A stretch of 64,000 bases of DNA from Saprospiraceae bacterium. GTDB taxonomy: Bacteria; Bacteroidota; Bacteroidia; Chitinophagales; Saprospiraceae. The stretch spans positions 16,993 through 80,992 of the forward strand of contig JARGNR010000004.1 of NCBI GenBank assembly GCA_029212405.1, in the 5' to 3' direction. Under the pieces are notes generated by a model that searched no databases, had not been told where the DNA came from, and was given only the letters and a program-made list of their open reading frames with translations. The position numbers and the translations under genes were made by a program. Positions 1 to 64,000 of this stretch are shown one piece after another (positions within the stretch are counted from its first letter, which is position 1; each line of letters begins with the position of its first letter).

Positions 1-15
1 TTATTTGGACAAGTG

Positions 16-46
16 TTGCACGGAATATAAAATAAGTATATCTTTG
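16..46 (+). promoter_or_regulatory. Bacteroidota-type promoter (TTG 16-18, N20, TATCTTTG 39-46)
   Basis: Match to TTTG/TAnnTTTG consensus upstream of a short ORF that is followed by a terminator. Confidence 0.5.
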
Positions 47-125
47 CACTACAAAATAATAAATTACACTAACAGCAATTATTTATATTTCACAGTATAA
101 AATATTGCAAACAAAAATTTTTACT

Positions 126-305
126 ATGATCAAGAATGCAATAAATAAGTTTGTAAAAGGGTCAACTAACAAATTCAAAATAACAGCTTTTGAAAAGAGG
201 ATGGCCATTAAGGAGAACGTGATGAACGAAACTCAAAGCAGAACATATAATCCAAGAAGTGCTAGAAATAGATCTTTAAAGGGAATTGTTTTCAATAGCA
301 AATAA
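126..305 (+). CDS. small basic protein of unknown function (59 aa; ATG start inside the 105..305 ORF)
   Basis: ORF flanked by its own promoter and terminator; the track start at 105 is a TTG. Confidence 0.5.
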   Translation: MIKNAINKFVKGSTNKFKITAFEKRMAIKENVMNETQSRTYNPRSARNRSLKGIVFNSK

Positions 306-331
306 TATACCTATTTCCCATAGAACATACT

Positions 332-362
332 ACCATCATGGAGTTTTCCATGGTGGTTTTTT
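332..362 (+). terminator. Rho-independent terminator
   Basis: ACCATCATGGA / TCCATGGTGGT hairpin followed by TTTTTT. Confidence 0.75.
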
Positions 363-379
363 AGTTTTACCAGAACACA

Positions 380-2053
380 TTAAAACTTTACTATCCGTTT
401 AGTAAGTATGTTTTTATTCTCGTTAGATGTTATCCTAATCACATATATACCTTGATTCAATGAGGAAAGGTCTATATCGTTTCTCAATTCACCTATTGTT
501 GTTGAGATGATTTGTTTGCCACTGGAAGAAAAGATGGTTAGATCCAATTGCAGAAAGGCATCATTTTGGATGGTTAAAAGATTAGAGCCCAAGACATAAT
601 TAATGGAAAACCCGTCTGGTACAAATTGATCTTCGGTTGAGGTGTCTTTGCATTTGTTGAATTCACTATCGCCTTCGATTAATTCCCCTGGTGATAAATC
701 TTTATTGATCAGTGCAGGATGTTCAGCAGCGTATTTATATGCTCTAAAATTAGAGTTGCTGGTTATGATAGCGCCTTGATTATTCGGACCATTATAATTA
801 ACTGGTGTGATGTATTCCCAAACAATATTATTATTACTGTCAATTTCAAATAATCGCCCAGTTCCACCTTCATTTATAAATACATTGCCATTGGGTAATT
901 GTTGAGCATTTGATAAATAGGTAGATACAAAATCAAATGGGTTTGGAGCCTCGTAAACTATTTCTGGTTGAATGGGATAGTAGTGCTGATTGTTCATTTT
1001 TTTATATTCCCCATTCTCAAAAATTGGTTCTATTAGTTCTACCGTGCTGTAATATCCTTGAGGTCGGTCATCTCCATTGTTGAAATACATTATTTTTCCA
1101 GCATTGGGCAATCCAGAAGGTATCCAGTAGTGGCCATGGGAGCCGTACATTTTTAGATTTGCAGAAGTACCTCTTTTGTAGGCTGCTGGATTTCCCCATC
1201 GAAACAAAAGTTCTCCTCCTTTACCACTGTTTCCTCCAGAAGAACCTTGAGCTTGTTGTGTAGTTGTACTATGGTCAATAATCCATAGCTCATTATTATT
1301 TCTGGAATTGACAAGTATTTGATCAAGTGCAGGATTGTAGTCTAATGCATTGCAATGCCACCAATCGTCATCATCCCATGCACCAGGCCCCAAATAATTA
1401 ATATCCACTTTTCCAATTTCATCCCTAACCACACCGAAATTGGATAATGATGGATTATAGTCCTGTACAAAATGATCTTGTAGATGCCACTCCCAAACTA
1501 TTTCATAATCTGAGCTTCCTATCGGTTTAATTTCCTGAATAAATTCTCCCCATAAATAAGGACTAGAAGCGTTATTGGGAACTCTACCATATGCAATTTG
1601 TTCACTTTGTGATATTCTTTCCCACCCTATGAATATAATATTTCCGTTAGGCATTAATACTGCATCATGATGTTGAATAAATTCAAATTCGTTAAAATCT
1701 GAAGACCAAATTGTATTGTTATTCCAATCTACTAATTCGATATTGCCGCCAGTACTAAGTTGAGAATATTGTGCACCTATTACCTTATTGGTTCGGAGCA
1801 TAAGGCCTGATTTTGTTAAATAACCACTAAGGCCTGGGCGGTTATTTCTATCCCAGGAATTGACAAGAAATCCACAATTGTCGATTAAGTAGGCATCTGA
1901 ATAATAAAAAGGCGAATAGAAGATATACCCATTATAAGTAGCAGACTTGTCATAAGTGGTGACACCCATAGTTTGTACCTGGCAGAATACATTTCCACTT
2001 GATAGAAATAGTAAGAAAATTATAAACGAGCTTTTTAATACATTGATTACCAT
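380..2053 (-). CDS. secreted aryl-sulfate sulfotransferase (ASST)-like beta-propeller protein with T9SS C-terminal sorting domain
   Basis: Signal peptide, ASST-like motifs (QHHDAVLMPNGNIIFIGWE, HGHYWIPSG), C-terminal 'LNQGIYVIRITSNENKNILTKRIVKF' typical of type A T9SS domains. Confidence 0.7.
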   Translation of the reverse strand: MVINVLKSSFIIFLLFLSSGNVFCQVQTMGVTTYDKSATYNGYIFYSPFYYSDAYLIDNCGFLVNSWDRNNRPGLSGYLTKSGLMLRTNKVIGAQYSQLSTGGNIELVDWNNNTIWSSDFNEFEFIQHHDAVLMPNGNIIFIGWERISQSEQIAYGRVPNNASSPYLWGEFIQEIKPIGSSDYEIVWEWHLQDHFVQDYNPSLSNFGVVRDEIGKVDINYLGPGAWDDDDWWHCNALDYNPALDQILVNSRNNNELWIIDHSTTTQQAQGSSGGNSGKGGELLFRWGNPAAYKRGTSANLKMYGSHGHYWIPSGLPNAGKIMYFNNGDDRPQGYYSTVELIEPIFENGEYKKMNNQHYYPIQPEIVYEAPNPFDFVSTYLSNAQQLPNGNVFINEGGTGRLFEIDSNNNIVWEYITPVNYNGPNNQGAIITSNSNFRAYKYAAEHPALINKDLSPGELIEGDSEFNKCKDTSTEDQFVPDGFSINYVLGSNLLTIQNDAFLQLDLTIFSSSGKQIISTTIGELRNDIDLSSLNQGIYVIRITSNENKNILTKRIVKF

Positions 2054-2298
2054 TGATGCCGAATTTGATTTGAGAAATGGTTTAAAACGTAATGGTATTT
2101 TCTGTGCATGTCTTCGACTAGTCTTGTTCTTTTTTGCACCTCAGCGCTAAAGTCATGTTCTTCAAAAATTGCTATACTTTAAAAACAAGCACATTCAAAT
2201 CAGTACAACCAACGTTTTTTAATCACTTCTAAATATAAACCAATAATTCATTTTAATAAGGCTAATTTTTGAGTTTCAATATTGAATAGACATCTTCA

Positions 2299-3336
2299 TT
2301 ATACTTTTTCATTGTAATCCGTGTTATCTCCATATTTTTTAGCAGCTTCAATCATTCTATATTTCATACGATTCCTCATTCGTTCAGGTTTCAACACTTC
2401 AATTTTTTCACCGAAACCAAGAATTAGTCGTTCAATTTCAAAATTATGATGCACATTTATTTGTATAATAATACTGTTGTCCTCAAATTTTTTGATCAAC
2501 TTTTGAGAGTGGTGAAATGGTTTAGTTAGTACGTATGGAGCATTTGATGGGTCAATCCAAAGGACAATTTCTAGAATTTGTTCGTCATTTAATACGGTTA
2601 CACCAAACGTGTTTTTATAGTAATCATCTGGGTTGAAGTTGTCTTTACTATATTCTTCTGACAAGGAATAGGAAATCTTCTGAATTCGATCTAAAGCAAA
2701 GTTCTGTATATTCTTTCTACCATTTACTTTACCAACAGCAAACCATCTGTTGTTGAATTCTTTCAAGATGTATGGAGTGAAATTGAATTCTGAAGGCCGA
2801 TCGGATTTGAAGGATTGATATTTAATTGAAAGGACTATTTTTTTCAGGATAGCTTGATAAATGACATCCAAATGTTCTAGCCCTTTTAATTCCTTATTGG
2901 TATCTAAATGAATAATTGAATCTTTGGAATTTTTTTCGCTGTAGACCTTATCTTCCAACTTTTGAAGGACTCCATTCAAATCCGAAAATAGGGAGAAATC
3001 TTTGAATTGTTTTAGCATTTCCACAGATTCCATGATGACTCCCATGTCTGTTTCAGTAATGGGAATGTTAGTAATAGAGTAATCTGCATCTTCGTAGGTA
3101 TAGTACTTTTTATCGTAGACTACAATAGGAGCATTATATCCTAGCTTATCGCTTCTCATTAATTGTAAGTCTAATTGGATGGTTCGTTTGCTTACATTTG
3201 TACTTTTACCTTCGTACTCATATAATGCATCGGAACATGCATCGATAAGAGAGTCCAATGTCCATTTTCGTTGACGATTTTGAAGACATTGATCAATTGT
3301 TCGATATCGAATAAGTGCATTTTTGTTGGTTGCCAT
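2299..3336 (-). CDS. WYL-domain helix-turn-helix transcriptional regulator
   Basis: N-terminal wHTH (IRYRTIDQCLQNRQRKWTLDSLIDACSDALYEYEG) and WYL-like core (LSIKYQSFKS...FTPYILKEFNNRWFAVGK); ATG at 3336 preferred over the ORF-track start. Confidence 0.8.
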   Translation of the reverse strand: MATNKNALIRYRTIDQCLQNRQRKWTLDSLIDACSDALYEYEGKSTNVSKRTIQLDLQLMRSDKLGYNAPIVVYDKKYYTYEDADYSITNIPITETDMGVIMESVEMLKQFKDFSLFSDLNGVLQKLEDKVYSEKNSKDSIIHLDTNKELKGLEHLDVIYQAILKKIVLSIKYQSFKSDRPSEFNFTPYILKEFNNRWFAVGKVNGRKNIQNFALDRIQKISYSLSEEYSKDNFNPDDYYKNTFGVTVLNDEQILEIVLWIDPSNAPYVLTKPFHHSQKLIKKFEDNSIIIQINVHHNFEIERLILGFGEKIEVLKPERMRNRMKYRMIEAAKKYGDNTDYNEKV

Positions 3337-3362
3337 AAGTATTTTATTTTGCACTTTAAATG

Positions 3363-4781
<1,419 letters not shown>

Positions 4782-4802
4782 ATTATAACTTTGCGTCAAC
4801 TT

Positions 4803-4910
4803 ATGAAAGTTACCAATATACATATGAGCGAACTGGGATTATTCCCGACGATAGATTTAAATCGAGAATACGATTTGAAAATGGATCGCTTATATCATCC
4901 TGTAGAGTAA
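4803..4910 (+). CDS. short ORF, 35 aa (MKVTNIHMSELGLFPTIDLNREYDLKMDRLYHPVE); candidate leader peptide downstream of rtcB
   Basis: ATG...TAA between rtcB stop and a terminator; 15/35 residues are D/E/H/L/P. Confidence 0.45.
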   Translation: MKVTNIHMSELGLFPTIDLNREYDLKMDRLYHPVE

Positions 4911-4942
4911 TATTTATTTGAAAATATACAATTCGAAAAAAG

Positions 4943-4973
4943 AGCGTCCAGATTAAATTTTGGGCGCTTTTTT
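4943..4973 (+). terminator. Rho-independent terminator after rtcB/short ORF 1
   Basis: AGCGTCCA...TGGGCGCT hairpin followed by TTTTTT. Confidence 0.75.
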
Positions 4974-5175
4974 AGTTTAGAAACAAATATAATTTAAAGA
5001 AAAACACAATTATTTTGAATAATTAGAAAGACATAAATATCGCACTTGAAAAGAATAACAATTGAGAGACAGACTGTTGTGAATTTTGACATATGCTGCT
5101 TAAGAGCGGCCATAAATACCAATGTCAATAAGCTACATAACTAATTGAAAATCAATTAATTAAATTATTTTTTCC

Positions 5176-5205
5176 TTGTGATTTTAAAAAATTTGTTTAC
5201 CTTTG
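5176..5205 (+). promoter_or_regulatory. Bacteroidota-type promoter (TTG 5176-5178, N19, TACCTTTG 5198-5205)
   Basis: Good consensus match upstream of short ORF 2. Confidence 0.65.
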
Positions 5206-5309
5206 CATTGTCAATTAATAAAAACAGAGAAAGACATATTAGTAAATAAAACCTGTTGCTTATTTAATTCACAATGAAAATCAATTAAAAAATATAAATA
5301 CCAGTTGTA

Positions 5310-5432
5310 ATGACATATTCAATTTCACATATCGAACTTTTATTAGACATCGAACCCCGTTTACCCGAACTGGATTGTGATCTGGAACATTTGGATGAGT
5401 ATTCATTACAAGAGATAGTAGATTGTATGTAA
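5310..5432 (+). CDS. short ORF, 40 aa (MTYSISHIELLLDIEPRLPELDCDLEHLDEYSLQEIVDCM); candidate leader peptide of a tRNA-array attenuator
   Basis: Promoter upstream, terminator downstream; 23/40 residues are Leu, Glu, Asp, Pro or His; no Lys/Asn/Gly/Ala/Phe. Confidence 0.6.
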   Translation: MTYSISHIELLLDIEPRLPELDCDLEHLDEYSLQEIVDCM

Positions 5433-5457
5433 ATATAAAAGTCATACGATAGATCTA

Positions 5458-5493
5458 AAAGCATCTCTTGATTCCAAAGAGGTGCTTTTTTTT
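5458..5493 (+). terminator. Terminator/attenuator between short ORF 2 and the tRNA array
   Basis: GCATCTCTT/AAGAGGTGC stem followed by TTTTTTTT; 5' arm complementary to CAAGAGAT at 5409-5416 inside short ORF 2. Confidence 0.8.
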
Positions 5494-5558
5494 GCTTTCA
5501 TTTTAAACATTCATTTAAAAGGATCATAATCCAAGGAGTATCAAATTGCTCCACATCC

Positions 5559-5631
5559 AGTATTGTAACTCAATGGCTAGAGTGCCCGACTGTCTCTCGG
5601 GGAGTTGCGGGTTCGAATCCCGTCAATACTG
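5559..5631 (+). tRNA. tRNA-Asp(GTC)-like, non-canonical (T37)
   Basis: Acceptor AGTATTG/CAATACT, D-arm ACTC/GAGT, anticodon arm CCCGA-CTGTCTC-TCGGG, T-arm with TTCGAAT; discriminator G. Confidence 0.75.
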
Positions 5632-5635
5632 CAAA

Positions 5636-5681
5636 GATTGAGAAAAATGCCTTGTTTTTTGCCAGCATTACTTTTTCAATC
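5636..5681 (+). other. Stem-loop in the spacer between tRNA-Asp and tRNA-Glu
   Basis: GATTGA..AAAAATGC pairs with GCATTac..TTTTTCAATC. Confidence 0.5.
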
Positions 5682-5685
5682 CTAC

Positions 5686-5757
5686 GCTCCGTTCGTATAA
5701 TGGTTAGTACACTTGGCTTTCTACCGAGTAATAAGGGTTCGATTCCCTTACGGAGTA
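5686..5757 (+). tRNA. tRNA-Glu(TTC)-like copy 1, T37
   Basis: Acceptor GCTCCGT/ACGGAGT, anticodon arm CTTGG-CTTTCTA-CCGAG, T-arm AAGGG-TTCGATT-CCCTT. Confidence 0.8.
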
Positions 5758-5770
5758 CAAAAATTTAAAT

Positions 5771-5842
5771 CTGAGAAGATAACGGTGGTTGTTTACTCGC
5801 TTTGGAAGCGAGAGGTCATAGGTTCAAATCCTATTTCTCAGA
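5771..5842 (+). tRNA. tRNA-Pro(TGG)-like, no T8/A14
   Basis: Acceptor CTGAGAA/TTCTCAG with C1-G72 and A73, anticodon arm CTCGC-TTTGGAA-GCGAG, T-arm ATAGG-TTCAAAT-CCTAT. Confidence 0.75.
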
Positions 5843-5847
5843 CTATT

Positions 5848-5919
5848 GCTCCGTTCGTATAATGGTTAGTATACTCGGCTTTCTACCGAGGGATGAGGGT
5901 TCGATTCCCTTACGGAGTA
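5848..5919 (+). tRNA. tRNA-Glu(TTC)-like copy 2, T37
   Basis: Near-identical to copy 1; anticodon arm CTCGG-CTTTCTA-CCGAG. Confidence 0.8.
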
Positions 5920-5925
5920 CAAAAT

Positions 5926-5999
5926 GCGGGGATGGCGGAAATGGCATACGCGTCCGATTTAGAATCGGGAATTTGAGGGTTCGACTCCCTCTCTCTGCA
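5926..5999 (+). tRNA. tRNA-Leu(TAG)-like with short (class I) variable loop
   Basis: Acceptor GCGGGGA/TCTCTGC, anticodon arm TCCGA-TTTAGAA-TCGGG, 5-nt variable region AATTT, T-arm GAGGG-TTCGACT-CCCTC. Confidence 0.75.
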
Positions 6000-6018
6000 C
6001 CTATCACGATAGATCTAG

Positions 6019-6092
6019 ATCCCACTAGCCCAATTGGCAGAGGCAAAGGATTTAAGCTCCTTACAGTCTGGGTTCGACTCCCAGGTGGGATA
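6019..6092 (+). tRNA. tRNA-Leu(TAA)-like with short (class I) variable loop
   Basis: Acceptor ATCCCAC/GTGGGAT, anticodon arm AAGGA-TTTAAGC-TCCTT, 5-nt variable region ACAGT, T-arm CTGGG-TTCGACT-CCCAG. Confidence 0.8.
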
Positions 6093-6108
6093 CAAGATTG
6101 TATCATAT

Positions 6109-6180
6109 GGTGTCTCTAGTTTAACTGGTAAAATACCTCAATGTGGATGAGGAGAACAGAGTTCGAGTCTCGGTGACACC
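6109..6180 (+). tRNA. tRNA-His(GTG)-like with defective T stem/acceptor mismatch
   Basis: GGTGTC/GACACC acceptor (including G-1), anticodon arm CCTCA-ATGTGGA-TGAGG, TTCGAGT loop; T-T mismatch and bulge in T stem. Confidence 0.7.
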
Positions 6181-6280
6181 CAAAATATTTGTAAAATAAC
6201 TCTGAGGATTTTCAGAGGTAGGTGAGAACGAGCAATTACTCACTGCCAATAAAGTGCGGAGATTTTCGTTATTAACTCGC

Positions 6281-6841
6281 TCAGTTTAATGTGTCGATGT
6301 AATCTACGATTTCCTCCGAAACTTGAATCACTTTGGCTTCAATTTGTTCTGCTAAAACGTTTAGATTATCAAAATCTGGATTTTCGATTATCGTGGTTTC
6401 AAAAATTGAATATTTAGGCATTTCAGTTTTGTCCTTATTCCACTTTGTGGTTTTCAACAAATTCCAATATTTTTTTTGAATAGGTATAGTAGTTCCAAGT
6501 AACCAAATTTCAAATCTCATTTCTATGTGATTTAATACAAATCCGAGTTTTAGTTTTTTGCTCTTTAAAATATCATTTGAATAGTAGAAATACGTATAGT
6601 CCATATATCCATGAAGAATTCCAGCAAATGAAAAATGACCAGAACAGCTCTTGATAAAATTCGTTCTTAACTTCATAACAAATTTCACTAATTCGTTGTA
6701 GGCTATTACTATGTCTCCTTTTCTAAGTTGTTCTTTATAAATCGAAACATATTTATTCAAATTTTCCATATCTGTTTTTATTAGATTTTTCAATTCAGGG
6801 TATAGCTCTCCTACTCTTATCATTTGGTTAAACGTATTCAC
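6281..6841 (-). CDS. hypothetical protein (186 aa)
   Basis: Long ORF without a recognised motif. Confidence 0.5.
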   Translation of the reverse strand: MNTFNQMIRVGELYPELKNLIKTDMENLNKYVSIYKEQLRKGDIVIAYNELVKFVMKLRTNFIKSCSGHFSFAGILHGYMDYTYFYYSNDILKSKKLKLGFVLNHIEMRFEIWLLGTTIPIQKKYWNLLKTTKWNKDKTEMPKYSIFETTIIENPDFDNLNVLAEQIEAKVIQVSEEIVDYIDTLN

Positions 6842-6855
6842 GAAGTTCTATTGGT

Positions 6856-7368
6856 TTATTCTTTCGAAGGTATCATATTAGAAGTGTCTACTGGAAAACT
6901 GTCGTATTTGTTATACAGCTTTAAAAATTTTTTAGGATTTATAGGATCTTCACTTATTGTTTCTAGCAACCCTTTAAAAAAACCTTCACGTTTTTCAGAA
7001 GGATTAAATATGAGTAAGAGTTGAACAGTTTGGTCAGTATTATTTCTGAAACCATGTGGAGTAAACCTGGGAACATAAGCAATTGTGCCGGGTTTAGCTT
7101 CTTGTATTTTGTCTCCAACTTCAATTGTAAGTGTACCCTTGATAACGATAAATGTTTCATCCATAAAACGATGATAATGTAATTTGGCCCCTATTGTTTT
7201 TGGGGGAAGTGTTATTTCATATATACCCATTTTATTATTGGATAATTCACTTGTCACCTTAAAGGTTACTAAGATACCATTTAATTGTAGGTGTTCACCT
7301 TCTTCGGGACCAATAATGGATGAATTGTCAACGAGTTCATCTTCAAAATAATTTGGTTCTTTTTTCAT
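6856..7368 (-). CDS. cupin-domain protein
   Basis: LPPKTIGAKLHYHRFMDETFIVIKGTLTIEVGDKIQEAKPGTIAYVPRFTPHGFRN cupin motifs. Confidence 0.8.
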   Translation of the reverse strand: MKKEPNYFEDELVDNSSIIGPEEGEHLQLNGILVTFKVTSELSNNKMGIYEITLPPKTIGAKLHYHRFMDETFIVIKGTLTIEVGDKIQEAKPGTIAYVPRFTPHGFRNNTDQTVQLLLIFNPSEKREGFFKGLLETISEDPINPKKFLKLYNKYDSFPVDTSNMIPSKE

Positions 7369-7583
7369 TGAATCTATTTTTAAAAATGTTTTGATCGGCA
7401 AGAAGTTATTGAGTCATTAAAAGAATTGAACCCTCCCCGATGTACTTTATTCACTCCTTTCGTACCATACTATTGTACTTATTAAATCTTGAAATATCTG
7501 GTTGATAGCTTCTTCTCTTTTAGTTTTAATGTTGTTATACAATCATACTCCTTTGTTTTTCTTTTGTTAGCACTTCTCATTAA

Positions 7584-8264
7584 TTACAATACTTTATTTT
7601 TTTTCAATAGTAGTCTTATACTTGCTAAATGAGAATAAAGGACAATAGGAACAATAACAGCAGGAAGCCAAACAAACGGAAAGTAGGTTACGCCGATATT
7701 AGGTTGATCGAATGCAAATTTCTGGATAGGGGTTTGAGCACATAATACTGCAATGATTAAAATGTTTATTAGCAAGCCCAAACAGAGGATATTCCAAATT
7801 AATAACCCTTTTCTTCCTATCCAATTTTTTACAAACACTGCATAATAAATAATAGGTGCAGAAAGTCCTGAAAGAACATCAAAGTTATATCCTTCGAAAG
7901 TCATTAAATCAGGAATATAACCCTCTACATACACATAGTACAATACGATTTCAACCGGGACTCTTATTGTATGAAGCAAGGTTAACCAGTTTAAATTTTG
8001 CTTGTCACTATATCTCTTACCCCTTTTGGTAAACAGGTGGAGGACAACGAATAGTATTCCTGGAAATAAGAGAAAAATAAATCTTGGTGGGTTAGTATTT
8101 AATACCCTATAAAACCCAAAGTACCCTAAGACACCCACAATACAAGTCCAAATGAGGATACCTGCGAGCGTATTTTTACTATTATAGGATTTATAAAAAA
8201 ACCATAAAGTGAGGATTGTTGTAAGAACAAAAAAAATCGTAAGTGGAATAGAAATTTCAGTCAT
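7584..8264 (-). CDS. integral membrane protein of unknown function
   Basis: Multiple hydrophobic segments. Confidence 0.55.
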   Translation of the reverse strand: MTEISIPLTIFFVLTTILTLWFFYKSYNSKNTLAGILIWTCIVGVLGYFGFYRVLNTNPPRFIFLLFPGILFVVLHLFTKRGKRYSDKQNLNWLTLLHTIRVPVEIVLYYVYVEGYIPDLMTFEGYNFDVLSGLSAPIIYYAVFVKNWIGRKGLLIWNILCLGLLINILIIAVLCAQTPIQKFAFDQPNIGVTYFPFVWLPAVIVPIVLYSHLASIRLLLKKNKVL

Positions 8265-8338
8265 TTGATACAAATTTTGATACAAAAGTGAACCTTAAAA
8301 ATTTAAATTCACTAGACAAAAGTGAAGAAATAACAATT

Positions 8339-8914
8339 CTATATGTTTTTTCGTAACCTACTTAATGTTCTATCAGTTACACCTAAATAGGATGCAATAT
8401 ATTTTAGTGGAGAGTATTTGAATATTTGGGTGTTTGAATTTAAAAGATTTTGGTATCGTTCCAAAGCAGTTTGTTTAATCATTCCATAATTTCTTTGTTG
8501 AGAAGCAATAAATTTTTTTACCAAAATGGCTCTGCCAAAGTCACGAAAAGCTGGCTTATTATGAAAAAGAGTATTTAACTCGTCATAGGATATTTTATAT
8601 CCTTTACAGTTTGTAATTGCTTGGATATTTGCTTCAGATCGAACACGATTAAAGAAGGAAGTAATTTCAAATACAATACTATTGTCTGTAAAAAAGTCTA
8701 TTGTAACTTCTTCTCCATTCAAATCATAAAGAAAAGTTCTCATAAGACCACTTTCGAGATAAAGGTATTGGTCATTCACTTGATTTTGTTTGAGTAAAAA
8801 TTCCTTTTCATTAATTTCAATAGGATGAAAAGAGTTTGAGATTTCTTGGGCATCACCTTTTGAAATTTTGGCGACTTTCATTATAAAGTTTGTTAATGAT
8901 TCTCTATTTTCCAT
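8339..8914 (-). CDS. Crp/Fnr-family cyclic-nucleotide-binding-type regulator
   Basis: cNMP-like N-terminus and C-terminal HTH (PLKYIASYLGVTDRTLSRLRK). Confidence 0.8.
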   Translation of the reverse strand: MENRESLTNFIMKVAKISKGDAQEISNSFHPIEINEKEFLLKQNQVNDQYLYLESGLMRTFLYDLNGEEVTIDFFTDNSIVFEITSFFNRVRSEANIQAITNCKGYKISYDELNTLFHNKPAFRDFGRAILVKKFIASQQRNYGMIKQTALERYQNLLNSNTQIFKYSPLKYIASYLGVTDRTLSRLRKNI

Positions 8915-9120
8915 TTGTTTTTCTAATCATTTTTTGGAATCGAAACAATACATGTTATTTGGATAAGCTTTTTATATAAATCGTTGAAATTTATGGTGTC
9001 AATGCAATTATTTTTGTCAATCAAAATGGTTGGGTTAAATAATGAATGAAGAAACGGAATCAAAGTATATTATTTTTTTGATAAAATTCAGATGGTTAAT
9101 GAATCTATATGAAGTAAAAC

Positions 9121-9954
9121 TTAGTTCCTGACGATAATTTTTTTATTTTTCTTACACAACCAATATAAGTATATTGATAATAAGGTCATAAATACTATTG
9201 AAAACAAAGAGTCTTCTATTCCGAAAACTGAACCAATATACAGAGAAGGACCATCAAATTTGCCTTCAAAAAATTGTCTAAAAGAATTATCTCCTGAAAG
9301 TGTAGCCCCGAATATTGTTTGTGCAAAATTCCAACTTACATGGAAGAAAAAGGGCAGCCATATTCTTTGCGTATAGGTATACATTAAACTAATTGCAAGA
9401 CCTAATAGAATTACAAAAAATACAGAGGAAATCGTGGCATTTTCATTTCCATAGTGTACTACACCAAAAATAAGTGTTTGGATTAATGCTATTTTGGTTC
9501 CAAATTTTTCTTCAAGAATTCTATAAATAATTGCTCTGAAGAGGATTTCTTCCCACAGGGCTGCAGATATTAACATGGTTAAGGGGAACAATACATTTGA
9601 AAATGAATTAACTCCATTTATTTGATAAAAGCCTAAAAAGTAAAGAAGCAGGATGCATAATGATATAAGTCCAAAACCCAATAATAATCCAATAAAGGAG
9701 TCTTTCCAGATGGATTTTGTACTTAATTCAGTTAGTTTTCTTTTTTCTAAAAATTTATAAAGGTAATAGTAAATAACTATTATCATTAAACCTGAAAGTA
9801 AGCGCTGAATGCCTTCTTTGAGTTCTACAGAGTCTATAAATAAATTCAGTAGCGGAAACGTTATAAATTCCTTTATTAGAAAAGTGCCAAACGTACAGGC
9901 AATAATGCCTAGAATTATTCTTGTAATCCAATTTTTTAATAACTTTTTCATCAT
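9121..9954 (-). CDS. CPBP-family intramembrane metalloprotease
   Basis: WEEILFRAIIYRILEE, FGVVHYGN and FFHVSWNFAQ motifs. Confidence 0.85.
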   Translation of the reverse strand: MMKKLLKNWITRIILGIIACTFGTFLIKEFITFPLLNLFIDSVELKEGIQRLLSGLMIIVIYYYLYKFLEKRKLTELSTKSIWKDSFIGLLLGFGLISLCILLLYFLGFYQINGVNSFSNVLFPLTMLISAALWEEILFRAIIYRILEEKFGTKIALIQTLIFGVVHYGNENATISSVFFVILLGLAISLMYTYTQRIWLPFFFHVSWNFAQTIFGATLSGDNSFRQFFEGKFDGPSLYIGSVFGIEDSLFSIVFMTLLSIYLYWLCKKNKKIIVRN

Positions 9955-10316
9955 TAAATCCAATTAAAGTTTGTTATCGTTTGTTCGCAAAATTGATCGC
10001 CAGTATGTTTTGTTTCAGCTGGTTCAAATAGTACGACCCAGCATTCTTCTTCTGCAATTGGTTTATGTTTTACACCTCTAGGGACAACAAATACTTCACC
10101 TTCATTGATTATTACTTCTTGATCTTCGAGCAATAGTTTTATTTTACCTTTCAATACATAGAACATTTCATCTTCTCTTTCGTGAGAATGCCATATGAGT
10201 TCTCCTTTTACTTTGGCCAATCTTATTTGTTGACCATTTAACTCTGTAATAATTCGTGGAGACCAATATTCTGAGATGAGATTAAACTTTTCGATTAAAT
10301 TAATTTTTTGTGTCAT
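9954..10316 (-). CDS. cupin-domain protein
   Basis: VKGELIWHSHEREDEMFYVLKGKIKLLL...VVPRGVKHKP. Confidence 0.85.
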   Translation of the reverse strand: MTQKINLIEKFNLISEYWSPRIITELNGQQIRLAKVKGELIWHSHEREDEMFYVLKGKIKLLLEDQEVIINEGEVFVVPRGVKHKPIAEEECWVVLFEPAETKHTGDQFCEQTITNFNWI

Positions 10317-10380
10317 ATTCGATTGTTTGTTGGACAAATCTATATCTTCACTTCGGTTTTTGATACTAGTCACTAAAAAA

Positions 10381-10391
10381 TGACTTAGTCA
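10381..10391. promoter_or_regulatory. Palindrome TGACTTAGTCA between divergent cupin and hxlR genes (candidate HxlR operator)
   Basis: 11-bp palindrome with additional AGTCA/AGACT-like half-sites nearby. Confidence 0.4.
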
Positions 10392-10448
10392 TAAAATAAG
10401 ACTATAGCCGTTTTTACTGTGTGATTCGAAATGTTAAAATAATGTTAA

Positions 10449-10766
10449 GTGGATAAAGACAAAATATTGTACGAAAGTTGCCCAGTAGTTTATTGTATGA
10501 GTAAAATTGGAGGGAAGTGGAAGCCTATAATCATTTATCTAATTTCTGTTGATTTGAATCGCTTTGGTAAACTTCAGAGAAGAATACAAGGCATCAGTAA
10601 GCAAATGTTAACAAATCAATTGAGGGAGATGGAACATGATGGGATTTTACACAGAAAGGTTTATCCAGTAGTTCCTCCCAAGGTAGAGTATTCATTGACT
10701 GATCTTGGAAGATCATTGCTTCCTATAATATATTCAATGCAAAAGTGGGGTAAAGTGAACAAGTAG
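10449..10766 (+). CDS. HxlR-family transcriptional regulator
   Basis: CPVVYCMSKIGGKWKPIIIYLI...ISKQMLTNQLREMEHDGILHRKVYPVVPPKVEYSLTDLG. Confidence 0.9.
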   Translation: MDKDKILYESCPVVYCMSKIGGKWKPIIIYLISVDLNRFGKLQRRIQGISKQMLTNQLREMEHDGILHRKVYPVVPPKVEYSLTDLGRSLLPIIYSMQKWGKVNK

Positions 10767-10906
10767 GTATCCACATGTTTGTCAAAATTTTACGAATCTA
10801 GAATCATCAAAGTGATTCAGTAATAAATTGATATTTGGACAGCTGAAATGGGTCTAGGTCCAACAGCGGAGCACATAAAGCGACAACCAAAATAGCGTAT
10901 ACAAAA

Positions 10907-10930
10907 AAAGCCCTGCGGGGACAGGGCTTT
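10907..10930 (-). terminator. Rho-independent terminator (minus strand)
   Basis: AAAGCCCTG-CGGGGA-CAGGGCTTT hairpin with T-rich tract on the minus strand. Confidence 0.7.
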
Positions 10931-10947
10931 CAACTTAACAAAATGAC

Positions 10948-10980
10948 TTAACTATTAAAACTATTAACTATTAAAACTAT
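10948..10980. repeat. Two tandem copies of TTAACTATTAAAACTAT (16-nt period)
   Basis: Direct reading of sequence. Confidence 0.8.
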
Positions 10981-11418
10981 TTCTACTTTTTACAAGAGAA
11001 TTTGGAAGATTTACCAGATAAAACCAATAGATATTTGGTATTAAATGGTTAAATTTTCAATTCGAGATTGTATCAATGCAGATTATAAAATTCTGCTTCT
11101 TTTGCACCTCGCTTCTCATTAATATGGTAAAGGCAATTAAAAGACCTATAAATTTGTTTTTTTATTGCTTCTATGAAATATTATTAACCAAGCTTTCCAG
11201 TATATAATTTTTCATGATACAAATATAGTACATTTATATATGGAATACAACGTTTATTTTCCAAAATATAAAATAAAATTTTGTTTGATGTCGATTAGCG
11301 AGTTTTGGATTTTTAATGGATAGTCTGGAATATTACCAATTTCAAACATATCATCACACAAAACATAGATTCCCCTTATTTTCGTGTATTTTAGCTTTTT
11401 GTAATTGTAAAAATCTGG

Positions 11419-12651
11419 ATGAATCGAGAATTGGCCATATTAGAAAAATTAGAGAAGGACTTAAGTCTTAAGCAACTCCAAATCAAGAGTTTGTTGACGA
11501 TAACCCAGGCGATCAATGACAATGTCTCTGCCAGTGGTTTATTCAATATGTACAAATCGTTTCTGAGTTGGGAAATGGCGATTGAAAAGATGGCCTTATT
11601 TATTATTTCTGATGATGGTTGGAAATGTACCAGTTCAATCAATTATGAACCCAAAAAAGTTGATGCGCTTATTCCTCTTTTGCTGAAGAATAAAAGGCTG
11701 CATACGATAAAAGAAGATGACGACGAAAAGCTACAGGAATTTGATATAATCATTCCAGTATTTCATAAAAGCGAGCCTATCGCTTTTTCATTGATTGGTG
11801 GGATAAAGGATAAGAATGATATTTACAATAAAATTCAATTTATAACAACGATCACCAATATCATTGCGGTAGCCATCGAAAACAAGCGACTTTTTAAAAG
11901 GCAAATCGAACAAGAGAAATACAAACGTGAGATGGAACTGGCAAGTGAGGTACAACGTATGCTTATTCCAGACACCTTACCCAGTGAGCGTACATTTTCC
12001 TTGTCGAAGATTTATATGCCTCACTCAAATGTTGGGGGAGATTATTTGGACTACATTAAATTCAGCGAAAATCGGTTTGCAATTTGTATTGCAGATATTT
12101 CTGGAAAAGGAGTTGCAGCTGCGTTATTAATGGCTAATTTTCAAGCGTTGATTCAAAATTTGATCTACCAATACAGAGATTTAGAAACTTTTGTCTTTGC
12201 ATTAAATCAATCTGTCTATCGAATTACCAAGGCAGACAAATTTATTACTTTTTTTATAGCTGAAATTGATACAAAAGAGAATACGGTCCGATATATAAAC
12301 GCTGGCCACTATCCTCCTGTTATGATTAACAATGGTAAAATACGTAAGTTGAATCAAGGCAGTACCTTTATAGGAGCATTTGAAAAGTTGCCTGAGATCA
12401 AAGAAGAAATTATTACGATTGAAGGAGAAACGACCATTTTATCCTTTACGGATGGATTGGCTGAATTGCAAGATGAAGATGGTCATTATTTTGATGATGA
12501 AAAAATAGAATCGTTTGTAAAAGAAAACGAAAGGGATTCTCCAGACGATTTTAATGATAAATTGTTAATAGAAATTGATAGATTTAGGGGAGGAAAAGAA
12601 TATTCAGATGATATTGCTATTCTTACCTGTAAAATATATGGTGAAAAATGA
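11419..12651 (+). CDS. PP2C/SpoIIE-family serine phosphatase with GAF-like N-terminal region
   Basis: ASEVQRMLIPDTLP...VGGDYLDYIKFSENRFAICIADISGKGVAAALLMA...YINAGHYPP...FTDGLAELQD. Confidence 0.9.
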   Translation: MNRELAILEKLEKDLSLKQLQIKSLLTITQAINDNVSASGLFNMYKSFLSWEMAIEKMALFIISDDGWKCTSSINYEPKKVDALIPLLLKNKRLHTIKEDDDEKLQEFDIIIPVFHKSEPIAFSLIGGIKDKNDIYNKIQFITTITNIIAVAIENKRLFKRQIEQEKYKREMELASEVQRMLIPDTLPSERTFSLSKIYMPHSNVGGDYLDYIKFSENRFAICIADISGKGVAAALLMANFQALIQNLIYQYRDLETFVFALNQSVYRITKADKFITFFIAEIDTKENTVRYINAGHYPPVMINNGKIRKLNQGSTFIGAFEKLPEIKEEIITIEGETTILSFTDGLAELQDEDGHYFDDEKIESFVKENERDSPDDFNDKLLIEIDRFRGGKEYSDDIAILTCKIYGEK

Positions 12652-13496
12652 CAAGTAGAAAATACCAACCAAGGCGAAGTAGGGTCACGGCAGGGATTCT
12701 TGCTCTTACGCTTGGTGCATTCGGAGTACAGAAATTTTATTTAAGGCAAAATGGAATTGGAATTTTTATGATCATGGTGCTCATTATGACACAAATGAAA
12801 GTACTTCCATTTTTGGCAATTTTTGGTATTATTGAAGGGGCGATGTTGTTGCAGATGTCTGATCAGGAATTTGATCGGAAATACAATAGGTATGCATCAA
12901 GGAATAGAAGAGACGATTATTTGGAACAAAGAAGAGAACGGCAAATTCAAAAAAGTAGAGGTAAGGTAGGTAGGAGAAGTAACTCAGAGCAAAGAAGAGC
13001 TATTTCTAAAAGTAGGAAACCAATTGCAAAGGCAAATCCTTTCAAGACTAGTGGGATCAGGAAATATAAAGATTATGATTTAGAAGGAGCCATAGAAGAT
13101 TTTTCCAGAGGATTGGATATTAACCAGCATGATGTAGCCTTGCATTTTAATATTGCATGTGCCTATTCAATGACTGAACAAAAAGATAAAGCTTATTATC
13201 ATTTGGCCAAGGCAGTGGAACTTGGTTTTAAAGATTATGAATTGATCAATTCAAAAGACGACTTGGCTTTTGTTCGGATACAACCCGAATTTGACGAGTT
13301 TAAAGAAAATGGGTATACTTTGGGAGTTAGATCAAAGGAATCTCCATCTGCAAAAGCAGAACAAAAAGACGAAAACTTAGTTATTACAGATGATGTATTA
13401 CTTTCCCAATTAAATAAATTGGATGAACTCCGTAAAAAAGGCTTATTAAGCAAAGAAGAGTTTAATTTGGAGCGTAAAAAACTATTGAGAAGGTAA
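12648..13496 (+). CDS. TM2-domain protein with TPR segment and C-terminal SHOCT domain
   Basis: GILALTLGAFGVQKFYLRQNGIGIF (TM2); DLEGAIEDFSRGLDINQHDVALHFNIACAYS (TPR); LNKLDELRKKGLLSKEEFNLERKKLL (SHOCT). Confidence 0.75.
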   Translation: MTSRKYQPRRSRVTAGILALTLGAFGVQKFYLRQNGIGIFMIMVLIMTQMKVLPFLAIFGIIEGAMLLQMSDQEFDRKYNRYASRNRRDDYLEQRRERQIQKSRGKVGRRSNSEQRRAISKSRKPIAKANPFKTSGIRKYKDYDLEGAIEDFSRGLDINQHDVALHFNIACAYSMTEQKDKAYYHLAKAVELGFKDYELINSKDDLAFVRIQPEFDEFKENGYTLGVRSKESPSAKAEQKDENLVITDDVLLSQLNKLDELRKKGLLSKEEFNLERKKLLRR

Positions 13497-13607
13497 ATAC
13501 CTGACACTTTTTTTTAAATTTTAACTTAAAAGTGGACGAATAGGGAACGATCATTGTTATATATAGTATTAATACGTAAAACCAGCGTTTAATAAACAAC
13601 ACGGAAA

Positions 13608-14267
13608 TTGACAGCAAAAGATCTCATATCATACGAACTTTCACCACTTAGAACAAGTGACACAGGAGAGGAGTCTATTACAATGATGGGAATTTTTCAT
13701 GTCAAACATCTCCCTATTGTCAACGATGTACAATTTCTAGGATTAATTTCGGAAGATGATATTTTGAATCATGAAATGGAGGAGCCAATTGGTTCTTACA
13801 GTTTAGGATTGGCTAGACCATTTTGCTACGAGACAGAGCACATTTTTGAAGTGATGAGTAAAATGGCCAATGGGAATCTCACTGTAATTCCAGTAGTAGA
13901 TAGTGAAGACAATTATATAGGTCTTATTAAAATGGAAGATTTGGTGTTGTATTATGCAAAAAGTTTTTCCTTTTCTGAACCTGGAAGCATTTTAGTGATT
14001 AGTACGAGCAAACCAAACTATAGTCTTGCGGAAATTTCAAGAATTGTAGAATCAGAGAATGCATCTATCTTAAGTACATTCCTTACTTCGACTGAAGACA
14101 GTAATGAAGTTCAAGTAACTTTAAAAATCAATAAAAGAGATATCAACTCAATCATTTCAGCATTCCAACGATTCGATTATGTGATTACTGCATCTTTCTC
14201 CGAATATGAATATATTGATGATATGAAGGATAGATACGATGCATTAATGAGCTATTTAAATGTCTAG
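13608..14267 (+). CDS. CBS-domain protein
   Basis: Paired CBS-like motifs (MMGIFHVKHLPIVND...FLGLISEDDIL; MANGNLTVIPVVDSEDNYIGLIKMEDLV); TTG start. Confidence 0.75.
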   Translation: MTAKDLISYELSPLRTSDTGEESITMMGIFHVKHLPIVNDVQFLGLISEDDILNHEMEEPIGSYSLGLARPFCYETEHIFEVMSKMANGNLTVIPVVDSEDNYIGLIKMEDLVLYYAKSFSFSEPGSILVISTSKPNYSLAEISRIVESENASILSTFLTSTEDSNEVQVTLKINKRDINSIISAFQRFDYVITASFSEYEYIDDMKDRYDALMSYLNV

Positions 14268-15669
14268 GCCCTTTTTTGGAATTTACTTCCTTTTTTTACT
14301 TTTTATTTCTTGTAATGCATTTTCGCAGTCGGTAGATTATTTTATCATTAATGACATTATTTTAGATGGGAACAAGCGGACCAAAAATATAGTAATTTAT
14401 AATGAGTTAGACTTGTTGCCTGGAGATACCGTATTTCTTTCCGAATTTCCTACCAGAAAATTAGTCAACGAGAAACGACTATTGAGTACAGCTCTGTTTA
14501 CGGGAGTTGAGATCAATATTAAAAATTGGAATGTCACAGAACATGTTGGAGATATTCAAGTCATCATGCAAGAAAACTGGTATATCTATCCTTCTTTAAT
14601 TTTTGAACTGGCGGATAGAAATTTTAACGTGTGGTGGACCGATCAGAATAGGGATTTTAGTCGTGTCAATTATGGTTTGGGGTTAGATCATATTAATTTG
14701 CTGGGTAGAAAAGACAAAGTCAAATTAAAAGTACAACATGGGTATACGCGCAAATATGAAATAAAATACAACTATCCATACCTTTCTAGATATTGGGGTG
14801 CATTTGGAGAAATATTCTATGCCAACCAAAAGGAACTAGGATATAAGACCGAAAATAATAAACCAATCTTTAGAATGCTGGACGATGAGCGAATTTTGCT
14901 CCAGCGATTCAGGACAGGATTGGGTGTCAATCACAGACCTGACTTATTTAATTTTCATGATCTCAAACTAGAATTTCATAGCAATAGCGTAGATGAATTT
15001 GTTGCTGATGAATTAAATCCCAGTTACTTTTTGAATGGATCAAAGGATATTCAATATTTTGCATTTCGGTACAATTATGTTCACGATAAAAGGATTTTTA
15101 ATCTATATCCGGAGGGTGGATTTTTAATTGCTTTAAGTGTAGTCAAAGAGGGACTTGGTGTTTTTGGAGACTTCAACAACCTTTCTATTTCAGGGGGCAT
15201 AGAAAAGTATTATAAGTTAAGTAAAAACTGGATATGGGCGGGCAGAATAAAAGCTAAAACAAATCTGCTTAGAAATCAAATTCCATTTGCTAATAATCAA
15301 GGTCTTGGCTATGGAAACGACGTTGTAAGAGGATATGAATTGTATGTAGTGGATGGAACAGATTTCGTCTTGACAAAAACCTCCTTGAGGTACAAGTTAT
15401 TTGAAAGAAATAAAAGTTGGGGAAAATATATGGCACTAAGGCAATTCAAAAGGATGAATTTCAGGGTGTTTTTTAGATTAAATCTGGATTTTGGATATGT
15501 AAATGAGCCAACGTATAAAATAACAAACTCACTGAATAATAGATTTCTAGTAGGTTATGGACCTGCATTTGATATCTTACTTTACCACACCTATATTATG
15601 TCATTTGAATATAGCATCAACCACTTAGGTGAAAAAGGTTTATATATACGGTCATCCTTTAATTTTTGA
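14260..15669 (+). CDS. outer-membrane POTRA/BamA-like surface antigen family protein
   Basis: Signal peptide, POTRA-like IILDGNKRTKNIVIYNELDLLPGDTV, beta-barrel-like C-terminus. Confidence 0.65.
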   Translation: MSRPFFGIYFLFLLFISCNAFSQSVDYFIINDIILDGNKRTKNIVIYNELDLLPGDTVFLSEFPTRKLVNEKRLLSTALFTGVEINIKNWNVTEHVGDIQVIMQENWYIYPSLIFELADRNFNVWWTDQNRDFSRVNYGLGLDHINLLGRKDKVKLKVQHGYTRKYEIKYNYPYLSRYWGAFGEIFYANQKELGYKTENNKPIFRMLDDERILLQRFRTGLGVNHRPDLFNFHDLKLEFHSNSVDEFVADELNPSYFLNGSKDIQYFAFRYNYVHDKRIFNLYPEGGFLIALSVVKEGLGVFGDFNNLSISGGIEKYYKLSKNWIWAGRIKAKTNLLRNQIPFANNQGLGYGNDVVRGYELYVVDGTDFVLTKTSLRYKLFERNKSWGKYMALRQFKRMNFRVFFRLNLDFGYVNEPTYKITNSLNNRFLVGYGPAFDILLYHTYIMSFEYSINHLGEKGLYIRSSFNF

Positions 15670-16057
15670 TAAAATTGTATGTTTTTTGAGTTTCCATGTT
15701 CATAAAACAGTCAACAATTTGTTAATCGAACGGCTCAAATACAAATGGATTAAAAAATGTCGTTATCATGCAGACAAAATAGACCAATCAAACAAAAAGA
15801 TATTCTGATTTGTACTCATTCTAATTAATTGAATTTGTAATAAGGAGTGAGTTGAATAGGTCAATTTTTGGACATGGATTATTCTAAACTTTGGAAGAGG
15901 TAAATTGCTTTGGATAGCAAATTTCTAATGAAAATTTGAATTGTTACATGAAAGGAAAAGTCTACGAATAGAAATTAGATATTACAGATTGGACTCCCTT
16001 TAATAATCAAGTAGAAATACATGTTTATTTTCTTACATTTGTGCTGCAAATCTTAAA

Positions 16058-19000
16058 ATGATTATGACTTCATTGAAAAAGTATTTTAATATAACAGGAA
16101 TTGCGATTTTCCTGATCACTTTCATCGTCTTCTTTATGTCTGCCGAAAGAGTAGGCAGTCTATGGGATTGTGGAGAATTTATTCTTGGTGCCCACAAATT
16201 ACAAGTTGTTCACCCACCGGGTGCTCCGTTGTTCCTTTTGATAGGGAGAATGTTTACTTGGGTGGCTACTGTATTCTCGGATACGCCTTCAGACATAGCC
16301 TTTGCGGTCAATTTAATGTCAGGTATGTCGACCTCATTAGCAGCGATGTTTGCTGGTTGGATTACCATGATGTTTGGAAAAATCGGAATGGTAGGCAGAG
16401 ATGGTTCTACAGATGAAGGTCAAAACATTGCACTCGCTTTGGGTGGATTAGCAACTGGTCTTGCAACTGCATTTGCTTCTTCTATTTGGTTTTCAGCGGT
16501 AGAAGGCGAAGTTTATGCCATGTCTACTATGTTTACAGCACTTACATATTGGGCGGCTGTAAAATGGTATTACTTACCGAATGATAAAAATTCTGATAGA
16601 TGGTTGGTGCTCAGTATTTTTGCGGCAGGACTATCTATTGGTGTTCACTTATTGAGTTTATTGACTTTTCCAGCAATAGCATTATTGTATTATTATAAAA
16701 AATATAACAATACAAATACAGCTGGTGTTATTATTAGCCTTGTAGGTGTAATTGGATTGTTTTTCTTATTGTTTGCTCCAGTTGGAGGTGGTATTGGAGG
16801 GCGATTAATTGGTTTATTATTAATTGCTTCACTATATCCGTTGAAAGATGAACTTAAAGACCTTTCTATAAAACAATTACTAGAGCCAATAGCTGCATTA
16901 GGGCTAGGGGTTTTTGCAATTGGATTTGTTCAAAAAGTAATTATTGTTTGGATTCCAACACTTTGGATGAAAATGGATGTATTCATGGTCAATAGTGTTG
17001 GGATGCCCGTGCATTCTGGTTTGATTCCTACGGTATTGATTTTGGGATCTCTTGCTTATTTGGTACTAAGATATGCACATAAGAACGGGTATTACATGCT
17101 TCAGTTATTTACGGTGTCTTCTATTTTGGTTACGGTTGCATTTTCCACCATAGGAACGGTAGTCATCAGAGCCAATGCAGACACTCCAGTGAATATGAAT
17201 GTCCCTAGTGATGCAACTCGTCTCTTACCTTATTTGAATAGAGAGCAGTATGGAGAACGAGCTTTATTAAGAGGACCCCATTATAATGCAAAACCTGAAG
17301 ATGTAGAACGTGAAGACAGATTGGGCCTGGTCAATGGTAGGTACGAAGTAGTGGATGAAAAGTTTACCTACGTCTATAAGAATGAAGATAAAATCATGTT
17401 TCCTCGAATGGGGCATACAGAGGCAAGTAGACCTCAGTTGCACAATATGTGGAGAGGACAAATCATGGACGAAAATGTAGGTAAGCCAGGAATGGACTAT
17501 AACCTTAAGTTTATGATGAAGTATCAAGTGAGTTGGATGTACTGGAGGTATTTTATGTGGAATTTTGTAGGAAAGCAGAACGGAGAACAAGGATATTACC
17601 CTTGGGATATTAGAGATGGGCATTGGAAATCGGGGATTGGTGCTTTTGATTCTAAAAAGCTTTATAACATGTCTGAACAACCTGACACAATGAAAGACAA
17701 TAAAGCAAGCAACTCCTATTTTTTCTTGCCATTAATATTTGGTCTCTTGGGTATTTTGTGGCATTTTTCAAGAAGTAGACGAGAGTTCCTCTCTTTGCTT
17801 ATCATGTTTTTATTGACGGGGCTTGGTATTATATTGTATTCCAATCAACCTCCAAACGAGCCAAGAGAACGTGATTATATCTTTGCTGGGTCCTTTATGG
17901 CATTTAGTATGTGGATAGGAATGGGAGTCTTTGCCTTGTATGATATCTTTAAAGACAACTTAAAAATGTCTGGACTGGTACCTTCAATTGTTGCTGGAGC
18001 TTTGGTGCTTTCTGCACCGATCATTATGGGATTCCAAAATTTTGATGATCATAGTCGAGCAGACATACAGGCTTCCAGAGATTATGCAGCCAATTTTTTG
18101 AATTCTGTTGAGGAGAATGCGATTCTATTTACCTATGGAGACAATGATACGTATCCGTTATGGTATGCTCAAGAAGTAGAAGGAATACGTACAGATGTGA
18201 GAGTTGTCAATTTAAGTTTGATTGCGGTAGATTGGTATATAAACAAGTTGAGGAATAAAGTGAATAATTCAGACCCAATAAAGCTGAGTATTCCTGCAGA
18301 TGCGATAAGAGGGAAATTGAGAAATCAAGTATTTTTCTTCAATCCAAATAATCCACAAGATGATGTTCTTAATAATCCATTACCATTGGATAGAGCACTT
18401 CAGTTTATAGCCAATCCTAAAAACGTTCAAAATGGACAAACGATTTTGAATTCGAAGAATCTTGTAATTCCAATTAACGAATCAAAATATAGATCTTCAG
18501 GAATGTTAGATAATATTGATTCCATTCCGTTAGAAAGAAGTATTAATATAAAGTTCCCTCAATCGAAGTCATATATTACAAAAGACGATTTGGCGGTGTT
18601 GGATATCATTAGTTCAAATTTCTATGATCGACCTATTTATTTTGCAACTACCTGTAAGAATGAAAAACTTCAAGGATTAAATGATTATATGCAATTAGAA
18701 GGATTGGCATTAAGATTAGTGCCGATCAAGACAAGAAGTGATCAATCTTTAGCGATTTACGGAAGTGGACGTGCGGATTTAGATGCTATTTATGACAACG
18801 TTATGAATAAATGGAGTTGGGGTAATTTTGATAAAAAAGATTTATTTGTAGATAAAAACTATATGGCAGAAGTTCAAGCTATGAAGATGGCTATGCTCAG
18901 AGCTTCAGCGTTGATGACTCAGAAAGGAGATACTAAAAGAGCGGCAGATTTAGCGAAGAAGTATTTTGAAGGTTTTCCTCACATGAATTTTGCCTATGAT

Positions 19001-19279
19001 GCTGGAGTGGTTCCTTTTATAAATGTATTAGTAAGAACAGGAGAATTTGAAGATGCGAAAAAGCACCTTAGAATTTTAGGGGAGGAATCGAGACAATACA
19101 TGAAATTCTATGAATCATTGTCTCCTGAGGACTTTGAGGGTTTCCAGCAAGATATTGGTTTCTATACCAGGGCGATTGAAGATGTGTTGAGTCTTTCAAA
19201 AGAAGTAGAGGACCCTACATTTGCTAAAGAAATGACAGATTTAGTTGGACCTTATTCTGTAAGTGCCATTCAAGATTAA
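16058..19279 (+). CDS. DUF2723 family membrane protein (glycosyltransferase-like)
   Basis: SLWDCGEFILGAHKLQVVHPPGAPLFLLIGR motif; multiple TM segments; 1073 aa. Confidence 0.85.
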   Translation: MIMTSLKKYFNITGIAIFLITFIVFFMSAERVGSLWDCGEFILGAHKLQVVHPPGAPLFLLIGRMFTWVATVFSDTPSDIAFAVNLMSGMSTSLAAMFAGWITMMFGKIGMVGRDGSTDEGQNIALALGGLATGLATAFASSIWFSAVEGEVYAMSTMFTALTYWAAVKWYYLPNDKNSDRWLVLSIFAAGLSIGVHLLSLLTFPAIALLYYYKKYNNTNTAGVIISLVGVIGLFFLLFAPVGGGIGGRLIGLLLIASLYPLKDELKDLSIKQLLEPIAALGLGVFAIGFVQKVIIVWIPTLWMKMDVFMVNSVGMPVHSGLIPTVLILGSLAYLVLRYAHKNGYYMLQLFTVSSILVTVAFSTIGTVVIRANADTPVNMNVPSDATRLLPYLNREQYGERALLRGPHYNAKPEDVEREDRLGLVNGRYEVVDEKFTYVYKNEDKIMFPRMGHTEASRPQLHNMWRGQIMDENVGKPGMDYNLKFMMKYQVSWMYWRYFMWNFVGKQNGEQGYYPWDIRDGHWKSGIGAFDSKKLYNMSEQPDTMKDNKASNSYFFLPLIFGLLGILWHFSRSRREFLSLLIMFLLTGLGIILYSNQPPNEPRERDYIFAGSFMAFSMWIGMGVFALYDIFKDNLKMSGLVPSIVAGALVLSAPIIMGFQNFDDHSRADIQASRDYAANFLNSVEENAILFTYGDNDTYPLWYAQEVEGIRTDVRVVNLSLIAVDWYINKLRNKVNNSDPIKLSIPADAIRGKLRNQVFFFNPNNPQDDVLNNPLPLDRALQFIANPKNVQNGQTILNSKNLVIPINESKYRSSGMLDNIDSIPLERSINIKFPQSKSYITKDDLAVLDIISSNFYDRPIYFATTCKNEKLQGLNDYMQLEGLALRLVPIKTRSDQSLAIYGSGRADLDAIYDNVMNKWSWGNFDKKDLFVDKNYMAEVQAMKMAMLRASALMTQKGDTKRAADLAKKYFEGFPHMNFAYDAGVVPFINVLVRTGEFEDAKKHLRILGEESRQYMKFYESLSPEDFEGFQQDIGFYTRAIEDVLSLSKEVEDPTFAKEMTDLVGPYSVSAIQD

Positions 19280-19286
19280 AAATATC

Positions 19287-19318
19287 AAAAAGACGATTCA
19301 AAATTTTGAATCGTCTTT
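19287..19318. terminator. Perfect 32-nt palindrome terminator
   Basis: AAAAGACGATTCAAAATTTTGAATCGTCTTTT. Confidence 0.7.
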
Positions 19319-19344
19319 TCTGTTTTCAGTGTAAAATAATTAAA

Positions 19345-19779
19345 ATGAGAAAAGTAGCTATAGGGTGTGATCATGCTGGTTTTGCTTACAAGAGTACCAT
19401 TATTCGTGTTTTAAAAAAGGAGAACATAGAAGTAATTGACAAAGGAACGTATTCGGAAGAATCGGTAGATTATCCTGATTTTGTGCATCCGGTAGCAGAA
19501 TTGGTTGAACAGGGTGAAGTTGAATTTGGTGTGTTGATTTGTGGAAGCGGAAATGGTGTATCAATGGCAGCAAATAAACATCAGGCGGTAAGAGCGGCAC
19601 TGTGTTGGAAAGTAGAATTAGCGGCTTTAGCTAGGCAACACAATAATGCCAATGTGCTTTCGATTCCAGCACGATTTGTAAGTGCAAAAATGGCGAGGCA
19701 AATGGTACATACATTTGCCAATACAGAGTTCGAAGGAGGCAGACACGGCCGCAGAGTAGACAAAATAAGTCACTGCTAG
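19345..19779 (+). CDS. rpiB: ribose-5-phosphate isomerase B
   Basis: KVAIGCDHAGFAYK...YPDFVHPVAELVEQGEVEFGVLICGSGNGVSMAANK. Confidence 0.93.
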   Translation: MRKVAIGCDHAGFAYKSTIIRVLKKENIEVIDKGTYSEESVDYPDFVHPVAELVEQGEVEFGVLICGSGNGVSMAANKHQAVRAALCWKVELAALARQHNNANVLSIPARFVSAKMARQMVHTFANTEFEGGRHGRRVDKISHC

Positions 19780-19901
19780 CGTTAAGAAATCTAAAAAAAC
19801 AAGTAAGTAATTGTCTAAAACGCTGAATAGTACTACTATTGCAGCCGATTTGGGGTATTCAATACCTACTCATCTATATTATTAGTGTCAAAACATTTAA
19901 G

Positions 19902-21521
19902 ATGACAAAAAATTTCTTTTTTATTGTATTGTGTTTACTAGCATTTCAGATGCAGGCTCAGTATGAAAGTGGAGTATCAATTCCTGATTCCACAGCAGTT
20001 TTAATTGATGATGAAACTGATTTACGTGTAAAATATGCAAATTCTATAACTGCTTCAGATATGGAACAGCACTTAACTATTATAGCAGGTGATGCATTTC
20101 AGGGCAGAGAGACAGGTACAAATGGAAACAATCAAGCAGCAAATTATATTTCCAAGTATTTTAATTTACTTCAATTAAATAGACCAGGAGTAGAAGGGAG
20201 TTATTTTCAACAAGTAGCTTTTACTTTTTCTAAGTGGGTGGACTCTGATATTTTTGTCGGAGAAACGAGATATAGACATTTGCGTGATTTTGTCGCTTTT
20301 CCTCAAAAAAATGAAAGTGTTCCTGCTATTTCTACGGATGAAGTGATTTACTTGGGATATGGTATTGATGATCCTGAATACAGTGATTACAAAAAGAACG
20401 ATGTTAAAGGGAAGGTAATATTGATCAACAAAGGAGAGCCGATTAAAAAAGATAGTACATCTTGGATTACTGGAAGTAGAGAGATGTCTGATTGGTCTAC
20501 AGATCCAGATAAAAAGTTAATTGCAGCTAAAAAGAATGGAGTAAAATTGGTGCTCATCATTGAAAATGACATTAAAGGACTAATTGCAGCCAATAGAAGA
20601 CTGTTTGGAGAAGTGACAGAGTTGGGAGATAAGACCAATGAAGAGATTCCATATGCAAATCATGTGTTTATTTCATCCACTATTGCAAGAGACATTATTG
20701 GTAAAAAGGAAAAAAAGATAGTGAAGTCAAGAAAGCGATCTAATAAAAAAGGGAAAGCTTGTGATGTCAAAGTGAAAAGGAACATAATTGTAAACCAATC
20801 AAAAAGTGTCCGAACGCTTGTAGGGCAAAATGTATTAGGTTTTTTAGAAGGGACGGATAAGAAAGATGAAATTGTTGTGGTATCAGCGCATTATGACCAT
20901 TTGGGTATGCGAGGAGAAGATATTTATAATGGAGCAGATGATAATGGCTCTGGGACTACTACGGTATTGGAATTGGCAGAGGCTTTTCGTTTAGCAAGTT
21001 CCGCAGGAGATGGCCCCCGAAGAAGTATTTTATTTTTATTGGTGACAGGAGAAGAAAAAGGATTACTAGGATCCTATTATTACGCTGAGAATCCAGTGTA
21101 TAGTTTAGAAAATACGATTGCCAATGTAAATATTGATATGGTAGGAAGAGTGGATGAGAAATATGCTGAGAATCCAGAATATATTTATGTAATAGGTTCG
21201 GATAGATTAAGTTCAGATCTACATCAGATCAATGAGGAGGCAAATAAGAAGTATACAGGTTTGACATTGGATTATAAGTATAACTCAGAAACAGACCCAA
21301 ATAGATTTTATTTCCGGTCTGATCATTACAATTTTGCAAAGAATGGTATTCCTGCGATTTTTTATTTCAATGGTGTACATGAGGATTATCACAGGACAAC
21401 AGATACTGTAGATAAAATCAATTTTGAGAAAATGGCAAAAATAGGAAGGTTGATCTTTCATACTACATGGGAGTTGGCCAATAGAGATGAACGAATTGTT
21501 GTAGATGGTATCGTAAAGTAA
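19902..21521 (+). CDS. M28-family zinc peptidase
   Basis: VVVSAHYDHLGMRGEDIYNGADDNGSGTTTVLELAEAF...LLVTGEEKGLLGS. Confidence 0.9.
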   Translation: MTKNFFFIVLCLLAFQMQAQYESGVSIPDSTAVLIDDETDLRVKYANSITASDMEQHLTIIAGDAFQGRETGTNGNNQAANYISKYFNLLQLNRPGVEGSYFQQVAFTFSKWVDSDIFVGETRYRHLRDFVAFPQKNESVPAISTDEVIYLGYGIDDPEYSDYKKNDVKGKVILINKGEPIKKDSTSWITGSREMSDWSTDPDKKLIAAKKNGVKLVLIIENDIKGLIAANRRLFGEVTELGDKTNEEIPYANHVFISSTIARDIIGKKEKKIVKSRKRSNKKGKACDVKVKRNIIVNQSKSVRTLVGQNVLGFLEGTDKKDEIVVVSAHYDHLGMRGEDIYNGADDNGSGTTTVLELAEAFRLASSAGDGPRRSILFLLVTGEEKGLLGSYYYAENPVYSLENTIANVNIDMVGRVDEKYAENPEYIYVIGSDRLSSDLHQINEEANKKYTGLTLDYKYNSETDPNRFYFRSDHYNFAKNGIPAIFYFNGVHEDYHRTTDTVDKINFEKMAKIGRLIFHTTWELANRDERIVVDGIVK

Positions 21522-21581
21522 GCATACGAATCAGTACACCTATACGTTCAATTAGTATTCATTGACATAATAAATAGAGAC

Positions 21582-22949
21582 ATGAGGTTTCGAAATATAG
21601 TTCTTTTTACAGCTTTGATTTGTGCGACTTTCGCCAAGTCAAATGCCCAATCTTATCTCGTTGACAAAGTTGTGGCGAAAGTGGGAAGTGAATTTGTTTT
21701 ATTGTCTGAAGTAGAAGATCAATATGCATATAGTTTAACTCAGGATCCAACTCTGACAGAAGATATCAAGTGCCAGATTTTGGATAATTTGATCGCTCAA
21801 AAAGTGATTATATATCAAGCAAAATTGGATAGTGTTGAGGTATCTGACCAGGAAGTCGAAGCTCAATTAGAGTTAAGGTTTGACAATATTTTACGTCAAA
21901 TGAATGGTGATGAGGAGTTTTTTGCGGATTATTATGGCGCAGGAGTTGCTGAAATGAAGGAGCGATATAGAGATGATCAAAAGCAACAAATACTTGCTGA
22001 GCGAATGCAGATGAAATTAATCAATTCAGTCACGATTACGCCAGAAGAAGTGCAAATGTTTTATGATCGAATTCCAAAGGATAGTTTGCCTTACTTGGAT
22101 TCAGAAGTAGAATTAGGTGAATTAGTGATCAAGCCGTCAGTCAATGATGAGCAAAAAAAGATTGCCAAAGAAAAATTAGAAGGAATTGCTGCTAAGATTA
22201 TTTCGGGAGAAGAGTCATTTGAGACGATGGCATTAAAATATTCGATGGATCCAGGTTCGGGTGCGAGAGGCGGTGATTTGGGATTTGCAAAGCGTGGAGC
22301 TTATGTGCCTGAATTTGAAGCTGCGGTGTTTTCATTAAAAGAAGGAGAATTATCTGAAATTATTGAAACAGAGTATGGATTTCACATTATAAAGCAATTA
22401 GAAAGAAGAGGAAATAATGTCAGAGCAAGGCATATTTTGATTAAGCCAGACTTAACGGAGTCGGACATGGCCAAAGCAAGGGGAAAATTAGATAGCATTA
22501 AAAACTTGATTGTATTGGACTCCATATCGTTTGAAGCTGCTGTAAAGAGATTTGGAAATAAAAAAACAGAGAGCTATAATAACAACGGTAGAATCAAAAA
22601 TAGAGCAACGGGTAATAACTTTTTCCGAACAGATGAATTAGATCCAGATGTATATTTTGAAATTATAGATTTGGAACCGGGTCAATTTACAAAGGTCATT
22701 GAGGATAAGGACTTTGGTGGAGAAACGAGATTTAGGATATTACAGCTTCAGTCGATCACAAAACCTCACAAGGCTAATTTGGCTCAGGATTACGATAAGA
22801 TTTCGCAATATGCTAAAGAAGGAAAGAAGGCAGAATACTTTAGTACTTGGATTGTAGGAAAAATGGATGAAACATTTATTGAGGTAAATCAGAGATATAA
22901 GGATTGTGAAAACATGAAAAAATATATCAAAGGAGGTAAATCTGATTAA
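21582..22949 (+). CDS. surA: SurA-like peptidylprolyl isomerase
   Basis: N-terminal SurA-like region (VDKVVAKVGSEFVLLSEVE) and parvulin motifs (SMDPGSGARGGDLGFAKRGAYVPEFEAAVFSLKEGELSEIIETEYGFHIIKQ). Confidence 0.85.
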   Translation: MRFRNIVLFTALICATFAKSNAQSYLVDKVVAKVGSEFVLLSEVEDQYAYSLTQDPTLTEDIKCQILDNLIAQKVIIYQAKLDSVEVSDQEVEAQLELRFDNILRQMNGDEEFFADYYGAGVAEMKERYRDDQKQQILAERMQMKLINSVTITPEEVQMFYDRIPKDSLPYLDSEVELGELVIKPSVNDEQKKIAKEKLEGIAAKIISGEESFETMALKYSMDPGSGARGGDLGFAKRGAYVPEFEAAVFSLKEGELSEIIETEYGFHIIKQLERRGNNVRARHILIKPDLTESDMAKARGKLDSIKNLIVLDSISFEAAVKRFGNKKTESYNNNGRIKNRATGNNFFRTDELDPDVYFEIIDLEPGQFTKVIEDKDFGGETRFRILQLQSITKPHKANLAQDYDKISQYAKEGKKAEYFSTWIVGKMDETFIEVNQRYKDCENMKKYIKGGKSD

Positions 22950-22990
22950 AGAATTTTATTAGATATTAGGTTCTAATGTGTATCCAAAAC

Positions 22991-23026
22991 AAAAAAGCAA
23001 GCTTAATTTACCAAGCTTGCTTTTTT
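22991..23026. terminator. Bidirectional terminator between convergent genes
   Basis: AAAAAAGCAAGCTT...AAGCTTGCTTTTTT. Confidence 0.85.
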
Positions 23027-23054
23027 GTTTATACCTAAGAATATGAAGGGTTAA

Positions 23055-23465
23055 TTACCAACTAACATCTTCTTCACTGACATCTGTTTCGTCGCTGGAA
23101 CTTGTTTCAGTTTTGTCATTGGACTCTTCGATTTTGGCAGCAGCTGCATTTGCTGCATTTTCTTTTTCCCACTCAGCTTGTCTTCTTTCGTATTGCTCGT
23201 AGTCAAAATCAGGCATTAATTCCGTTTTAACATGATTAATAACTTCTGTCAAACCATTGTGAAATCTATTAAAATCTTCTTTGTAAAGAAAGATTTTATG
23301 TCGATCATATCCTTGACCATTAAACCTTTTAGTACTTTCAGTTAGCGTGATATAAAAATCTTCACCTTTTGTTTTTCTAACATCAAAAAAGTACGTTCTT
23401 CTCTTTCCTGCTCTCACTTTAGTAGTGTAAACAGATTCCATATTGTTAAACCCTTCGTTTTCCAC
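23055..23465 (-). CDS. PUR-family (DUF3276) nucleic-acid-binding protein
   Basis: VYTTKVRAGKRRTYFFDVRKTKGEDFYITLTESTKRF. Confidence 0.85.
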   Translation of the reverse strand: MENEGFNNMESVYTTKVRAGKRRTYFFDVRKTKGEDFYITLTESTKRFNGQGYDRHKIFLYKEDFNRFHNGLTEVINHVKTELMPDFDYEQYERRQAEWEKENAANAAAAKIEESNDKTETSSSDETDVSEEDVSW

Positions 23466-23706
23466 TTTATCAATAATTTGTCTTAAAAAATTAGATTTCT
23501 TGCCATAAATGTAAACAAACTTTGCAAACGTAGAAGGTAAATTTTAAAGATTCATGGTTTATCCCTAAAAAAGATAGTTTATTTTGAATTTTTTTAGTGA
23601 TTTAAAGTAAATCCAGTTAATAAATTGATACTATTTCAACCGAATGAATAAAATCTGCGTTTAATCTCTACATTTGCGTTTCTAATTCATTTAAGTTCTC
23701 TCTGAT

Positions 23707-25476
23707 TTGAAGCATCTTTTTTACTTAAACAAATATTTTTACAAATACAGGATCAGGCTGGGACTGGGTATCATTTTCGTTTCCTTGTCCAATTATTTTG
23801 GAGTACTTATTCCTCAACAAATAAGAATTGCATTAGACTTTGTTCAAGTAGAGATCCAAAATGTGAAATTAGGAAATGGTGTTAGTGATTCTGAATTGGG
23901 AACCCAACTGCTCATTTTTGCTGGAATTGTGGTGGGTTTTAGCATTTTGAAAGGAATCTTTATGTACTTTATGCGACAAACAATTATTGTGATGTCACGA
24001 TTGATTGAATACGATTTGAGGAAGGAGATTTTTGGTCATATGGAGATGATGGATTTAGCTTATTTTAAAAGAAATAAGACAGGTGATTTTATGTCTAGAA
24101 TTTCAGAAGATGTTTCAAAAGTAAGAATGTATGTAGGGCCCGCTACTTTATATGGTATCAACTTAGTTACCCTCTTTGCGCTTACCATTTATTCCATGTT
24201 TCAAGTAAGTGTTACCTTGTCGCTCTACACATTGATTCCATTACCTATTCTGTCTTTATCTATCTATTATGTAAGTAGTAAAATAAATTTTAGGTCTAGC
24301 CTTATACAAAAACAAATGGCTGCTTTAACTAGTGCTGCTCAAGAGGTTTATTCTGGAATACGAGTGATTAAGTCTTATGTAAAAGAAGATCAGTTTGCTA
24401 CCTATTTTGAAAAAGAAAGTGAAGAATTTAAAGCAAAGTCATTGGATTTGGCTAGAATTAATGCCTTGTTTTTCCCAGTAATGATATTATTAATAAGTGC
24501 CAGTACAGTCATTGTAATTTATGCTGGAGGGCTTGAAGTTGCAAAAGGAAATATCACGACAGGTAATATTGCTGAATTTATTATTTATGTCAATATGTTG
24601 ACGTGGCCCGTGACATCGATCGGATGGATTGCTTCCCTCATTCAGCAGGCAGAAGCTTCACAACAAAGGATAAATGAACTATTAAACGAGAAGTCTGAAC
24701 TTAATCGAGCAGGTGATCTAGTAGATTCCTTGGGAGGAGATATTCAGTTTAAAGATGTGAGTTTTGTATATCCAGATACAGGGATTGAAGCCTTAAAAAA
24801 TGTGTCTTTTCATATTAAACCAGGAGAAAAATTGGCGATTATCGGGAAGACAGCTTCTGGCAAATCCACTATTGCTGACTTAATATTGAGAATGTATGAT
24901 ACAACTCAAGGGGAGATTATTCTTGATGGAAAAAATATTAAGGAGCACAATTTGGATAATGTACGTAGAAAAATAGGATATGTACCTCAAGATGTATTCT
25001 TGTTTTCAGATTCTGTTACCAATAATATCGGTTTTGGGAGTGGTGAAATAGAGCAAGAAGAAGCAGAAAAGTATGCAGAATATGCATCTATTCATGACGA
25101 GATAAATGGATTACCAGAGGGATATCAAACGATGATGGGAGAAAGGGGAGTCACCTTATCCGGTGGTCAGAAGCAAAGAATATCTATAGCTAGAGCTTTT
25201 ATAAAAGACCCAGATATTGTGATTCTTGATGATTGTTTATCGGCTGTTGATACAGATACAGAGCAAAAAATTATGAAATATCTAAATGAAGCACTTGAAA
25301 ATAAAACGTCAATAATCATTACTCATAGAATTCATAATTTGCTATCTTTTGATAAAATTCTCGTCTTGGATGATGGTAAAATATCGGAAATGGGTACGCA
25401 CGATGAATTGATCGAAAAAGGTGGTTATTATAAAGAGATGCTTGAACAACAAAATATTGGCGAAGAAGTAGAGTAA
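23707..25476 (+). CDS. ABC transporter, fused permease/ATPase
   Basis: Walker A IIGKTASGKST, signature LSGGQKQR, Walker B DPDIVILDDCLS. Confidence 0.92.
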   Translation: MKHLFYLNKYFYKYRIRLGLGIIFVSLSNYFGVLIPQQIRIALDFVQVEIQNVKLGNGVSDSELGTQLLIFAGIVVGFSILKGIFMYFMRQTIIVMSRLIEYDLRKEIFGHMEMMDLAYFKRNKTGDFMSRISEDVSKVRMYVGPATLYGINLVTLFALTIYSMFQVSVTLSLYTLIPLPILSLSIYYVSSKINFRSSLIQKQMAALTSAAQEVYSGIRVIKSYVKEDQFATYFEKESEEFKAKSLDLARINALFFPVMILLISASTVIVIYAGGLEVAKGNITTGNIAEFIIYVNMLTWPVTSIGWIASLIQQAEASQQRINELLNEKSELNRAGDLVDSLGGDIQFKDVSFVYPDTGIEALKNVSFHIKPGEKLAIIGKTASGKSTIADLILRMYDTTQGEIILDGKNIKEHNLDNVRRKIGYVPQDVFLFSDSVTNNIGFGSGEIEQEEAEKYAEYASIHDEINGLPEGYQTMMGERGVTLSGGQKQRISIARAFIKDPDIVILDDCLSAVDTDTEQKIMKYLNEALENKTSIIITHRIHNLLSFDKILVLDDGKISEMGTHDELIEKGGYYKEMLEQQNIGEEVE

Positions 25477-25549
25477 TCATTGACTCAATTTGATTATTCA
25501 AGACTATTAATTTTTACCATCTTTACGCAAACTAGCACTACTAATAATT

Positions 25550-27349
25550 ATGCGGTATCTTTTAAGCATCAGTCTTATTTTTTTTATTTGTCAAGCCTGG
25601 GCACAATCGCCCTATGTTCTTCCAGGAACGCTCACAGATGAAATTGGAGACCGTTGGGATATACTTTATGATTTTGACCATTCAGTTTTTTCTAGTCAAC
25701 GTAATATTTCAAGAACAGAAATAACTGAGAGAGCGGTGAAAAGTTGGAATAATGAAGAAAATTCCAAATTGGATCAATGGGATATCAATTATATACTTAA
25801 AGATAATAATGATTTTTCGCCATTGCACATTGAGCATTTGATTGATCCAAGGACTACCAACAAAAAAGTATTTGATAGTACTGGAGTGTTTTACTATTTC
25901 GAGGGAGAGAAAAAATCCCTCACCACATTGCCAACAGGAAAAAAAGAACGCTCACTGTTTGGACATTTTTATCAAAGTGAGGCTAATTTTTTTGAAATCA
26001 ATCAAGAGGATTTTACGTTAAGGGTAAATCCAATTTTAAATTTAAGATATGGAAATGGTGTTGATGATCCATCCATTGTTTTTCAAAATACCAGAGGAAT
26101 AGAGATTAGGGGTTTGATCGATCAGAAGATTTATTTTTATTCAAATATATTAGAGAATCAGGCCCATTTTAATAATTACTTAGAAGATAGAATCGAACGT
26201 TTTCAAACCATTGGAGGGCAAGGGTTTTATAAACCCTATAAAAGTGGATTAATAGAGAACTTGCAGGGTCACGATTTCTTGAATGCACAAGCGTATTTTG
26301 GTATAAATGCTACAAAAAGTTTGGCGATTGAATTTGGTCATGGCAAGCACTTTATTGGAAATGGAATTCGCTCTCTATTACTCTCTGATTATTCGAATAA
26401 CTATTTTTATTTAAAATTTAACACACGAATTTGGAAGTTTCATTATCAGAATATTTTTGCAGAACTGGCGCCTATCTCTGCTAATTTAAATCCAGGGAAT
26501 CGATTGTTGCCAAAGAAATATATGGCCAATCACTACCTCTCCTTTAAAGCTACTGAAAATCTTGAATTTGGGATATTTGAAGCCGTAGTTTTCTCCAGAG
26601 AAGATAGATTTGAATTTCAATATTTAAATCCTGTGATTTTGTATAGGACAGTGGAGCAATTCTTGGATAGTCCGGATAATGTGTTGATTGGGTTGAATGG
26701 AAAATGGAACATCAAAAACCGATTTCAGTTGTATGGACAATTAATGTTTGATGAATTTAACCTAGGAAAAATAATAGAGAGAGAAGGATGGTGGGCAAAT
26801 AAAAATGGGATTCAGGCAGGGTTGAAATATATCAATGTAGGAGGAATAGATCATCTTGACATTCAAGTAGAATATAATAGAGTAAGACCTTTTACATATG
26901 CCCACCGGGATACTTTATCCATTGAACCAAGATTTTCTACCGCGAGCTACAGCCACCATAGTCAACCATTAGCTCATCCGCTGGGGGCGAATTTCACAGA
27001 GTTGATTTTTCATGGCAGGTACAGATTAGGTGAAAAAATATTTTTTAATGGTCGAATTGTATCCGCAAAATACGGCCAAGATCTGGGAGAAGATGATAAT
27101 GGAGGGAATATATTGCTAGTCACATCTTTACGTGCAATGGAAAATGGCCATTCAATAGGTCAAGGTGTCGAAACCAATTTATTATCTATTGGTCTAGATG
27201 TCAGTTACCAGTTGTTTCACAATGGTTTTTTTGATTTAGAATTTTTATATAGAAAAGCAGATGCTGAACTAGACGATTTAGATATCAACACTACCTTTGT
27301 AGGAGGTGGATTTAGAATGAATATTGGAAATATAATTTCTAATTATTGA
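25550..27349 (+). CDS. outer-membrane protein, RemB/capsule-assembly (Wzi)-like
   Basis: Signal peptide and beta-rich sequence with FGHGKHFIGNGIRSLLLSDYSNNYFYLK. Confidence 0.55.
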   Translation: MRYLLSISLIFFICQAWAQSPYVLPGTLTDEIGDRWDILYDFDHSVFSSQRNISRTEITERAVKSWNNEENSKLDQWDINYILKDNNDFSPLHIEHLIDPRTTNKKVFDSTGVFYYFEGEKKSLTTLPTGKKERSLFGHFYQSEANFFEINQEDFTLRVNPILNLRYGNGVDDPSIVFQNTRGIEIRGLIDQKIYFYSNILENQAHFNNYLEDRIERFQTIGGQGFYKPYKSGLIENLQGHDFLNAQAYFGINATKSLAIEFGHGKHFIGNGIRSLLLSDYSNNYFYLKFNTRIWKFHYQNIFAELAPISANLNPGNRLLPKKYMANHYLSFKATENLEFGIFEAVVFSREDRFEFQYLNPVILYRTVEQFLDSPDNVLIGLNGKWNIKNRFQLYGQLMFDEFNLGKIIEREGWWANKNGIQAGLKYINVGGIDHLDIQVEYNRVRPFTYAHRDTLSIEPRFSTASYSHHSQPLAHPLGANFTELIFHGRYRLGEKIFFNGRIVSAKYGQDLGEDDNGGNILLVTSLRAMENGHSIGQGVETNLLSIGLDVSYQLFHNGFFDLEFLYRKADAELDDLDINTTFVGGGFRMNIGNIISNY

Positions 27350-27372
27350 TGACATAGAAAGACAAATAATTC

Positions 27373-30300
27373 GTGCAAAAGAAGATAGAGCAAATAGTCC
27401 AAGAGCGAATCCTTTTATTAGATGGGGCCATGGGCACAATGATTCAAAGATACCAACTTGGGGAATCTGATTTTAGAGGGGATCGATTCAAAGATTTTCA
27501 TTTAGATGTAAAAGGTAATAACGACCTTTTATCGATTACACAGCCTAAGATAATCGAAGAGATTCATCGAGAATATTTGGCGGCTGGAAGCGATATCATT
27601 GAGACAAATACGTTCAGTAGTAACTCTGTTTCGATGGAAGATTATGATATGGCGGACCTTGTCTATGAATTAAATCTAGCATCTGCAACGATAGCAAAAA
27701 AAGCAGCGGAGGAATTTACGTTAAAAAATCCTGATAAGCCTAGATATGTGGCTGGTGCATTGGGTCCTACCACAAAAACGGCTTCTTTAAGCCCAGATGT
27801 AAATGACCCTTCATTTAGAGCCATTACATTTGATCAATTGGTTGCTTCTTATTACGAACAGGTTAGAGGATTGATGGATGGAAATGTTGATCTTTTATTG
27901 GTGGAAACCGTATTTGATACATTAAATTGTAAGGCGGCACTGTTTGCGATCGATACATATTTCGAAAAAACTCAACAAGAAGTACCGATCATGGTGTCGG
28001 GTACAATTACAGATGCAAGTGGTCGAACCTTAAGTGGTCAGACGGTGGAAGCTTTTTGGATTTCGATCAGTCATATGAATCTATTTTCGGTGGGATTAAA
28101 TTGTGCTTTGGGTGCCAAGGAGTTGCGGCCACACCTCAAAGATTTAGCAGCGATAGCAGATGTACATATCAGTGCTTATCCTAATGCAGGTCTCCCCAAT
28201 GAATTTGGAGAGTACGACCAGACTCCAGAAGAAATGAAAGAGTACATTCAAGATTTTGTGCATTCAGGATTTGTCAATATTGTAGGCGGATGTTGTGGGA
28301 CTACACCAGATCACATCGAAGCAATGCATTCAGCCATTGCAGGAATGAAACCTAGACAGAAAACCAACAAGAAGGATGTGTTGACTATGTATTCAGGTTT
28401 GGAGCCTTTAATTGTTCGTGAAAACTTAAACTTCATCAATGTAGGAGAACGAACCAATGTCACTGGTTCGAGAAAATTTGCCAGATTAATAAAAGAGAAA
28501 AACTACACAGAGGCACTTACCGTTGCGGTTCAACAAGTAGAAGGAGGAGCACAGATTATTGATGTGAATATGGATGAAGGGTTATTGGATTCAAAAGAAG
28601 AAATGAAATCCTTTTTGAATATGGTAATGTCTGAACCTGATATAGCTAAGCTTCCAATCATGGTGGATTCTTCAAAATGGGAGGTAATCGAAGAAGGATT
28701 GAAATGTGTACAAGGAAAATGTATCGTCAATTCGATTTCGTTAAAAGAAGGAGAGGTAGAATTTATCAAACAAGCTCAACTTGTGAGGAGGTATGGTGCT
28801 GCTGCCGTGATCATGGCATTTGATGAAGATGGACAAGCGGATACGATAGAACGCAAAGTAGAAATATGTAAACGAGCCTATAAAATATTGGTTGACAAAG
28901 TAAAAATGAAGCCAGAAGACATCATTTTTGATCCTAATATTTTTGCAGTTGCTACAGGTATTGAAGAACACAATGAGTATGCAATAAACTTCATCGAGGC
29001 CACAAGACAAATAAAAAAGGAATGCCCAGGAGCTAAAGTGAGTGGTGGGGTGAGTAATATCTCTTTTTCATTCCGTGGTAATAATGCAGTTAGAGAAGCA
29101 ATGCATACCGCTTTTTTATATCATGCTATCAAAGCAGGAATGGACATGGGAATTGTCAATGCTGGAATGATGGAAGTATATGAGGAAATTCCAAAAGACT
29201 TATTAGTCCTAGTCGAAGACGTTCTTTTTAATCGATCTGAAAACGCTACGGAGGCATTGACAACCTATGCAGAAAATGTCAGAGGTGGAGGGAAGGTGAG
29301 AACGAAGGACCTCAGTTGGAGAGAAAAAACGGTAGAAGAACGACTTTCCTATTCATTGGTAAAAGGAATAACAGAATTTATTGATCAGGATACGGAAGAA
29401 GCAAGGCTCAAGTATCCATCTCCATTGAGTGTAATAGAAGGACCATTAATGGATGGGATGAATATTGTTGGAGACTTGTTTGGAGACGGAAAGATGTTTT
29501 TACCACAGGTAGTAAAAAGTGCAAGAGTGATGAAAAAGTCTGTGGCGCATTTGACCCCATTTATAGACGCAGAAAAAGAAGGAAGTGGGGCATCAGCCAA
29601 GGGTAAAATCCTTATGGCTACAGTAAAAGGAGATGTACATGATATCGGTAAAAATATTGTTGGAGTTGTATTGGGGTGTAATAATTATGAAATTATTGAC
29701 TTAGGAGTTATGGTGCCCGCTTCAAGGATATTGGAAGAAGCAAAAAAACACAATGTTGATATTATTGGATTAAGTGGGTTGATCACTCCATCATTGGACG
29801 AGATGGTGTTTATGGCAAAAGAAATGCAACGATTGGATTTCAAAATGCCACTTTTAATAGGAGGTGCGACTACCTCAAAAACGCATACAGCGGTAAAAAT
29901 AGATATAGAATACGATGGCCCTGTTGTGCATGTCTTAGATGCTTCAAGAGCTGTTGCAGTTGCCAGTTCGTTGTTGAGTGAAGAATTAAATACAAGTAAT
30001 GATTTTATAATAGATGTAAAGCAGGGTTATAGTGCCTTAAGAGAGCAACGTAAAAAGAGAACATCAAATAAGCAATACCTTCCAATTAAAGAAGCTAGAG
30101 AAAACAAACTTCAGCTTGATTGGGAAGGGTATAATCCACCAATCCCTAGGGTTGCAGGCATGCATACATTTGACCCCATTGATATCAAAGAATTGATCCC
30201 GTATATTGATTGGACTCCTTTTTTTACGAGTTGGCAGTTGAAAGGAAAATATCCGGCTATACTTGAGGATAAGGTAGTTGGAGAGGAAGCAAAAAAGCTT

Positions 30301-31044
30301 TTGTCAGATGCGAATCAAATGCTTGATCAAATTGTGAATGAAAAGTGGCTAGAATCGAGAGCAGTGATGGGTTTGTTCAGAGCGGAGAGTGTAGGAGATG
30401 ATATCGTTGTTGACTTTTCGGGTGGAGATCTCACCTTGAGAAATTTGAGACAGCAGGTTAAAAAAGCAAAAGGGTTACCTAATATATGTTTATCAGATTT
30501 TATTGCACCTAAAGAAACACACAAGGAAGACTATATAGGTGCATTTGCAGTAACGGCAGGAATAGGAATCGAAAAACATGTCAAAGCGTTTGAAGAAAAA
30601 CACGATGATTATTCAGCGATTTTGTTGAAAGCAATAGCAGATAGACTTGCAGAAGCTGCCGCGGAATATATGCATTACAAGGTTCGCACTGAATATTGGG
30701 CCTATGCTGATGACGAGAATTTGGACAATGAGGCTATTATTTCTGAAAAATACCGAGGAATTCGTCCAGCTCCAGGATATCCAGCTTGTCCAGAGCATAC
30801 AGAAAAGGAAACACTTTGGGAGTTATTATCGGTGGAAGAGCAAATAGGAGTTAAATTGACAGAGAGCATGGCTATGTATCCTGCGGCAAGTGTAAGTGGT
30901 TGGTATTTTAGTCATCCTGAAAGCAAATATTTTGGATTGGGTCAAGTGGGAAAAGATCAGGTAGAAGATTATGCTAGGCGTAAGGGTAAGACACTTGCTG
31001 AGATGGAAAAATGGATGGCACCGAGTTTGAATTATGATGTATAA
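27373..31044 (+). CDS. metH: cobalamin-dependent methionine synthase
   Basis: [39 protein letters not shown]-terminal activation domain; GTG start. Confidence 0.96.
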
Positions 31045-31113
31045 TTTAAGAATATTTATAGACATTGAGGAGTTAACTTTAGTATATTTGTCATTTGTAA
31101 AAATTAATTAACT

Positions 31114-31134
31114 TTGAGTAGAATATTTACTCAA
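31114..31134. promoter_or_regulatory. Inverted repeat TTGAGTA-GAATATT-TACTCAA immediately upstream of the polysaccharide-locus regulator
   Basis: Perfect 7-bp arms, 6 nt before the ATG at 31140. Confidence 0.5.
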
Positions 31135-31139
31135 TATGT

Positions 31140-31676
31140 ATGATTGAGACACTTATATCTTCTAAAACACGAATCAAACTACTACTCAAGTTCTTCTTGA
31201 ATTCTGAGACAACAAGTTATTTAAGAGGATTGGAAACTGAGTTTGGAGAATCCACCAACTCAATACGACTGGAACTGAATAGACTTGAAGAAGCGGGAAT
31301 GTTGAGTTCATATAGTAAAGGGAATAAGAAGATATTCAAATCTAATACCAGTCATCCTCTATATAAAGAGGTGCACAACATTTTATTAAAATATATTGGT
31401 TTCGATAAAATTATCATAGGAGTGGTAGAACGATTGGGAGATGTTCAAAAGGTCTTTGTAACTGGTGAGTTTGCAAAAGGTTTGGACAGCCAAATCATAG
31501 ATCTTGTTTTTATAGGGGATGTGAATAAACAATATCTCATTCAATTGATAGAAAAGACCGAGAAGCTAATTCATAGAAAGATCAGATACATTGTCTATAA
31601 AGAAGAAGAGGAGACATCAATAGATTGGTCCAAACTTGATTTTAAACCCTTATTACTTTGGTCGAATGAAACATAA
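31140..31676 (+). CDS. winged-helix regulator with nucleotidyltransferase-like C-terminal domain
   Basis: SSKTRIKLLLKFFLNSETTSYLRGLETEFGESTNSIRLELNRLEEAGML plus degenerate GEFAKG NTase-like motif. Confidence 0.7.
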   Translation: MIETLISSKTRIKLLLKFFLNSETTSYLRGLETEFGESTNSIRLELNRLEEAGMLSSYSKGNKKIFKSNTSHPLYKEVHNILLKYIGFDKIIIGVVERLGDVQKVFVTGEFAKGLDSQIIDLVFIGDVNKQYLIQLIEKTEKLIHRKIRYIVYKEEEETSIDWSKLDFKPLLLWSNET

Positions 31677-32232
31677 AGAAACTCCAATATCGACCATAAT
31701 TAATCATCTTTCTGAGAAAGAAGGGAAATGGTTTGCTGTATATACAAAGTATAAGTGTGAAAAATTTGTAGTGGAGCAACTTGCTAAAAAGGGAATTGCT
31801 GCATATGTACCTTTGATTACAAAAATTAAGCAATATGCTTCTCGGATAAAAAGAAATGAGGTTCCATTAATCAATTGCTATGTTTTTGTAAAGATTAAAA
31901 AGGATGAGTACATAAGAGTATTGGATACGCAGCATGTAAGTATGTTTATCAAGCAGCGACAAAATTTGATTTCTATTCCAGAAGAAGAGATCATTTTGCT
32001 AAAAAGAATAGTAGGAGAAATTGAAGAGGTGAATGCACTTAATGGAGATATTTATGTGGGAGATGAAGTTGAAATTATAAGTGGAAACTTGACGGGGATT
32101 AAAGGAAAGTTAGTAGAGATGGAGGGTAAAAATAGATTTGTTGTGCAATTGGCATCCATTGGGTTTCAATTAAGCATGATTATTGATAAAAATCTATTGA
32201 GATTAATTAGAAAGAGGGCTTCATTGTTATAA
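31666..32232 (+). CDS. NusG-like (UpxY-type) transcription antiterminator
   Basis: KWFAVYTKYKCEKFVVEQLAKKGIAAYVPLI...INCYVFVKI and KOW-like GDEVEIISGNLTGIKGKLVEM. Confidence 0.85.
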   Translation: MKHKETPISTIINHLSEKEGKWFAVYTKYKCEKFVVEQLAKKGIAAYVPLITKIKQYASRIKRNEVPLINCYVFVKIKKDEYIRVLDTQHVSMFIKQRQNLISIPEEEIILLKRIVGEIEEVNALNGDIYVGDEVEIISGNLTGIKGKLVEMEGKNRFVVQLASIGFQLSMIIDKNLLRLIRKRASLL

Positions 32233-32315
32233 GGAGTTCCTCAAAAGGTATTCAGTTTTAGATTAAGTCTTTAGACTTATCAACGGCGAAGCCATATGAA
32301 AAAGGAAAAGTTATT

Positions 32316-33620
32316 ATGAGAATTACAGTGGTGGGAACAGGTTATGTAGGATTAGTTTCAGGTACCTGTTTTGCGGAGACAGGAAATCAGGTAGTTTGTG
32401 TCGATATTGATGCGAACAAAGTAAAGCGGATGAAGAATGGAGAAGTTCCGATCTATGAACCAGGCTTGGAAGTTTTATTTGAGCGAAATTCTAAACAAGG
32501 CAGACTCACGTTTACCACAGATTTGAATGAAGGAATTCAAGACGCGGAAGTTATATTTTTGGCTCTTCCAACTCCTCCAGGGGCAGATGGATCAGCCGAT
32601 TTATCTTTTGTACTGAAAGTGGCATCAGATCTTTCGACCATAATTACAGATTATAAGGTAATTGTAGATAAAAGTACGGTACCTGTGGGCACTGCTGAAA
32701 AAGTTCATGCTGCGTTATCAAAAAACCTGGATGAATCTCTTTTTGATGTTGTATCCAATCCTGAGTTTTTAAGAGAAGGTGTAGCAGTAGATGATTTTAT
32801 GAAACCGGACCGGGTAGTGATTGGGACATCATCTGAGAGAGCTCAGGATGTCATGATGCGATTGTACGAACCCTTTGTGCGGCAAGGAAACCCCATCATT
32901 TTAATGGATGAACGAAGTGCGGAAATGACCAAGTATGCCGCCAATTCATATTTGGCAACTCGGATCACATTTATGAATGAAATAGCCAACTTATGTGACA
33001 AATTGGGAGCAAATGTAGATATGGTGAGAAAAGGAATGGGAAGTGACAATAGAATTGGAAAGCGGTTTTTATTCCCAGGAGTTGGATATGGAGGAAGTTG
33101 TTTTCCAAAAGATGTTCAAGCTTTGGCCAAAAGTGCCAAGGAAGCGTCGTATGATTTCAGATTATTGAATTCGGTGATGGAAGTGAACAGAGACCAGAAA
33201 AAGATACTCTCCCAGCGTATAATTAATTACTTTAGTGGAGATGTAAAAGGGAAAACAATTGCGATTTGGGGATTGGCTTTTAAACCCAATACAGATGACA
33301 TAAGAGAAGCCCCCGCATTGACAATTATCGACGATTTGTTAGAGGCTGGTGCACATATTAAAGCCTTCGATCCTGAAGCTATGGATAATGTAGAGCAAAT
33401 TTATGGGAATAAAATTCAATTTTGTGATTCACAATATGAAGCGATAGATCAAGCAGATGCTCTAGCAGTGGTTACAGAGTGGCAAGTGTTCAGAACACCA
33501 GATTATGATAAAATAAAATCTCTTTTAATTAATCCTGCGGTATTTGACGGAAGAAATGTTTATGATGTTTCTCGAATGAGAAAAATGGGTTTTTATTATG
33601 AAAGCATTGGTCGTCCATAA
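32316..33620 (+). CDS. ugd: UDP-glucose 6-dehydrogenase
   Basis: ITVVGTGYVGLVSGTCFAETG...FPGVGYGGSCFPKDVQAL. Confidence 0.92.
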   Translation: MRITVVGTGYVGLVSGTCFAETGNQVVCVDIDANKVKRMKNGEVPIYEPGLEVLFERNSKQGRLTFTTDLNEGIQDAEVIFLALPTPPGADGSADLSFVLKVASDLSTIITDYKVIVDKSTVPVGTAEKVHAALSKNLDESLFDVVSNPEFLREGVAVDDFMKPDRVVIGTSSERAQDVMMRLYEPFVRQGNPIILMDERSAEMTKYAANSYLATRITFMNEIANLCDKLGANVDMVRKGMGSDNRIGKRFLFPGVGYGGSCFPKDVQALAKSAKEASYDFRLLNSVMEVNRDQKKILSQRIINYFSGDVKGKTIAIWGLAFKPNTDDIREAPALTIIDDLLEAGAHIKAFDPEAMDNVEQIYGNKIQFCDSQYEAIDQADALAVVTEWQVFRTPDYDKIKSLLINPAVFDGRNVYDVSRMRKMGFYYESIGRP

Positions 33621-34201
33621 TGAGTGAGCATAATATTCATCCTATTTTTGATCGATTGGTGTCCAGAGATGAGCAACAACGTCTATTGAACCAAAAAAGT
33701 AAAGTGTTTTGGTTTACAGGATTATCGGGTTCTGGAAAAAGTACAATTGCTGAAGCTTTTGAAAGAGCATTGTACAACCAAGGCTATTTTGTAAAAGTAT
33801 TGGATGGGGATAATATACGATCTGGATTAAACAATAATCTTGGATTTTCTATTGAAGATCGGACAGAAAATATTCGGCGGATTGCCGAAGTTGCCAAACT
33901 GTTTCTTGATTCAGGAGTTATTGTATTGTGTTCTTTTGTTAGTCCTACCCAGCAAATCCGTGAACTCGCCCAAAGCATTATAGGTGAAAAGGATTTTATC
34001 GAGGTTTTTGTAGATACTCCTTTGGAAGTTTGTGAAAAAAGAGATGTAAAGGGGCTGTATAAAAAAGCGAGAGCAGGCCAAATTAAAGGTTTTACAGGAA
34101 TAGATAGTCCTTTTGAGGCCCCTATTTATCCAACATTGACATTAAGTACGATTGAATTGTCCCCTTTGGACTGTGTAAATAAATTATTAGAATTAATCTA
34201 G
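33620..34201 (+). CDS. cysC: adenylylsulfate kinase
   Basis: FWFTGLSGSGKSTIAEAFE...VLDGDNIRSGLNNNLGFS. Confidence 0.95.
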   Translation: MSEHNIHPIFDRLVSRDEQQRLLNQKSKVFWFTGLSGSGKSTIAEAFERALYNQGYFVKVLDGDNIRSGLNNNLGFSIEDRTENIRRIAEVAKLFLDSGVIVLCSFVSPTQQIRELAQSIIGEKDFIEVFVDTPLEVCEKRDVKGLYKKARAGQIKGFTGIDSPFEAPIYPTLTLSTIELSPLDCVNKLLELI

Positions 34202-34208
34202 AATAAGT

Positions 34209-35114
34209 TTGATGAATTATAAAGTAGATCATTTAAGAGAATTAGAAGCAGAATCCATTTTCGTGATGAGAGAGGTAGCTGCACAATTTGAGAACCCTGT
34301 GCTTATGTTTTCAGGAGGTAAAGATTCTATCCTAATGGTTTATTTGGCACACAAGGCATTTTATCCTGCCAAATTCCCATTTCCATTATTACATGTTGAC
34401 ACAGGACATAATTTCCCTGAAACATTGGCATACAGAGATGAATTGGTCAAAAGGTTTGATGCAAATCTTGTCGTTGGATCTGTTCAGGAAGCTATAAATA
34501 AAGGATTGGTCTCTGAAGAAAAAGGAATAAATGCAAGTAGGAATTCATTGCAAACAGTAACATTACTAGAGACATTGGAGGAAGGCAAATTTGATGCTGC
34601 AATGGGCGGTGCCAGAAGAGATGAAGAAAAGGCTAGAGCAAAAGAACGATTTTTTTCTCATCGGGATGAATTTGGTCAATGGGACCCCAAAAATCAACGG
34701 CCAGAGCTTTGGAATTTATTTAATGGAAGAAAGCATATGGGAGAGCACTTTAGAGTATTTCCTATTTCAAATTGGACAGAATTAGATGTGTGGCAATATT
34801 TGGCTATGGAGCAAATTCCATTGCCTTCTCTATATTTTACCCACGAAAGAGATGTATTTAGAAGAGATGGCATCTTGCTTGCTGATTGTGAATATATTCA
34901 AAAGAAACCCGATGAGGTCGTTTTCAGAGAAAACGTACGTTGTAGAACAATTGGAGATATGACCTGTACGGGAGTATGGGAATCTGAAGCTTCTACTTTA
35001 GAAGATATCATTCAAGAAATAGCTACTACTAGAATGACAGAAAGAGGAGGAAGAGCTGATGACAAGAGAAGTGAGACGAGCATGGAAGATCGAAAAAAAA
35101 TAGGCTATTTTTAA
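34209..35114 (+). CDS. cysD: sulfate adenylyltransferase subunit 2
   Basis: VLMFSGGKDSILMVYLAHKAF...PLLHVDTGHNFPET. Confidence 0.96.
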   Translation: MMNYKVDHLRELEAESIFVMREVAAQFENPVLMFSGGKDSILMVYLAHKAFYPAKFPFPLLHVDTGHNFPETLAYRDELVKRFDANLVVGSVQEAINKGLVSEEKGINASRNSLQTVTLLETLEEGKFDAAMGGARRDEEKARAKERFFSHRDEFGQWDPKNQRPELWNLFNGRKHMGEHFRVFPISNWTELDVWQYLAMEQIPLPSLYFTHERDVFRRDGILLADCEYIQKKPDEVVFRENVRCRTIGDMTCTGVWESEASTLEDIIQEIATTRMTERGGRADDKRSETSMEDRKKIGYF

Positions 35115-35138
35115 TTAATAACAAATCTTAAATCCTTT

Positions 35139-36395
35139 ATGGAAAATAATACTGAACTGTTAAGATTTACTACTGCAGGATCTGTGGATGATGGCAAATC
35201 TACCTTGATTGGAAGACTTTTGTTTGATAGTAAGTCCATATATCAAGATCAATATGAGGCAATTGAAAAAGTAAGTGCTAGAAGAGGAGAGGAGGACGTT
35301 AATCTTGCCTTACTCACAGATGGACTTAAATCCGAGCGCGAACAAGGGATCACTATAGATGTCGCGTACCGATATTTTAGCACGCCAAAGCGAAAATTTA
35401 TCATAGCGGATACACCAGGTCACATCCAGTATACACGGAATATGGTTACTGGGGCCAGTACTGCCAATGTTGCATTGGTTTTAATTGATGCCCGACATGG
35501 AGTGGTAGAGCAAACCAAACGTCATGCAATCATAGCTTCTTTATTGCAGATTCCTCACTTAGTGGTATGTATTAATAAGATGGATCTCGTTGATTATAGT
35601 CAAGAGAAGTATGAAGAAATTCAGGAAGATTTTGAAAGTTTTGCAGCAAAGTTGGATGTGAAAGATGTTCATTTTATTCCTATTTCAGCATTGAAAGGGG
35701 ATAATGTAGTCAACAGATCTGAAAATATGGCCTGGTATGAGGGAGCAACTTTGATGTATTATCTAGAGAACGTTCATATTGCAAGTGATCAAAACTTTAT
35801 TGATGCGAGATTTCCTGTTCAGACAGTGATTAGACCTTATAATGATGAGTTTCATGATTATCGTGGGTATGCTGGAAGAGTGGCTGGAGGGTCTTTTAAA
35901 ATTGGTGATAAAATCATGGCGCTTCCATCTGGATTTACTTCTACGGTAAAGCAGATAGTAGGCCCTTCAGGCGATCAAGAAAATGCATTTCCACCTCAGT
36001 CCGTCACTCTTTTATTAAAAGATGAAATTGATATTAGTAGAGGCGATATGATCGTGAGAGAAAACAATAGACCAGATGCAAGACAAGATATTGATTTGAT
36101 GGTTTGTTGGTTTGATCATTTAAAGCCTTTGAATTTAAGAGGGAAATATGCGATAAAACATACGTCACAAGATGCTCGATGTATAATAAAAGAAATACGG
36201 TATAAGTTAGATATAAATACATTGAGTAGAAATCAAGAAGATCTTAACATTCGTATGAATGATATTGCTAGAATTCAAATAAGGACCACGAAACCTTTGT
36301 TCATAGATGCCTATCGCAAGAATAGAATAACGGGAAGTGTAATTATTATTGATGAATCCACAAATAATACAGTGGCGGCGGGTATGGTGGTATGA
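35139..36395 (+). CDS. cysN: sulfate adenylyltransferase subunit 1
   Basis: GSVDDGKSTLIGRLLFDSK...ADTPGHIQYTRNMVTGAS...NKMDLVD. Confidence 0.96.
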   Translation: MENNTELLRFTTAGSVDDGKSTLIGRLLFDSKSIYQDQYEAIEKVSARRGEEDVNLALLTDGLKSEREQGITIDVAYRYFSTPKRKFIIADTPGHIQYTRNMVTGASTANVALVLIDARHGVVEQTKRHAIIASLLQIPHLVVCINKMDLVDYSQEKYEEIQEDFESFAAKLDVKDVHFIPISALKGDNVVNRSENMAWYEGATLMYYLENVHIASDQNFIDARFPVQTVIRPYNDEFHDYRGYAGRVAGGSFKIGDKIMALPSGFTSTVKQIVGPSGDQENAFPPQSVTLLLKDEIDISRGDMIVRENNRPDARQDIDLMVCWFDHLKPLNLRGKYAIKHTSQDARCIIKEIRYKLDINTLSRNQEDLNIRMNDIARIQIRTTKPLFIDAYRKNRITGSVIIIDESTNNTVAAGMVV

Positions 36396-36443
36396 TTGGA
36401 TTTTCTCTTAATACAAGCATTAATAAAAAGAGTAAAAATTAAG

Positions 36444-37496
36444 ATGAAGAATATACTAGTAACAGGAGGAGCAGGGTTTATTGGATCACATGTCATCCGA
36501 AAATTGGTAACTTCATATCCTGAATACCAAATTGTAAACCTTGATAAGTTGACGTATGCTGGAAATTTAGAAAATTTAAAAGATATTGAGAATGCTGGTA
36601 ATTACACCTTTGTGAAGGGGTGCATTACCGATGAAAAATTAGTTTCAGAAGTTTTTGCAACACATAAAATTACGCACGTCATCCATTTGGCCGCAGAATC
36701 TCATGTAGATCGTTCAATAAGTGATCCTCTAATTTTTGTACGGACAAATTTGATCGGAACCTCGAATCTATTGCTTTGCGCCAAGAATTATTGGGCAGAT
36801 GACTTTGATAATAAATTGTTTTATCACGTCAGTACAGACGAAGTATATGGATCTCTTGGAATGGACAACAGTCTTTTTACGGAACAAACAGCGTACGATC
36901 CAAGAAGCCCTTATTCTGCATCAAAAGCAGGATCAGATCATATGGTGCGTGCATTTTGGCATACTTACCATTTTCCAATTGTAATCAGCAATTGCAGCAA
37001 TAATTATGGTCCCAATCAGTTTCCAGAAAAACTCATTCCCTTGTTTATAAATAATATTATAAATGGGAAAGCATTGCCCGTCTATGGGAAAGGAGAGAAT
37101 GTACGGGATTGGTTGCATGTAAAAGATCATGCAGATGCAATTGATATCATTTTACACCACGGAAAAAAGGGAGAAACCTATAATATTGGGGGGCATAATG
37201 AATGGACAAACATAGACTTGGTCCGTTTGATGTGTGATACAGTGGATCAAAAACTTGGTAAGGAGACAGGAACTTCTCGAGAGTTAATTTCCTTTGTGAA
37301 GGATAGAGCTGGTCATGATATGCGATATGCTATTGATGCTTCTAAGATTGATAACGACTTAGGTTGGACTCCCAACTATACTTTCGAAGAAGGGTTGGCA
37401 GAAACGGTAGATTGGTATTTAAATAATTCTGAGTGGTTAAAAAATGTAACCAGCGGAGCATATAAGGAATATTATGATACAATGTATGCAAGCTAA
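36444..37496 (+). CDS. rfbB: dTDP-glucose 4,6-dehydratase
   Basis: ILVTGGAGFIGSHVIRKLV...HLAAESHVDRSI...HVSTDEVYGSL. Confidence 0.93.
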   Translation: MKNILVTGGAGFIGSHVIRKLVTSYPEYQIVNLDKLTYAGNLENLKDIENAGNYTFVKGCITDEKLVSEVFATHKITHVIHLAAESHVDRSISDPLIFVRTNLIGTSNLLLCAKNYWADDFDNKLFYHVSTDEVYGSLGMDNSLFTEQTAYDPRSPYSASKAGSDHMVRAFWHTYHFPIVISNCSNNYGPNQFPEKLIPLFINNIINGKALPVYGKGENVRDWLHVKDHADAIDIILHHGKKGETYNIGGHNEWTNIDLVRLMCDTVDQKLGKETGTSRELISFVKDRAGHDMRYAIDASKIDNDLGWTPNYTFEEGLAETVDWYLNNSEWLKNVTSGAYKEYYDTMYAS

Positions 37497-37525
37497 ATTC
37501 AACTATACATTAAAACTTTAATATA

Positions 37526-38671
37526 ATGGAGATAAAGGAAGCAAAAAGGCATCTTCAAATGGTCGACGTAAAGACCCAATATCTTAAAATTAAAGAGGAA
37601 GTAGATCGAGGTATTCAAGAGGTGATTGATTCTTGTGCATTTATAAATGGTCCAGCGGTGAAGAAATTTGCAAAGTCTTTGGGGACTTATCTGGATGCTG
37701 AATATGTAATTCCTTGTGCAAATGGAACAGACGCTTTGCAAATTGCATTGATGGCGATGGGATTAAAACCTGGTGATGAAGTCATAGTCCCTGCATTTAC
37801 CTATGTCGCAACTGCTGAGGTGATTGCTTTATTGCAATTGAAACCTGTGATGGTGGATGTAGATCCAGAAAGTTTTAATCTATCTCCAGAAATTGTAGAG
37901 GAGGCAATTACTCCATTAACCAAATGTATCGTACCCGTTAATTTGTACGGACAGAATTCTGATTTGGAAGGAATTATGAAATTAGCGGAAAAACACAAAA
38001 TTTTTGTGTTGGAAGACAATGCCCAAGCCATTGGAAGTGATTATATTTTTAGCGATGGAACCCGAAAAAAATCAGGAACAATTGGCCATATTGGATCTAC
38101 TTCATTTTACCCGTCAAAAAATTTAGGTGCTTACGGTGATGGAGGAGCTTTGTATACGAATAATAGAGAGCTGGGCGAACGAATGAAAATGATAGCCAAT
38201 CATGGTCAATCCAAAAAGTATGTACATAATATCATAGGTTGTAATTCAAGATTGGATAGTATACAAGCCGCTATACTGGATGTCAAATTGAAGCATTTGG
38301 ATGCGTATTGCAGTGCGAGACAAGAAGTGGCAGATCGATATGATTTGGCCCTAATAAATGTAGAAGGATTGGAAATTCCCAAAAGGATGAGTTATTCGAC
38401 GCATGTATTTCATCAATATACCTTGAAAGTCACAAATGGCAAACGAGATGAATTAAAATCTTATTTGGCCTCAAAGGGTATTCCAAGTATGATTTATTAT
38501 CCGATTCCATTGTATGATCAAGAAGCATTCAAACCATTTACGGAAGTGACTTCTTTACCAATCACAGAGAAATTATGTAAGCAGGTATTGAGTCTACCCA
38601 TTCACACAGAAATGGATCTAGAGGATATTAATTATGTCATCCAGCACATAAAATCATTTTTTAAGAATTAA
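37526..38671 (+). CDS. DegT/DnrJ/EryC1 aminotransferase (WbpE/WlbC-like)
   Basis: ANGTDALQIALMAMGLKPGDEVIVPAFTYVATAEVI...STSFYPSKNLGAYGDGGALYTN. Confidence 0.9.
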   Translation: MEIKEAKRHLQMVDVKTQYLKIKEEVDRGIQEVIDSCAFINGPAVKKFAKSLGTYLDAEYVIPCANGTDALQIALMAMGLKPGDEVIVPAFTYVATAEVIALLQLKPVMVDVDPESFNLSPEIVEEAITPLTKCIVPVNLYGQNSDLEGIMKLAEKHKIFVLEDNAQAIGSDYIFSDGTRKKSGTIGHIGSTSFYPSKNLGAYGDGGALYTNNRELGERMKMIANHGQSKKYVHNIIGCNSRLDSIQAAILDVKLKHLDAYCSARQEVADRYDLALINVEGLEIPKRMSYSTHVFHQYTLKVTNGKRDELKSYLASKGIPSMIYYPIPLYDQEAFKPFTEVTSLPITEKLCKQVLSLPIHTEMDLEDINYVIQHIKSFFKN

Positions 38672-38673
38672 GT

Positions 38674-39246
38674 ATGGCAGAATTTTTTGCACACGAAACT
38701 GCAGTGATTGACGAAGGATGTACAATAGGTGCTGGCACAAAAATTTGGCACTTTTCTCACATTATGCCCAATTGCCGCATAGGAGAAAAATGCAATATCG
38801 GCCAAAATGTGGTCGTATCTCCTGATGTTATTTTAGGAAATAATGTAAAAGTGCAAAATAATGTGAGCATCTATACTGGAGTCATTTGTGAAGACGATGT
38901 TTTTCTAGGGCCTTCCATGGTATTCACGAATGTTATCAATCCAAGAAGTGGCGTCAATCGACGAGGACAATATTCGAAGACGACGGTACGCAAAGGAGCG
39001 TCCATCGGGGCCAATGCGACTATTGTTTGTGGCAACGATATCGGAGAATATGCATTTGTTGGAGCGGGGGCAGTGGTAACCAAAGAAATATTACCGTATG
39101 CTTTAGTGGTAGGCAATCCTTCAAAGCAGATAGGTTGGATCAGTGAATATGGACATAAGCTGCATTTTGACCCTCAAGGCAAGGCGATTTGTGAAGAGAG
39201 CAAGGAAGTATATATTTTGGAAAGTGGAAATGTCAGAAAGCTCTAA
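38674..39246 (+). CDS. left-handed beta-helix N-acetyltransferase (WbpD/WlbB-like)
   Basis: Hexapeptide repeats; GTKIWHFSHIMPNCRIGEKCNIGQNVVV. Confidence 0.87.
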   Translation: MAEFFAHETAVIDEGCTIGAGTKIWHFSHIMPNCRIGEKCNIGQNVVVSPDVILGNNVKVQNNVSIYTGVICEDDVFLGPSMVFTNVINPRSGVNRRGQYSKTTVRKGASIGANATIVCGNDIGEYAFVGAGAVVTKEILPYALVVGNPSKQIGWISEYGHKLHFDPQGKAICEESKEVYILESGNVRKL

Positions 39247-39319
39247 AATATAAGGTTCACTCGTTTAAATTATTGTAAGAATTTTAGAGAATAATAGCAT
39301 ATTAAGTAATCGGAATGTT

Positions 39320-39928
39320 TTGGTCTTGGCTCCACATATAGACGATGCGGAGTTTGGATGTGGAGGAACGATTAGCAGATTGATTGAACATGGTAGTCGT
39401 ATACATTATCTGGCCTTTTCGGATTGTAAAGAATCAATCCCTGAGCATCTTCCATCTGACATATTACGAACTGAATTGGAAGCCTCTGTTCAAAGTCTTA
39501 AAATATCTTCTTATGATGTTCTGGATTTTCCAGTCAGACACTTTGACAGGCACCGACAATCGATATTACAAAAAATGGTAGATGTACGACAAGCGTTGAA
39601 TCCAGATCTGGTATTTACACCGTCGAGATCTGATATCCATCAAGATCATCAAGTCATTACCAATGAGAGTCTTCGAGCATTTAAACACTGTACGATTTTG
39701 GGCTATGAATTGCCATGGAACTGTCTTTCCTTGTCATCGGATACGATCATCACTTTATCTGAAGAGCATTTAAAAAATAAGATTGAAGCCATTCAATGTT
39801 ATGACTCTCAGGCACATCGGATTTACCATAATGCAGAATATATAAAGGCGTTGGCAATGACACGAGGATTACGAATTAATAAAGCGTATGCTGAACCATT
39901 TGAAATGATAAGATTAATAATAGATTAA
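39320..39928 (+). CDS. PIG-L/LmbE-family deacetylase
   Basis: VLAPHIDDAEFGCGGTISRL...FTPSRSDIHQDHQ; start uncertain. Confidence 0.85.
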   Translation: MVLAPHIDDAEFGCGGTISRLIEHGSRIHYLAFSDCKESIPEHLPSDILRTELEASVQSLKISSYDVLDFPVRHFDRHRQSILQKMVDVRQALNPDLVFTPSRSDIHQDHQVITNESLRAFKHCTILGYELPWNCLSLSSDTIITLSEEHLKNKIEAIQCYDSQAHRIYHNAEYIKALAMTRGLRINKAYAEPFEMIRLIID

Positions 39929-40899
39929 TGGAGAAGAAAAATTTTGCTCTAATTGGAGCTGCTGGGTACATTGCACCCCGACATATGCGTGCAATCAAGG
40001 ATACCAATAACAACCTAGTTGCGGCTGTGGATAAAAATGATTCTGTTGGAATTATTGATAGTTATTTTCCAGATGCGGCATTTTTTACAGAGTTTGAACG
40101 GTTTGACCGACATGTAGAAAAGTTAAAGAGGACAGGAAAGCCATTGGATTATATCAGTATTTGTAGTCCCAATTATTTGCATGATGCGCATATTCGATTT
40201 GGGTTGAGAAATAATACAGATGTGATTTGTGAAAAGCCCATTGTACTCAATCCATGGAATATTGATGCATTACAGGAAATTGAAAAAGAATCAGGAAAAA
40301 ACATCTACAATATTTTGCAACTTCGATTGCATGACTCGATCAAGAATGTCAAGAAAATGGTAGATGAAGGACCTAAAGATAAAATATATGATTTTGATTT
40401 GACCTACCAAACTTCAAGAGGGTCTTGGTATTATACCAGTTGGAAAGGGAATAGTGAAAAATCAGGAGGCATTGCTACTAACATTGGAGTTCATTTCTTT
40501 GACATGTTGGGTTGGATTTTTGGAGAATTGAAGTCAAATATAGTGCATCTCCACACCCATGACAGAGCTGCTGGGTACTTGGAGTTTGAAAAAGCGCGTG
40601 TGCGATGGTTTTTGAGTATCAATTATGACACACTACCGGAAGAAGTAAAGGCAAGAGGATTGAGAACATATAGATCCATGACTATTGATGGAGAAGAGAT
40701 AGAGTTTAGTGGAGGCTTTACAGAGTTGCATACAGACAGCTATAAAGATATCTTGGCAGGTGGCGGATTTAGAATCGAAGAATCCAGAAAGGCGATACAA
40801 ACGGTTTTTGATATACGTCATGCAGAGGTAATTGGACTGAAGGGGGATTATCATCCATTTTGTAAATTAGATTTGGTAAAACATCCATTCAAGAGATAA
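39928..40899 (+). CDS. Gfo/Idh/MocA oxidoreductase (WbpB/WlbA-like)
   Basis: FALIGAAGYIAPRHMRAI...ICSPNYLHDAHIRFGLRNNTDVICEKPI. Confidence 0.88.
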   Translation: MEKKNFALIGAAGYIAPRHMRAIKDTNNNLVAAVDKNDSVGIIDSYFPDAAFFTEFERFDRHVEKLKRTGKPLDYISICSPNYLHDAHIRFGLRNNTDVICEKPIVLNPWNIDALQEIEKESGKNIYNILQLRLHDSIKNVKKMVDEGPKDKIYDFDLTYQTSRGSWYYTSWKGNSEKSGGIATNIGVHFFDMLGWIFGELKSNIVHLHTHDRAAGYLEFEKARVRWFLSINYDTLPEEVKARGLRTYRSMTIDGEEIEFSGGFTELHTDSYKDILAGGGFRIEESRKAIQTVFDIRHAEVIGLKGDYHPFCKLDLVKHPFKR

Positions 40900-41025
40900 C
40901 ATTAAGCATGTTAATTGAACATACCGTTTTTGATAAGAACGAGAAACTAATTGAGGTTTGAATTGTTTGCATAGGTATTGATTTTAAAGTAAAAAGGACA
41001 AAAGATTAATAGAATAGAAAAACAA

Positions 41026-41598
41026 GTGCAAGTTCAAGTCCCTACCAAATTTGGGGTGTTTGAACTCATGGCTTATTCGGAAAGTGCCGAAGAACGAATG
41101 CCACATCTGGTTTTGGTAAATCCTGAGACGGATTTCTCTACTACGGTGAATGTCAGAGTTCATTCGGAATGCATGACGGGGGATGTTTTTAGTTCTTATC
41201 GTTGTGAATGTGGTGAACAGTTGGACCGTTCGCTGGAGTACATAAATGAGCATGGTGGTATTTTGATATACTTGAGGCAAGAAGGAAGAGGAATAGGTTT
41301 GATCAATAAAATGCATGCGTATATAAAACAAGATCAGGGATATGATACGGCGGATGCTAATAAAATCTTGGGCTTTGGCTACGATGAACGAACTTATGAA
41401 GATGCTGTATCCATTCTAGAAAACTTAGAGATTGATACAATTAACTTGATCACGAATAATCCGGACAAGATATCTTCTTTAGAACAAAGTGGTATTCAAG
41501 TGGAATCCAGAATCACATTAGATATTAAAGCTAGACAAGAAAACCTCCAATACCTCAAAACTAAGAAAGAGAAGTTTGGACATAAATTAGATTTTTAG
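41026..41598 (+). CDS. ribA: GTP cyclohydrolase II
   Basis: VRVHSECMTGDVFSSYRCECGEQLD...GGILIYLRQEGRGIGL; GTG start. Confidence 0.92.
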   Translation: MQVQVPTKFGVFELMAYSESAEERMPHLVLVNPETDFSTTVNVRVHSECMTGDVFSSYRCECGEQLDRSLEYINEHGGILIYLRQEGRGIGLINKMHAYIKQDQGYDTADANKILGFGYDERTYEDAVSILENLEIDTINLITNNPDKISSLEQSGIQVESRITLDIKARQENLQYLKTKKEKFGHKLDF

Positions 41599-41649
41599 CA
41601 TTGAGCTTCGAATCATTAATACAGTTTATCGAGTGACAAAAAAAATACT

Positions 41650-42594
41650 TTGAAAAGAATATTAATTACGGGAGCAGCAGGATTTTTGGGTTCTCACTTG
41701 AGTGATCGATTTATAAAAGAGGGATATGATGTGATCGGTATGGATAATCTCATTACGGGAGACCTCGGGAATATTGAACACCTTTTTCCATTAGAGCATT
41801 TCACGTTTTATCATCATGATGTAAGTACATTTGTACATGTGCCTGGAAAGTTGGATTACATTTTGCATTTTGCATCTCCTGCAAGTCCAATAGATTACCT
41901 AAAGATGCCCATACAAACATTAAAAGTCGGGTCTTTGGGTACGCACAATTTATTGGGCTTGGCTCGTGTTAAAAATGCAAGATTATTAATAGCCAGTACG
42001 AGTGAAGTATATGGGGATCCTTTGGTCAATCCTCAACCGGAAGAATACTGGGGAAATGTAAACCCCATTGGTCCTAGAGGAGTATATGATGAGGCCAAAC
42101 GTTTCCAGGAAGCCATCACAATGGCGTATCACAATTACCATGGTCTGGAAACTAGGATCGTAAGAATATTCAACACCTATGGACCTCGAATGCGGGTCAA
42201 TGATGGGAGGGCACTTCCTGCTTTCTTTTCTCAAGCGATAGAAAATAAAGACATCACGGTCTTCGGAGATGGCAAACAGACGAGAGCATTTTGTTATGTA
42301 GATGATTTGGTGGAAGGAATCTATAGATTACTATTAAGTGATTATCATCTGCCAGTCAACATAGGAAATCCTGATGAGATATCGATTTTGCAAGCCGCTA
42401 ATGAAGTGGTGGAGTTGGTGAATGGTTCAACTTCTAAGATCGTGTTTAAAGGACTGCCCAAAGACGATCCAAAAGTCAGAAGACCTGATATTACCAAGGC
42501 GAAAGAAATTTTGGGATGGACACCGAAGGTTGATCGAATGGAAGGACTTGCGAAGACATATGAGTATTTTAAAAAGAAATTGGATAAGTCGTAA
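41650..42594 (+). CDS. SDR-family UDP-glucuronate decarboxylase
   Basis: [19 protein letters not shown]...[16 protein letters not shown]...[16 protein letters not shown]. Confidence 0.88.
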
Positions 42595-42603
42595 AACGCT
42601 CTT

Positions 42604-43416
42604 TTGAATACACAGATTGATCTTCCCTATACCCCCATTATTACACACGACGTAGATCGATATTACAAATGGAAAAACACCAAATCAATCGCAGGTGAAA
42701 TTGGTAGAATTTTTAGAAACCAATCGACCTGGTCTTACAGTGAAGCATGGAACAGTTTTAAAAACCGTAAACGAGTCGATCCTTTTTCGAACCTATCAAT
42801 GGTCGCTGAAATGGATAAACGAATGGGATTGAAATCTGTATTTTACATTATGACAACCGAAGAAATACACCCTCAAAATATCAATGACTACAATCTACAA
42901 CATTCAACTATTCAAGCTGAGCTTAAAGAATTGATTTCAATCGGGGCAGAAATTGGTCTTCATCCTGGCATCTATACGTACAATGATGAGAAACGAATGC
43001 TTAATCAAAAAGCAAGTTTGGAAGAGGCAATCCAACAGGAAGTTGTGAGAAGCAGACAGCATTATTTGAAATATGAATATCCCGAAACTTTCAAAATTTT
43101 GGAATCCGTCGGGATTCAAAATGACAGTAGTATACTGGTTGATTTAACATTAGAAGAGGATAGAGAAAAAAGATCAACCTATATCATGCTGGATGAAGAG
43201 GGCAATACGATGAATATTAGCCAGACTCCATTGGTTTTTATGGATACACACCATATTCAATTAAAAGATGATAGGATACTCGAGTTACTAGAAGAGCGCA
43301 TTGCACCTGCAAAAAAAGATGGAGGGGAGATTATGATTCTTTGGCATAATAATAACATCAGTAATAATCGAGAAATTGGATTGTACAAAGAGGCGTTGGA
43401 AGTGATCAAAAAGTAG
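42604..43416 (+). CDS. polysaccharide-deacetylase-like protein
   Basis: [15 protein letters not shown]...[15 protein letters not shown]. Confidence 0.6.
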
Positions 43417-43427
43417 AAAAAAGAAAA

Positions 43428-44294
43428 ATGAAAGGAATAATATTAGCGGGAGGATCAGGGACAAGATTGTATCCCATAACAAAGGCCATAAGCAAGCAAT
43501 TGATGCCAATTTATGATAAGCCTATGATTTACTATCCTCTGTCTGTGCTTATGCTCGCAGGAATAAATGAAATACTCATTATAACTACGCCAGAAGATCA
43601 AGCAAGTTTTATAAGGTTACTTGGTGATGGGAGTGATTTGGGATGCAGATTTGAATATGTTGTTCAAGAAGTGCCGAATGGTTTGGCACAGGCTTTTGTA
43701 TTAGGCGCTGATTTTATCGATGGCGACAAGAGTGCATTGATTTTGGGCGACAATATTTTTTATGGTTCAGGTCTTTCAGGCTTAGTACAAGAAAGCAAAA
43801 ATATTGAAGAAGAAGCACGAGTTTTTGCTTATCCAGTAAAAGATCCAGAACGATATGGAGTAGTAGAATTTGATAAGGATGGGAAAGTCATATCATTGGA
43901 AGAAAAGCCACAAAATCCTAAATCTAAATTTGCCGTGCCAGGATTGTATTTTTACGACGAGCGAGTATGTGAATTGGCTGCCAAATTGGAACCTTCTGCA
44001 CGAGGGGAATATGAAATTACCGATTTGAATAGAAAGTACTTAGAAATGGGGCAATTGTCAGTGGGTATTATGCAGCGAGGCACTGCTTGGTTAGATACAG
44101 GTACTTTTGATTCGTTGGCGAATGCCTCAGAATTTGTTCGCGTGATTGAAAAAAGACAAGACTATAAAATAGGTTGCATTGAAGAAGTAGCCTATCGGAT
44201 GGGATATATAGACAAAGAACAATTAAAAAAGATTGCAAAGCCATTGGAAAAAAGTGGATATGGGAAGTATTTATTAGGATTGCTGTCGGATTAA
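43428..44294 (+). CDS. rfbA: glucose-1-phosphate thymidylyltransferase
   Basis: [39 protein letters not shown]. Confidence 0.97.
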
Positions 44295-44365
44295 AATTTT
44301 GTCATGCAATTATAAATGGATATTTGCAAATTTGAAAAATTAAATAAAAAAGAAAGAAAATAGAA

Positions 44366-45652
44366 ATGCATAAAATTGGAATTATAGGATTGGGTTATGT
44401 TGGTTTGCCTTTGGCGGTAGAATTCGGAAAGAAATACATGACCGTAGGTTTTGATATAAATCAGACTAGAGTGGATGAACTCAATAGTGGAAAGGATTCT
44501 ACGTTGGAGGTAGAAGATGAGGAATTAAATGAAGTGTTAGCTTCAACACAGGATTTTGACAATGATGGATTATTTATAACGACAAATGCAGATCATTTAA
44601 AGCATTGTAACTTTTATATAATCACGGTTCCTACACCAACGGATAAAAATAATAGACCTGTTTTGACACCGCTAAAAAAAGCGAGTGAAACGGTCGGGAA
44701 AGTTTTGTCAAATGGGGACTATGTAGTCTATGAATCCACGGTTTATCCTGGAGCCACGGAAGAGGAATGTATCCCAGTCTTAGAAGAATTTTCTGGCTTA
44801 AAGTTCAACGATGACTTTTATGTTGGGTATAGTCCAGAAAGAATTAATCCAGGTGATAAAAAACATACAGTTACAAAGATTTTAAAAGTAACATCTGGTT
44901 CTACTCCAGCAGCTGCAAAAGTGATTGATGATGTTTATAAATCTGTAATTACGGCGGGTACTTATGTCGCTGCATCTCTTAAAGTGGCAGAAGCTGCAAA
45001 AGTGATTGAAAATAGTCAAAGAGATATAAACATTGCCTTTGTGAACGAACTTTCAAAAATATTTAATCTTATGGATATTGACACACTGGAAGTTTTGGAA
45101 GCGGCTGGAACAAAATGGAATTTTCTTCCATTTCGACCAGGGTTAGTAGGAGGCCATTGTATAGGTGTGGACCCTTATTACCTTGCTCAAAAAGCACAAG
45201 AAGTAGGATATCATCCAGAGATTATTCTTGCAGGTCGACGACTGAATGATACCATGGGGCAATATGTGGCAAGTGAGATCATAAAATTGATGATCCAAAA
45301 GGATATAAAAATTAGAGGTTCAAGGATATTGATGCTTGGAATTACATTCAAAGAAAATTGTCCTGACATTAGAAATACAAAGGCCATTGATGTTTACAAT
45401 GAATTGAAAGGATATAGTACTGAAGTGGACTTATTTGATCCATGGGCTAAAAAAGATGAAGTATTGCGGGAGTACAATATTGAGATTTCAGTGGATAGCT
45501 CAAGCTTAAAAGTTGGATATGATGCCATTGTGTTGACAGTAGCACACAAAGAGTTTTTAACAATGGATATTAAATCGTTATTACAACCAAACGGTATTTT
45601 ATATGATGTAAAAAGCATTCTCCCTAAAGAAAGTGTAACAGGAAGGTTGTGA
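44366..45652 (+). CDS. nucleotide-sugar dehydrogenase (WbpA/TviB-like)
   Basis: [21 protein letters not shown]...[21 protein letters not shown]. Confidence 0.92.
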
Positions 45653-45693
45653 GCATTACAAACACTATAAGAAAATAATAAAACAGATAATAA

Positions 45694-46668
45694 TTGGATA
45701 GCAATAAAGTAAATGTATTAATCACTGGAGGTGCTGGATTTATAGGAAGTAATCTGGTCAAAGCATTATTAAACGACGAACGAGTTGAAAAAGTTAGAGT
45801 GTTAGATAATCTATCCAATGGGTTTAAGCATAATATTGAGGAGTTTTTGAAATTGTCAAATTTCGAATTTATTGAAGGTGATATAAGAGACTATGAGACA
45901 TGTAAGAAAGCATGTAAGGATATGGATTTGGTGTCTCATCAAGCTGCATTAGGTTCTGTTCCAAGATCAATCAAAGATCCAAGAACGACAGACAGTGTTA
46001 ATATTGGTGGCACATTAAATATCTTTCAAGCGATAAGAGAGTGCAAAGTGAAAAGAATTGTATTCGCTGCATCTTCTTCCACTTATGGGGACAGTAAAGG
46101 ACTTCCAAAAGTGGAACACGTTATTGGAAAACCCTTGAGTCCGTATGCGATTACCAAATATGTAAATGAGTTGTATGCAGATGTATTTGCAAGAACCTAC
46201 AATGATTTTGAGTATGTAGGGCTACGATATTTCAATGTGTTTGGACCAAAACAAGATCCCAATGGAGCATATGCGGCGGTAATACCTTTATTTATGAAAG
46301 CTGCGGTCGAAAATACTTCTCCAACGATCAATGGAGATGGAGAATTTAGCCGAGATTTCACATTTGTTGACAATGCAGTGCAAGCAAATATCAGAGCATT
46401 ATTTATCTCCAATGAAAAGGATGAGGTGGTAAACGAAGTGTACAATGTAGCTTGTGGAGAAAGAACAACACTTAACCAATTATGGTCTTATATTCAGTCA
46501 GCATCTGGTAATTCTATACCTGCGATACATGGCCCCAATAGGGTAGGGGATATACCACATAGCCTTGCAAGTATAGATAAGGCCAAATCAAAACTTTTAT
46601 ATGATCCTGAAATTCAAGTTAAAGAAGGATTAAGAATTACATACCAATGGTTTGTTAAAAATCATTAA
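45694..46668 (+). CDS. NAD-dependent epimerase (WbpP/TviC-like)
   Basis: VLITGGAGFIGSNLVKALL...HQAALGSVPRSIKDPRTT...RYFNVFGPKQDPNGAYAAVIP. Confidence 0.88.
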   Translation: MDSNKVNVLITGGAGFIGSNLVKALLNDERVEKVRVLDNLSNGFKHNIEEFLKLSNFEFIEGDIRDYETCKKACKDMDLVSHQAALGSVPRSIKDPRTTDSVNIGGTLNIFQAIRECKVKRIVFAASSSTYGDSKGLPKVEHVIGKPLSPYAITKYVNELYADVFARTYNDFEYVGLRYFNVFGPKQDPNGAYAAVIPLFMKAAVENTSPTINGDGEFSRDFTFVDNAVQANIRALFISNEKDEVVNEVYNVACGERTTLNQLWSYIQSASGNSIPAIHGPNRVGDIPHSLASIDKAKSKLLYDPEIQVKEGLRITYQWFVKNH

Positions 46669-46793
46669 TCTAACTTGTAATAATTGGATAACCCTTGTAA
46701 ATTTAAGAGATTTGGTGCTTGGAAAAAGAATTGGATGTACATTATAACGGTCCGTTTTTTGTACATACTTATTATTAAATTACATTTAAGCTA

Positions 46794-49496
46794 ATGAAAA
46801 TCAGATATATATTTATCATTTTTTGTTTCATGTGTTCATTTTCATCCAGTGATGCACAAATCATTGATGAAGATGAAATCAGGAATGAATTGATAAAAAG
46901 AGGAGTAGATAACGAAGAAGTAAAGAGGAGATTGATTGCTAAAGGATTTGATCCAGATAACATTGACCCTACTGATAGTGCTAAGATTTTGGAGTTGCAA
47001 AATGCAGCTGAGGAAATTATAAAAGAAATTGAAGCAGAGACTAAATCAGTGGAAACAAATAATGCAGGTACCGTACTGGAGGCACCTTCAAATTTTGAAG
47101 TGCCCAAAGATATATTAACTTCTGATGTAAACAATGAAGCACCTAAAGAAACAAAAGAAGAGTCAGTTGAGAACGATAAAGCTTCTATTTACGGTCAACA
47201 ATTGTATAGAGAAAAGTCAATTCGATTCTATCAAAAGAGTGAATATATTAATACACCGTCTGATTATGTTTTAGGACCTGGGGATATTGTTTCTGTATCT
47301 ATTTGGGGACAAAACGAAGCCAATCTTACACAACAGATTAGTGACGGGGGATATGTGAAATTTTCAAAAATTCCTAGAATTACTTTAAGTGGACTTAAAC
47401 TCAGAGATGCAAAGCAATTAATGCAATCAAGAATGAGCAGGTTTTATACGTTTAATGAGGAAGATTTTGAGTTAAAAGTTACAGCAACAAGAAACATAAA
47501 TATATTTATCACGGGAGAGGTCGGAAATGTGGGATCATATAATATTTCAGCGGTGAATACAGCTGTGAATGCACTAGCAGCAGCAGGAGGACCGACAGAC
47601 ATTGGAAGTGTGAGGAATATAAAAATTGTAAGCCCTGAAAATGGAAATAAGTCATTGGATATTTATAAGTTTTTAAAAGATCCACAAGTCAGTAATGATT
47701 TCTTTCTAAGTGAAGGAGATTATATAGTGGTGCCAGTAATTTCCAAAGTTGTTGAAATTAAAGGAGCAATAAACAGGCCATACAAATATGAACTATTGCC
47801 CAAAGAGACCTTAAAGGATTTGATTGATTTTGCAGGAGGATTAAAAGTAAATGCCCTTAAAAAGAATATTAAGATCACCCGATATGATGAGGATAGGAGA
47901 GTGATTATCAACTTAGATCTAAATAGTTTGAATTCAATGAACCCATTTGATTTAGAAAATGGAGATGTTGTTGAAATTTCCGAGATTAGGAATGACCTTC
48001 GCAATGCTGTTACTCTTCTTGGAGCAGTTGAAAATAGCGGAGAATTTGCAGTAACGAATGGAATGAGGATTTCTGATCTAATGAACAAAGCGATCCTCGC
48101 AGATAATGCAATTCTTGATATTGCTTATTTAAGTAGGTTGAATGATAATGGCAAGACGGTGAATTGGCAGATCATCAATATCGAAGAAGCAATGCGTAGC
48201 CCTTCATCAGCTAGTAATTTAGAGTTAAGACACAGAGACAAAATAACAGTTAGGAAAACCTCAGACTTTTTCAGTTCAAATAGTTTTGAAATATTGGGTG
48301 CAGTTAATTCATCAGGGGTAATTCAATTGGATCAATCGGATGAATTAAAAGTTAGTGATGCCATCTTTTTAGCGAATGGTCTGACTCCTAATGCGACGGA
48401 TTTTGGTTATATCATAAGAAATCTACCTGGCAGCTTTACATCCGAATATATTCCTTTAAGTATTTCTAGCATTATGGCAAATCCAGCGTCTGCCGAAAAT
48501 ATCAATTTGAGACCGGGAGATGTACTTCAAGTTTATGATAAAGGACAATATTTAGATGAGACTTTCATAAGTGTTCAAGGATCAGTTCGAGAACCTAATA
48601 GATTTAAATACGATGAAAGCCTGACCTTGAAGGACGTATTATTATTAAGTAAAGGATTGACAATAGATGCGGCCAATAATAAAATCGACATTTATCGGTT
48701 AGAGTTTAAAAATAATAACAAAACTAGAACATTGGTTACTAATGTTTCTGTAGACGAAAACTACAATACCCTATCTGGGGGAACAGTAGCCTTACAACCA
48801 TTTGATCAAATCATAGTCCGAAAAGCTCCTGAATTTGAAAAACAAAGAGAAGTTTTTGTGACAGGAGAAGTCAAATATCCAGGTAAATATTATTTAATGA
48901 ATGATAATTATACCATTGTAGATTTGATTAAAGATGCAGGAGGACTTACCGGCGAAGCATTTCCTGGAGGAATGAATTTGAAAAGGAGTGAAAATGATGT
49001 AGGGTATATTATTGTGGATTTGGATGAAGCGATGAATAATCCAGGTTCTACTAAAAATATAATCTTACAATTAGGGGATTCTCTTTATATTCCTAAGATG
49101 AATAATCTGGTTAGTATAGAAGGGGCAGTCAATAAAGCTGAAGCGTTTAACGGGGATATATCATCAGCGAATAAAATTAATTTCGTTTACGATGAAACTA
49201 AAGGAGCTAAGTATTATATCGAGAAATCTGGAGGATTTAGGTCCAATGCGGATAAATCATCTGTCTCGGTAAAATACCCCAATGGTGAAATGCATAAAAC
49301 AAAAAAATTCCTATTTTTTAAGAGATATCCAAAAGTAGTTCCAGGATCGACGATAACAGTAGGATTTGAAAAAGTCGAAGTGAAAGATCCAAATAACCAA
49401 GATGAAGATATCGATTGGGGTCGAATACTATCAAATTCGATTGCTCAAGCAACTGCAATTCTATCATTAATTTTATTGATTCAAAATGTAGATTAA
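46794..49496 (+). CDS. Wza-like polysaccharide export protein with repeated SLBB domains
   Basis: SDYVLGPGDIVSVSIWGQNE plus multiple SLBB-like repeats (VFVTGEVKYPGKYYL...). Confidence 0.9.
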   Translation: MKIRYIFIIFCFMCSFSSSDAQIIDEDEIRNELIKRGVDNEEVKRRLIAKGFDPDNIDPTDSAKILELQNAAEEIIKEIEAETKSVETNNAGTVLEAPSNFEVPKDILTSDVNNEAPKETKEESVENDKASIYGQQLYREKSIRFYQKSEYINTPSDYVLGPGDIVSVSIWGQNEANLTQQISDGGYVKFSKIPRITLSGLKLRDAKQLMQSRMSRFYTFNEEDFELKVTATRNINIFITGEVGNVGSYNISAVNTAVNALAAAGGPTDIGSVRNIKIVSPENGNKSLDIYKFLKDPQVSNDFFLSEGDYIVVPVISKVVEIKGAINRPYKYELLPKETLKDLIDFAGGLKVNALKKNIKITRYDEDRRVIINLDLNSLNSMNPFDLENGDVVEISEIRNDLRNAVTLLGAVENSGEFAVTNGMRISDLMNKAILADNAILDIAYLSRLNDNGKTVNWQIINIEEAMRSPSSASNLELRHRDKITVRKTSDFFSSNSFEILGAVNSSGVIQLDQSDELKVSDAIFLANGLTPNATDFGYIIRNLPGSFTSEYIPLSISSIMANPASAENINLRPGDVLQVYDKGQYLDETFISVQGSVREPNRFKYDESLTLKDVLLLSKGLTIDAANNKIDIYRLEFKNNNKTRTLVTNVSVDENYNTLSGGTVALQPFDQIIVRKAPEFEKQREVFVTGEVKYPGKYYLMNDNYTIVDLIKDAGGLTGEAFPGGMNLKRSENDVGYIIVDLDEAMNNPGSTKNIILQLGDSLYIPKMNNLVSIEGAVNKAEAFNGDISSANKINFVYDETKGAKYYIEKSGGFRSNADKSSVSVKYPNGEMHKTKKFLFFKRYPKVVPGSTITVGFEKVEVKDPNNQDEDIDWGRILSNSIAQATAILSLILLIQNVD

Positions 49497-49536
49497 ACAC
49501 ATTTATGTGTAGAGTACGATTGAAAATAAATATGTA

Positions 49537-50580
49537 TTGAAAGTAGTTGCAATAATAGGCGCAAGGCCACAATTTATCAAACATTACCCTTTTGAGAGGG
49601 AGGCGATAAAGTCATTGGACTTAGTGACCATTCATACAGGCCAGCATTATGATGAAAATATGAGTAAGGTCTTTTTTGACCAACTTGGAATGCAAAAACC
49701 TGATTATTTGTTATCTCTTGGAGGAGGAAGTCATGGGATGCAGACGGGCAAGATGATGATAGAGATTGAACAGATTGTTCAAAAGGAAAAACCTGATGCA
49801 GTAGTTGTGTATGGAGACACAAACTCTACTCTTGCTGGTGCATTAGTTGCAGGAAAACTGCACATTCCTATAGTTCATATTGAAGCAGGTTTGAGATCTC
49901 ACAATAAAGAAATGCCCGAGGAAATAAATAGAGTATTGACCGATCATATTTCAGATTTGTTATTGGTTCCCAGCCAAAAATCTGTGGATAATTTGAATCA
50001 AGAAGGCATCACCAAAGGAGTCCATGTAGTGGGGGATATAATGAAGGATTTGATTGTAGAATTTCAGCAAAAGGGCATAGCTGAGAACAAGTCTTTGGAT
50101 GAAGGCTACTTTTATGTGACCCTTCATCGTCCTTACAATGTGGATTCAAAAGAAAGGCTTAAAGAGATTTTGACTGCGTTGGCTGGTTTGAAGGAGAATT
50201 CCATTTTTACAGCTCATCCGAGAACAAGAAAGAGAATTGAAGATTTTGGTTTGTCTGATTTAATTAAAGGGTCAAAAATAAAGGTAATTGATCCTCAGCC
50301 TTATTTCGAAAATTTATCTTATTTATTCCATTCAAATGGCTTAATAACAGACAGTGGGGGAATGCAAAAGGAGGCCTATTGGATGGAAAAACCCTGTTGT
50401 ACGATCAGAAGTGAAACAGAGTGGGTAGAAACACAAGATCATTCTGCAAATGTATTGATATTCAAAAACTTAGACTATCTAAAGCAATTTCCTTCAGAAG
50501 AAATCATTTATGATAAGAACTTGTATGGAGATGGATTTGCAGCAAAAAGAATAGTGAATTTATTAAAATCATTGGGTTGA
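49537..50580 (+). CDS. UDP-N-acetylglucosamine 2-epimerase family (WecB/WbpI-like)
   Basis: IIGARPQFIKHYP...HTGQHYDENMSKVFFDQLG...VYGDTNSTLAGALVAGKLHIPIVHIEAGLRS. Confidence 0.93.
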   Translation: MKVVAIIGARPQFIKHYPFEREAIKSLDLVTIHTGQHYDENMSKVFFDQLGMQKPDYLLSLGGGSHGMQTGKMMIEIEQIVQKEKPDAVVVYGDTNSTLAGALVAGKLHIPIVHIEAGLRSHNKEMPEEINRVLTDHISDLLLVPSQKSVDNLNQEGITKGVHVVGDIMKDLIVEFQQKGIAENKSLDEGYFYVTLHRPYNVDSKERLKEILTALAGLKENSIFTAHPRTRKRIEDFGLSDLIKGSKIKVIDPQPYFENLSYLFHSNGLITDSGGMQKEAYWMEKPCCTIRSETEWVETQDHSANVLIFKNLDYLKQFPSEEIIYDKNLYGDGFAAKRIVNLLKSLG

Positions 50581-51117
50581 ATGATTTTTCATTTTAAGTA
50601 TCCAAGAAAGGCACTTCGTAAATTATTATTCTTATTGAATAAACCTATTTTGGCTCGAGTGCCACCTTCCATATTGTTTACAAATTGGATTTTTCAACGA
50701 TTATTAGGTATCAATCGAAGTGTGCCTATTTCTGTACATTATACATCTAGGATCAAAGGGTATAAGAATATGCAATTGGGTGATTCTGTAAAATACAGTT
50801 TTGCAGTGTCTGCATCTGCTAACATCGTAGTATCTGACGGCACTAAATTAGAGGTGGGAGAGAATACAATTTTTGCTCAAAATGTATGTATAAGAACTAG
50901 TAATCATGATTTAATTGATAGAACAAAATACCATAAAAAATCAGTGAAAATTGGCAGGAATGTTTGGTTGGCTCATGGTGTTGTGGTCTTACCAGGTGTA
51001 TCAATTGGAGACAATTCTACGATTGGTGCAAATAGTGTAGTAAGTCGAGATATTCCACCAAATGTAGTAGCGGTCGGAATTCCAGCAAAACCGATCAAAA
51101 CGATTACAGTTAAATAA
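50581..51117 (+). CDS. hexapeptide-repeat acyltransferase
   Basis: IGRNVWLAHGVVVLPGVSIGDNSTIGANSVVSRDIPPNVVAVGIPAKPI. Confidence 0.9.
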   Translation: MIFHFKYPRKALRKLLFLLNKPILARVPPSILFTNWIFQRLLGINRSVPISVHYTSRIKGYKNMQLGDSVKYSFAVSASANIVVSDGTKLEVGENTIFAQNVCIRTSNHDLIDRTKYHKKSVKIGRNVWLAHGVVVLPGVSIGDNSTIGANSVVSRDIPPNVVAVGIPAKPIKTITVK

Positions 51118-51128
51118 ATAGTAATGTT

Positions 51129-52193
51129 ATGAAAAGAGAAATCTCATTAAGAGACTTTATACTATTGATGAAAGAGTATTTTTTCTATCTCTTGAAAAAA
51201 TGGTGGCTTATCGGACTGATTAGTGGGCCAATAACACTTTATTTTGCATACAATGCCTATGTTGCTCCAGGAATGTATTCGGCAAACACTAAATTTATTA
51301 TTGAAGAAGGGAATGGGAATGTAAATGTAATTGGCGGAATATTGGGAGGTTTTGGTATAGGAAAAGGAGGTGGAGTGAGCAACCATGTGAAAGTATCAGA
51401 AGTAGCTTTATCGAATCTTATGGCGGAGAAGATACTGATGTCTGAGAGTCAATGTGGAAAAAAAATATTGGCCAATGAAATTATTGAGTTTTATGAATTA
51501 GACAAAAAATGGGCTGAAAGTGATGAGAAATATGCAAATGTACGGTTTGCGAATTCAAATTCTGCGGATTATACAGAATTGGAGAGAAAAGTATTTAGGA
51601 AAATCACAAAGGTCTTAATTGGGACGGACATAGATAGGACTGAAGCTTTAATGAAGTTTACGCGAAACGATAAATCAGGTGTTTTCAAGATAAAAGTCAG
51701 TACTGAAAAAGAGTGTATTACGCAGAGTATAATTGATTCCGCCTATGACAATTTAAAACAAATATTTGAAGAAGAAATTCTTGAAGTAAAAGTAAAAATG
51801 GTAGAGATATTGACCAATAAAAGAGACTCTTTGCTAACACTCATTGATCAAAAAAGCCTTAACTATGCTCGGTTTAGGGATAGAAATCGAGGTTCGATTT
51901 ATGATGAAGCGGATTATGCAGGTAAAAAACTACTTTTAGAGATTCAGGGACTTACGACGGCTTATGTAGAATCAATAAAAAACTTGGAATTGGCAGATGT
52001 TAATTATCGAAATTCAAAGCCATTTTTTATGATTTTGGATAAGACCTTCCCACCATTGGGTAGATATCGTCCCAATTTAATTACAAAAACAATATTAGGA
52101 GCGATTACTGGGCTTTTTTTAGCCATCATTGTTTTGGTGGGGTACAAATTGCTTGGTGACATTATGAATGAGGATACCCAGGTAGATGTCTAG
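51129..52193 (+). CDS. Wzz-type chain-length determinant protein
   Basis: Two terminal TM segments, coiled periplasmic region, KPFFMILDKTFPPLGRYRPNLI. Confidence 0.8.
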   Translation: MKREISLRDFILLMKEYFFYLLKKWWLIGLISGPITLYFAYNAYVAPGMYSANTKFIIEEGNGNVNVIGGILGGFGIGKGGGVSNHVKVSEVALSNLMAEKILMSESQCGKKILANEIIEFYELDKKWAESDEKYANVRFANSNSADYTELERKVFRKITKVLIGTDIDRTEALMKFTRNDKSGVFKIKVSTEKECITQSIIDSAYDNLKQIFEEEILEVKVKMVEILTNKRDSLLTLIDQKSLNYARFRDRNRGSIYDEADYAGKKLLLEIQGLTTAYVESIKNLELADVNYRNSKPFFMILDKTFPPLGRYRPNLITKTILGAITGLFLAIIVLVGYKLLGDIMNEDTQVDV

Positions 52194-53670
52194 ATCAGTA
52201 AAAGTCTTGGCATTGGTTTTTGGCAACAGTGTCAATATTTTACTTGGATTTCTGCTTGTTCCTTACCTTTCCAGAGCTTTATCCCTAACGGATTATGGTT
52301 CGTATGGACAAACTCTTATGGTAGTTGGTTTTTTAGTCACAATGCTAGGGTTTGGACTGGACAAAGTATTGTATGCGGACTTAGCAGATGAAAAGATTTC
52401 TAGCGGAAATGCGATAAAGTCCAACGCGATGATTTCCTTTTGTTTTGGTTTGTTTGGAACATTTCTAGTTTTACTTTCTGCCGAATTTATTGCTAACTAT
52501 CTGGATAATGCTTTATTAACTAACCTCATTTTGGTTTATGGGTTTAGTATTCCATTTCAATTGCTTTTTAAATCGTTTACAGCTACTCTGATTTATCATG
52601 GCTTGGTGAAGGAAACTGTACGGATCAATATAATTACAAATATGATGAGGCTGGCTTTCATTTTTATTTTTGTCCAGGTTTATTATTCCATGTTTGCAAT
52701 TTTTTCAGCATTGGTTTTGATACCATTTATCCAAACAATTTGGGGCTACTTTACAATCCCATCTAATCTAAAAAAGGAAGGGCGCATATCCAAAAGCTTA
52801 ATGTTTGATCAAGTAGCCATAGGTATTCCTTTAGGATTAACAGTTATTATTGGTACCATCTTCAAGGTTACAGATGGGTTCATGGTGAGTAAATTATTAG
52901 GGGTTGATAGCTATGCTCTTTTTAGAAACGGGGCCATCCAAATTCCAATTATTGCAAGTTTATACGCTTCTGTTAATACCATAATATTACCAGATGTCAG
53001 TAAAATGTTTGGGAAAGGAAAAAAGCAAGAAATTGCAGCTTTAAAAACTAAAGCATTGATCAATACTGCTGCGATTATTTATCCTGTTATTTTGTTTTTT
53101 ATACTCTTTTCAGAAGAATTGATTCCGTTATACTTATCAGAGAAATATGCCTCTTCCTATCTCGTTTTCTCAATTTTTAATTGTGTTTTATTTTTGCGTG
53201 TAACTGCGTATACAGACATTTATATTGCATCAAAAAATAATAGACTGCTTCCCAAAAAATTCCTAGTTTCTTCTATTTTAAATTTAGTTTTCAACTATCT
53301 ATTCATTCAACAATGGGGAATGGAGGGAGCAGCATTGGCTACGTTTATTTCATATTTGATATTGGTGAGTTTACTTTTAAACGATGGGGTAAAAATACTG
53401 GATACTACGATCTATGAGCTAGTTCCTTTTAAACGATTAGGCATATTGATATTTGGATCACTTTCATTGGTGCTCTGTGGTAAATTTCTCTTTTATACTT
53501 TTGATAATCTGTGGATGATTCCGCCAATTGGGTTGGTTTATTTTCTATTGATTTATTATTTGATATTAAAGCACGATTATCTTGAGAAATCGATCGTAAG
53601 GAATTTGCTTTCCAAATCCAAGGTGACAAGACCCTTTTTAACAATTTTCAATAGAATTTACGCCACTTGA
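52186..53670 (+). CDS. polysaccharide flippase (Wzx-like)
   Basis: Multi-TM; VFGNSVNILLGFLLVPYLSRALSLTDYGSYGQ. Confidence 0.88.
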   Translation: MSRSVKVLALVFGNSVNILLGFLLVPYLSRALSLTDYGSYGQTLMVVGFLVTMLGFGLDKVLYADLADEKISSGNAIKSNAMISFCFGLFGTFLVLLSAEFIANYLDNALLTNLILVYGFSIPFQLLFKSFTATLIYHGLVKETVRINIITNMMRLAFIFIFVQVYYSMFAIFSALVLIPFIQTIWGYFTIPSNLKKEGRISKSLMFDQVAIGIPLGLTVIIGTIFKVTDGFMVSKLLGVDSYALFRNGAIQIPIIASLYASVNTIILPDVSKMFGKGKKQEIAALKTKALINTAAIIYPVILFFILFSEELIPLYLSEKYASSYLVFSIFNCVLFLRVTAYTDIYIASKNNRLLPKKFLVSSILNLVFNYLFIQQWGMEGAALATFISYLILVSLLLNDGVKILDTTIYELVPFKRLGILIFGSLSLVLCGKFLFYTFDNLWMIPPIGLVYFLLIYYLILKHDYLEKSIVRNLLSKSKVTRPFLTIFNRIYAT

Positions 53671-54929
53671 TGCGACGCTGCATTATTTTAACTTTAAAAT
53701 TTCCACCACAACAAGATACGGCTGCACAGCGGCCTGAAGCATGGGCAAGGTATCTATATGATGAAGGAATATGGCCCATTATTATTACAAAAAACTATGG
53801 TAGTAATATCAAAGCTGATGTGGAACATGAAATCACTGATCGTTATGAAGTATATAGATTGAATATACATACTACTCTTTTTTATCAATATAAAGGCCAA
53901 ACAGAAGGCATAGGAAAGTTAAAAAGGAAATTGGCTGTTTTTGCTTCACCTTGGTTTAACACCAGCTTCTTATTCGGGCCGTTCAAGAAAATGAAGGCGT
54001 TTGTAGATGAGTATTTGCATTCCAAATCAAATGTTGATTTAATTATCGCTACGGGAAAGCCATTTGGACTTTTTAAGGTTGCGCACAGATTATCAAGGAA
54101 ACATGGAATGCCATGGATGGCGGATTATAGAGATGATTGGACAACGACAGAACTGCCTACTTCACCCCTAGTGAAATACTTAAATAAGTACCGAGACCAT
54201 AAATTAGAAAAAAAATGGTTGAATTCAGCAGCAGCTTTCACTACAGTGAGCAGATATTATAGAGATAAGATATCTAGAGTGAACCTGAATAGAACTCCAG
54301 GTTTTGTAATAGAAAACGGATTTTTCGAGGAGCAGTTTTTAGATACAGTGCCGTTGAATTCAATTCTTAGCTTTGTTTATGTGGGGTCGCTTTACGCAAC
54401 CCAAGATGTTGATTCAGTTGTGTTGGCTCTTTTGGAGGCTTCTATGCATGTTAAGAATAAAGGACCAGTAAATGTGGTTTTCATAGGAACTAAAATTTCA
54501 GAAGAAAGGAAAAATGAATGGTTGAAGAATTATCCCGAATCGAACGTAGAAATTTCTATTTTGCCCAGGATGCCAAAATCTCAAGCCTTGCAAATTCAAA
54601 GAGCTTGTCATTATGCGATGATTATACCACATGCTGGATTAAAAGGTATTCCTTCAAGTAAATTATATGAGTTTATCGGTGCCAAGATGAGAACCATTGT
54701 ATTTCCTAACGATCATGATGTTATCCATGAAACATTAAGCGGTACTGGATTAGGAGTATTTGCAGATAATTTAAATGAATTGAGAGATCAATTTATTGAG
54801 ATTATTTCGTCATATGCACACAAAAATCCAATACATCATATTGATAAGTCTTCGATTGCCAGTTACTCTCGAAGAAGTACAACGAAAAAGCTGGCAGAAA
54901 TAATTAAAAAACTTACCACATCAACGTAG
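53670..54929 (+). CDS. glycosyltransferase
   Basis: LKFPPQQDTAAQRPEAWARYL...ATGKPFGLFKVAHRLSRKHGMPWMADYRDDW. Confidence 0.85.
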   Translation: MRRCIILTLKFPPQQDTAAQRPEAWARYLYDEGIWPIIITKNYGSNIKADVEHEITDRYEVYRLNIHTTLFYQYKGQTEGIGKLKRKLAVFASPWFNTSFLFGPFKKMKAFVDEYLHSKSNVDLIIATGKPFGLFKVAHRLSRKHGMPWMADYRDDWTTTELPTSPLVKYLNKYRDHKLEKKWLNSAAAFTTVSRYYRDKISRVNLNRTPGFVIENGFFEEQFLDTVPLNSILSFVYVGSLYATQDVDSVVLALLEASMHVKNKGPVNVVFIGTKISEERKNEWLKNYPESNVEISILPRMPKSQALQIQRACHYAMIIPHAGLKGIPSSKLYEFIGAKMRTIVFPNDHDVIHETLSGTGLGVFADNLNELRDQFIEIISSYAHKNPIHHIDKSSIASYSRRSTTKKLAEIIKKLTTST

Positions 54930-54952
54930 CTGCAAAGAAAATAACGGCTTTA

Positions 54953-56182
54953 TTGGACGAGAAATTTTTCTTGATCATCGATAAGATCATTTTGGCATTT
55001 ACTGTTTATTGGTTTTATATGGAAGTCTGGGGCCATGATTATGCCAATTATGGTGGGATAGCACCAATAAAGGGTGTTTATTTTGTGTTTGCATATGGTT
55101 TATTTCGAATCGCAATTGACAACTCTATTTTTATAAAATTGACCAGAAAAGGATTCTTTTGGTGGTTGTTTTTCTATTTTATCATTGTTTGTTTATTCTA
55201 TGCATTGGTGCGCATTGGTATGATGGACAGATATAGTTATTATGTCCAAGATGTATTTGATAAAAGCATCACATCTTTAGGCCTTGCTTTAAGTCTAATG
55301 GCCTTGCTTTCTGATAAATCCAATTTCAAATTTACTCTTAAGGTTATGATTATTGCTGTATGTGCGGGCTGTGTGGTGAATTTTTTAGATTTATTTGATT
55401 TTAGCGATAAGTGGGGTGGTTATGAGGTTCGTTCGTCAGGATTTTATATGAACCCAAATAGTTCCGGTCGAGCCTTATCATTGGGGTTTATTGCTACTAT
55501 GTTTTTTATAGATCGAAAATATTTATTTCCCTATTATATCATTTATTTTATTGGAACATTTTTAACGCTTTCTAGAGGAAGTATTCCAATTCTTTTTTTG
55601 GTAGGGTTTTATCTGATTTATATTGGAGCTATTAATATTAAGGGTATTTTAATTGCAATGGTTGTAGCCTTGATACTTGGAAGTATTGGGTGGACAATTA
55701 TTAAAAATAATGAGAATACAGCCAGAGTAGTAGAAATGATTGAGAAGAATGAAAGCATTCAAAATAGGATAGCTACTTTTTTAAATCCTTCTGAAACAGA
55801 GTTTGATGAAGGAGTTCGAGGTAAGGTGGCCAGAGAGCACTTTGAGTTTTATTTACAGAGTCCATTTCTTGGAAATGGTCTATCTAGTTCAAGATATGCT
55901 CAAAAGAATTTTACCACGACCAATCATTCAAGCCATGTAATGTATATACATTTATTAAATGAATTTGGACTATTAGGACTGATTATATTTTTTGGACTCC
56001 CATTTTCACTGTTTGTGTATAACTCTAAGATTCACATTATGCCTGAATTAATACTATTTACAGTCTTATATCTTGTTGCTGGACTTGCAACCCATACCTT
56101 ATATGATTTAAGAAATCTAATTTTTAGTTATGCATTGTATGCCAATATTAGCGAATATAATTTTAAAGAAATCGTCTCATGA
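54953..56182 (+). CDS. O-antigen polymerase/ligase-like membrane protein (Wzy-like)
   Basis: Multi-TM; SGFYMNPNSSGRALSLGF and FLGNGLSSSRYAQ...NHSSHVMYIHLLNEFGLLGL. Confidence 0.8.
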   Translation: MDEKFFLIIDKIILAFTVYWFYMEVWGHDYANYGGIAPIKGVYFVFAYGLFRIAIDNSIFIKLTRKGFFWWLFFYFIIVCLFYALVRIGMMDRYSYYVQDVFDKSITSLGLALSLMALLSDKSNFKFTLKVMIIAVCAGCVVNFLDLFDFSDKWGGYEVRSSGFYMNPNSSGRALSLGFIATMFFIDRKYLFPYYIIYFIGTFLTLSRGSIPILFLVGFYLIYIGAINIKGILIAMVVALILGSIGWTIIKNNENTARVVEMIEKNESIQNRIATFLNPSETEFDEGVRGKVAREHFEFYLQSPFLGNGLSSSRYAQKNFTTTNHSSHVMYIHLLNEFGLLGLIIFFGLPFSLFVYNSKIHIMPELILFTVLYLVAGLATHTLYDLRNLIFSYALYANISEYNFKEIVS

Positions 56183-57588
56183 TTCGATTTAAATTTCTAA
56201 TATTTTTAAGTGTTTTGATTGTTCTTGTTACTACTTCCTGTAAAACTTCAATGAAAAACATATCGATTGATAAGAATAACTTTTATCCTTCTTTACAAAG
56301 AGCATTTTCAACTGCACAATCAGGAGATACCATTGTATTGCCGAGAGGTATATACACCATAAGACAAGGCCTTCTTGTTTCTGATAAAAATGATTTAACT
56401 ATATTAGGAAATGGGTGTACAATAAAAATGGCTGATAAAGTAGGATTAGAGAATAAGAATGCACTACTGAAAATAAAAAACTGTACTAACTTATCCATTT
56501 TTGATTTAACATTAGACGGAAATAGAGAAAACAGACCAAAGGCAGAAGTGTTCTGCCATGCATTGATTTTATTGAATATTAAAGGGGCTAAACTAAAAGA
56601 TATTTCAGTAAAGAATAGTGTAGTTGATGGTGTATATATCTCCACGTATAACCCAGAAAATGAAAATCAAATTTCACGAGATATTGAATTGACAAACGTG
56701 AATGTAACCAATTCATATAGAAATGCAATGAGTATAATATATGGGTATAATATACTTGTAAGTGGAGGTAGTTATTCGGATAGCAATGGCATAGCTCCAG
56801 AAGCAGGAATCGATGTAGAGGCTAATAAAACATTTGATCACCCTAGCAGTAAAAATATTGTTATTGAAGGGGTGGAATTGTCCAATAATAATGGATGGGG
56901 AATTTTGGTTTCAAGTAAAGGAAGACCTCACCATATACAGTTGTACAATAATATCGTTGATGATTGTGGCGGAGGTATAAAACATACTACCATTGAGTCA
57001 GTAATTAAAGGAAATCACATTTCGTATTGTAATAGAGGGATGGACGTCTTTAGATATCATGGACGACCAATAGATAATAACCAGATTATAAATAATAACA
57101 TTTCGAATTGTGGTACAGGACTAAAATACATAGGTTTTGGAGGACTTATCGAAGGAAATACGATTACAGATTGTAAGGAGTATGGGATAGAATTGAGAGG
57201 GAATAGTGAGATGGAGACGAAGGTAAGTGCCATTGAAAACACAGTAAAAAATATCGAAGGAAAGGGAATATATTCTAGACATTGTAGCTATGCGACTATT
57301 AGTGATAATAAAATTATAACTACCTCAGAAGAAGGAATGATTTTAATGAACGGAGAGCAAATTGTTAAGAATAATATCCTAAAAGAAAATTTGATATCTA
57401 TTTATTCAGTAGGTTCAAATAGCATTATTGAAGGGAACACTATTAGCGATTATGGCAAAGTTGCAATTAGAATGAAAGATAGTGGACGGGGATTAGCAAG
57501 AGGAAAAATAAGCAAGAATAAGATTGCTGAAATTGAGTCCAAATCAAAATTGGATGTTCGGAGTAAAAATGTAATTATTGATAAGTAA
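56179..57588 (+). CDS. right-handed parallel beta-helix lipoprotein
   Basis: Lipobox-like VTTSCKT; many N/G-rich beta-helix repeats. Confidence 0.75.
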   Translation: MIRFKFLIFLSVLIVLVTTSCKTSMKNISIDKNNFYPSLQRAFSTAQSGDTIVLPRGIYTIRQGLLVSDKNDLTILGNGCTIKMADKVGLENKNALLKIKNCTNLSIFDLTLDGNRENRPKAEVFCHALILLNIKGAKLKDISVKNSVVDGVYISTYNPENENQISRDIELTNVNVTNSYRNAMSIIYGYNILVSGGSYSDSNGIAPEAGIDVEANKTFDHPSSKNIVIEGVELSNNNGWGILVSSKGRPHHIQLYNNIVDDCGGGIKHTTIESVIKGNHISYCNRGMDVFRYHGRPIDNNQIINNNISNCGTGLKYIGFGGLIEGNTITDCKEYGIELRGNSEMETKVSAIENTVKNIEGKGIYSRHCSYATISDNKIITTSEEGMILMNGEQIVKNNILKENLISIYSVGSNSIIEGNTISDYGKVAIRMKDSGRGLARGKISKNKIAEIESKSKLDVRSKNVIIDK

Positions 57589-58654
57589 GAAACCACTTAT
57601 TTGTTTTATACTTCCTTCATTGCGATCAGGAGGAGCTGAAAAAATTATTTCCGTTTTGATCAATTATTGGAATAGGGATAAATATACGATTCGAGTTATT
57701 CTCGTTGATTCAAGAGATCGGTTTTTTAAATTGAATAGAGAATATGAGGTGATTGAAATTCATAAGCATTCTCCAAAACAAGCAGCTATACCCTTATTCT
57801 TAGAAATTCGAAAAATGAAACCAGATTGGGTATTTGTTTCTACGATGAAATATGCCACGCTTTGCGGCTATTTATCATTGATTTTACCCAATTCAATACA
57901 TTGGATTTGTCGAGAGTCAAATATTTCTAGCTTATCGTACTCCAGTTATTATCGATTTCCAAGATTAATGAAGTTATTGGCGAAGATTGCCTACAAAAAA
58001 ATGGATCATATTATCGCACAGTCTGAATATATGAAAAAGGATTTTCTTGATTTTTTTAAGACTAGCCAACAGAACATCACGGTAATAAATAACCCCATCC
58101 AATTTGAAAGAAAGGAGTGGAAAAAAACAATGAGTAAATCTAAAAGATTGCTCTCTGTAGGCAGATTGAATAAAGTAAAAGGATATGATCGAATACTACC
58201 TCAAATTGCGCGTCTTGATTTTGATTATACCTATACAATTCTAGGAGATGGGCCTGAAAGAAAGTTACTTGAAGGCTTAATTATATCACTGGGAATTGAG
58301 AATAAGGTAGAGTTTAAAGGACAGGTAAATAATGTAGAAGATTATTATGAAAATTCTGATGTTTTACTGATGGCTTCGAGGCATGAGGGGTTTCCAAATG
58401 TTTTGCTGGAGGCAGGAATTCATGGAATTCCTGTGGTTGCAATGAATTGTCCTGGCGGTACAGCCGAAATTGTACATCATGGAACCAATGGATATTTAGT
58501 AGATGATATTGAAGAATATGCGGATTATGTAAAAAAAGTATATCAAAATGAATGGGATGCAAAAGGTATCAAACGCGCAACGCAAAAGAAGTATGAAATA
58601 AAAACCATTCTAAGTCAATACTATAAAATTATTAATAATGAAGTCATTAATTAA
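57578..58654 (+). CDS. GT4-family glycosyltransferase
   Basis: LPSLRSGGAEKIISVLINYW...LMASRHEGFPNVLLEAGIHGIPVVA. Confidence 0.9.
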   Translation: MISKKPLICFILPSLRSGGAEKIISVLINYWNRDKYTIRVILVDSRDRFFKLNREYEVIEIHKHSPKQAAIPLFLEIRKMKPDWVFVSTMKYATLCGYLSLILPNSIHWICRESNISSLSYSSYYRFPRLMKLLAKIAYKKMDHIIAQSEYMKKDFLDFFKTSQQNITVINNPIQFERKEWKKTMSKSKRLLSVGRLNKVKGYDRILPQIARLDFDYTYTILGDGPERKLLEGLIISLGIENKVEFKGQVNNVEDYYENSDVLLMASRHEGFPNVLLEAGIHGIPVVAMNCPGGTAEIVHHGTNGYLVDDIEEYADYVKKVYQNEWDAKGIKRATQKKYEIKTILSQYYKIINNEVIN

Positions 58655-59180
58655 AGCGCTTTATCTGAAGTTTTTGAGAGCAAAATTGGGTGGTACAAGG
58701 TATGCTAGAAGATTGGGGGTAAAAGTGGGAGAAGGATGTCGTATATACATATCTTCATTTGGCTCAGAACCATGGCTGATAGAAATTGGAGATAGAGTTA
58801 CGATAACAAGTGGTGTTCGAATTATTACTCATGATGGATCGACTTGGTTGATGAGAGATGAGAAGGGTAGGCGTTTTCTTTATCGTAAAGTGGAGATTGG
58901 AAATGATGTATTTATTGGATTGAATTCTATAATTCTTCCAGGAGTTAGGGTTGGAAATAATTGTATTATTGCTGCTGGTTCTGTTGTAATAAAATCAATT
59001 CCAGATGGTAGCATTGTAGGAGGTAATCCAGCAAGAATTATCGGAAGCTATGATGAATATAAAAATAAGGTAATGAACGAGTATGTAAGCGAAGAGGACA
59101 TTGATTCATCGCTTTCATACCAAGATCGAATATTAAAAGTTTTAGATAAAAATATGAAGCCGAATCTTGAAGGAAAATAA
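58638..59180 (+). CDS. hexapeptide-repeat acyltransferase
   Basis: IGNDVFIGLNSIILPGVRVGNNCIIAAGSVVIKSIPDGSIVGGNPARII. Confidence 0.9.
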   Translation: MKSLIKALYLKFLRAKLGGTRYARRLGVKVGEGCRIYISSFGSEPWLIEIGDRVTITSGVRIITHDGSTWLMRDEKGRRFLYRKVEIGNDVFIGLNSIILPGVRVGNNCIIAAGSVVIKSIPDGSIVGGNPARIIGSYDEYKNKVMNEYVSEEDIDSSLSYQDRILKVLDKNMKPNLEGK

Positions 59181-60273
59181 AACCCTTTTAACATTATTGC
59201 CCGGAGATTGCTTAGGCGGCGCCGAAAAGGTTCTAAAACTAATGGTCAAAGAGTGGACTGAAACTCAAGGCAACAATGCGGAGGTAGTTTTTTTGAAAAA
59301 ATCAGAATGTGGGTCTTGGGATGATATAAATGAACAGACCAACCAATATTTTTCTACGTATACACAAGAGCGATTTACAATATGGTATTCTTTAAAACAA
59401 ATTTATAAGGTATCGAGGCAAAATAATGTTGAATTGACTCTTGCCTCTAATACAGTAATGGTTGGCTGGTTAGGGTTTTTGAGAAAATTAGGAGTTCTTA
59501 AAACAGACTATTTAGTTGGAAGAGAAAGTACACAATTATTAGATAGATTTACAGGTGCAAAGAGACTGATGGCCTTGTTCTTTTATACGATTGGGTATAG
59601 TAATTTAGACTTAGTTATTTGTCAGACCACATATATGATGGAAAGGTTTTATGTTCAACTACCTCAGGCAAAAAACTGGAACGTAAAAGTTATACCAAAT
59701 CCTTTTCTACTACCAAATCAGTTACCTAAAGAGGATAAATCTTATGACCAATATGGCAACTATATAGTAGGAGCTGGACGGTTAATTCAGCTTAAAGGGT
59801 TTGACCTATTGATTCAAAGTTTAACGCATTTTGAAGAGCTAAATTTAGTTATTTTGGGAGCAGGTAAAGAGGAGGAAAACTTAAAGAAATTAGCGACAAA
59901 GCTCGGGTTGGCGGAACGATTGTTTTTACCAGGGAAAGTAAACAATGTTTATGATTATTTCAAACATGCTGCGGTGTGTGTTATAAGTTCAAGAGTAGAA
60001 GGATTTCCGAATACATTGCTGGAGATGATGAGTGTAAATGAACAAGTAGTCTCGACTTTATGCGCAGGTGATATTGATAAAATTGACGGGGTGGTTACAT
60101 GTAATACAGACAATGTGGAAGAGATGGTGCATGCAATTAAAACTGCCTTAAATCAAACTCCTGAAATGAATCAATTGAATAGAATGAAATTTGATGCTGA
60201 ACTTGAAAGTAGAAAACCATCACATTTTTTAAAGAAGATATATGAGCATCTCAATAAAAATGATAATAAGTAG
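59167..60273 (+). CDS. GT4-family glycosyltransferase
   Basis: LLPGDCLGGAEKVLKLMVKEW...ISSRVEGFPNTLLEMMSVNEQVV. Confidence 0.9.
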   Translation: MKENKTLLTLLPGDCLGGAEKVLKLMVKEWTETQGNNAEVVFLKKSECGSWDDINEQTNQYFSTYTQERFTIWYSLKQIYKVSRQNNVELTLASNTVMVGWLGFLRKLGVLKTDYLVGRESTQLLDRFTGAKRLMALFFYTIGYSNLDLVICQTTYMMERFYVQLPQAKNWNVKVIPNPFLLPNQLPKEDKSYDQYGNYIVGAGRLIQLKGFDLLIQSLTHFEELNLVILGAGKEEENLKKLATKLGLAERLFLPGKVNNVYDYFKHAAVCVISSRVEGFPNTLLEMMSVNEQVVSTLCAGDIDKIDGVVTCNTDNVEEMVHAIKTALNQTPEMNQLNRMKFDAELESRKPSHFLKKIYEHLNKNDNK

Positions 60274-61473
60274 ATGAGTAAAATCAAGGTTTTAAGAATT
60301 ATGCATCGAATGAGCATAAGTGGTCCAACTCATCATGCGGCATATCTTACAAAGTATTTAGGAGATAAGTATGAGACAATGCTATTGAGTGGAATGATAG
60401 AGTCAGGAGAAAGAGATGGTTCATTTATTATGGAACAAATAGGTGTTGAGCCCGTCTACATTAGTGATATGGAACGCTCAATAAATCTAATAAAAGACAG
60501 AAAAGCATATTTGAAAATTCGAGAAATAATTAAAAATTATCAACCGGATATCGTGCATACGCATGCAGCAAAATCTGGAGCTCTTGGAAGGTTGGCTGCA
60601 ATTCATGAAAAAGTTCCTGTCATTATTCATACCTATCATGGCCATGTTTTTCATTCTTACTTTGGAAAACTTAAAACATTTATATTTCTTACCATCGAAC
60701 GGTTTCTAGCTAAAAAGTCAACTAGAATAATTGCCATAAGCAATAAACAGAAAGAGGAATTAAGTAAAGATTTTACCATTGCTCCTCCTTCAAAAATCTC
60801 TGTTATAAAACTAGGTTTTGACCTTAGTAAGTTTGTAGATGTAGACGGAAGAAAAAGGAATAAATTTAGATCTGAATTTCAATTAGATGATAGTAAAATA
60901 GCATTTGGAATAATAGGGAGAGTAACGGGAGTGAAAAACCACCATCATTTTTTAAAGTCATTTGCCCTTCATAAAACTCAATCTAATGCAAATTCAATTG
61001 CTTTTGTTATTGGAGATGGAGACTTAATGAATGAGATAAAGGATCTATGTTCCGAGCTCGGTCTTAATATTTCTACACCTCAAAACAAGAGTACTCAGCC
61101 TAATGTCATATTTACTTCATGGAGAGAGGATGTTGAGTTTGTAATGAATGGATTAGATGTTGTTTGTCTCACTTCCTTGAATGAAGGTACTCCAGTAAGT
61201 CTGATTGAAGCTCAAGCAGCTCAAAAGCCAATCTTAACGACCAATGTAGGAGGAGTAGAAGATATTGTTATTAAAGATAAGTCAGCATTATTATATAAGG
61301 TAAACGATGTGGATGGACTAGCGATAGGAATGACAAAACTTGCAGAAAATCCCGATAAAAGGCTTGAAATGGCAAGTTATGCCAATTCAGTAAGAGAAGA
61401 ATTTTCGTACAAAAGACTTGTAAAGGATATAGATGGATTGTATCAAAAATTAATGGATGGAAAATCAAAATAG
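60274..61473 (+). CDS. GT4-family glycosyltransferase
   Basis: VHTHAAKSGALGRLAAIHEKVPVIIHTYHGHVFHSYFG...CLTSLNEGTPVSLIEAQAAQKPILTTNVGGVEDIV. Confidence 0.92.
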   Translation: MSKIKVLRIMHRMSISGPTHHAAYLTKYLGDKYETMLLSGMIESGERDGSFIMEQIGVEPVYISDMERSINLIKDRKAYLKIREIIKNYQPDIVHTHAAKSGALGRLAAIHEKVPVIIHTYHGHVFHSYFGKLKTFIFLTIERFLAKKSTRIIAISNKQKEELSKDFTIAPPSKISVIKLGFDLSKFVDVDGRKRNKFRSEFQLDDSKIAFGIIGRVTGVKNHHHFLKSFALHKTQSNANSIAFVIGDGDLMNEIKDLCSELGLNISTPQNKSTQPNVIFTSWREDVEFVMNGLDVVCLTSLNEGTPVSLIEAQAAQKPILTTNVGGVEDIVIKDKSALLYKVNDVDGLAIGMTKLAENPDKRLEMASYANSVREEFSYKRLVKDIDGLYQKLMDGKSK

Positions 61474-62455
61474 AAAAATATTTATTACGGGTGGATCTGG
61501 ATTTATAAGTTCACATATTCATGAAGTTATAGATCAAAATGAAATTGTGAATTTTGATTTGAAACCTCCTAGAGAAAATATTACATCAACTTTTGTTCAA
61601 GGGGATGTTAGAAATTTAGAGGATCTGAATACGGCACTTGCGTTACACCCATGTTCTATGATATTGGCTTTGGCTGCAGAGCACAAAGACTTTGGACTTT
61701 CTGAAGAAGAATATTTTAAAACGAATGAATTTGGTACTGAGAATATCTGTAAAGCAGCAGAAAAAGCCGGTATTACTAAAATAGTTTTTTACAGCTCTGT
61801 AGCTGTTTATGGCAACAATACTTTACCTTCAACAGAAGAAATGCCACCTAACCCAAACCTACCATATGGAGCCTCAAAATGGGCTGGAGAGAAAGTCCTG
61901 CAAAAATGGGTAAGTGAAAATCCTGAAAGAAGTGTTTTGATCATGCGACCTACAGTAGTTTATGGAGAACGCAATATTGCAAATATGTTTAGGCTTATTC
62001 AACAAATAAATAGTGGAAGATATTTTCACATTGGTAAAGGAAAAAATATAAAATCCATAGCCTATGTGAAAAACTTAGTTGAAGCTACATTTTACTTGGC
62101 AGAAAGAATGAAGAGTGGAATGGAAGTATTTAATTATGCGGATAAGCCGCAAATGACGAGTAGAGAAATTGGTGAAGTAATCTCCAATCGACTAAAAAAG
62201 TCTCCGTTTACAATACCCTATAGACTAGCTCTCCTAATGGGAATTCCTTTTGATATACTAATTAAAGTAACAGGAAAGGATTATCCTATTTCTACCAATA
62301 GGATAAAGAAATTTTGCGTTCAAACTTATCATAAAGCAGATAAGGTGACAGATTCAGGATTTATTCCCAAATACTCAAATATCGAGGGACTAAACAATAT
62401 GATAAAATGGCAAAAGGAACAATATAGAAAGGAAGAATCCTATTTTAATATATAG
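61457..62455 (+). CDS. NAD-dependent epimerase/dehydratase
   Basis: IFITGGSGFISSHIHEVI...YSSVAVYGNN...LPYGASKWAGEKVL. Confidence 0.87.
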   Translation: MENQNRKIFITGGSGFISSHIHEVIDQNEIVNFDLKPPRENITSTFVQGDVRNLEDLNTALALHPCSMILALAAEHKDFGLSEEEYFKTNEFGTENICKAAEKAGITKIVFYSSVAVYGNNTLPSTEEMPPNPNLPYGASKWAGEKVLQKWVSENPERSVLIMRPTVVYGERNIANMFRLIQQINSGRYFHIGKGKNIKSIAYVKNLVEATFYLAERMKSGMEVFNYADKPQMTSREIGEVISNRLKKSPFTIPYRLALLMGIPFDILIKVTGKDYPISTNRIKKFCVQTYHKADKVTDSGFIPKYSNIEGLNNMIKWQKEQYRKEESYFNI

Positions 62456-62510
62456 TAAATTTAATGGGTGAAAGTGATGGAACGATTATTAATTTGGATA
62501 GAGAATTACA

Positions 62511-63203
62511 GTGAAAAGAACAACTGAAGATTTTAAATATTCATATACTTCATATTATTCCTTTATTTCGAAATCGTTTGATAATCATATTAAAAAAAAG
62601 GTTTTAGAAATTGGCGGAGGCGCTCATCCATCTATCACAGAGAGATCAAATCTCAAGTATACCATCATTGACCCAGACCCAATAGAATTGAAAAAGAGTC
62701 CGGAGGATTGTTATCAAATTTGTTCGACATTGCAAGAATACAATGAGGTTGGACAATTTGATTTAATCATTTCAAAAATGGTACTTGAGCATGTAGAGGA
62801 GCCAGACTCTTTTCATGAAAAAGCGAGGAGAGTACTTAAAGATAATGGGACGATTATTCACTTCTTTGCTTGCCGCCATTCAATACCAGCCATGGTAAAT
62901 AGGCTATTGCCTGAATCTTTTGGAAATGCTCTTTTGAGGGTATTAAAAAATAGAAATACGGAGGCACATCCAAAGTATCCTGCATTTTATAAAAGGACAA
63001 AAGGGGGCGTGAAGTCTCAAATTCAATATTTTGAAAATCTTGGGTTTAGTATACAAACCTATAACTCCTACGTTGGGCACAAATACTTCCAATCGTTTCC
63101 GGTATTAAAGCAATTGGAACAACTCTATACCTGGATTCTTGTTCAACTAAAGATGAAGTCATTAGCCACCGTTGCCTTGGTGGTTTTAAAAAAGAAAAAA
63201 TGA
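62511..63203 (+). CDS. class I SAM-dependent methyltransferase
   Basis: VLEIGGGAHPSITERSNLKYTIIDPDP...FDLIISKMVLEHVEEPDSFHEKARRVLKDNGTIIH. Confidence 0.87.
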   Translation: MKRTTEDFKYSYTSYYSFISKSFDNHIKKKVLEIGGGAHPSITERSNLKYTIIDPDPIELKKSPEDCYQICSTLQEYNEVGQFDLIISKMVLEHVEEPDSFHEKARRVLKDNGTIIHFFACRHSIPAMVNRLLPESFGNALLRVLKNRNTEAHPKYPAFYKRTKGGVKSQIQYFENLGFSIQTYNSYVGHKYFQSFPVLKQLEQLYTWILVQLKMKSLATVALVVLKKKK

Positions 63204-64000
63204 ATAAAAACAGATATATAACGATAATGGCAGGCGGAGTCGGATCAAGATTTTGGCCTGCTTCTACAGAAGAAACCCCGAAACAATTTTTGGATATTTT
63301 AGGAGTGGGGAAATCACTAATTCGATTGACCTTTGAGCGATTTTTAAGACTTGTTCCTGCAGATCAGATTCTGATTGTGACCAATAAAAAGTACAAGGCA
63401 ATCACAAAAGAGCATCTTCCAGAACTGCCTATTGAAAATATCTTGTGCGAGCCATCTAGAAATAATACGGCACCCTGTGTAGCTTATACTGCATTGAGAT
63501 TAAAAGCAACGAATCCCGATGCCATTTTTGTTACGGCTCCTTCGGATCACATTATTTTGAAAGAAGATCAGTTTCTTCAAAAGATTAATCAAGCGTTTGA
63601 GTTTGTTGAAAATCAGGATGCAATTGTGACGCTAGGAATTCAACCGACAAGACCTGATACAGGATATGGATACATCGAAACAGAATGCGAATGCAAAGGA
63701 GAAGGAGACGATGCCAGTGTTGGAGTTTGCAGCGTCAATGCCTTCAAGGAAAAACCAGATCGAGAAACAGCCAAAGCATATATTGAGGATGGGTCCTATT
63801 TGTGGAATGCAGGTATTTTTATATGGAAAGCGAAGCGTTTAATTCAATCTTTTGAACGGCATGCACCCCAAATAATTCAAGTGTTGACACAAGATGAAAG
63901 TAAGTTTAATACGGCTGAAGAGCAATCATATATTGATCGTGTTTATCCGGACACAGAGCGGATCTCCGTAGATTATGCTATATTAGAACGGGCACAGAAT
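63200..64000 (+). CDS. manC: mannose-1-phosphate guanylyltransferase, truncated by window end
   Basis: MNKNRYITIMAGGVGSRFWPASTEETPKQFLDI...CEPSRNNTAPCVAYTALR...VTAPSDHII; open to the edge, absent from the ORF track. Confidence 0.93.
   Translation, partial: MNKNRYITIMAGGVGSRFWPASTEETPKQFLDILGVGKSLIRLTFERFLRLVPADQILIVTNKKYKAITKEHLPELPIENILCEPSRNNTAPCVAYTALRLKATNPDAIFVTAPSDHIILKEDQFLQKINQAFEFVENQDAIVTLGIQPTRPDTGYGYIETECECKGEGDDASVGVCSVNAFKEKPDRETAKAYIEDGSYLWNAGIFIWKAKRLIQSFERHAPQIIQVLTQDESKFNTAEEQSYIDRVYPDTERISVDYAILERAQN

Follow-up and report, generated by a model that had tools for sequence, protein, structure and literature searches.

Layout of the locus

The stretch of DNA analysed here (the window) comprises 64,000 nucleotides of a Saprospiraceae contig (JARGNR010000004.1, positions 16,993 to 80,992), and positions are counted from its first letter. 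Downstream of rtcB and its divergent WYL neighbor, two short open reading frames, each with a terminator, precede a tRNA array, and the following features were assigned.

2302-3336, minus strand: WYL-domain transcription regulator (Pfam WYL and WCX), divergent from rtcB
3363-3381, strand not applicable: palindrome TACGCAAAATAATTGCGTA, putative WYL operator, upstream of rtcB
3420-4781, plus strand: rtcB, RNA ligase (Pfam RtcB, E=3e-36); start codon uncertain, stop codon at 4779-4781
4786-4794, plus strand: putative promoter P_A, a Bacteroidota-type -7 box TAACTTTGC, directly 5′ of ORF1
4803-4910, plus strand: ORF1, putative leader peptide of family A, 35 aa, MKVTNIHMSELGLFPTIDLNREYDLKMDRLYHPVE, with 14 homologous leaders carrying His7; candidate sensor codons about 5-21, with His7, Glu10, Leu11, Leu13, Pro15, Asp18 and Leu19 among them
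4821-4831, plus strand: segment 1, CATATGAGCGA, ORF1 codons 7-10, pairing with 4886-4895
4882-4895, plus strand: segment 2, TGGATCGCTTATAT, with the antiterminator strand at 4882-4891 and the protector partner at 4886-4895
about 4939-4973, plus strand: terminator A, with 5′ arm GAGCGTCCA (segment 3, 4942-4950), 3′ arm TGGGCGC (segment 4) and a T run
5058-5135, plus strand: conserved structured element, found in all 14 tandem loci in the interval from terminator A to promoter B
5198-5206, plus strand: putative promoter P_B, TACCTTTGC, a TAnnTTTG-type box in the same place in aligned relatives
5310-5432, plus strand: ORF2, putative leader peptide of family B, MTYSISHIELLLDIEPRLPELDCDLEHLDEYSLQEIVDCM, rich in D/E/H/L/P, with a family permutation P=1.5e-4 for the isotype match in the codons upstream of the antiterminator
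5409-5416, plus strand: antiterminator strand of attenuator B, CAAGAGAT, with locus-matched 2:3 pairing in family B
5458-5496, plus strand: terminator B
5559-6181, plus strand: tRNA array Asp, Glu, Pro, Glu, Leu(UAG), Leu(UAA), His (ARAGORN and Rfam), divergent copies with an unusual nucleotide 37

An earlier sequence-only reading had described ORF1 by its coordinates, its content of D/E/H/L/P residues and a pairing of its last part with the terminator arm, and all three were reproduced. These residues make up 15 of the 34 after Met (binomial P=0.024, window alone), and the antiterminator strand TGGATCGCT(T)/TGGATCGCTT (4882-4891) forms a duplex of -12.1 kcal/mol with (G)AGCGTCCA (4942-4950) in which a single T is bulged (codon-shuffle P=0.28, window alone). 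The terminator A hairpin was calculated at -18.3 kcal/mol. Two features were added to that reading. A protector helix is formed by CATATGAGCGA (4821-4831) and TCGCTTATAT (4886-4895), and since the latter overlaps the antiterminator strand, the 1:2 and 2:3 helices are mutually exclusive. The promoter-like TAACTTTGC (4786-4794) lies immediately ahead of ORF1, whose start follows the TTTG of this box by 9 nt, a spacing at which the ORF1 transcript would begin at the start codon or very close to it, as a near-leaderless mRNA. By folding energies, full-length terminator A always outcompetes the antiterminator at equilibrium, as is usual for attenuators, and this equilibrium outcome is not proof of kinetic switching. 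In the window alone, pairing and composition were barely beyond chance and neither was compelling; therefore, rtcB relatives were gathered for comparison.

Tandem leaders and alternative helices in related loci

Relatives of the window rtcB (58-73% identity) were sampled from 60 related genomes and 80 loci of the GTDB collection, nearly all in or near Bacteroidota, and about 17 of the sampled loci had a tRNA array no more than 10 kb from rtcB, some of these arrays running off contig ends. Leaders were scanned for as short ORFs with a terminator within 75 nt downstream, and the first suitable ATG was taken as the start, which was set by judgement in L035, L040 (GTG) and L115. One order was obtained in 14 loci, the window included: leader A, a GCGTCC-type terminator, leader B (its start some 360-510 nt downstream of leader A), a second terminator, and tRNAs. 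Window ORF1 is leader A and window ORF2 is leader B. The GCGTCC-type hairpin with its T run follows leader A in all 14 loci. The attenuator reading of ORF1 and its tandem arrangement with ORF2, both proposed from the window, are thus supported by 14 homologous loci; lack of conservation or of a coding signature, named beforehand as evidence against the proposal, was looked for among the relatives and not found.

All 14 A leaders have CAT (His) as codon 7, as do 10 of the 14 B leaders at the same loci; as a purely amino-acid signal this is to be read with the dominance of CAT among His codons and with the position of the codon-7 bases inside helix 1:2. In 11 of the 14 loci, the start codon of leader A has the TTTG of a TAnnTTTG box, the usual Bacteroidota promoter element, 7-11 nt upstream of it, as compared with a base rate of 3.8% for any ATG (P=9e-14 if the loci were independent). 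The loci are related, and the P values given here are therefore optimistic. The pN/pS of ORF1 was about 0.5 in close relatives, with few changes, and is not used as main evidence.

For the pairing tests, partners were permuted among 12 loci using fixed windows (locus-matched test). In family A, the last part of the ORF paired with the terminator 5′ arm of its own locus (2:3, P=1e-4, 12 loci), and codons 4-11 paired with the last part of the ORF (1:2, P=5e-5, 12 loci). The family A controls were non-significant (upstream 45 nt with the arm, P=0.74; codons 12-19 with the last part, P=0.24; codons 4-11 with the upstream region, P=0.66). In family B, the antiterminator helix 2:3 was likewise locus-matched (P=5e-5), and the protector helix 1:2 was not detectable in the same test (P=0.72). 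At each of the 14 loci, the leader strand that pairs best with the terminator arm stops 13-33 nt short of where the stop codon ends, and leader and arm covary, with GCATCC/GGATGT in L119 and GCGTTC/GAACGC in L071. These tests support mutually exclusive 1:2 and 2:3 helices that would compete with the terminator, and the predicted helices of ORF1 have the four-segment layout of trp attenuation.

In flavobacteria (L099, L103, L104, L108, L113, L114, L115, and L119), the tandem pair stays with the tRNA array, either 1.3-9 kb away from rtcB or on the opposite side of that gene; only the window and a few relatives have it adjoining rtcB. The putative attenuator switch is a property of the tRNA operon, not of rtcB. 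Because of its own promoter-like box and the flavobacterial separation from rtcB, ORF1, with the tandem pair, is assigned from sequence as the first gate (attenuator A) of the tRNA operon. The particular role proposed earlier, gating transcription that enters the tRNA module from the rtcB promoter, is only partly supported.

A WYL gene lies next to rtcB in 13 of the 14 ORF1-type loci, and the palindrome TACGCAAnnnnnTTGCGTA (at most 2 mismatches) was found 55-434 nt upstream of rtcB in 14/14 A loci, as against 1 match in 250 kb of reversed control sequence. An operator-like palindrome also precedes leader A by 72 nt in L104 and L108.

The element between terminator A and promoter B consists of a hairpin ACAATTG-GAGACAGAC-ATTGT and a hairpin TCCG-n5-CGGA followed by CAGG..CTATTGCC; in the window (5058-5135), the hairpins ACAATTG-GAGACAGAC-TGTTGT and GCTGC..GCGGC were seen, and the element occupies the same place at 19215-19290 of L108 and 12937-13010 of L103. 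No Rfam family was found for the leaders or for this element. A 16-mer search with the element gave few true loci: the match in L126 was a chance match inside a coding gene, and two further matches belonged to the same contigs as L104 and L108. The intervening RNA is possibly a processive antitermination element.

A related element with a different first hairpin lies between tandem leaders before rtcB2(-prfH). Here, a leader of family D (about 20 aa) is followed by one of family C (about 28 aa, ELGS..LLRDF), each with a terminator and an antiterminator (L108 13908-14352, L119 13147-13597, L102 6495-6979, L106 3708-4365, and L111 12892-13347). The D/C tandem stands directly before rtcB2 in L108 and L119; the operon after it reads rtcB2 ... 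prfH in L108, with prfH further on, and begins with rtcB2 in L119. The D and C leaders follow the same antiterminator logic (Fisher 4e-13, the loci being related), and the 1:2 helix was not significant in these two families.

Leader composition and the tRNA array

The composition of leader B was compared with the isotypes of the downstream array in 13 leader-array pairs, and none of 20,000 re-pairings was as good. In ORF2, 23 of 39 residues are D/E/H/L/P, the isotypes of its array (P=3e-5). Among 11 A-B loci, the family B match was found in the part upstream of the antiterminator (P=1.5e-4; last 14 codons, P=0.28), and that of family A, weaker than that of B, in codons 5-21 (P=0.004; remaining codons, P=0.14). 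The match thus appears confined to codons that a ribosome would meet before the antiterminator strand. No isotype match was obtained in L113 (2/17).

The genome of the window contains a second array, for Phe, Leu, Cys, and Ser, partly tandem-duplicated (contig C73, locus L161 2783-3800), which was examined only after the hypothesis had been formed. Its own leader MKITHNIPSTSFSSFCSTIARAMG, which reads ..STSFSSFCS.., stands ahead of it; the leader ATG follows TTTG by 9 nt, and there are a terminator and an antiterminator of -16.4 kcal/mol. By its sequence, this leader-array pair is an independent case of the isotype match in the same genome. At 11872-12737 of L035, an array for Phe, Lys, Asn, Gly, Arg, Met, Arg, and Val has ahead of it a leader MRVRNMIRKNRKVVFITDYAKA and a terminator; this leader matches a different isotype set and lies beside an Asp/Pro/Glu/Gln/Leu leader.

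The array tRNAs of the window and of 16 related loci have a systematic change at nucleotide 37, a position that is a purine as a general rule. U37 was found in array tRNA-Asp (13/13) and tRNA-Glu (11/11), and A37 in array Pro(UGG) (12/12) and Leu(UAG) (12/12). Non-array copies from the same genome or other loci have A37 in Asp and G37 in Pro and Leu; the comparison for Glu rests on the purine-37 rule, the housekeeping tRNA-Glu of this genome not being among the retrieved copies. The array tRNAs are not plain duplicates, and the altered nucleotide 37 may make the replacements immune to a nuclease or independent of a tRNA modification.

Other unusual tRNA-like sequences were observed in the sampled loci. 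In L040, the gene directly 3′ of rtcB is tRNA-Thr-like and its anticodon arm is abnormal (about 8016-8095, minus strand), and three near-identical tRNA-like sequences with differing, partly odd anticodons are spaced about 150 nt apart on contig C108 of the window's own genome (locus L162, reverse strand, 3078-3451). RNAs resembling circularly permuted tRNAs, in which a T arm and 3′ acceptor come first, followed by the D arm and 5′ acceptor that match them, were seen in L113 (6130-6800), L119 (7751-8300), L035 (9790-10200), and L038 (3880-4100). They come after an operator-like palindrome (that of L038 was not found by the scan) and are followed by a slipin-like gene in L035, L038, and L119.

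Proposed mechanism, rival explanations and known systems

ORF1 is very probably the leader peptide of a trp-type ribosome-mediated transcription attenuator, the first of two before a spare-tRNA operon. This reading is supported by the ORF family and its conservation, the alternative helices, the isotype match, and the tandem order. RNA polymerase would start at P_A or arrive from rtcB. When no ribosome is loaded, segment 1 would pair with segment 2 and terminator A would form; it would form again when a ribosome completes the leader and, on reaching the stop codon, covers segment 2. When His, Glu, Leu, Pro or Asp tRNA is missing, for example after cutting by an anticodon nuclease, the ribosome would stall at about codons 5-21 and cover segment 1, leaving segment 2 free for the terminator 5′ arm, and transcription would continue. 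Read-through would reach the second attenuator (ORF2), which would check the same tRNAs, and then the array encoding their replacements. We infer in this scheme the translation of ORF1, the stalling, the read-through, tRNA loss or damage as the trigger, and the gating by terminator A of the array plus the intervening element. Another promoter-like box (P_B) follows terminator A, and this counts against the scheme.

That ORF1 is a chance ORF and 4939-4973 a plain rtcB terminator would agree with the near-chance pairing and composition in the window alone, and a terminator is expected 3′ of rtcB; this explanation is strongly disfavored and very unlikely, given His7 in 14/14 leaders, the fixed distance from start to promoter, the locus-matched 1:2 and 2:3 pairing, and the presence of the same leader-terminator unit kilobases away from rtcB in flavobacteria. 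Hardly more credible is a small functional protein whose own expression is regulated by the RNA elements: the pN/pS value in close relatives and an S.CDYR motif common to several flavobacteria point that way, but the peptides are barely alike across families outside His7, their composition follows the array, and the antiterminator lies within the ORF itself. It is rather improbable, if a more serious alternative, that attenuator A gates only the RNA element at 5058-5135 and does not control the tRNAs, the element itself regulating P_B locally or acting in trans. In favor of this, every aligned locus has the promoter-like P_B downstream of the element, and the same order recurs before rtcB2-prfH; on the other hand, a terminator was not noticed in the interval from the element to ORF2, and the isotypes matched by the A leaders are also those matched by the B leaders.

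The main rival concerns the trigger. The leaders might sense general translation stress, such as ribosome-targeting antibiotics or slow elongation, their composition reflecting the tRNAs that are most often limiting and not the address of an operon. A comparable tRNA operon of Anabaena is induced by chloramphenicol (PMC10272220), and His7 is constant with or without tRNA-His in the detected array; however, leader composition tracks the particular array both across loci and within one genome, and a general stress signal is a possible but doubtful trigger. An addressed tRNA-loss sensor has an even chance of being the correct description. In such a sensor, the leaders would spell the amino acids of their array, loss of those tRNAs would switch on exactly their replacements with altered nucleotide 37, the serial attenuators with a conserved RNA between them would act as a coincidence check, and rtcB2-prfH, a ribosome-rescue operon, would draw on the scheme as well.

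Ribosome-mediated attenuation has been described for biosynthesis and resistance genes. With trp/his attenuation, the arrangement proposed here shares the leader ORF, the exclusive 1:2, 2:3, and 3:4 helices, and the stall codons before segment 2, and every defining feature of that type that is testable on sequence was found (1:2 in family A, not in B). It differs in that tRNA genes and not biosynthesis would be controlled, in that a single leader combines several amino acids that match the downstream tRNAs, and in the two attenuators in series and the near-leaderless start. A T-box riboswitch was not matched in the window, where Rfam at the gathering threshold gave tRNAs only. No report was found of attenuation controlling tRNA genes with isotype-set-matched leaders, in a search outside of which most subscription literature lies.

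The individual parts have counterparts elsewhere. In the TrcR regulon of Anabaena, a 26-tRNA trn operon, rtcB and slipin are under a ribbon-helix-helix repressor; a spare tRNA array, rtcB and slipin are parts common to both systems, the Anabaena set being co-regulated and induced by translation stress (PMC10272220). In our sample, arrays accompany rtcB in many loci, and a slipin-like gene (by reading) was present in L035, L038, and L119 and not near the window rtcB. Whereas TrcR is the repressor in Anabaena, a WYL protein is the neighbor here, with no TrcR in that place, and no mention of a leader or of attenuation was found by term search in the Anabaena paper (PMC10272220). The RtcR/CARF rtcBA operon, in which a CARF-domain activator responds to damaged tRNAs, likewise places RtcB RNA repair under a damaged-tRNA signal (PMC7790460), whereas a WYL regulator, codon-reading attenuators, and tRNA genes are combined here. 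Identity with that operon was rejected, a WYL gene and no RtcR sigma-54 activator being found beside rtcB. A second rtcB with prfH, as in the RtcB2-PrfH operon (PMC9223846), occurs in some of these genomes, preceded here by tandem leaders and terminators, and no such regulation was found in that paper by term search. Phage tRNAs with anticodon-loop changes escape tRNA nucleases (PMC10264068); these too are spare tRNAs with altered anticodon loops, whereas the arrays here are chromosomal and bacterial, with a consistent change at nucleotide 37 and putative attenuator control.

The cell may thus sense a shortage of particular tRNAs and make replacements. If the proposed mechanism is true, it would be a bacterial closed loop, linked to RNA repair, in which the lost tRNAs are sensed and altered ones supplied in their place. 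The leaders would then be a readable list of the tRNAs that each lineage expects to lose, and through such lists the natural targets of tRNA-attacking toxins and defences of Bacteroidota would become directly testable.

Follow-up and report, generated by a model that had tools for sequence, protein, structure and literature searches.

Short leucine tRNAs in a tRNA array with a putative leader-peptide attenuator in a Saprospiraceae bacterium

Two neighbouring tRNA genes with leucine anticodons on class I bodies lie in a 64,000-nucleotide stretch of the draft genome of a Saprospiraceae bacterium (the whole stretch analysed is called the window below). They raise the questions of whether such tRNAs can be charged with leucine and what they are for, and they touch on a puzzle, namely what silences large extra tRNA arrays and what calls them up. 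Judging from sequence, the two genes quite probably belong to a reserve tRNA array that is silenced by a leader-peptide attenuator.

Short leucine tRNAs in the array and beyond

Seven tRNA genes (Asp, Glu, Pro, Glu, Leu-TAG, Leu-TAA and His) were found in the window at 5559-6181 by ARAGORN, all on the + strand and all matched by Rfam RF00005:

5559..5632, + strand: tRNA-Asp (gtc)
5686..5758, + strand: tRNA-Glu (ttc)
5771..5843, + strand: tRNA-Pro (tgg), with an unusual D arm and G at position 8
5848..5920, + strand: tRNA-Glu (ttc), second copy
5926..5999 (5926-6001 in ARAGORN), + strand: tRNA-Leu (tag), class I body, variable loop AATTT
6019..6092 (6019-6093 in ARAGORN), + strand: tRNA-Leu (taa), class I body, variable loop ACAGT
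6109..6181, + strand: tRNA-His (gtg), T stem one pair short in the Rfam alignment

The array is adjoined on its 3' side by a gene for a DUF7000 protein (6281-6841, opposite strand, Pfam). A large polysaccharide synthesis and export cluster occupies 16058-63203; nine of its ORFs were scanned with Pfam, and they include Poly_export, flippase, glycosyltransferase and UDP-sugar dehydrogenase genes.

The first-pass annotation had described two leucine-anticodon tRNAs of class I with 5-nt variable loops, and this was confirmed by ARAGORN, by RF00005 and by readout of the variable regions, which are 5 nt long in both genes. The covariance-model scoring that it proposed as a check gave full-length matches of 57.0 bits for Leu-TAG and 52.5 bits for Leu-TAA (RF00005, cut-off 29). 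The long variable arm (>10 nt) of bacterial class II tRNA-Leu is absent in both, and the view that this shape is unusual in bacteria is shared here: the core Leu genes of the same genome (taa, caa, tag) are class II, with variable regions of 13-15 nt. Both short tRNAs carry U8, A14, A15-U48, G18, G19 and A73, and their anticodon loops are intact.

The source genome is a 6.8-Mb draft in 222 contigs, and genes for tRNA-Asp, -Pro, -His and -Leu occur in it outside the array as well. No tRNA-Glu gene was found outside the array by a tRNA scan and a sequence pattern search of the draft; the Glu pattern gave three matches there, none of them a tRNA by ARAGORN. Because tRNA-Ile is likewise missing from the draft, gaps in the assembly or in the gene list are the likely cause; for Glu the array may serve as more than a backup, unless the core copy lies in an assembly gap. 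Elsewhere in the genome (C108:41051-41422, - strand), three tRNA-like genes with near-identical bodies and differing anticodon loops lie directly behind a dehydrogenase-like gene; their tRNA scores are low (40-52 bits), and one has no normal anticodon by ARAGORN.

Comparison with homologous arrays, another proposed check, showed that short Leu tRNAs recur. In arrays ascertained through RtcB, that is without selection for the type of Leu tRNA, 13 of 15 Leu tRNAs are short: both in the window, L135, L138 and L150, one of two in L083, the only one in each of L141, L147, L235 and L239, and none of one in L094. Not included are single Leu genes that precede RtcB in L138, L141 and L147, and one further short Leu of L147 that was detected by covariance model only. 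The two long exceptions (L083, L094) have a variable region of 13 nt, the same as the shortest core Leu. The short Leu tRNAs are thus not peculiar to the window. Over 40 arrays the proportion is 41 of 44, a figure biased because the L285-L296 and L315-L323 arrays were found with a class I Leu model.

That model was built from 15 aligned class I Leu tRNAs of arrays and viral sequences. It gives at least 69.6 bits to class I Leu, at most 69.5 bits to class II Leu, and about 60 bits or less to other isotypes, apart from one 64-bit, 96-nt match in L238. With it, Leu tRNAs of 73-74 nt were found in at least 13 of 395 Bacteroidota genomes, the source genome included, a lower bound with 12 candidates scored per genome. 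In the other 12 genomes, all class I Leu have 5-nt loops, U8, A14, A15-U48 and A73. Nine more genomes with class I Leu, all in arrays, came from another 395 genomes sampled from the class. Among the 40 arrays, tRNAs for Ala (4), Thr (6), Val (6) and Gly (8) are rare, and those for Arg, Pro, Gln, Asp, His and Glu are present in 21-26; this isotype bias may mirror which tRNAs are attacked.

Similar tRNAs are carried by phages. Leu-TAG matches Vibrio phage VspSw_1 (78.9% over all 76 nt, blastn) and Leu-TAA matches Pseudomonas phage 16Q (80.0% over 99% of the query), and each of the five phage records examined holds at least one Leu tRNA with a loop of 5-6 nt. Phages of Vibrio, Pseudomonas, Cellulophaga and Mycobacterium encode a tRNA-Leu about 75 nt long, which has a class I body with the same determinants as in the window and an identical or near-identical D arm, that of the window Leu-TAA being identical letter for letter in Pseudomonas phage 16Q and mycobacteriophage Faith1. 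The class I Leu type is therefore common to phages and bacteria. Viral loci with RtcB relatives include a tRNA in 19 of 80 cases and three or more in 4 of 80; the only one used further, L169 (viral contig IMGVR_UViG_3300044613_001473), encodes, among other tRNAs, class I Leu-taa and Leu-caa. A search of plasmid sequences returned no match to the TAG type and four to the TAA type, one adjoining a phage-like integrase and two on unannotated stretches; plasmid RtcB homologues are less than 60% identical in 129 of 130 records.

It is very unlikely that the array genes are drifting, functionless remnants of phage tRNA clusters. The shared D arm of the Pseudomonas and Mycobacterium phages, the occurrence of class I tRNA-Leu in phages at all and the deviant Pro and His genes of the window would suit such an origin, but the cloverleaf is paired in 98.7% of cells of the 15-tRNA alignment, and two-sided changes occur at 17 of 20 pairs (shuffles: mean 12.6, none of 500 as high), so that the class I Leu tRNAs are not chance products. 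Moreover, class I Leu always lies inside a run of at least three tRNAs in the 12 other genomes, and the leaders described below recur with a fixed layout.

Charging of the short leucine tRNAs

The loss of the arm had been taken to make charging uncertain, with mischarging, a tolerant synthetase or a decoy role as the options. The premise is weak. LeuRS of Escherichia coli requires A73, A15-U48, G18G19 and A20a, is independent of the anticodon and of the long arm, and still charges armless variants, according to the available text of a review (PMC9976931), which gives the identity of human mt-tRNA-Leu(UUR) as A73 plus A14. The window tRNAs fit this account in carrying A73, A15-U48 and G18G19. 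A single LeuRS above the family cut-off is encoded in the source genome. Because bacterial LeuRS is reported to be arm-independent, both short tRNAs are probably leucylated by this one enzyme, the route being A73, A15-U48, U8-A14 and G18G19, and together they would decode CUN and UUR. The tolerant synthetase is thus the favoured option, and mischarging or a decoy role is less likely and superfluous as an explanation.

Long arms are retained by all 22 Ser and all 18 Tyr tRNAs of the 40 arrays. Arms held in Ser and Tyr and lost in Leu are expected if each gene is constrained by the needs of its synthetase; since LeuRS can do without the long arm, Leu tRNAs would be free to lose it. Candidate causes of the loss are descent from phages, evasion of a nuclease or modification enzyme, and compactness. 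The array tRNA-Ser of six loci (L135, L138, L141, L147, L150 and L239) deviate in their D arms and at position 8, which is A or C, with long variable arms and G73 kept.

Leucine anticodons together with A73 are unfit for the known determinants of most other synthetases. Charging of Leu-TAG and Leu-TAA with another amino acid, by which Leu codons would be recoded, is accordingly regarded as extremely improbable: the class I bodies do differ from the class II Leu tRNAs of the host, but the LeuRS determinants are kept.

Alternatively, the class I Leu tRNAs might be uncharged decoys or sponges for anticodon nucleases, mended by RtcB. Intact anticodon loops, the adjoining rtcB gene and other RNA-repair genes in related loci fit this idea. 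A decoy would have no need of synthetase determinants, yet U8, A14, A15-U48 and A73 are retained by 40 of the 41 short array Leu tRNAs; Ser and Tyr array tRNAs keep their arms, and leader codons that are read by the array suit tRNAs at work in translation. We consider a decoy role improbable and favour charged, working tRNAs.

Leader, terminator and antiterminator

Two units, each of a small ORF and an intrinsic terminator, lie between rtcB and the array:

4803..4910, + strand: first leader ORF, 35 codons; a count by eye gives 15 residues D, E, H, L or P among the 34 that follow Met
4941..4978, + strand: first intrinsic terminator, 3' of rtcB and the first leader
5176..5206, + strand: candidate Bacteroidota-type promoter (sequence pattern), TTG ... 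TACCTTTG, 5' of the second leader
5310..5432, + strand: second leader ORF, 40 codons, encoding MTYSISHIELLLDIEPRLPELDCDLEHLDEYSLQEIVDCM
5409..5416, + strand: putative antiterminator segment CAAGAGAT within the second leader, pairing with 5463-5470
5457..5497, + strand: second intrinsic terminator, 61 nt 5' of the first tRNA, its 5' arm including 5463-5470

The pattern at 5176..5206 resembles the Bacteroidota promoter consensus.

The second leader is rich in codons for Asp, Glu, Pro, Leu and His, the isotypes of the array, and array tRNAs read 23 of the 39 codons that follow its start, against 11.5 expected from pooled leaders. Its stop codon is followed after 25 nt by the second terminator, and CAAGAGAT (5409-5416) is complementary to ATCTCTTG (5463-5470) in the terminator 5' arm. 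In structure predictions, the helix between leader and arm is part of the minimum-energy fold when the 3' arm is left out, and is replaced by a 13-pair terminator when the 3' arm is included. For the first unit (4803-4978) the alternative fold is weak (z -1.2), a point against the attenuator reading. Many loci have a comparable first unit ahead of the second; with two units in series, read-through into the array may require two antitermination events. A short stretch, a frame of which reads MRDSHL..., recurs upstream of the second leader in L285, L290, L291 and L296 and is perhaps a promoter or operator. No Rfam attenuator family scored above its cut-off in 4700-7000.

The layout recurs in other arrays. 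In 27 of 28 array loci, a rule-based finder placed the hairpin 22-31 nt after the leader stop, whereas a small ORF ends 20-32 nt upstream of only 17 of 148 other hairpin-T elements of the same loci (Fisher 3.6e-19). Some choices were made by hand, in L288 and L291 (where the rule took the first unit) and in L235a, and a downstream start was used in L286 and L287. L078, L115 and L294, with 1, 2 and 3 tRNAs (contig ends or missed genes), were left out of the composition tests, and L115 also out of the duplex and fold tests.

Leaders match their own arrays. For 19 non-redundant leaders the match was 64.3 at the amino-acid level, against 0.9 (sd 11.1) for permuted arrays, and the codon-level excess was 68.9 against 0.3 (sd 11.0), neither value being reached in 20,000 permutations; the codon excess was 57.4 without the window and 56.7 without the window and the hand-picked L235a, again with 0 of 20,000. 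The genome of L235 has two arrays with two differing leaders: that of L235b is rich in R, K, V, N, M and F before an array of Phe-Lys-Asn-Gly-Arg-Met-Arg-Val (14 of 21 codons, 6.7 expected), and that of L235a is not enriched (14 of 50, 13.4 expected). Little or no codon excess was found in L135 (32 of 40, 32.1 expected), L289 (25 of 40, 26.5) and L292 (6 of 30, 5.5), large arrays being uninformative in this test. Synonymous change prevails (pS > pN) in six of seven leader pairs, but L292/L296 shows the opposite (pN > pS). A pattern of leader codons selecting the correct Leu box was sought and rejected, and Ser boxes were too few. For Arg boxes such a pattern is present (11:2 against 3:16, Fisher 1.9e-4) in a post hoc comparison that set aside five arrays holding both boxes.

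The pairing of the leader end with its own terminator arm sums to -250.7 kcal/mol over 20 loci, against -153.5 (sd 10.7) when permuted (0 of 20,000), and the antiterminator segment varies in step with the terminator arm across loci. A leader-arm helix of at least five pairs is present in 33 of 34 minimum-energy folds without the 3' arm. The antiterminator finds no support in L238, where 218 of 500 shuffles were as good in the duplex test, or in L320, which has no leader-arm helix.

An out-of-sample set, searched with the finder rule unchanged, consisted of the nine new genomes and a second array of the source genome (L040, C73:13567-14200), Phe-Cys-Ser-Phe-Cys with a 400-nt repeat. The unit was found in 6 of 12 new arrays (at least three tRNAs each) and in C73, whose array has its own terminator and a leader rich in F and S; gaps were 22-29 nt. 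For the seven leaders, 14 of 5040 permutations were as good in codon match and 2 of 5040 in leader-terminator complementarity. Examples are L323, in which Leu-Leu-Ser-Cys-Tyr-Ser follows the leader MIIKNNILSLCLSSYSIGILRGSLYDDLR, and L318, in which Pro-Gln-His-Leu-Arg-Phe follows MILHFIQPQQLRPQSEEGDNYA. By the same rule the unit is absent in the other six new arrays (L316, two in L317, the first in L320 and two in L321), which limits the claim of generality.

These six arrays suit a plain reserve array without attenuation, in which the ORFs would be small proteins or noise, the terminators would end upstream transcripts, and a WYL regulator or promoter would be the only control. A WYL gene and the candidate promoter 5' of the second leader are indeed present, and the Anabaena trn operon is under repressor control, as stated in the available text (PMC10272220). 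We give this reading little credence: the fixed gap, the match of codons to array, and a leader-terminator complementarity that co-varies between loci are features it would not call for.

For the attenuator reading, the elements found are a leader ORF of regulatory codons (permutation tests), an intrinsic terminator before the first gene and, by structure prediction, an antiterminator that excludes the terminator; by analogy, the window unit would work like a trp or his attenuator. When tRNAs of the array isotypes are plentiful, the ribosome would reach the leader stop and cover or melt the antiterminator, letting the terminator fold and leaving the array silent. If cleavage, lack of charging or another cause makes these tRNAs scarce, the ribosome would stall earlier in the leader, the antiterminator would form and RNA polymerase would continue into the array. 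Read-through would thus replace exactly the tRNAs that are missing.

RNA-repair neighbourhood and known systems

Two divergent genes precede the leaders:

2299..3438, - strand: WYL/WCX-domain transcription regulator (Pfam PF13280, PF25583), divergent from rtcB
3417..4781, + strand: RtcB-family RNA ligase (PF01139, 125.9 bits), probable start codon ATG 3417, with the listed ORF beginning farther upstream at TTG 3375

RtcB orthologues that are 62-77% identical occur across Bacteroidota. Named RtcB loci include a tRNA in 17 of 80 cases and three or more in 10 of 80, within the DNA retrieved per locus. RtcB as a constant partner of class I Leu was rejected, since the linkage is real in this subset with three or more tRNAs but missing in most genomes found with the class I Leu model; six of the 13 genomes with class I Leu have an RtcB orthologue, adjacent only in the source genome. 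By ORF clustering, a WYL homologue is present in 14 of 16 RtcB-ascertained loci against 0 of 12 others, and a Band_7/SPFH gene in 8 of 16 and 6 of 12. Band_7 modules were reportedly tied to tRNA-like RNA in an RNA-repair survey of 2016. Other recurring neighbours by Pfam are RlaP, RLIG1, RNase_T, RNaseH_like and a metallophosphatase; array surroundings are therefore seen as RNA-repair neighbourhoods. Several flavobacteria have a class II tRNA-Leu 5' of the RtcB cassette (L138:6487, L146:6488, L147:2957, L141:6148), perhaps as an insertion site.

The adjoining RtcB ligase suggests that the natural trigger would be tRNA damage, for example by anticodon nucleases. A wider and more tentative proposal, which we hold possible but rather doubtful, is a self-sensing tRNA replacement circuit across Bacteroidota: the leader would report on the array's own isoacceptors, and their destruction (e.g., by anticodon nucleases of phage defence or by toxins of rivals) would induce replacements whose bodies differ (armless tRNA-Leu, for one) and that are still charged but poorly seen by the attacker, the rest being repaired by the linked RtcB and other enzymes.

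A leader that mirrors the codons of its array offers a concrete, testable answer to what silences and calls up extra arrays, and would make tRNA genes, besides amino-acid operons, a target of attenuation. Armless Leu tRNAs on a bacterial chromosome contradict the reviewed rule, as worded in the text available, that the arm is dropped only in animal mitochondria, and they are natural substrates for studies of LeuRS recognition. Among the titles and abstract openings listed from the open-licence literature, which are weak evidence, none brought together tRNA arrays and leader-peptide attenuation, and none announced a bacterial or phage class I tRNA-Leu. The ingredients are each known, and their combination looks new.

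Animal mitochondrial tRNA-Leu also has a short variable loop; the present case concerns a bacterial chromosome, and phages too. Rtc operons share RtcB and, as a likely theme, tRNA damage, the Rtc RNA-repair operon of Salmonella being regulated by damaged tRNAs (PMC7790460, available text). The window likewise has the RtcB ligase (Pfam), with neither an RtcR activator nor an RtcA cyclase among the window ORFs scanned with Pfam, and differs from the Rtc operons, as far as that text describes them, in that tRNA genes adjoin the ligase gene.

The nearest known array is the trn operon of Anabaena PCC 7120, a long tRNA array under the repressor TrcR (RHH family). It resembles what is proposed for the window in being an extra array, silent by default and induced on impaired translation, with rtcB co-controlled; its available description (PMC10272220) gives repression by TrcR and mentions no leader peptide, whereas the window has a WYL gene, an adjacent RtcB and a putative attenuator matched to the array. 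The trp, his and ilv attenuators resemble the predicted unit in having a leader ORF of regulatory codons, an intrinsic terminator and a mutually exclusive antiterminator. They control amino-acid operons, whereas the attenuator predicted here precedes tRNA genes, and unlike theirs its regulatory codons are a mixture that mirrors the isoacceptors of the array.
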